Made by a program: the position numbers and the translations under genes
From: Cellulomonas sp.
GTDB lineage: Bacteria > Actinomycetota > Actinomycetes > Actinomycetales > Cellulomonadaceae
Length of the DNA stretch: 32,000 nucleotides
Direction: 5' to 3'
Assembly (NCBI GenBank): GCA_031178805.1
Contig: JAPSIJ010000002.1
Location: 1 to 32,000 of the forward strand
Shown here: piece after piece, positions 1 to 32,000 of the stretch
Layout of the letters: each line of letters opens with the position of its first letter
How positions within the stretch are numbered: position 1 is the first letter of the stretch
The notes under the pieces: model-generated
The model's database searches: none
Seen by the model: only the letters and a program-made list of their open reading frames with translations
Told to the model about the DNA's origin: nothing

Positions 1-3
1 CCG

Positions 4-1266
4 GTGACGCACCGGCTGGCGCACCTGGAGCGGTGGCTGGACTACGCCGTGGACCTCGGCCTGAACGGGCTCGCGCTGGGCCCGGTGTTCGCGTCGAGCA
101 CGCACGGCTACGACACGACCGACCACCTCGCCGTGGACCCGCGGCTCGGCGACCGCGCCGACCTCGACCACCTGCTCGCCGCCGCGCACGACCGCGGCGT
201 GCGCGTGCTCCTCGACGGGGTGTTCAACCACGTCGGCGACCAGCACCCGCTGTTCCGGGCGGCGCTCGCCGGCGGACCGGACGCCCCGGAGGCCGAGCTG
301 TTCCGGATCCGGTGGACCGATGACGGCCCGGAGTGGGACTGCTTCGAGGGCCACCGGTCCCTGGTGACGCTGAACCACGACTCCCCCCGCGTGGTGGACC
401 TGGTCGCAGACGTGATGACCCACTGGCTGGACGCCGGCGCGGACGGCTGGCGGCTGGACGCGGCGTACGCGGTGCCCACGGCCTTCTGGGCGCAGGTCAC
501 CGCGCGGGTCCGGGAGCGGCACCCCGACGCCTACCTGATGGGCGAGGTGATCCACGGCGACTACCCCGCGTTCGTGACCGCGGCCGGCGTGGACGCCGTG
601 ACCCAGTACGAGCTGTGGAAGGCCACCTGGAGCGCGATCCGCGACCGCAACTTCCACGAGCTGGTGTGGACCCTCGGCCGGCACGACGCGTTCCTGGACG
701 CGTTCGTGCCGTACACGTTCGTCGGGAACCACGACGTGACCCGGATCGCGGACCAGGTGGGCGACCCGGCCCTCGCCGGCCACGCCCTCGCCGTGCTGGC
801 CACCGTGGGCGGGACGCCGGCGGTGTACTACGGCGACGAGCGGGCGTACCGGGGCGTCAAGGAGGACCGCGCGGGCGGTGACGACGCGGTCCGGCCGCCC
901 TTCCCGGCGTCCCCCGACGACCTCCCCGGCCCGGAGGCCGCCCCGGAGGGCTGGGCGGCGTACCACCGGCACCAGGCGCTGCTCGGGCTGCGCCGCCGGC
1001 ACCCGTGGCTGCACACCGCCCGCACCCGGGTGGCGGAGGTGACGAACACGCGGCTGGCCTACGAGGCGCGGCCGGCCGACGACGCCCCCGGCCCGCGGCT
1101 GCTCGTCGCGCTGACCCTGGACGACGCCCCGTGGGCGCTGCCGGTGCCGGCGGGCGACGCGGGACCGGCCCGGACCGCCGCCGCGAGCCACCCCGTCCCC
1201 GGGACGACCGCGCGGGGGCACGTCGTGGACGTGCCCCCGCGGGGCTGGGTCGTGCTGGAGGTCTGA
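4..1266 (+). CDS. GH13 alpha-amylase-family glycosyl hydrolase (N-terminus probably outside window)
   Basis: ORF translation contains GH13 active-site motifs: DGVFNHVG, DGWRLDAA (nucleophile Asp), GEVIHGDY (acid/base Glu), FVGNHDVTRI (HD). The ORF is open to the window edge. Confidence 0.9.
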   Translation: MTHRLAHLERWLDYAVDLGLNGLALGPVFASSTHGYDTTDHLAVDPRLGDRADLDHLLAAAHDRGVRVLLDGVFNHVGDQHPLFRAALAGGPDAPEAELFRIRWTDDGPEWDCFEGHRSLVTLNHDSPRVVDLVADVMTHWLDAGADGWRLDAAYAVPTAFWAQVTARVRERHPDAYLMGEVIHGDYPAFVTAAGVDAVTQYELWKATWSAIRDRNFHELVWTLGRHDAFLDAFVPYTFVGNHDVTRIADQVGDPALAGHALAVLATVGGTPAVYYGDERAYRGVKEDRAGGDDAVRPPFPASPDDLPGPEAAPEGWAAYHRHQALLGLRRRHPWLHTARTRVAEVTNTRLAYEARPADDAPGPRLLVALTLDDAPWALPVPAGDAGPARTAAASHPVPGTTARGHVVDVPPRGWVVLEV

Positions 1267-1267
1267 C

Positions 1268-4054
<2,787 letters not shown>

Positions 4055-4207
4055 ACGCTCCTGCTTCCTCGATCTGCCGGGACCTGCGGGTTCCGTCCCG
4101 GCCGGTTGCGCCTGCGCCGACCGCCTCCGGGACGCCGGGACCCTCGGGTCCGACGGCCGCGCACGGCCGACGCGGGGACAGCATGCCACCGCCTGTGCGG
4201 GGTGACT

Positions 4208-5209
4208 CTACGACGTCGGTCCCCCTGGGGTGCCCCCGGAGGTGGCGGACCGGCGCAGCACGAGCAGCGTGCCGAACACCGCCGCGGCGGTCGCCACGAT
4301 GCCCAGCGCCCCGCCACCGTACGACGTCAGCAGCGCGGCGGTGCTGCCGACCGGGTCGTCGGACAGCCAGGTGCGGCGGAGCGCGACCAGCGCGGCACCA
4401 CCGGTGAACGCCGCCACCGCCGCCAGCAGCACGACCGCCACCCGGGTGCCGGCGCGGTCGCCGCCCCGGACGACGCGGACCGCGGCGGTCGGCGGGTGCC
4501 GGTCCACGGACGTCTCGACGCCGAGCGCCAGCACGGCGCAGCCGAGGGCGCCCCACACCAGCACGACCAGCAGGCCGGCCAGCACGTCCGACGGCCGGTG
4601 CCACTGGCCGACCAGCGTGCTGACGCCCGTCGCCCCGGCGTACGCCCCGCCCAGCACCGCCACCCACGGCCGCGCCCGCGGCGGGACCACCAGCAGCACC
4701 GCCGCGGCGACGGACGCCGCCGCCGTGGTGTGCCCGCTGGGCAGGGTGTTGAACTCCGGGCCGTGCCCGTGGTCCGGGCGGTCGAGCACCATCGTCTTCA
4801 GCACGCGCGTCGTGACGTTCGAGCCCACCAGCAGCCCGCCGGTCACCAGGGCCAGGCCCCAGCGCCGCCGCGCCACGGCGATCACCGCGCACGTCACGAT
4901 GGCGGCGGCGATGAAGCCGACCGAGACCACGTCCAGCACCGGCTCGGCGACGTCCCACAGCCGGTTCTGGCCGATGTGCGCGCCGTCCAGCGACGCCTGG
5001 TCCACCGCCTGGCCCTGCTCCGTGCCGACGAACACCCGCCACGTCACCCACGTGGCGACGGCGCCGACCAGCGCCACGGCGAGCGCCGCGGCGACCCGGC
5101 GGGCCGTCGCGGCGGGCGTGCGCCACCGGCGCGGGGCCGGGGCGGGCGCGCCACCGGCCGGCTCGGGGCTCCGCCAGGCGGTCGGCGGGGCGGCGGTCGG
5201 GCGGGACAT
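4208..5209 (-). CDS. PAP2-family (type 2 phosphatidic acid phosphatase-like) membrane protein
   Basis: KTMVLDRPDHGHG...FNTLPSGHTTAAA...GQWHRPSDVLAG motifs with several TM segments. Start at ATG 5209, 7 nt downstream of TACCGT. Confidence 0.88.
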   Translation of the reverse strand: MSRPTAAPPTAWRSPEPAGGAPAPAPRRWRTPAATARRVAAALAVALVGAVATWVTWRVFVGTEQGQAVDQASLDGAHIGQNRLWDVAEPVLDVVSVGFIAAAIVTCAVIAVARRRWGLALVTGGLLVGSNVTTRVLKTMVLDRPDHGHGPEFNTLPSGHTTAAASVAAAVLLVVPPRARPWVAVLGGAYAGATGVSTLVGQWHRPSDVLAGLLVVLVWGALGCAVLALGVETSVDRHPPTAAVRVVRGGDRAGTRVAVVLLAAVAAFTGGAALVALRRTWLSDDPVGSTAALLTSYGGGALGIVATAAAVFGTLLVLRRSATSGGTPGGPTS

Positions 5210-5216
5210 GGTGCCC

Positions 5217-5222
5217 ACGGTA
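5217..5222 (-). promoter_or_regulatory. -10 element TACCGT of a predicted leaderless PAP2 transcript
   Basis: Minus strand TACCGT-GGGCACC-ATG: TANNNT match with a 7-nt gap to the start codon. Confidence 0.5.
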
Positions 5223-5367
5223 GGCGAGCCGGGCGCGCGGACGCCGGTGCCGCGGTCCGCGCACACGATTCCTCCACCCTCCCGGCGCTGGCCCGGACCG
5301 CGCCGGCGGCCGAGCCGCGACGACGGCGCAGGAGATCTCGTGCGCCCTCGTGGTGTCTCGTGCGCCG

Positions 5368-5694
5368 TCACGGGGTGAGCACCACCGCGTGCGTGCCGGC
5401 GTCCGCGAGCCGGGCGCGGGACTCCGCGTCGGCGTGCAGGCACAGCAGGCACCCGCCCCGCTCCTCCAGCGCCGTGGCGGCACCGTCGACCGCCGCCGCC
5501 ACGGCTCGGCAGCCCACCCGCGCCTCGCTCAGGTCGAGCACGACCAGCGAGGCGCAGCCGGACAGGGCGTCGAGGGCCGCGCGCAGCCGGTCCGCGTCGG
5601 CGCGGCCGAGCGCCCCGGCGGGGCGGAGGGTCGCGGTCAGCCAGGGGCCTGCGGCCTCCGCGGGGGCGAGGGCGGCGGCGTCCAGGACGGTCAT
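5368..5694 (-). CDS. STAS-domain-like protein (anti-sigma factor antagonist type)
   Basis: MTVLDAAALAPAEAAGPWLTATLRPAGALGRADADRLRAALDAL...LVVLDLSEARVGCRAVAAAVDGA: beta-alpha STAS-like pattern. No canonical D-S-[ST]-G phosphosite. Confidence 0.6.
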   Translation of the reverse strand: MTVLDAAALAPAEAAGPWLTATLRPAGALGRADADRLRAALDALSGCASLVVLDLSEARVGCRAVAAAVDGAATALEERGGCLLCLHADAESRARLADAGTHAVVLTP

Positions 5695-5867
5695 GGCGGT
5701 CTCCTTCCGTCGGCTCCCCGGGGCGGGGCGACGTGACCAGGGCACTCCCCCGGCCTGGGCACCGGCTGGGTGCCACCCCCTCGTGCGCTGGAGGTGCGCC
5801 GACCCTTCACGCCACCACCTCCGCGGGTGCACGCTGGGCGCACGCACTCGACGACGAGGGGGTTGCC

Positions 5868-6248
5868 GTGCTCGATCTCAGCAGGGGCTTCAGCGGGTTC
5901 AGCGTGGCCGACGTGCCCGCGGCCCGGGCGTTCTACGCGGACGTGCTCGGCCTGGACGCCGAGGAGCGGGACGGGATGCTGTGGCTGCACCTGTCCGGCG
6001 GCCGCGACGTGCTGGTGTACCCCAAGGGCGACGCCCACACCCCGGCGTCGTACACGGTCCTCAACTTCCCCGTGCCCGACGTGCCGGAGGCGGTGGCGCA
6101 GCTGCGCGGCCGCGGGGTGCGGTTCGAGCGGTACGAGGGCACGCCGGTGCAGACCGACGAGGACGGCGTCTTCCGCGGCGGCGGCCCGCTGATCGCGTGG
6201 TTCACCGACCCGTCGGGCAACGTGCTGTCGGTGCTCGAGGAGGACTGA
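5868..6248 (+). CDS. VOC (glyoxalase/bleomycin resistance) family protein
   Basis: GFSVADVPAARAFYADVLGLDAEERDGMLWLHL...WFTDPSGNVLSVLEED. GTG start after GAGGGGG. Confidence 0.85.
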   Translation: MLDLSRGFSGFSVADVPAARAFYADVLGLDAEERDGMLWLHLSGGRDVLVYPKGDAHTPASYTVLNFPVPDVPEAVAQLRGRGVRFERYEGTPVQTDEDGVFRGGGPLIAWFTDPSGNVLSVLEED

Positions 6249-6266
6249 GCGGCCGCTCCGGTCGGC

Positions 6267-6306
6267 GCACAGGAAACCCACAGGACCACGTCAGGAGCGG
6301 CTCAGG
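6267..6306 (+). promoter_or_regulatory. Four 7-mer direct repeats with 4-bp spacers (11-bp period), probable response-regulator binding array
   Basis: GCACAGG(6267) AAAC CCACAGG(6278) ACCA CGTCAGG(6289) AGCG GCTCAGG(6300). The CAGG cores start at 6270, 6281, 6292 and 6303. Confidence 0.7.
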
Positions 6307-6328
6307 TCCGTCCGCCAGGCTCAGCCCC

Positions 6329-7063
6329 ATGACCACCTCCACGCTCCAGCGCGACGCCCTCTCCCGAGCGGACGGCCAGCCCGTCCGCGCCCTCGTCGTG
6401 GACGACGAGGCCAACCTCGCCGAGCTGCTGTCCACGGCCCTGCGGTACGAGGGCTGGCAGGTGGAGCACGCGCTGACCGGGCAGGCGGCGATCAAGCAGG
6501 CCAAGGCGATGGACCCCGACGTGATCCTGCTCGACGTCATGCTCCCGGACCTGTCCGGTTTGGACGTCCTGCGCCGGATCCGCGCGACGCACCCGCACGT
6601 GCCCGTGCTGTTCCTGACGGCGAAGGACGCGGTCGAGGACCGGATCGCGGGGCTCACCGCCGGCGGCGACGACTACGTCACCAAGCCGTTCAGTCTGGAG
6701 GAGGTCGTCGCCCGGCTGCGGGCGCTGCTGCGCCGGGCCGGTGCGGTCTCCGAGCGCGAGGAGGCCGTGCTGGTGGTCGGCGACCTGCGGATGGACGAGG
6801 ACTCGCACGAGGTGTCCCGCGGCGGCGTGGACATCCGCCTGACGGCGACGGAGTTCGAGCTGCTGCGCTACTTCATGCGCAACCCGAAGCGCGTGCTGTC
6901 CAAGGCGCAGATCCTGGACCGCGTCTGGCAGTACGACTTCGGCGGCCAGGCCAACATCGTCGAGCTGTACGTGTCCTACCTGCGCCGGAAGATCGACAAG
7001 GGCCGCGCGCCGATGCTGCACACCCTGCGCGGCGTCGGGTACGTGCTCAAGCCCGCGGCGTGA
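6329..7063 (+). CDS. OmpR/PhoP-family response regulator
   Basis: ALVVDDEANLAELL, DVILLDVMLPDLSG, LFLTAKD, GGDDYVTKPFSLEEVVARL receiver; winged-helix C-terminus ATEFELLRYFMRNPKRVLSKAQILDRVW...YVSYLRRKI...TLRGVGYVLK. Confidence 0.96.
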   Translation: MTTSTLQRDALSRADGQPVRALVVDDEANLAELLSTALRYEGWQVEHALTGQAAIKQAKAMDPDVILLDVMLPDLSGLDVLRRIRATHPHVPVLFLTAKDAVEDRIAGLTAGGDDYVTKPFSLEEVVARLRALLRRAGAVSEREEAVLVVGDLRMDEDSHEVSRGGVDIRLTATEFELLRYFMRNPKRVLSKAQILDRVWQYDFGGQANIVELYVSYLRRKIDKGRAPMLHTLRGVGYVLKPAA

Positions 7064-8631
7064 CCGCCTCCGCCCCGGCCCGGCGCCGGCGCCCGCGCTG
7101 GACGCTGCGCCGCCGGCTGGTGGCGGTCGTGCTCGCCCTGCTGGCGGCGGTCGCCGCCGTCATGGGCCTGGTGTCGACGCTCGCCCTGCGGCAGTCGCTG
7201 CTCGACCAGATCGACGACCGGCTGACCGCCGCGAGCCAGCGCGCCGCCGCGGCGCCCGGCCGGCTCGACCGCGACGACGGCCCGGCGGTCCCGGCGCCCC
7301 CGACCGGCACGGACGACGCGGCCGAGGACGCGGACCCCCGGCAGGGCCGCGACGACGTCCCGCCCGCGTTCGGCCTGCCCGGCCAGGACGTCGGCACGGT
7401 CAGCGTCTTCGAGCGCGCCGACGGCAGCACGCTGCAGGCGGGGTACCTGGACGACTCGGCCGCTGTGCGCGAGCTCACCGACGCCCAGCTCGACGTGCTG
7501 CTGGGCGTGACCCCGGACGGCACCCCGGGCACCGTGGACCTGCCGGACCTCGGCACGTACCGGGTGATCGCGGTGGTCTCGGACGACGGCGACACCTCCG
7601 TGACCGCGGTCCCGGTCGCCGCTGTCACCGCGACGGTCGACCGCTACGTGGTGGTGGAGCTGGTCGTCGCCGCCGTCGGCCTGCTGGTGGCCGCGGCGCT
7701 CGCGACCGTGCTGGTGCGCCGCGAGCTGCGCCCGCTGGACCGGGTCGCCGCGACCGCGAGCCGGGTGTCCGAGATGCCGCTGTCCCGCGGGGAGGTGGCC
7801 ATCTCCGAGCGCGTGCCCGAGGAGGACACCGACCCCGCGACGGAGGTCGGCAAGGTCGGCGCCGCCCTGAACCGGGTGCTGGGCCACGTGGAGTCCGCGC
7901 TGAGCGCGCGGCACGAGTCGGAGACCCAGGTGCGGCGGTTCGTCGCCGACGCCAGCCACGAGCTGCGCACCCCGCTGGCGTCGATCCGCGGGTACGCCGA
8001 GCTGGTGCAGCGGCTGCCGGGCGACCTGCCCGACGACGCGCTGCGGGCCATGGGCCGCGTCGAGTCCGAGGCCCGCCGGATGACCTCCCTCGTCGAGGAC
8101 ATGCTGCTGCTGGCCCGGCTGGACGCCGGCCGGGACCTGGACGTCGAGGAGGTGGACCTGGGCGCGCTGGCGGTGGACGCCGTCGCCGACGCGCACGTGG
8201 CCGGCCCCGACCACGTCTGGCGGCTGGACCTGCCGGGCGCCGGGGACGAGGACGACGATGGCGACCTGCCGCTGGTGCTCGGCGACGAGCACCGGCTGCG
8301 TCAGGTGCTCGTCAACCTGCTGTCCAACGCCCGCGTGCACACTCCGCCCGGCACCACCGTGGTCGTGTCCGTGCTGCCCGCCGGCGACCGGGTGCTGCTC
8401 CGCGTCCGCGACGACGGCCCCGGCATCCCGGAGCCGCTGCGCTCGCGGCTGTTCGAGCGGTTCGCCCGCGGGGACGCCTCACGGAACCGCGCGGCGGGGT
8501 CCACGGGGCTCGGCCTGGCGATCGTGCACGCCGTGGTCACCGCGCACCACGGCACCATCGAGGTGGACGGCACGCCCGGCAGCACGACCTTCACGGTGCG
8601 GCTGCCGCGCGCCGCGGGCGAGCCGGCCTGA
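7060..8631 (+). CDS. Sensor histidine kinase (HAMP, HisKA, HATPase_c)
   Basis: Two TM segments, HAMP-like linker, FVADASHELRTPLASIRGYAEL H-box, N box NLLSNARVH, RDDGPGIP, GLGLAIVHAVV. GTGA 4-bp overlap with the response regulator. Confidence 0.96.
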   Translation: MTASAPARRRRPRWTLRRRLVAVVLALLAAVAAVMGLVSTLALRQSLLDQIDDRLTAASQRAAAAPGRLDRDDGPAVPAPPTGTDDAAEDADPRQGRDDVPPAFGLPGQDVGTVSVFERADGSTLQAGYLDDSAAVRELTDAQLDVLLGVTPDGTPGTVDLPDLGTYRVIAVVSDDGDTSVTAVPVAAVTATVDRYVVVELVVAAVGLLVAAALATVLVRRELRPLDRVAATASRVSEMPLSRGEVAISERVPEEDTDPATEVGKVGAALNRVLGHVESALSARHESETQVRRFVADASHELRTPLASIRGYAELVQRLPGDLPDDALRAMGRVESEARRMTSLVEDMLLLARLDAGRDLDVEEVDLGALAVDAVADAHVAGPDHVWRLDLPGAGDEDDDGDLPLVLGDEHRLRQVLVNLLSNARVHTPPGTTVVVSVLPAGDRVLLRVRDDGPGIPEPLRSRLFERFARGDASRNRAAGSTGLGLAIVHAVVTAHHGTIEVDGTPGSTTFTVRLPRAAGEPA

Positions 8632-8639
8632 CCCGGCGG

Positions 8640-9575
8640 TCAGGCCGAGGCGGCCGAGAGGGCGCCGATCTCGTCGTCCGCCAGCTCCAGCCGGGCGCCG
8701 GCGAGCAGGTCCGGCAGCTGCTCGACGCGGCTGGCGCTGGCGACGGGCGCCACGACGCCCGGCTGCACCCGCAGCCACGCGAGGGACACCGCGGTCACCG
8801 ACGTGCCGTGCGCCGCCGCGACCTCGTCCAGGGCCGCGAGCACCCGCTCGCCGCGCGCGTCCAGGTACCGGCCGGCGGAGCCGGCGCGCGGGCTGTCCAC
8901 CGCCGGGCCGCCCGGCCGGTACTTGCCGGTGAGGAAGCCGCTCGCCAGCGACGAGTACGGCATGACGCCCAGGCCCTCGCGGACGGCGAGCTCCTGCAGC
9001 GGGCCCTCGTAGTCGGTGCGGTGCACCAGGTTGTAGTGCGGCTGCAGCGCGACGAACCGCGCGACGCCGAGCTCGTCGGCGATCCGCAGGGCCTCCGCGA
9101 GCCGCTCCGCGGAGAAGTTGGACGCCGCGACGTAGCGGGCCTTGCCCTCCGCGACGACCTCGCCGAGCGCCGCGACCGTCTCCTCCAGCGGGGTGCCGGG
9201 GTCGTCGGCGTGCGCGTAGTAGAGGTCCACGTAGTCGGTCTGCAGCCGCTTGAGCGACTGCTCGATCCCCGCCCGGACCGTGGCGCGCGCCGTGCCGAGG
9301 TACCCCTCCAGCCGGCCCACCTTCGTGGCGAGCACGACGTCCGACCGGTTCCCGCGGGAGGCCATCCACCGCCCGAGCACGGCCTCCGACTCCCCGCCCT
9401 CGTGCCCCGGCGCCCAGCGGGAGTACACGTCCGCGGTGTCGACGAAGCTGCCGCCCTCCGCGACGAACGCGTCCAGGACGGCGGCGGACGCGTCCTCGTC
9501 CGCCGTCCAGCCGAACACGTTGCCGCCCAGGTTCAGGGGCAGCACGTCCAGGTCGGTGGTGCCGATGCGTGCCAT
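8640..9575 (-). CDS. Aldo/keto reductase
   Basis: MARIGTTDLDVLPLNLGGNVFGWT, FVDTADVYSRWAPG, DLYYAHADDPGTPLEETVAALGEVV, RYVAASNFSAERL. SD AGGAGGACC upstream. Confidence 0.95.
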   Translation of the reverse strand: MARIGTTDLDVLPLNLGGNVFGWTADEDASAAVLDAFVAEGGSFVDTADVYSRWAPGHEGGESEAVLGRWMASRGNRSDVVLATKVGRLEGYLGTARATVRAGIEQSLKRLQTDYVDLYYAHADDPGTPLEETVAALGEVVAEGKARYVAASNFSAERLAEALRIADELGVARFVALQPHYNLVHRTDYEGPLQELAVREGLGVMPYSSLASGFLTGKYRPGGPAVDSPRAGSAGRYLDARGERVLAALDEVAAAHGTSVTAVSLAWLRVQPGVVAPVASASRVEQLPDLLAGARLELADDEIGALSAASA

Positions 9576-9721
9576 GGTCCTCCTCGGTCGGGCGGCGCCG
9601 GTCAGAGCCGGGCGCCGCGGGTCGCTCCGACCGTCCTATCCCGGACGCGACCGCGACGCCCGCCGGCGCGGTGTCGGGTGCGTCTCACCGCCGGCGCGGC
9701 GGGCGCCCGGCTGCGGCGGCG

Positions 9722-10948
9722 TCAGAGCGGGTAGGCGGCGTACAGGTCGGCGATCTCCGCCGCGGGACCGGTGACCCGGAACACCGTCGTGCCGTTGCGC
9801 CACAGCGCCACGCCCGTGCCGTCGCCCGCGTCCACCACGGTCACCGTGCCCGTCGCCTGGTCGCCGACCAGGACCTCCTCCGAGCGGAGCACCCGGGGGC
9901 CCGACGGGTCGGCCGCACCGGTGGCGGCGTCCGACGTGGTCTCCGCGGCGGCGTCCGGCTGCGCGGGGAGCTCGGCCGCGAGCGCGGCGAGCACCCCGTC
10001 CGCCTCCTCGGGCGTCTCCCACTGACCGGCCTGCACCGTCACCTGTCCCGCACCGCCGTCGGTGTACGTCTCGGCGTAGGCCTCCAGCGCACCCCGGCCC
10101 AGCCAGTCGGCGTCGTCTGCCGAGGACGCGAGCGCGTACTGCAGGACCGTCGCGGGCAGCGCCGACGCGAACGGCGTCGTGGCAGGGCGGGCCGCGGGGG
10201 CCACGCTCGCGGTCGGGGACGGCAGCACCACGGCGGGGCCCGCGGTGGCGGTGCCGGCGTCGTCCCGGCCCAGCACGAAGGCCGTGCCCGCGCCGCCCGC
10301 GACGAGCACGGCGGCGACGATGCCGGCGACCAGGGGCCAGCGGAGCCGGCGGGCGAGCGTGCCGTCGGCGGCCGGGTCGTCGCCGCCGTCGTCCGCCGGG
10401 GTGCCGACCGCCGGGGTGCCGACCGCCGGGGTGCCGTCCGCCGCGGTGTCGTCCGCCGGGGTGCCCGCGGGCGACGCGCCGGCGGCGGCCGCGCCGGCGC
10501 CCTGGCCGACCAGCCGCGGGTGCGTCCAGGCCGCGCGCCGCTCGGCGTCCCCGGCGGGGGCGGCAGCGGCCGGCGACGCCGGGTCGGCCGGCGCGGAGCC
10601 TGCGCGCACCGGGCCGCCGGGCACCGGGCCCGACGACGGGCGCGCGGCTGCCGACGGGCCGGCCGGTGCGACGGCGTCCGCCGCTGCGCCCGTCGCGGGC
10701 GAGGGCACCACCGGGATCGCCCCGGTGCGCAGCTGGCGCCGGGTGGGGATCGCGCCGGTCCCGGTGCCGACGGCGGGCCCGGTCCCGGTGGCCGCCGCCC
10801 CGCCGTCCGCGCCCGCGGGCGTCGTCCGGGGCGTGCCGCCGGTGGGGTCGTCGCCGCGCAGGCTCGGCCACGCCGGGCGGTGCGCCGGGGCGCCCGTTCG
10901 GGCCCCGCCGGCTGCCGACCCGTCGCGGGTGCCGTCGGTGTCCGTCAT
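9722..10948 (-). CDS. Single-pass membrane protein of unknown function with low-complexity N-terminus
   Basis: Long ORF with one TM (LVAGIVAAVLVAGGAGTAFVLG), Ala/Pro/Gly-rich N-terminal region and folded-looking C-terminus. Start chosen at MTDTDG (alternative GTG at 10957). Confidence 0.7.
   Translation of the reverse strand: MTDTDGTRDGSAAGGARTGAPAHRPAWPSLRGDDPTGGTPRTTPAGADGGAAATGTGPAVGTGTGAIPTRRQLRTGAIPVVPSPATGAAADAVAPAGPSAAARPSSGPVPGGPVRAGSAPADPASPAAAAPAGDAERRAAWTHPRLVGQGAGAAAAGASPAGTPADDTAADGTPAVGTPAVGTPADDGGDDPAADGTLARRLRWPLVAGIVAAVLVAGGAGTAFVLGRDDAGTATAGPAVVLPSPTASVAPAARPATTPFASALPATVLQYALASSADDADWLGRGALEAYAETYTDGGAGQVTVQAGQWETPEEADGVLAALAAELPAQPDAAAETTSDAATGAADPSGPRVLRSEEVLVGDQATGTVTVVDAGDGTGVALWRNGTTVFRVTGPAAEIADLYAAYPL
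10391..10465. repeat. Five tandem 15-bp units inside the membrane-protein CDS
   Basis: GTCCGCCGGGGTGCC / GACCGCCGGGGTGCC / GACCGCCGGGGTGCC / GTCCGCCGCGGTGTC / GTCCGCCGGGGTGCC; encodes GTPAD/V-type pentapeptides on the minus strand. Confidence 0.9.
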
Positions 10949-11093
10949 GCCCGTCACTCCCTGCGCCGCCTGCACGAGGAGCGGCAGCGCGCCGCGGTCC
11001 CCGTCTCGTCCGCGCGGCAGCCTACTGTCCGCCCGGCCCGTGGCCGGGGACCGTCCGGCGCCGCGCGGCGTCACCCGCCGGGAGCGACCCGGC

Positions 11094-12509
11094 TCAGCCC
11101 TCGGCGGCGGGCCGGACGCGCGCGGTGTCGGACCGGGTGAGCCGCACGGCCTCGGCGAGGTCCGCCGCCTGCGCCACGCGCATCCCCTCGGGCGCCTGCC
11201 CGGCCTCGAGCGAGCCCGCGGGCACGACGGCGTGCGTGAACCCGAGCCGGGCGGCCTCGGCGAGCCGGCGCGCGGTGCCGGTGACCGGCCGGATCTCGCC
11301 GGCCAGCCCGACCTCGCCGATCGCGACCAGCCGGGGCGGCAGGGCCACGTTCTCCCGGCTGCTCACGGTCGCCAGTGCCAGGGCGAGGTCCGCCGCGGGC
11401 TCGACCACCCGGGCGCCGCCGACGGTGGAGACGTAGACGTCCTGGTCGCCGACCTTGAGCCCCGCGCGCCGCTGCAGCACCGCGAGCACCATCGCCAGCC
11501 GGCTGCCGTCCACCCCGCTGGTGGTGCGCCGCGGGTTGGCCAGCATGCTCGGCGCGACCAGGGCCTGCACCTCGGTGGCCAGCGGGCGCCGGCCCTCCAG
11601 GGTCACGGTGACGCAGGTGCCGGGCACGTGGTGCCGCTCGTGCGAGACGAACAGCCCCGAGGGGTCCGCCAGGCCGACGATGCCGGTCTCCGTGAGGTCG
11701 AAGCAGCCGACCTCGTCCGTGGGCCCGAACCGGTTCTTGGTGGCCCGCAGCAGCCGGAGCCGCGAGTGCCGGTCGCCCTCGAACTGGCAGACGACGTCGA
11801 CCAGGTGCTCCAGCGTGCGCGGCCCCGCCACGGCGCCGTCCTTGGTGACGTGGCCGACCAGCACGACGGGCAGCCCGCGCTCCTTCGCCGCCGCGATCAG
11901 CGACGCCGCGACCTCCCGGACCTGCGCGACGCCACCGGGCGACCCCTCGACCGCCGCGGACGCGACCGTCTGCACGGAGTCGAGCACCAGCAGGTCGGGC
12001 TCGGTCTGCGCGAGGTGCCCGAGGATCGTGCCGAGGTCGGTCTCGGCGGTCAGCAGCAGCGTGGCGGCGAGCGCGCCGATCCGCTCGGCGCGCAGCCGCA
12101 CCTGGCCCGCGGACTCCTCGCCGGTCACGTACAGGACGGTCCGGCCGCCGCTCGCCACCCGGCTCGCCACGTCCAGCAGCAGCGTCGACTTGCCCACCCC
12201 TGGCTCGCCCGCGAGCAGCACGACCGCGCCCGGCACCAGCCCGCCGCCGAGCACCCGGTCGAGCTCGCCGACCCCGGTCGGTCGGGAGCGGCTGGCCTCG
12301 ACGTCGATCTCCGCGATCGGCCGCGCGGCGCCGCGCACCGGCACCTGCACCGCCGTCCGGGGGGCGGCCCCGCCCGGGCCGGTGTCCTCCGCGACCGAGC
12401 CCCACGTCTGGCACTCGCCGCACCGGCCGACCCACTTGGACGTGGTCCAGCCGCACTCGGCGCAGCGGAAGCCGGGACGCGCGGTCCGCGCGGAGGAGGT
12501 GGTGGTCAC
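11094..12509 (-). CDS. radA: DNA repair protein RadA (Sms)
   Basis: N-terminal zinc finger FRCAECGWTTSKWVGRCGECQTWG, Walker A AGEPGVGKSTLL, RadA KNRFG motif (ATKNRFGPTDEVG), Lon-like C-terminal domain. GTG start 12509. Confidence 0.97.
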   Translation of the reverse strand: MTTTSSARTARPGFRCAECGWTTSKWVGRCGECQTWGSVAEDTGPGGAAPRTAVQVPVRGAARPIAEIDVEASRSRPTGVGELDRVLGGGLVPGAVVLLAGEPGVGKSTLLLDVASRVASGGRTVLYVTGEESAGQVRLRAERIGALAATLLLTAETDLGTILGHLAQTEPDLLVLDSVQTVASAAVEGSPGGVAQVREVAASLIAAAKERGLPVVLVGHVTKDGAVAGPRTLEHLVDVVCQFEGDRHSRLRLLRATKNRFGPTDEVGCFDLTETGIVGLADPSGLFVSHERHHVPGTCVTVTLEGRRPLATEVQALVAPSMLANPRRTTSGVDGSRLAMVLAVLQRRAGLKVGDQDVYVSTVGGARVVEPAADLALALATVSSRENVALPPRLVAIGEVGLAGEIRPVTGTARRLAEAARLGFTHAVVPAGSLEAGQAPEGMRVAQAADLAEAVRLTRSDTARVRPAAEG

Positions 12510-12516
12510 GCGCGCC

Positions 12517-12522
12517 ACGCTA
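12517..12522 (-). promoter_or_regulatory. -10 element TAGCGT of a predicted leaderless radA transcript
   Basis: Minus strand TAGCGT-GGCGCGC-GTG(12509): 7-nt gap. Confidence 0.55.
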
Positions 12523-12619
12523 ACCGCCGCCACCCACAGCCCGGCCGACGCCGGCGACCGTGACCGCATCGCAACCGTCCGCGGGCGCGTGGCCGCCACC
12601 GGGCCGGGCACCTGCCGCG

Positions 12620-12625
12620 TAGGAT
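12620..12625 (+). promoter_or_regulatory. -10 element TAGGAT of a predicted leaderless disA transcript
   Basis: TAGGAT-CGCGCC-GTG(12632): 6-nt gap. Confidence 0.6.
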
Positions 12626-12631
12626 CGCGCC

Positions 12632-13708
12632 GTGCCCACCACCACGCCGCCCGACGACCTGCTGCGGCACACGCTCGCCGCGGTCGCGCCCGGCAGGGAG
12701 CTGCGCGACGGGCTGGAGCGCATCCTGCGCGGCCGGACCGGCGCGCTGATCGTGCTGGGCCACGACGCGACGGTCGAGAGCATCTGCTCCGGCGGGTTCG
12801 AGCTGGACGTGGAGTTCTCCGCGACGCGCCTGCGCGAGCTGGCCAAGATGGACGGCGCGATCGTCATGGACCCGGCCACCGGGCGGATCGTGCGCGCGGC
12901 CGTGCAGCTGCTGCCGGACCCGACCATCTCGACGTCCGAGTCGGGCACCCGGCACCGCACGGCCGAGCGCGTGGCCAAGCAGACCGGCCTGCCCGTCATC
13001 TCGGTGTCCGCCTCGATGCGGATCATCGCGCTGTACGTCGGCGCCCAGCGGCACGTGCTGGAGAACGCCGACGCGATCATGTCGCGCGCCAACCAGGCGC
13101 TGGCCACGCTCGAGCGGTACAAGGCCCGCCTGGACGAGGTCAGCGGCACGCTGTCGGCCCTCGAGATCGAGGACCTGGTGACCGTCCGCGACGTCTGCGT
13201 CGTCGTGCAGCGCCAGGAGATGGTCCGCCGGATCTCGGAGGAGATCGCCGGCTACGTGGTCGAGCTGGGCACCGACGGCCGCCTGCTGTCCCTGCAGCTC
13301 GACGAGCTCACCGGGGGCATCGGCACCGACAGCGAGCTGGTCATCCGCGACTACCTCGACTCCTCGCGCCGCGACGTCGACGCGATCCAGGCCGAGCTCG
13401 CGCCCCTGGACTCCACCGAGCTGCTGGACCTGGCGCTGATCGCCCGGGTGCTCGGGCTGCCGTCCGGGGTCGAGATGCTCGACGCCGCGACCGCGCCGCG
13501 CGGCTACCGGCTGATGTCGAAGGTCCCGCGCCTGCCCGCCGCCATCGTGGACCGGCTGGTCGGGCACTTCAGCGGGCTGCAGAAGCTCCTCGCGGCGAAC
13601 ATCGACGACCTGATGGCCGTGGACGGCGTCGGCGAGCAGCGGGCCCGCGCGGTGCGCGAGGGCCTGTCCCGGCTGGCCGAGTCCAGCATCCTCGAGCGGT
13701 ACGTCTGA
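12632..13708 (+). CDS. disA: DNA integrity scanning diadenylate cyclase DisA
   Basis: DGA motif (KMDGAIV) and RHR motif (GTRHRTAE) of the DAC domain; C-terminal helix-hairpin-helix ([27 protein letters not shown]). Confidence 0.98.
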
Positions 13709-13740
13709 GGCGCGGCCGCTCCGGCCCGCCCGCCGACGCC

Positions 13741-14331
13741 TCACTCCAGCCCGAACACCACCGGCTCGGCCGTCGCCCCGGCGAGCGTGAGCACCGCCTG
13801 GTAGGTCCCCGGCTGGGCCGCGGCCTGGTCCGGCGCGCAGCCCTCGGCCGAGCGGTTCCGGTCCCACTGCACCTGGCGCTCGTCGGTCTGGTCGGGCGCG
13901 AGCAGCAGCTGCAGCGGCTCGCCGGACGGGCAGTCCGTGCTGGCCCAGATCCGGTCGCTGCCGGAGGTGATGAGGATCTGCCGCTGCGCGTCCCCGGCGT
14001 CGACCAGGCACGCGGTGCCGCCGGTGTTGGTGAGCCGGACCGTGAAGGTGGGCAGCGCGCCCGCGGGGTAGGACGTCGCGTCGGCCGACATCTCGACGGC
14101 GAGCGCGTCGGGCGCGCAGGCCGGCGTGCCGGCGTCCTGGGTCTCCTCCGGGGCGGGCGCCTCGGCCCCGGCGCTCGGCGTGGGGTCCGCGGCGGTGGCG
14201 TCGCCGCCCGTGAGGGCGCGCACCCCCATCACCGCGAGCACCACGACCGCGAGGAGGGCGGCGAGGACGACCGCGCGCCGCACCCAGTACACGCGCGGCG
14301 GGAGCGAGCCCTCGGGTCGCAGGACGCCCAT
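13741..14331 (-). CDS. Membrane-anchored secreted protein of unknown function
   Basis: One N-terminal TM (VVLAALLAVVVLAVMGV), then Thr/Ala/Pro linker and an extracellular beta-rich domain with paired Cys. Confidence 0.75.
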   Translation of the reverse strand: MGVLRPEGSLPPRVYWVRRAVVLAALLAVVVLAVMGVRALTGGDATAADPTPSAGAEAPAPEETQDAGTPACAPDALAVEMSADATSYPAGALPTFTVRLTNTGGTACLVDAGDAQRQILITSGSDRIWASTDCPSGEPLQLLLAPDQTDERQVQWDRNRSAEGCAPDQAAAQPGTYQAVLTLAGATAEPVVFGLE

Positions 14332-14471
14332 GTCACGGCCCCTTCCAGTCGGTCGGCCAGGCCACGGTAGCCCGAGGGCGCCGCGTCCCGAGTACGCCGC
14401 GCCGCCCGGCAGCCGGTCCCCGCGCCGGACCCGATTCGGTCCGCCGCGCCGCGGCGGGTGAGGATGACCCC

Positions 14472-15371
14472 GTGCCGAGCGAGCCCTCTCCGACCGCGGT
14501 GCGCGAGACCGTCGTCGCCTGGTTCGACGAGCACGCGCGCGACCTGCCCTGGCGCGCCCCGGACCGGACGCCGTGGGGCGTGCTGGTCAGCGAGGTGATG
14601 CTGCAGCAGACGCCGGTCGTCCGGGTGGCGCCCGCGTGGCGGGCGTGGCTGGCCCGCTGGCCCGAGCCGGCGGACCTGGCGGCCGCGAGCCCGGCCGACG
14701 TGCTGCGGGCCTGGGACCGGCTCGGGTACCCGCGGCGCGCGCTGCGGCTGCAGGACTGCGCGCGGGCGCTGGTCGAGCGGCACGGCGGCGAGGTGCCGGA
14801 CGACGAGGCGGCGCTGCTGGCCCTGCCGGGCATCGGGTCGTACACGGCGGCGGCGGTGCGGGCGTTCGCGTTCGGGCGCCGGTCGGTGGTGCTCGACACC
14901 AACGTGCGCCGGGTGCTGGCCCGCGTCGCGGAGGGCGCCGCGCTGCCCACGCCCGCGCCGACGGTGGCGGAGCGGCGGCTGGCCGAGGAGTTCGTGCCGG
15001 CGGACGACGCCGGGGCGGCCCGGTGGGCGGCGGCGTCGATGGAGCTCGGCGCCCTGGTGTGCACGGCGCGCGCGCCGCGGTGCGGCGTCTGCCCGGTGCG
15101 GGACGCCTGCGCGTGGCGGTTGGCGGGCGCCCCGCCGGACGCGCACGCGCCGCGCCGGCGGCCGCAGGCGTGGGCCGGCACCGACCGGCAGGTGCGCGGC
15201 CGGATCATGGCGCTGCTGCGCGACGCGCTGGAGCCCGCGCCGGAGCACGCCGTGGCGGAGGTGTGGCCGAACGACGCGCAGCGCGACCGGTGCCTGGCCT
15301 CGCTGCTGGTCGACGGGCTGGTGGAGCGGGTCCCCGGCGAGGGCGTCCCGCGCTACCGCCTCCCGGCCTGA
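14472..15371 (+). CDS. mutY: A/G-specific adenine glycosylase
   Basis: RDLPWR, VSEVMLQQTPVVRV, LPGIGSYTAAAVRAFAFG (HhH), VLDTNVRRV, 4Fe-4S motif C-x6-C-x2-C-x5-C (CTARAPRCGVCPVRDAC). Confidence 0.95.
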   Translation: MPSEPSPTAVRETVVAWFDEHARDLPWRAPDRTPWGVLVSEVMLQQTPVVRVAPAWRAWLARWPEPADLAAASPADVLRAWDRLGYPRRALRLQDCARALVERHGGEVPDDEAALLALPGIGSYTAAAVRAFAFGRRSVVLDTNVRRVLARVAEGAALPTPAPTVAERRLAEEFVPADDAGAARWAAASMELGALVCTARAPRCGVCPVRDACAWRLAGAPPDAHAPRRRPQAWAGTDRQVRGRIMALLRDALEPAPEHAVAEVWPNDAQRDRCLASLLVDGLVERVPGEGVPRYRLPA

Positions 15372-15399
15372 CCCGCCGGCGCCGCGGCCCGGACCGCGC

Positions 15400-16044
15400 T
15401 CAGCCGAGGTCGACGATCATCCGGGTGTTGCCCAGGGTGTTGGGCTTCACCCGCGCGAGGTCGAGGAACTCCGCCACGCCGTCGTCGTGCGAGCGCAGCA
15501 GCTCGGCGTACACCTCGGGCGCCACCGCCGGGCCGTCGACGGTCCCCCAGCCGTGGGCGGCGAAGAAGTCGACCTCGAACGTCAGGCAGAACAGCCGGTG
15601 CAGCCCCAGGTCCCGCGCGCGGTCGGTCAGCGCCTCGAGCAGCGCGTGCCCGACGCCGCGGCCGCGCCACTGGCGGGCCACGGCGAGCGTGCGGATCTCG
15701 GCGAGGTCCTGCCACATCACGTGCAGCGCCCCGCAGCCGATCAGCGTGCCGTCCTCGGCCTCCGCGACCTGGAACTCCTGCACGGCCTCGTAGTAGCCGA
15801 CCCACTCCTTGGCGAGCAGGATCCGCTCGTCCGCGTACGGCTGCACGAGGTCCCGGATCCCCCGCACGTCCGCCGGCAGCGCCGCCCGCACCCGGAACCC
15901 CGCGCCGCCGCCCGCCGAGACTGCAGACGACGCGCCTTCCGTGCCCGCCGGAGGAGCATCAGCCGCAGTCTCGGCGCGCAGGGCGGGAGCGGGGGCGGCG
16001 GGAGCGGGGGCGGCGGCGGAGGGGGTGGCGGCGGGGTCGGTCAC
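15400..16044 (-). CDS. GNAT-family amino-acid N-acetyltransferase (ArgA-like)
   Basis: RALPADVRGIRDLVQPYADERILLAKEWVGYYEAV...RTLAVARQWRGRGVGHALL...FEVDFFAAHGW...KPNTLGNTRMIVDL; low-complexity N-terminal extension. Confidence 0.85.
   Translation of the reverse strand: MTDPAATPSAAAPAPAAPAPALRAETAADAPPAGTEGASSAVSAGGGAGFRVRAALPADVRGIRDLVQPYADERILLAKEWVGYYEAVQEFQVAEAEDGTLIGCGALHVMWQDLAEIRTLAVARQWRGRGVGHALLEALTDRARDLGLHRLFCLTFEVDFFAAHGWGTVDGPAVAPEVYAELLRSHDDGVAEFLDLARVKPNTLGNTRMIVDLG
15913..15976. repeat. 64-bp inverted-repeat element with 12-bp perfect arms
   Basis: CGCCGAGACTGC (15913-15924) and its exact reverse complement GCAGTCTCGGCG (15965-15976), 40-nt spacer, inside the N-terminal extension of the GNAT CDS. 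Confidence 0.85.
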
Positions 16045-16048
16045 GTCC

Positions 16049-16777
16049 TCAACCTACGTCGTCCACCTGCGCCGACGCCGCCCGGACCGGGGCGGGCGGC
16101 GCGGCCCCGGACCCGGCGTCGGCCGGCAGCCGCGGGTGCGGGACGAGCGCCGCCGCGGTCGCGCGCGCCCGGGCCACCGCGGCGTCGTCCAGCCCGAGCA
16201 AGCGCAGCGCCGCGTCCGCGACCAGCGGGGCGAGCCGCTGCACCGCCGCGGTGCCGCCCGTCCGCCGGGCGGTGATCACCGTCTCGACCAGCCCGAACAC
16301 CAGCGTCGCCTCCGGCCCGCCCGCGTCGTCGCCCCGGCCCAGCACGGCGGAGACCAGCCCGTCGTACCGCGCGCGCAGCTGCGCCCGCTCGGCGTGGAAC
16401 TCCGCGAATGCGGGGCCCTCGACCTCGGGCAGGTGCAGCAGGCCGCCGATGTTCACCGGCCCGGCGGCCAGCCAGCGCGCGTCCGCGTCGCACAGCGCCC
16501 ACAGCCGTGCGGCGGCGTCGCCCGGGCCGTCGAGCAGCTGGTCCGCCAGGTCGAGCGACGGCCGCACGGTCTCCAGCAGCAGCGTGCGCAGCAGCACGTC
16601 CTTGCCGCGGAAGTGGTGGTAGATCGACGCCTGCTTCACCCCCGCCCGCTCGGCGATGGCGTAGGTGGAGGTCGCCGTGTAGCCGACGCTGCTGAACAGC
16701 GCCGCCGCCGCGGCGAGCACGTCGCCGCGGGTGTCGCGGTCGGCGCCGGCGCGGGGCCGCCCGGGCCGGCCGGTCAC
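16049..16777 (-). CDS. TetR-family transcriptional regulator
   Basis: DTRGDVLAAAAALFSSVGYTATSTYAIAERAGVKQASIYHHFRGKDVLLRTLL: classic TetR HTH. GTG start. Confidence 0.93.
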   Translation of the reverse strand: MTGRPGRPRAGADRDTRGDVLAAAAALFSSVGYTATSTYAIAERAGVKQASIYHHFRGKDVLLRTLLLETVRPSLDLADQLLDGPGDAAARLWALCDADARWLAAGPVNIGGLLHLPEVEGPAFAEFHAERAQLRARYDGLVSAVLGRGDDAGGPEATLVFGLVETVITARRTGGTAAVQRLAPLVADAALRLLGLDDAAVARARATAAALVPHPRLPADAGSGAAPPAPVRAASAQVDDVG

Positions 16778-16806
16778 GCGCGCACCGGTGCAGCGGGAGC
16801 CGTCAT
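16774..16806 (-). CDS. Possible 10-aa upstream ORF (MTAPAAPVRA) overlapping the TetR start by GTGA
   Basis: ATG ACG GCT CCC GCT GCA CCG GTG CGC GCG TGA. Preceded by TACCGT 8 nt upstream of the ATG. Confidence 0.35.
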   Translation of the reverse strand: MTAPAAPVRA

Positions 16807-16911
16807 GCCGGCGGACGGTAGCAGCCCGGTGTCACCGGCGTGTGTCGAGGTCAGGGCCGGCGCCGCGGGTCACCCCCACGGGCGACGCGGGCCCGGGCCC
16901 GCGCGGGAGCG

Positions 16912-17862
16912 TCAGGCGAGCTCGAGCAGCCGTGCGGCCGTCCGCTCGTCCACCACCAGGTCGGTCATCGTGCCGGCGCGCAGGGCGGCGAGCAGCGGCA
17001 CCGCCTTGTTGTCCCCCGCCACCGCGCACAGCCGGCGCGGGATGCGGCGGAGCTGGTCGGGCGAGGGGCCGGTGGCGCGGGCGTTCAGCGGCACGTCGCG
17101 CCAGGACCCGTCCGCCCGGAGGAACACGGTGCACACGTCGCCGACCACCGCCTGGTCGTGCAGCAGCGTGACGTCGTCCTCGTCCAGGTAGCCGGCGGAG
17201 TACACGTGACTGGGCACCGACCCGGCGACGGAGCCCACGGAGAACAGGGCGATGTCCGCGCGGGACTGCTCGTCGAGCACCCGGCGCACCGACCGCTCCC
17301 GCCACATGGCCTGCTTGGTCTCGGGGTAGTCGAAGAACGCCGGCACCGGGAAGTGGTGCACGGTCGCGCCGAACGCGCTGCCGAACGACGCGATCAGGTC
17401 GCTGGCGTACTCGATGCCGGACGTGCGGGTGTTGGCCGCGCCGTTGAGCTGCACGACGACGCTGCCGTGCGTCGCCTTCGGCTGCAGCCGGCGCGACACG
17501 GCGGCGAGCGTCGTGCCCCAGGCGACCCCGAGGATCATGTCGGACTCGAACCACGAGCCCAGCAGCCGGGCCGTCGCCCGGGCCACCTGGTCCAGCGTGT
17601 CGAGCTGCTCGCCGGAGTCCGGCACGGGCACGACGTAGGTGTCGATGCCGAAGGCCGCGGAGATGGACCGGCCGAGGCTCGGCGCGCGGGTGCTCGACGG
17701 CCGCAGCGTGATCTCCACCAGCCCGGTCTCCCGCGCCCGCTTCAGCAGCCGGGAGACGGTCGACCGCGACGTGTGCAGGTGGCGCGCGATGACCTCCATC
17801 TTGACGTCCTGCAGGTAGTACATGGACGCCGCGCGCAGCACGTCCTGCTCCCGGTCGGCCAT
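16912..17862 (-). CDS. SorC-family sugar-binding transcriptional regulator
   Basis: HTH MYYLQDVKMEVIARHLHTSRSTVSRLLKRARETGLVEI, followed by SorC effector domain (GVAWGTTLAAVSRRL, VQLNGAAN, GSVAG, GDVCTVFL). SD GAGGAGG before ATG 17862. Confidence 0.92.
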   Translation of the reverse strand: MADREQDVLRAASMYYLQDVKMEVIARHLHTSRSTVSRLLKRARETGLVEITLRPSSTRAPSLGRSISAAFGIDTYVVPVPDSGEQLDTLDQVARATARLLGSWFESDMILGVAWGTTLAAVSRRLQPKATHGSVVVQLNGAANTRTSGIEYASDLIASFGSAFGATVHHFPVPAFFDYPETKQAMWRERSVRRVLDEQSRADIALFSVGSVAGSVPSHVYSAGYLDEDDVTLLHDQAVVGDVCTVFLRADGSWRDVPLNARATGPSPDQLRRIPRRLCAVAGDNKAVPLLAALRAGTMTDLVVDERTAARLLELA

Positions 17863-17906
17863 GGCCGCGACCTCCTCGTCGTCGTGTGCGCCTGGGACGT
17901 CGGTCC

Positions 17907-17941
17907 TGCACATTCGTGCACTGCGGTTGCGCGTTCGTTCG
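17907..17941. promoter_or_regulatory. Two 14-bp operator-like sites spaced 21 bp in the divergent SorC/glpD intergenic region
   Basis: TGCACATTCGTGCA (17907-17920; TGCAC-N4-GTGCA palindrome) and TGCGCGTTCGTTCG (17928-17941) match at 10 of 14 positions; start-to-start distance 21 bp. Confidence 0.55.
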
Positions 17942-17966
17942 TGACGTGGTGACGATAGCCGACAGA

Positions 17967-17982
17967 CAGGACCGAGGTCCTG
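17967..17982. promoter_or_regulatory. 16-bp palindrome CAGGACC-GA-GGTCCTG upstream of glpD
   Basis: Perfect 7-bp arms with a 2-bp centre in the intergenic region. Confidence 0.5.
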
Positions 17983-18054
17983 GTGTGCGCGACCCACGAG
18001 GCCGGCGTCCGCCGGGGTGCCGGCCGAGATGCACGACCCCGCGATGGAGCTGAC

Positions 18055-19872
18055 ATGAGGACCGCAGCACTGACCCCCCGCCTGCGTGACGACGCGCTGG
18101 CGGCCCTGCGAGCGACCACGGAGGGCGGGCCGGAGCTCGACGTCCTCGTCATCGGCGGCGGCGTCACCGGTGCGGGCATCGCCCTCGACGCCGTGACCCG
18201 CGGCCTGTCCACCGCCGTCATCGACGCCCAGGACTGGGCGTCCGGCACGTCGAGCCGGTCCAGCAAGCTGGTGCACGGCGGCCTGCGCTACCTGCAGATG
18301 CTGGACTTCCACCTGGTCCGCGAGGCGCTGACCGAGCGCGACCTGCTGATCAGCGACCTCGCGCCGCACCTGGTCAAGCCGGTGCCGTTCCTCTACCCGC
18401 TGGAGCACCGGGTCTGGGAGCGCGCGTACGTCGGTGCGGGCATCGCCCTCTACGACACGCTCGCCAGCGTGAACGGCCGCAAGCGCGCGATGCCGCTGCA
18501 CCAGCACGTCACCCGCAAGGGCCTGGAGCGCAAGTTCCCGGACCTGCGCCACGACGCCGCCGTCGGCGCGATCCAGTACTGGGACGCGAACGTCGACGAC
18601 GCCCGCCTGGTGTCGACGCTGATCCGCACCGCCGCCTCCTACGGCGCGCACGCCGCCTCCCGCACGCAGGTGGTCGACCTGACCACGACGTCCGGCGGCG
18701 CGGTCACCGGCGCCGAGCTGCAGGACCTGGAGACCGGCGAGCGGTTCACCGTCCGCGCCCGCCACGTCATCAACGCCACGGGCGTGTGGACCGAGCAGAC
18801 CGAGGCGCTCGCCGGCACCGAGGGCGGCCTGCGGGTGCTCGCCTCCAAGGGCATCCACATCGTCGTGCCGCGCGACCGGATCGCCGGCAACGTCGGCCTG
18901 ATCCTGCAGACCGAGAAGTCGGTGCTGTTCGTCATCCCGTGGTCCCGCTACTGGGTGATCGGCACGACCGACACCCCGTACGAGCAGGACCTCACGCACC
19001 CGGTCGCGACGAGCGAGGACATCGACTACGTCATCGACCACGCGAACGCGGTGCTGTCCCGGCCGATCAGCCGCGAGGACATCATCGGCACCTGGGCGGG
19101 CCTGCGGCCGCTGCTGCAGCCCGGCACCAAGGAGGGCACCTCGTCCTCCAAGGTGTCGCGCGAGCACACCGTCGCCTCCCCCACCCCGGGCCTGACCGTG
19201 ATCGCCGGCGGCAAGCTCACCACCTACCGGGTGATGGCCAAGGACGCCGTGGACTTCGCGATCGGCTCGCGCGCCACGACGCTGCCCTCGATCACCGAGC
19301 GCATCCCGCTGGTCGGCGCGGAGGGCCTCGAGGTGCTGCAGCGGCAGTCCCGCGACATCGGCAACCGGTACGGCTGGGACCGCGGCCGCATGGACCACCT
19401 GCTGCACCGGTACGGCTCGCTGCTCGGCGAGCTGCTCGAGATGGTGGACGAGGACCCGTCGCTCGGCCTGCCGCTGGCCGGCGCGCCCGCCTACATCGGC
19501 GCGGAGGTGGCCTACGCCGTCACGCACGAGGGCGCCCTGCACCTCGACGACGTGATGATGCACCGCACCCGGCTGAACTACGAGCAGGCGGACAAGGGCG
19601 TCGGCGCCCTCGACGAGATCGCCGACATCATCGCCCCCCGCCTGGGCTGGGACGAGGCCACCCGCGCCCGCGAGATCGACCTGTACCGGCAGCGCGCCGC
19701 CGCGGAGGACGCCGCCGCGCAGCAGCCGGACGACGCCGCCGCGCAGGCCGCGCGCGACGCCGCCGAGGAGCTCGCCCCGCTGGTCGAGCTGCACACCACG
19801 CCCGTGCGACCCGGTACCAAGCCGGGCTCGTCGCCCGCGGACTCCGCCACGGCGGGCCCCGCGGGGACATGA
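18055..19872 (+). CDS. glpD: Glycerol-3-phosphate dehydrogenase (FAD-dependent)
   Basis: DVLVIGGGVTGAGIALDAVTRGLSTAVIDAQDWASGTSSRSSKLVHGGLRYLQ, WSRYWVIGTTDTPYE, GGKLTTYRVMAKDAVDFA. GGAG SD before ATG. Confidence 0.97.
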   Translation: MRTAALTPRLRDDALAALRATTEGGPELDVLVIGGGVTGAGIALDAVTRGLSTAVIDAQDWASGTSSRSSKLVHGGLRYLQMLDFHLVREALTERDLLISDLAPHLVKPVPFLYPLEHRVWERAYVGAGIALYDTLASVNGRKRAMPLHQHVTRKGLERKFPDLRHDAAVGAIQYWDANVDDARLVSTLIRTAASYGAHAASRTQVVDLTTTSGGAVTGAELQDLETGERFTVRARHVINATGVWTEQTEALAGTEGGLRVLASKGIHIVVPRDRIAGNVGLILQTEKSVLFVIPWSRYWVIGTTDTPYEQDLTHPVATSEDIDYVIDHANAVLSRPISREDIIGTWAGLRPLLQPGTKEGTSSSKVSREHTVASPTPGLTVIAGGKLTTYRVMAKDAVDFAIGSRATTLPSITERIPLVGAEGLEVLQRQSRDIGNRYGWDRGRMDHLLHRYGSLLGELLEMVDEDPSLGLPLAGAPAYIGAEVAYAVTHEGALHLDDVMMHRTRLNYEQADKGVGALDEIADIIAPRLGWDEATRAREIDLYRQRAAAEDAAAQQPDDAAAQAARDAAEELAPLVELHTTPVRPGTKPGSSPADSATAGPAGT

Positions 19873-19905
19873 TCTGACCTGAGTGACCGCGGTCCCCCGG
19901 CCGCA

Positions 19906-19936
19906 CTCCGGCCGGCCGCCGATCGGCCGGCCGGAG
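19906..19936 (+). terminator. 13-bp perfect stem-loop between glpD and glpF (terminator-like or mRNA-stabilising)
   Basis: CTCCGGCCGGCCG-ccgat-CGGCCGGCCGGAG. No U-tract. Confidence 0.6.
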
Positions 19937-19976
19937 CCCTGCGAGACAACGACGTCCGTCAAGAAAGAGGTCGACT

Positions 19977-20723
19977 GTGGAGTCCATCTCGATCGGAGAT
20001 GCTGTCATCTCCGAGTTCCTCGGCACCACGATCCTGCTCCTGCTCGGTGCGGGTGTGGTCGCCAACGTGATCCTGCCGAAGACGAAGGGATTCGGTGGCG
20101 GCTGGCTGCTGATCAACTTCGGGTGGGGCCTCGCGGTCTTCACCGGCGTGTACGTGGCCTTCCAGTCGGGTGCGCACCTGAACCCCGCCGTGACCCTCGG
20201 CCTGTGGGCCGCGGGCAAGGACGAGTTCGCCCCCGGTGTCGACGTGAACCTCGTCAACGGCTTCGCGTACATCGCGGCGCAGTTCGCGGGCGCCGCCGTC
20301 GGCTCCGCCCTGGCCTACGTGGTCTACAAGAAGCACTTCGACCAGGACGCCGACCCGGCGATCAAGCTCGCGGTCTTCTCCACCGGCCCGGAGCTGCGCT
20401 CGAAGGGCTGGAACTTCGCCACGGAGGTCGTCGCGACCTTCGTGCTGGTGTTCTGGGTCGCGATCAGCGGCAACACCCCGGCCGAGATCGGCCCGCTGGG
20501 CGTGGCCCTCGTGGTGGTCGCCATCGGCGCCAGCCTCGGTGGCCCGACCGGCTACGCCATCAACCCCGCCCGTGACCTCGGCCCCCGCATCGCGCACGCG
20601 CTGCTGCCGATCCGCGGCAAGGGCTCCTCGGACTGGTCGTACGCCTGGGTGCCGGTGCTCGGCCCGGTCGTCGGCGGCATCCTCGGCGGCCTGCTCGCCA
20701 TGTCGCTGTCCTGGGTCGCCTGA
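19977..20723 (+). CDS. glpF: Glycerol uptake facilitator (MIP/aquaglyceroporin family)
   Basis: Both NPA boxes (HLNPAVTLG and INPARDLGPR), with D after the second box (aquaglyceroporin type); multiple TM. GTG start after AAGAAAGAGG. Confidence 0.95.
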   Translation: MESISIGDAVISEFLGTTILLLLGAGVVANVILPKTKGFGGGWLLINFGWGLAVFTGVYVAFQSGAHLNPAVTLGLWAAGKDEFAPGVDVNLVNGFAYIAAQFAGAAVGSALAYVVYKKHFDQDADPAIKLAVFSTGPELRSKGWNFATEVVATFVLVFWVAISGNTPAEIGPLGVALVVVAIGASLGGPTGYAINPARDLGPRIAHALLPIRGKGSSDWSYAWVPVLGPVVGGILGGLLAMSLSWVA

Positions 20724-20733
20724 CCCCCTGACG

Positions 20734-20777
20734 GCGGGCGGCTCGTCCCCACCCCCCTGCGGGGACGAGCCGTCCGC
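20734..20777 (+). terminator. Strong stem-loop between glpF and glpK
   Basis: 12-bp perfect core CGGCTCGTCCCC (20739-20750) / GGGGACGAGCCG (20761-20772), extendable to about 17 pairs through a G-U wobble. No U-tract. Confidence 0.65.
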
Positions 20778-20893
20778 ACCTCCCGGCGGCCCGGCCGCCA
20801 CCCGCGGCCCCGCGCCGCACCGTCACCCGGCAGCGCCGCCCCCGCGGTGCCGCGTCCACCTCCGGTGGGCCACCCCGACGCGAAGGAAGTCAC

Positions 20894-22414
20894 ATGTCCC
20901 AGCAGTACGTCATGGCGATCGACCAGGGCACGACCTCGACCCGCGCGATCATCTTCGACCACGGCGGTCAGATCGTCGCCACCGGCCAGACCGAGCACCA
21001 GCAGATCTTCCCCCGGGCCGGCTGGGTCGAGCACGACCCGAACGAGATCTGGACGAACACCCGCGAGGTCGTGGGCCTCGCGCTGTCGCGGGCCAACATG
21101 ACCCACGCCGACATCGCCGCGGTGGGCATCACCAACCAGCGCGAGACCGCGGTGGTCTGGGACCGGACCACCGGCCAGCCCGTGTACAACGCGATCGTCT
21201 GGCAGGACACCCGCACCCAGAAGATCGCCGACGAGCTGGCGGCCCTGGGCGGCGGCGCCGAGCGCTACAAGGACCGCGTCGGCCTGCCGCTCGCGACCTA
21301 CTTCTCCGGCCCGAAGATCCGCTGGATCCTCGACAACGTCGAGGGCGCCCGCGAGAAGGCCGAGCGCGGCGAGCTGGCCTTCGGCAACACCGACTCCTGG
21401 CTGCTGTGGAACATGACCGGCGGCGTCGACGGCGGCATCCACGTCACCGACGTGACCAACGCGTCCCGCACCATGCTGATGAACATCGACTCGCTCACCT
21501 GGAACGAGGAGATCGCCGCGGAGATGGGCATCCCCGTGTCCATGCTCCCGGAGATCCGCTCCTCGTCCGAGGTCTACGGCCACGGCCGCCAGGGCGGCCT
21601 CGTCCCGGGCGTGCCGATCGCCGGCATCCTCGGCGACCAGCAGGCGGCGACGTTCGGCCAGGCGTGCTTCGAGGTCGGCACCGCGAAGAACACCTACGGC
21701 ACCGGCAACTTCATGCTGCTGAACACCGGCACCGAGCCGGTCGCGTCGAAGAACGGCCTGCTGACCACCGTCGCGTACAAGATCGGCGACAAGCCGCAGG
21801 TGTACGCGCTGGAGGGCTCCATCGCCGTCACCGGGTCCCTCGTGCAGTGGCTGCGCGACAACCTCGGCATGTTCATGGACTCCCCCGACATCGAGTACCT
21901 CGCCAGCAAGGTGGAGGACAACGGCGGCGCGTACTTCGTGCCGGCGTTCTCCGGCCTGTTCGCCCCGTACTGGCGCCCCGACGCCCGCGGCGCCCTGGTC
22001 GGCCTCACCCGGTTCGTGAACCGGAACCACATCGCCCGCGCCGCGCTGGAGGCCACCGCCTTCCAGAGCCGCGAGGTCGTCGACGCGATGAACGCCGACT
22101 CCGGCGTCGCGCTCACCGAGCTCAAGGTGGACGGCGGCATGACCGCCAACGACCTGCTCATGCAGTTCCAGGCCGACATCCTCGACGTGCCGGTGATCCG
22201 GCCGCAGGTGGCGGAGACGACCGCGCTGGGCGCCGCGTACGCCGCGGGCATCGCCGTCGGCTACTGGGAGGGCGAGCAGGACGTCGTCGCCAACTGGGCC
22301 GAGGGCAAGCGCTGGACCCCCAGCCTCGAGTCCGGCGAGCGGGACCGGCAGTACCGCCTGTGGAAGAAGGCCGTGACCAAGACGTTCGACTGGGTCGACG
22401 AGGACGTCCGCTGA
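20894..22414 (+). CDS. glpK: Glycerol kinase
   Basis: [87 protein letters not shown]. Confidence 0.98.
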
Positions 22415-22452
22415 CCTGACCCCGCGCCCGCCGTCCGCGGCGGCACCGCGGT

Positions 22453-22493
22453 CCGACGGCCCCGGTCCTCCTCGCGAGGGCCGGGGCCGTCGG
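22453..22493. terminator. Bidirectional terminator-like hairpin between convergent glpK and kdgK
   Basis: 13-bp perfect stem CCGACGGCCCCGG / CCGGGGCCGTCGG, with an inner CCTC/GAGG pairing in the loop. Confidence 0.75.
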
Positions 22494-22519
22494 CCGTCCC
22501 GGGGCGCCCGTACGCCGGG

Positions 22520-23620
22520 TCAGCGGTCGACGCGTGCCCCGCCCCCCGCGGCGAGCTTCAGCACCTCCGCCGCGGACGCCATGGTGGTGTCGCCCGGGGT
22601 CGTCATGGCGAGCGCGCCGTGCGCCGCCCCGTACTCCACCGCCGTGGCCAGCGGCTGACCGTCGAGCAGCCCGTGGACCAGCCCCGAGGCGAACGAGTCC
22701 CCGCCCCCGACCCGGTCGAGGATCTCCAGCCCGGGCCGGTGCGTCGCGCGCACCAGCCCGGATTCCGGCGACCAGGCGATCGCACCCCAGTCGTTGACGG
22801 TCGCGGAGCGGACGGTGCGCAGCGTCGTCGCGATTACCCCGAAGTTCGGGTACGCCGCCGCGACCCGGTCGATCATCGCGCCGAACGCGTCCACCTCGAG
22901 CGACGAGAGGTGCTCGTCCACGCCCTCGACCTCGAAGCCGAGCGCCGCGGTGAAGTCCTCCTCGTTGCCGATCATCACGTCGACGTGCCGGGCGATCTCC
23001 CGGTTGACCTCCTGGGCCCGGGACGGCCCGCCGACCGCCTTCCAGAGACTCGGCCGGTAGTTGAGGTCGTAGGACACGACCGTGCCGTGCCGCTTCGCCG
23101 CGGTCACGGCCGCGACCACCGTCTCGGCGGCGGTCTCGGACAGCGCCGCGTAGATGCCGCCGGTGTGCAGCCAGCGCACGCCGAGCTCGCCGAACAGGTG
23201 GTCCCAGTCCACGTCCCCGGGCGCGAGCCGCGACGCCGCGGTGTGCCCGCGGTCACTCACGCCGACGGCGCCGCGCACGCCGAACCCCCGCTCGGTGAAG
23301 TTCAGGCCGTTGCGCACGTCGCGGCCGATCCCGTCGTACGGCAGCCAGCGCACGAACGACGTGTCGACGCCGCCCTGCAGGACGAGGTCCTCGACGAGCC
23401 GGCCGACCTCGTTGTCGGCGAGCGCCGTGACGACCGCCGTGCGCAGCCCGAACGCGCGGCGCAGCCCGCGGGCGACGTTGTACTCGCCGCCGCCCTCCCA
23501 GACGCGGAACTGCCGGGCGGTGCGGATGCGCCCCTCGCCGGGGTCGAGGCGCAGCATCACCTCGCCGAGGGAGACGGCGTCGTAGCGGGTGTCGGCGGCG
23601 GGGCGGATCTGCAGGGGCAC
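22520..23620 (-). CDS. kdgK: PfkB-family sugar kinase, probable 2-keto-3-deoxygluconate kinase
   Basis: YDAVSLGEVMLRLDPGEGRI, WEGGGEYNVARGL, GGIYAALSETA, SYDLNYRPSLW, LEILDRVGGGDSFASGLVHGLL (PfkB signature 2). GTG start after GAGGAG; adjacent to eda. Confidence 0.82.
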   Translation of the reverse strand: MPLQIRPAADTRYDAVSLGEVMLRLDPGEGRIRTARQFRVWEGGGEYNVARGLRRAFGLRTAVVTALADNEVGRLVEDLVLQGGVDTSFVRWLPYDGIGRDVRNGLNFTERGFGVRGAVGVSDRGHTAASRLAPGDVDWDHLFGELGVRWLHTGGIYAALSETAAETVVAAVTAAKRHGTVVSYDLNYRPSLWKAVGGPSRAQEVNREIARHVDVMIGNEEDFTAALGFEVEGVDEHLSSLEVDAFGAMIDRVAAAYPNFGVIATTLRTVRSATVNDWGAIAWSPESGLVRATHRPGLEILDRVGGGDSFASGLVHGLLDGQPLATAVEYGAAHGALAMTTPGDTTMASAAEVLKLAAGGGARVDR

Positions 23621-23650
23621 GGGGGTCTCCTCGGGTCGCGGGGGTCGGCC

Positions 23651-23684
23651 GGGGGTGCGGTCGGGCCGGGGGTGCGGTCGGGCC
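23651..23684. repeat. Perfect 2x17-bp tandem repeat in the eda-kdgK spacer
   Basis: GGGGGTGCGGTCGGGCC at 23651-23667 and 23668-23684. Confidence 0.9.
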
Positions 23685-23687
23685 GGG

Positions 23688-24323
23688 TCAGGGCCGCAGG
23701 CGGGTGGCGAGCGCGACGGCGTCGGCGACCAGCGCGCGCACGCCGTCGAGGTCACCCGCCCGGACCCGGTCGCGGGGCACCATCCAGGACCCGCCGACCG
23801 CGGCGACGCAGGGCAGGGCGAGGTACTCGTCGAGGTCCGCGGGCCCGACGCCGCCGGTGGGCACGAACCGCACGCCGCCGAACGGGGCCGCGAGCGCCGC
23901 GATGGCGCGGCTGCCGCCGGCGGTCCCGGCGGGGAAGAACTTCACGGTGTCCAGGCCCAGGGCGAGCGCCGCCTGCACCTCGGTGGCGGTGACGGCGCCC
24001 GGCAGCACCGGGACGCCGCGCTCCTGCGCCCGCTCCACCACGGCGCGGTCCGTGCCCGGCGAGACGAGGTAGCGCGCGCCGGCGGCGACCGCGCGGTCGA
24101 CCTGCTCGACGCGCACGACCGTCCCGGCGCCGACGAGGAGGTCGCCGCGGTCGGCGAGCACCCGGATCGCGTCCTCGGCCGCGGCCGTGCGGAAGGTGAC
24201 CTCGGCGACAGGCAGCCCGCCGGTGACCAGCGCCTCCCCGAGCGGGCCCGCGTCCCGCGCCTCGTCCAGCACCACCACCGGCACCAGCCGGTGCTCCGCC
24301 AGCGTGTCCAGCACGTCCGACAT
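23688..24323 (-). CDS. eda: 2-dehydro-3-deoxy-phosphogluconate (KDPG/KHG) aldolase
   Basis: LAEHRLVPVVVLDEA, VTFRTAAAEDAIR, VGAGTVVRVEQVDRAVAAGARYLVSPG, VKFFPAGTAGG (Schiff-base Lys), RFVPTGGVGPADLDEYLALPCVAAVGGSWMV. SD GAAGGAG. Confidence 0.95.
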   Translation of the reverse strand: MSDVLDTLAEHRLVPVVVLDEARDAGPLGEALVTGGLPVAEVTFRTAAAEDAIRVLADRGDLLVGAGTVVRVEQVDRAVAAGARYLVSPGTDRAVVERAQERGVPVLPGAVTATEVQAALALGLDTVKFFPAGTAGGSRAIAALAAPFGGVRFVPTGGVGPADLDEYLALPCVAAVGGSWMVPRDRVRAGDLDGVRALVADAVALATRLRP

Positions 24324-24337
24324 CCCGAAACTCCTTC

Positions 24338-24375
24338 GTTCCGCTCAGCGCAACGCTCGCTGCGCTCTCCGCAAC
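24338..24375. promoter_or_regulatory. Two 17-bp operator-like sites spaced 21 bp upstream of eda (candidate IclR operators)
   Basis: Plus strand GTTCCGCTCAGCGCAAC (24338-24354) and GCTGCGCTCTCCGCAAC (24359-24375). The first is a near-perfect palindrome GTT-N-CGCT-N-AGCG-N-AAC; the sites match at 13 of 17 positions. Confidence 0.65.
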
Positions 24376-24433
24376 GATCGTGGCACAGCGCTCGACCTCC
24401 CGGCAACGCCCACCGGGCGGCGCGGGGCGCTGG

Positions 24434-25225
24434 TCAGGCGCCGGGGAGGGAGAGCCCGGCCGGCAGCAGCGGCGGCACGACGTCGAGCACGACGCGGTGC
24501 AGCTCCGCCCGCCGCGCGGCGGTCATGCGCTCCGCGGGCGCGGTGATGCTGACGGCGGCCACCGGGCGGGCGCCGCGCAGGACGGGCACGGCGAGGCACG
24601 CGATGCCGGGCTCGTTCTCCTCGACCTCGACGGCGTAGCCGCGCTCCCGCGCGCGGGCGAGCTCGTCGGCCAGCCGGGTGGCGTCCACCCGGCCCGCCGG
24701 CTCCACCGGGGCGACGTACCCGTCCAGCGCCGTGCGCGGCGTGTCCCGCTGGGCGAGCACGGCGCGGCCCAGCGCGGTGGTCGCCGCCCAGTTCCGCCGC
24801 CCGACGGCCGACCACACCCGGACGGGCCGCTCGGGCTCGACCTTGTCCAGGTAGACCACCTGGACGCCGCTGAGCACGCCGAGGTGCACGAGCTCGTCGG
24901 TGGCGGCGCAGAGCGCGGCGAGCGCCGGGTGCAGGCGGGCGGCGAGGTCGTCCTCGGCGAAGTAGCGGTCCGCCAGGCCGACGGCGGCGGGGCCGAGCCC
25001 GTACCGGCCGGTCTGCGGGTCCTGGGCGACGTAGTCGCGGTGCCGGAGCGCGGCGAGCGACCGGTGCACCGTCGTCTTGTGCACGCCGAGGGCGGCGGAC
25101 AGCCCGGCGAGGGTCACCCCCGCCGGGCCGGCGGCGGCCACGGCGTCCAGCGTGCGCAGCGCGCGGTCGACGCCCTCGACCGGCGGGGCACCGCCGCCCG
25201 TCCCGCCGTCCGCCCGCTCCTGCAC
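24434..25225 (-). CDS. IclR-family transcriptional regulator
   Basis: VEGVDRALRTLDAVAAAGPAGVTLAGLSAALGVHKTTVHRSLAALRHRDYVAQDPQTGRYGLGPA HTH plus IclR effector domain. GTG 25225 preferred over GTG 25234 because TAGGGT overlaps the upstream GTG. Confidence 0.9.
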   Translation of the reverse strand: MQERADGGTGGGAPPVEGVDRALRTLDAVAAAGPAGVTLAGLSAALGVHKTTVHRSLAALRHRDYVAQDPQTGRYGLGPAAVGLADRYFAEDDLAARLHPALAALCAATDELVHLGVLSGVQVVYLDKVEPERPVRVWSAVGRRNWAATTALGRAVLAQRDTPRTALDGYVAPVEPAGRVDATRLADELARARERGYAVEVEENEPGIACLAVPVLRGARPVAAVSITAPAERMTAARRAELHRVVLDVVPPLLPAGLSLPGA

Positions 25226-25232
25226 GCCGCCC

Positions 25233-25238
25233 ACCCTA
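25233..25238 (-). promoter_or_regulatory. -10 element TAGGGT of a predicted leaderless iclR transcript
   Basis: Minus strand TAGGGT-GGGCGGC-GTG(25225): 7-nt gap. Confidence 0.5.
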
Positions 25239-25270
25239 GGCCAGCCGCGGCCGCCGCCCGCCGGCGCGGC

Positions 25271-26677
25271 TCAGGCGCCGAGCGCCGAGATGAGCAGGCG
25301 GGCCACCGTGAAGTAGAGGATCAGCCCGGTGCCGTCCACCAGCGTGGTGATCATCGGGCCGGACACCACCGCCGGGTCCACCCGCAGCCGCCGCAGCAGC
25401 AGCGGCAGCACCGACGCCAGGACCGTCGACCACAGCACGATCACGCCGGCCGCGACGCCCACCGTCGCGGCCACCTCGCCGCCGACCCCGTGCACCGTGG
25501 CCAGCAGCAGCCCGGCGACCGCGATGGTCGCCGCCGTCATGGTGCCCGCGGCCACCTCCTTCAGCAGCACCCGGCCGACGTCCCGGGTCCGCACCTGCCC
25601 CACGGCCATCGCGCGGACGAGCGTGGTGGTCACCTGGGTCCCGGCGTTGCCGCCCGTGCCGATCAGGAGCGGCACGAAGAACGCCAGCGCGATGACGGTG
25701 GCCAGCTCGTCCTCGAAGGCGCGGAGCACCGTGCCGGTGTACATCTCGGCCGCGAACAGCGCGAGCATCCACACGATCCGGCGCCGCCAGAGCACCGCCG
25801 GCGAGGCGCGGAGGTACGGCACCGCCAGCGGCAGGGCGCCACCCTGGCGGACCGCGTCCTCGGTGGCCTCCTCCGCGACGATGTCGGCCACGTCCGCGGC
25901 GGTGACGACCCCGAGCAGCCGCCCCTCGTCCACCACGGGCACCGCGGTGCCGCGGCGGGCCCGCAGCGCCTCCGCCGCCGCTTCCTGGTCCGCCGTGGGC
26001 GGGACGCCCGCGACCTCGGCCCGCATCACGTCGCCCACCGCGCGGTCCGGCGGGGCGAGGGCCACGTCGCGGTAGGACAGCGCACCGAGCAGGACCGGCG
26101 CCGGGCCGCCCGGGTCGGGGGCCGTCACGTACACCTCGCCGGCCGCGTGGGCCGCGGCCCGCTGCTCCCGGATGCCGGCGACCGCCTCGGCCACGCTCTG
26201 CCCCGGGTCCACGGTGACCACGTCGGGGTGCATCCGCGCGCCCACCGACCCGCGGGGCCAGGCCAGCAGCCCGCGGACCGCCGCCGCCCGGGCGACGGGC
26301 GCCGCGGCGAGCACGTCGGCGCGGTCCTCGGGCGCCAGCGCCCGGAGCACTCCCGCCGCCTGGGCGGGGTCCACCGCCGCCACCAGGCCGGCGCCGACCG
26401 CCGGGTCGACCACCTCCACCAGCTCCGCGGCGACGTAGGGCGCGAGCGAGCCGAGGAGGTCGACCGCCGCCGGGCGGTCCAGCAGGTCGACGAGGGCACG
26501 CATCTCGACCGGGGACAGGCCGGCGACCTGCGCGGCGCGGTCGGGGCCGCCGGGGACGCGGGCCGACCATGCGCGCAGCGTCTCCGGGCGGCCGTCGCGC
26601 ACGACGTCGGCGAGGTGGGTGGCCCCTGCGGTGCCGGGGCGGACGGAGCGGGACGGGGTGGGGACGGAGCGGAACAC
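25271..26677 (-). CDS. mgtE: MgtE-family Mg2+ transporter with CBS domains (paralog 1)
   Basis: MgtE N domain, CBS pair (VYVTAPD..., AVPVVDEGRLLGVVTAADVADIV), TM domain with GTGGNAGTQVTTTLVRAMA. SD GGAGG immediately upstream of GTG 26677. Confidence 0.92.
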   Translation of the reverse strand: MFRSVPTPSRSVRPGTAGATHLADVVRDGRPETLRAWSARVPGGPDRAAQVAGLSPVEMRALVDLLDRPAAVDLLGSLAPYVAAELVEVVDPAVGAGLVAAVDPAQAAGVLRALAPEDRADVLAAAPVARAAAVRGLLAWPRGSVGARMHPDVVTVDPGQSVAEAVAGIREQRAAAHAAGEVYVTAPDPGGPAPVLLGALSYRDVALAPPDRAVGDVMRAEVAGVPPTADQEAAAEALRARRGTAVPVVDEGRLLGVVTAADVADIVAEEATEDAVRQGGALPLAVPYLRASPAVLWRRRIVWMLALFAAEMYTGTVLRAFEDELATVIALAFFVPLLIGTGGNAGTQVTTTLVRAMAVGQVRTRDVGRVLLKEVAAGTMTAATIAVAGLLLATVHGVGGEVAATVGVAAGVIVLWSTVLASVLPLLLRRLRVDPAVVSGPMITTLVDGTGLILYFTVARLLISALGA

Positions 26678-26710
26678 GAGGACCTCCGGGGGGAGACGGC
26701 ACGACGGGGT

Positions 26711-26856
26711 CGCCGGGGCGCCGGGGCGCGCCGGGGTGCGGCGGGGCGGCGGCGGGGTGCGGCGGGGTGCGGGCACGCTCCCGCCCCCGGACCGCGCCGG
26801 GAACGGGCGCGGGCGGGTGGGCGGACGGCGTGCGCGGGGTGCGCGGGGTGCGGGTG
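26711..26856. repeat. G-rich low-complexity repeat tract between the two mgtE genes
   Basis: Iterated CGCCGGGG, GCGGCGGGGTGC and GCGCGGGGT units; many G4-capable runs on the plus strand. Confidence 0.7.
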
Positions 26857-26860
26857 CGGC

Positions 26861-28270
26861 TCAGGCGCCGAGCGCCGAGATGAACAGCCGGGCGACGGTG
26901 AAGTAGATGACCAGGCCCGTGCCGTCCACCACGGTCGTGATGAGCGGTCCGGAGCCCACGGCCGGGTCGACCCCCACCTTGCTCAGCACCAGGGGGAGCA
27001 CGGAGGCGATCAGCGACGACCACACGATGATCGCCCCGGCGGCCACGGCGACCGTGAGCGCGACCTCGCCGCCGACCCCGCTGGTCAGCGCCCGCAGCAG
27101 ACCGGCCGCCGCGATGGTGACCGCGACCATCACGCCGGTCGTGACCTCCTTGCGGACCACCCGGCCGGCGTCGCGCAGGCGCACCTCGCCCGTGGCCATC
27201 GCGCGGATCACCGTCGCGGTGATCTGGGTGCCGGCGTTGCCGCCCGCGCCGATCAGCAGCGGCACGAAGAACATCAGCGCGACCACCGTGTCCAGCTCGT
27301 CCTCGTAGTACTGCAGCACGCTGCTGGTGATCGTCGCGGTGATGAACAGCACGAGCATCCAGACGATCCGCTTGCGCCACAGCAGCAGCGGGGACGCCCG
27401 CAGGTACGGCACCTCCAGCGGCTGCGCCCCGCCCTGGCGGACCGCGTCCTCCGTGGTCTCCGCCTCGACGATGTCGGCCACGTCGTCCCCGGCCAGCACG
27501 CCGACCAGGTGCCCGTCGTCCACCACCGGCAGCGCGGACAGCCGGTGGTCGCGCAGCAGCCGCGCGGCGTCCTCGCGGTCGGCGGTCGGGTCGACCGTGA
27601 CGACGTCGTCCCGCATCACCTCGGCGACGAGCACGTCCGGCGCGGCCAGGACGAGGTCGCGGAACGTCACGGCGCCGAGCAGGGCCGGGCCGCCCGCGAC
27701 CGGGTCGCTGGTGACGTAGACCTCGCCGACGTCGGCGGTGGACTCCGGCTGCGCCCGCAGCGCCTCGACCGCCTCGCGCACGGTCATCGTGGGCCGGACG
27801 GTCACCACCTCGGGGTTCATCCGGGCGGCCGCCGACTCCGCGGGCCAGGCGAGCAGCCCGCGCACCACGGCCGACCGGGTCAGCGGCATGGCGGCGAGCA
27901 GCGCGGCCCGCTCGTCGTCCGGCAGCGCGCGCAGCACCTCCACCGCCTCGTCCGGGTCGAGGCTGCCCACCAGCCCCGCGGCGACGGCCGCGGGCACCAC
28001 CTGCAGCACCTCGGCGGCGGCGTGCGGGTCGACCGAGCCGAGCAGCTCGGCCCCCGTGGTCGGGTCCAGCAGGTCGACGAGCGCGCGGACCTGGGCGTCG
28101 GACAGGTCGGCGACCTCGTCGGCGCGCACGCGCGGGTCCGGGGTCTCCTCCAGCCACACCTCGACGGCGCGGCGGGTGCCGACGTCCAGGACGTCGTGCA
28201 GGTCGAGGTCCGCGGGCAGGCCGTGGTGCGGGTGGCGCGGGGGCAGGGTGCGCAGGGTGGAGCGGGTCAT
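26861..28270 (-). CDS. mgtE: MgtE-family Mg2+ transporter with CBS domains (paralog 2)
   Basis: Same architecture as the neighbour: LVDLLDPTTGAELLGSVDPHAAAEVL, CBS pair with LPVVDDGHLVGVLAGDDVADIVEAETTEDAVRQGGAQPLEVPYLRASPLLLWRKRIVWML, GAGGNAGTQITATVIRAMATGE. SD AGGAG before ATG 28270. Confidence 0.94.
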   Translation of the reverse strand: MTRSTLRTLPPRHPHHGLPADLDLHDVLDVGTRRAVEVWLEETPDPRVRADEVADLSDAQVRALVDLLDPTTGAELLGSVDPHAAAEVLQVVPAAVAAGLVGSLDPDEAVEVLRALPDDERAALLAAMPLTRSAVVRGLLAWPAESAAARMNPEVVTVRPTMTVREAVEALRAQPESTADVGEVYVTSDPVAGGPALLGAVTFRDLVLAAPDVLVAEVMRDDVVTVDPTADREDAARLLRDHRLSALPVVDDGHLVGVLAGDDVADIVEAETTEDAVRQGGAQPLEVPYLRASPLLLWRKRIVWMLVLFITATITSSVLQYYEDELDTVVALMFFVPLLIGAGGNAGTQITATVIRAMATGEVRLRDAGRVVRKEVTTGVMVAVTIAAAGLLRALTSGVGGEVALTVAVAAGAIIVWSSLIASVLPLVLSKVGVDPAVGSGPLITTVVDGTGLVIYFTVARLFISALGA

Positions 28271-28505
28271 GGCGGTCTCCTGTCGGGAGTCCGTGCGGCG
28301 GCCCGGCGGCCGCGGGCGGTCGCGCACGGCGGCGCGGACCGGGCGGACGTCCGGCGGGGTGCGGCACCGTCGGCGGCGCGAGGTGCCCGGGCGCAGGGGC
28401 TCGGGCAGCACGCGCCGGGGGCGGCACGGCACGGTCGCGGGGACGGCCGGCGGCGGGCGGGTGCGCAGCACGGGGGCTGGTCGGGGAGGCGCCGCGTCGG
28501 GGCGG

Positions 28506-28521
28506 CGCCGGTGCTCCGGCG
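28506..28521 (-). other. Second stem-loop in the mgtE leader
   Basis: CGCCGG-TGCT-CCGGCG perfect 6-bp stem (plus-strand representation). Confidence 0.55.
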
Positions 28522-28540
28522 ACGCCCGGTGGATCGCAGG

Positions 28541-28564
28541 CGCCCCGCCGCCCGGAGGGGCGGC
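28541..28564 (-). promoter_or_regulatory. Mutually exclusive hairpins directly after the mgtE leader ORF stop
   Basis: Stem A 28547-28553/28558-28564 (GCCGCCC/GGGCGGC, 7 bp, 4-nt loop). Stem B 28541-28546/28557-28562 (CGCCCC/GGGGCG). The stems share nucleotides 28558-28562. Confidence 0.5.
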
Positions 28565-28624
28565 TCAGGCCGGCGTGCGCACGACGGGCGTCGACGGATG
28601 CCGACTACTCGCGGTGTCGTCCAT
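28565..28624 (-). CDS. Putative 19-aa leader peptide MDDTASSRHPSTPVVRTPA upstream of mgtE
   Basis: ATG 28624 preceded by a strong SD (GAGGAGG TGGACCG ATG); stop at 28565-28567 abuts hairpin A. Confidence 0.55.
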   Translation of the reverse strand: MDDTASSRHPSTPVVRTPA

Positions 28625-28795
28625 CGGTCCACCTCCTCGCCGTCGTGCGTCCGGGCCGCTCGGCCCCCGGTCAGCGTACCGGTCACCCGTACCACACGAC
28701 CAGGACCTCCGGCCCCGCTCCCGGGTGGGGTAGGTGGTCGGCGGACGTCGCCGCACGGCCTGGGGACGACCGGCCGGGTGGGCGCCCGGCGCCAC

Positions 28796-28801
28796 TAGGC
28801 T
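28796..28801 (+). promoter_or_regulatory. -10 element TAGGCT of a predicted leaderless recQ transcript
   Basis: TAGGCT-GGACGGC-GTG(28809): 7-nt gap. Confidence 0.6.
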
Positions 28802-28808
28802 GGACGGC

Positions 28809-30920
28809 GTGACGCAGGCATGGGACGACGAGTGGCCGCTGCCCGACGAGCCGCCGTACGACCCCGCCGAGGAGCCCGCGTACGAGCCCGCGCCCCGCGG
28901 CACGGCCCGGGCCGGCGCCGCGACCGGTCGCGCGGCCGGTGACGAGCGCTCCGCGGCCGCGGCCGGCGACCCCGCCGGGGCCCGGCCCGTGGCGCGCCCC
29001 GCCCACGACACCACCGCCGGCCGCAGCCCGCTCGAGGTGCTGCAGCAGGTGTGGGGCTACGACGCGTTCCGCGGCGAGCAGGCCGAGATCATCGACACCG
29101 TGGTGGCCGGCGGCGACGCCCTGGTGCTGATGCCGACCGGCGGCGGCAAGTCGCTGTGCTACCAGGTGCCCGCGCTCGTCCGGCCCGGCACCGGCGTGGT
29201 GGTCTCCCCGCTGATCGCGCTGATGCAGGACCAGGTGGACGCGCTGTCGGCCCTGGGCGTGCGGGCCGGGTTCCTCAACTCGACGCAGGACCTCGGGCAG
29301 CGCCGGGCGGTGGAGCGCGCGCTGCTCGACGGCGAGCTCGACCTGCTGTACCTCGCGCCCGAGCGGCTGCGGGTGCCGGAGACCCTGGCCCTGCTGGACC
29401 GGGCGGCGATCAGCGTGTTCGCGATCGACGAGGCGCACTGCGTGTCCCAGTGGGGCCACGACTTCCGGCCCGACTACCTCGGCCTGTCGGTGGTGCACGA
29501 GCGCTGGCCGCACGTGCCGCGGATCGCGCTGACCGCCACCGCGACCGCCGCGACCCGCACGGAGATCGCCGAGCGGCTGGACCTCACCGGCGCCCGGCAG
29601 TTCGTCGCGTCGTTCGACCGCCCGAACATCCAGTACCGGATCGTGCCCAAGGCCAGCCCGCGGCAGCAGCTGCTCGACCTGCTGCGCACCGAGCACGCGG
29701 GCGACTCGGGCATCGTCTACTGCCTGTCCCGCTCCTCGGTCGAGCAGACCGCCGAGTTCCTGTCCGCGCAGGGGGTGCCGGCGCTGCCGTACCACGCGGG
29801 CCTCGACCGGCAGGTCCGGGCGCGGAACCAGTCCCGGTTCCTGCGCGAGGACGGCCTGGTGATGGTCGCGACGATCGCGTTCGGCATGGGCATCGACAAG
29901 CCCGACGTGCGGTTCGTCGCGCACCTGGACCTGCCGAAGTCGGTCGAGGGCTACTACCAGGAGACCGGCCGCGCCGGGCGCGACGGCCGCCCGTCCACCG
30001 CCTGGCTCGCGTACGGCCTGCAGGACGTGGTGCAGCAGCGCCGGATGATCGACACCTCGGAGGGCGACGCCGCCCACCGCCGGCGGCTGTCGGCGCACCT
30101 CGACGCCATGCTCGCCCTGTGCGAGACCGTCACCTGCCGGCGGGTGCAGCTGCTCGCCTACTTCGGCCAGGACGCCGAGCCGTGCGGCAACTGCGACACC
30201 TGCCTCACCCCGCCGCAGACGTGGGACGGCACCGTCCCCGCGCAGAAGCTGCTGTCCACCGTGGTCCGCCTGGAGCGGGAGCGGAACCAGCACTACGGCG
30301 CCGGCCACCTGGTGGACATCCTGCTCGGCAAGCGGACGTCGCGGATCGAGCAGCTCGGGCACACGGAGCTGTCCACCTTCGGGCTCGGCGGCGACCTGAC
30401 CGACGCCCAGTGGCGCGGCGTCGTCCGGCAGCTGCTCGCGCAGGGCCTGCTCGGCGTGGACGGCGACGGGTACGGCACCCTGCGGCTGACCGAGGTGAGC
30501 GGCGAGGTGCTCCGCGGCGAGCGGCCCGTGCCGCTGCGGCACGACGCCACGCCGGCCGGCCGGTCCCGCGCGGGCGGCGGCCAGCGCCGCAGCCGCGCCG
30601 CCGCCGCGCCCGAGGCGGAGCTCGGCGCCGGGGCCGCGGAGGTGTTCCAGCGGCTGCGCGCCTGGCGCGCGGCGACCGCCAAGGAGCAGGGCGTGCCCGC
30701 CTACGTGGTGTTCCACGACGCGACCCTGCGGGACATCGCCACGACCCAGCCGGGGGACCTGGCCGCGCTCGGGGGGATCGGCGGCGTCGGCGCCGCCAAG
30801 CTCGAGCGGTACGGGCCGGGCGTGCTCGCCGCGGTCGCCGGGCAGGAGCCGGTCGTCGCGCCGGCGACCAGCACCTCGACGGACGCGCCGGCGCCCGGGG
30901 ACGGCGACGCCGCGGACTGA
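28809..30920 (+). CDS. recQ: RecQ-family ATP-dependent DNA helicase
   Basis: [17 protein letters not shown] (Walker A), [19 protein letters not shown] (DEAH and aromatic-rich loop), [25 protein letters not shown], Zn site CGNCDTC, C-terminal HRDC. Confidence 0.97.
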
Positions 30921-31879
30921 TGCTCGGCGTCCTCTCGGCCCTCGGCACCATCGCGGTGGTCGTGGGCGTCGGCTGGTTCGTGGGCCGCACCGGCGTGCTC
31001 GGCGAGGGCGCGCAGCGGGTGCTCGCGGCGACGGCGTTCACGGTGGCGACCCCGGCCCTGCTGGTGGACACCATCGCCGGCGCCGACCTGCACCTGCTGG
31101 TCTCCCGCTCCGCGCTCGTGACGTTCGCGAGCACCACGGTGGTCGCCCTGCTCGCCGCCACGGTGCTCGGGCTGGTCCGGCGGCGCCCGGCCGGCGACGT
31201 GGTGGTCGGGGTGCTCGCCTCGTCCTACGTGAACGCGGGCAACATCGGCATCCCGCTCACCGCGTACCTGCTGGGCAGCATCGTCAGCGTCGTGCCGCCG
31301 ACCCTCTACCAGCAGCTGGTGCTGGGCCCGCTGGCGCTGGTCGTGCTGGACGCGCAGCAGCGGCGCCGGCTGGACGCGTCCGTCGCCACCCCGACGGCCC
31401 GGCGGCGGTTCGCGACGCTGCGCACGGTGGTCCGCCGCACGCTGCGCAACCCGGTCATCATCGGCACGCTCGTCGGGCTGGCGCTCGCCGCGCTGCCCTG
31501 GGCGGTGCCGGAGGTGGTCCTGCAGCCGCTGCACCTGCTCGGCGCCGCCGCTCCCCCGCTCGCGCTGCTCACCTTCGGCATGTCGCTCGCCGCGCCGCGG
31601 GTGGCCGCCGAGCGCGCGCCCCGCGGCGACGTGGCGCTCGTGGCGGTGCTGCGGTCGGTGGTGCACCCGGCGCTGGGCATCGGGCTCGGCACGCTGGTCG
31701 GCCTGGAGGGCGACGCGCTGCTGGCGGTCGCCGTCGTCTCGGCGCTGCCGACCGCGCAGAACGTGCTGGTCTACGCGATCCAGTACCGGCACGGCACCGC
31801 GCTCGCCCGGGACGCCGGGCTGGTGACCACGGTGCTCGCGGTGCCGGCGCTGCTGGTGGTCGCGGCGCTGCTCGGCTGA
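30920..31879 (+). CDS. AEC-family transporter (auxin efflux carrier-like)
   Basis: Multiple TM segments; SSYVNAGNIGIPLTAYLLG, LRNPVIIGTLVGLALA, ALPTAQNVLVYAIQY. Start overlaps recQ stop (TGATG). Confidence 0.88.
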   Translation: MLGVLSALGTIAVVVGVGWFVGRTGVLGEGAQRVLAATAFTVATPALLVDTIAGADLHLLVSRSALVTFASTTVVALLAATVLGLVRRRPAGDVVVGVLASSYVNAGNIGIPLTAYLLGSIVSVVPPTLYQQLVLGPLALVVLDAQQRRRLDASVATPTARRRFATLRTVVRRTLRNPVIIGTLVGLALAALPWAVPEVVLQPLHLLGAAAPPLALLTFGMSLAAPRVAAERAPRGDVALVAVLRSVVHPALGIGLGTLVGLEGDALLAVAVVSALPTAQNVLVYAIQYRHGTALARDAGLVTTVLAVPALLVVAALLG

Positions 31880-31886
31880 GCGCCGG

Positions 31887-32000
31887 TCAGGCCCCCGCGG
31901 CCGCGTCCGCGCGGGCGACCGCGGCGTCGAGCGCGGCCAGGTACGCCGCCGGGGCGTCCCGGCGGATGCTGTGCCCGGCGCCGGCGACGGGCACGTGCGT
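31887..32000 (-). CDS. Alpha/beta hydrolase, C-terminal fragment
   Basis: Minus-strand reading THVPVAGAGHSIRRDAPAAYLAALDAAVARADAAAGA*: GAGHSI catalytic-His context near the C-terminus. Truncated by the window end. Confidence 0.6.
   Translation of the reverse strand, partial: THVPVAGAGHSIRRDAPAAYLAALDAAVARADAAAGA

Follow-up and report, generated by a model that had tools for sequence, protein, structure and literature searches.

The window, i.e., the complete stretch of 32,000 nucleotides of Cellulomonas sp. DNA that was analysed, carries two minus-strand tandem mgtE genes, and the leader described here lies between these and a plus-strand recQ-like gene. The first gene, mgtE1 (26861..28270), is the presumed target of the leader and encodes MgtE_N, CBS, and MgtE domains (PF03448, PF00571, and PF01769). 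The second (25271..26776), whose start codon is uncertain, is 58% identical to mgtE1 and is possibly co-transcribed with it. A leader precedes only the first of the two tandem genes (25271-28270); the tandem arrangement itself is also seen in G056, whose MgtE1 is closest to that of the window.

All features of the leader are on the minus strand. The leader ORF MDDTASSRHPSTPVVRTPA (28565..28624) starts with an ATG at 28624, comprises 19 codons (20 in the other 13 copies described below) and ends with a TGA at 28567-28565, 294 nt before the mgtE ATG (28270). It is preceded by the Shine-Dalgarno (SD) sequence GAGGAGG (28632..28638), which is invariant in 14 copies, and by a predicted -10 element, TACGCT (28673..28678), which is replaced by TAGGGT, TACCCT, TAGACT, or TATCCT in relatives. 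Several relatives have a -35 element, TTGGCA, 17 nt upstream of the -10; the -35 of the window is weak. A 7-bp post-stop hairpin (GCCGCCC-CTCC-GGGCGGC, 28547..28564), an alternative 6-bp hairpin (28562-28541), and a stem-loop (28521-28506) are present as well. The coordinates of the original prediction, including the SD, the TACGCT element, and the 294-nt distance, all match the window sequence.

Recurrence of the leader ORF and evidence for its translation

Close relatives of MgtE1 (68-100% identity) are encoded by 13 of 82 genus genomes, and the leader is found in all 13 (14 copies) and is missing from the remaining 69. Aligning these relatives, which had been proposed as a check of the prediction, reveals that all 14 copies keep the SD and the ORF frame. 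Model R1 scores each of these copies at 99-133 bits, compared with 35 bits or less for all other R1 matches across 222 family and 395 order genomes, and it is because of this separation in score that the recurrence is, by sequence comparison, not a matter of chance. Fifteen of the weak R1 matches (25-35 bits) were inspected; most look protein-coding and none is leader-like. Pattern matches in other genera (AGCAGTCNGCGTCCGTCGACGTC and others) were set aside as chance occurrences inside other sequence, four of them in one recurring coding-like context.

Leader and gene share one contig in ten genomes. They are on separate contigs in three drafts (G056:C172/C190, G076:C31/C199, and G023:C112/C388), perhaps owing to hard-to-assemble GC-rich structured DNA. 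Both lie at contig ends in G056 and G076; in G023 the leader is at a contig end, and the region upstream of its MgtE1 on the other contig has a different sequence. Searches with the MgtE of the window matched named records of Cellulomonas hominis, to whose genus the window belongs, and of Cellulomonas sp. IC4_254; the C. hominis record also carries the leader (L032). The extra, fourteenth copy (L057, G023:C333:20824-22619) is a TTG-start leader before a second mgtE of G023, a paralogue whose match has an in-frame TAG and which may be degenerating or misassembled.

Several features of the alignment bear on whether the ORF is read by ribosomes. Thirteen copies have 20 codons, the window copy has 19 through a 3-nt in-frame deletion, and the stop codon is TGA in every copy; while ORF length is fixed, the stretch separating the stop from the conserved block that follows is free to range from 23 to 69 nt. 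The start codon is ATG in all genus copies except L057, and start changes across the genus and other genera are confined to ATG, TTG, and GTG. The genus peptide follows the pattern M[DSG][DE][TSA]ASS[RPQ][HR]PSTPVVxxxxx, in which the N-terminal 15 residues are conserved and the last five vary at constant total length, and L045 has two synonymous changes within PSTPVV. Of three Pro codons to which the original prediction had drawn attention, Pro10 and Pro13 are conserved and the third is not kept. We conclude from these comparisons that the leader ORF is almost certainly translated, and we are highly confident that it is a translated regulatory leader ORF preceding mgtE. Conservation of the N-terminal 15 residues could also be expected if a small functional protein happened by chance to be encoded before mgtE, but the last five residues are free to vary and the peptide sequences diverge strongly from genus to genus, making this the least credible of the explanations considered, with hardly any probability.

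Leader ORFs in other genera provide a second line of evidence. Four genomes of g22, a genus of the same family whose genes belong to the same MgtE clade (57-59%), carry the ORFs MDPASSYPPDPPMASVLLGSSRA, MDPASSSPPDPPMASVLRGSSRA, MEPASCSPSDLSMASVLPGDLRP, and MEPASCSPSDLSMASALPGPSRA, each with the SD AGGAGGTGAC and each located 262-371 nt before the matched gene start. Two genomes of g6, also of the same family, carry GTG-started ORFs, MEPPSHSPSRATARPRAL(TTRSF/PVRSR). The peptides of these two genera (MDPASS..PPDPP, MEPASCSPSDL, and MEPPSHSPSR) share the leader position and differ in sequence. Between g22 and g6, Ser is kept while its codon family switches (AGT/TCT and AGC/TCC), which argues for selection acting on the leader peptide. 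Two genomes of g209, from another order, have the ORFs MSPGRSPLSATQRNATPECAHS and MRPGRSPSATTHGNAAFEYPHP, both of 22 codons and both 219 nt before the gene; their homology with the genus leader is uncertain. No comparable leader ORF was found before the mgtE relatives of f13 (L116-L120), before L137, or, with few exceptions, before the more distant mgtE genes that were scanned. Within the genus, a distant mgtE (37%; L023, L147, G055:C17) has a similarly placed SD-led ORF, MSSDDSCSHRPDTAPAARRLHGSV, which resembles MDDTASSRHPSTP; this ORF before the L023 mgtE is kept as a lead only.

The nucleotides of the 14 genus copies are nearly invariant, third codon positions included, as would be the case in a riboswitch for a metabolite or metal if the SD and AUG lay by coincidence within its conserved core and the ORF were not the active part. 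The other genera do not keep such a core, yet they retain the SD, the start, the frame, and the size of the ORF; moreover, the constant length of the ORF and the TTG with which L057 starts point to translation, and a covariance model search gave no Rfam family match anywhere in the window, M-box (RF00380) included. A riboswitch is thus very unlikely here. Across the 82 genus genomes an M-box occurs only in G047, which has no leader, and all leader genomes are without one. This sole genus M-box (L059, G047:C1:215579-215749, 121 bits) is located some 2.5 kb ahead of a distant MgtE-like match that is encoded on the same strand.

Codon usage sets the leader ORFs apart from their genes. NNT codons make up 63 of 382 codons in 18 leader ORFs versus 126 of 7904 in their own mgtE genes, an approximately tenfold enrichment that represents one shared trait of related copies rather than 18 independent observations. 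The earlier suggestion that AGT and CAT are rare was borne out by the six window genes, in which NNT codons account for 0.6% of 2547 codons, AGT for 2 of 89 Ser codons, and CAT for 0 of 43 His codons. Part of the enrichment could come from selection for low structure near the start codon.

Predicted RNA pairing around the leader ORF

A hairpin at or adjoining the predicted transcript start (GGGCC-GAGC-GGCCC, 28653..28666) covaries among relatives (GGRCC/GGYCC, GGATC/GATCC) through compensatory changes (G-C/A-T, C-G/T-A). With arms picked by eye and L040, in which the hairpin is rearranged, excluded, 65 of 65 pairs form in 13 copies, a result equalled by swapped arms in 5 of 2000 trials. A second hairpin, GGCGCCGC / GCGGCGCC (28488..28509), shows the same types of compensatory change (G-C/A-T, C-G/T-A); with its arms likewise set by eye, 84 of 84 pairs form and swapped arms equal this in 1 of 5000. 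RNAalifold recovers both hairpins.

The remaining pairings involve three segments. Segment 1, GCACGACGG (28640..28648), lies directly 5' of the SD and is able to pair with codons 13-16 (28587-28579). Segment 2, CCGTCGACGCC (28587..28597, codons 10-13), is complementary to segment 3, GGCGTCGCCGG (28516..28526), whose conserved form, located past the stop, is GGCGTCG[N]CGG. This long-range 2:3 helix is the RNAalifold consensus helix in the genus and extends over 10-17 bp in most copies, being longest in L010 (17 bp); it is conserved without compensation (swap test 136 of 2000), and most of it is missing in L045. In all three family genera, the 3' half of the ORF is complementary to a post-stop segment. 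For instance, in g22 one pair between the two is fully compensatory and another varies between C-G, U-A, and U-G, although the control for this pairing is weak with four sequences (105 to 127 of 500 shuffles), and in the g6 genome G129 the segments match at 15 of 16 positions, as read by eye.

The alternative 1:2 pairing (GCACGACGG/CCGTCGTGC) is conserved too. It was rejected as the main stem, as three variants (L038, L045, and L057) break it and none compensates. RNAalifold prefers 1:2 in g22, where the SD and start pair with codons 12-17 in the same topology as in the genus. When the window RNA was folded under constraints, with ribosome footprints that are rough assumptions, the absence of a ribosome gave 1:2 and a ribosome at the start gave 2:3; a ribosome at codon 10 covered segment 2, and segment 3 was freed and folded locally.

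Judged by these comparisons, the conserved RNA parts of the leader are the 5' hairpin, the pairing of the ORF 3' half with the post-stop segment, and hairpin 28509-28488. The two post-stop hairpins initially drawn as alternative stems vary in sequence and position among relatives (the 7-bp stem also in length), and they were ruled out as conserved elements on account of this variation; the stem-loop at 28506-28521 is not conserved as drawn, its sequence and position also differing among relatives. What stands of the translation-coupled leader first proposed is the conserved ORF, the presence of complementary segments that could switch with translation, and the missing M-box.

The 217-nt spacer between these elements and mgtE (28271..28487) is C-rich and poorer in G (C 53%, G 33%). 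Its C-over-G skew of 0.24 ranks in the top 0.6% when windows of equal size from both strands are compared, confirming the C-rich stretch that had been noted before mgtE. A C-rich composition is what is expected of a Rho-loading region, and by composition the spacer is a possible region of this kind. Rho is known to act in an actinobacterial Mg2+ leader, that of pe20 in Mycobacterium tuberculosis (PMC12810186). No intrinsic terminator was recognised when the leader was read by eye for a hairpin with a T run behind it.

A model for mgtE control and its candidate signal

We consider it probable that the leader ORF is a ribosome-dependent attenuator of mgtE in cis, including the switch between pairings. 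Transcription would begin at approximately 28666, with the RNA opening in a stabilising hairpin. The strong SD would then allow ribosomes to translate the 20-codon ORF, a step that receives strong support from the comparisons, and the ORF would present them with N-terminal acidic residues, rare NNT codons, and two conserved Pro. Depending on ribosome position, segment 2 may pair with the ORF start region (1:2, no ribosome) or with the post-stop segment (2:3, ribosome at the start), or segment 3 may be left free (ribosome in mid-ORF), as the folding results support. The choice of pairing would set either the passage of RNA polymerase through the C-rich spacer or the translation of mgtE, most likely by granting or denying access to Rho.

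The signal itself is a separate question. In E. coli, low Mg2+ causes ribosomes to leave MgtL at its EPDP motif, closing a Rho terminator (summarised in PMC11282234), and mgtQ acts through Asp2 and Glu5 (PMC8092293). By analogy, low Mg2+ may destabilise or slow ribosomes while they translate the M[DE]P or MDD stretch at the N-terminus. The start of the peptide is MDD, MSD, or MGE in the genus, MDP or MEP in g22 and g6, and MSP or MRP in g209, which has no acidic residue near the start; MDD/MSD and MDP/MEP fit an acidic motif of the MgtL type, and the g209 starts do not. Because N-terminal acidic and Pro residues occur in two other genera, we favour a ribosome-destabilising sensor resembling MgtL over plain proline attenuation. 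That Mg2+ is the signal through such instability is a reading that we regard as reasonable, if a little short of probable.

In amino-acid attenuation, a scarcity of charged tRNA would make the ribosome wait at Pro (or Ser or His) codons and thereby set mgtE transcription. There is a precedent in mgtP, a proline-responsive leader ORF, and the genus has two conserved Pro codons; an NNT-CCG pair also recurs near codons 6-10 in the three family genera and in the ORFs from the other order. On the other hand, each ORF has few Pro codons at most, which are non-adjacent in the genus, no amino acid dominates, and no run of one residue is common to the leader ORFs compared. Furthermore, mgtE has no tie to amino-acid supply, and the single Pro codon of mgtQ worked via base pairing and not as proline (PMC8092293). 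This explanation is accordingly unlikely. A general sensor of translation stress, in which ribosome slowing on NNT codons (by antibiotics, low Mg2+, or cold) flips the RNA and mgtE tracks translation capacity and not Mg2+ itself, is comparably improbable; it would account for the NNT enrichment common to the genera, and an E. coli uORF that senses several classes of ribosome-targeting drugs is on record (PMC12121999), yet the strict tie of the leader to one transporter clade suggests a specific signal.

Relation to known leader systems

The candidate sensor shares with the MgtL leader of mgtA in E. coli and Salmonella a short SD-led ORF upstream of a gene for Mg2+ transport, acidic and Pro residues near the N-terminus (in MgtL the destabilising motif EPDP, in g22 and g6 a MEP or MDP start), predicted alternatives in RNA pairing, and a putative role for Rho, here proposed from composition. 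It differs in belonging to another phylum, in targeting an mgtE channel (PF01769) and not the P-type ATPase mgtA, and in its NNT-rich stretch; no sequence relation is shown, and the genus peptides have MDD or MSD without EPDP. Salmonella mgtQ, located between mgtC and mgtB, similarly has acidic residues in a short ORF and a 1:2 versus 2:3 pairing that overlaps the ORF. However, mgtQ is intra-operon and uncovers the mgtB ribosome site, whereas the present leader is a 5' leader approximately 290 nt before mgtE.

Leader control of Mg2+ transport genes is known in Actinobacteria from the M-box, and the pe20 M-box involves uORFs and Rho termination; unlike these systems, the window and all leader genomes are without an M-box. 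The ilvB-II uORF motif of Corynebacterium is likewise a conserved leader ORF that is confined to one actinobacterial genus and has alternative stems, but represents branched-chain amino-acid attenuation with an intrinsic terminator. The mgtE motif of Thioalkalivibrio (PMC11109978) is also a structured mgtE leader, but is gammaproteobacterial, spans the mgtE start itself, and is a riboswitch candidate, not a leader ORF. No description of the actinobacterial mgtE leader ORF was found among the open-licence papers searched. The leader-ORF principle is known from Salmonella and E. coli, and the actinobacterial example looks independent and undescribed.

More tentatively still, we propose that Actinobacteria have independently evolved a family of nascent-peptide Mg2+ sensors before mgtE, distributed across three or more genera and possibly two orders, which would replace the M-box and sense low Mg2+ through the instability of ribosomes on an acidic/Pro stretch at the N-terminus, with slow NNT codons after it. 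The natural peptide variants (MDD, MSD, MDP, and MEP versus MSP or MRP) would offer a comparison of which residues matter. The ribosome-based Mg2+ sensors of the cited literature are enterobacterial (mgtA, mgtCBR). If the proposal is true, there would be an MgtE-linked leader family where the M-box is missing, and the use of the ribosome as a Mg2+ sensor would have arisen more than once.
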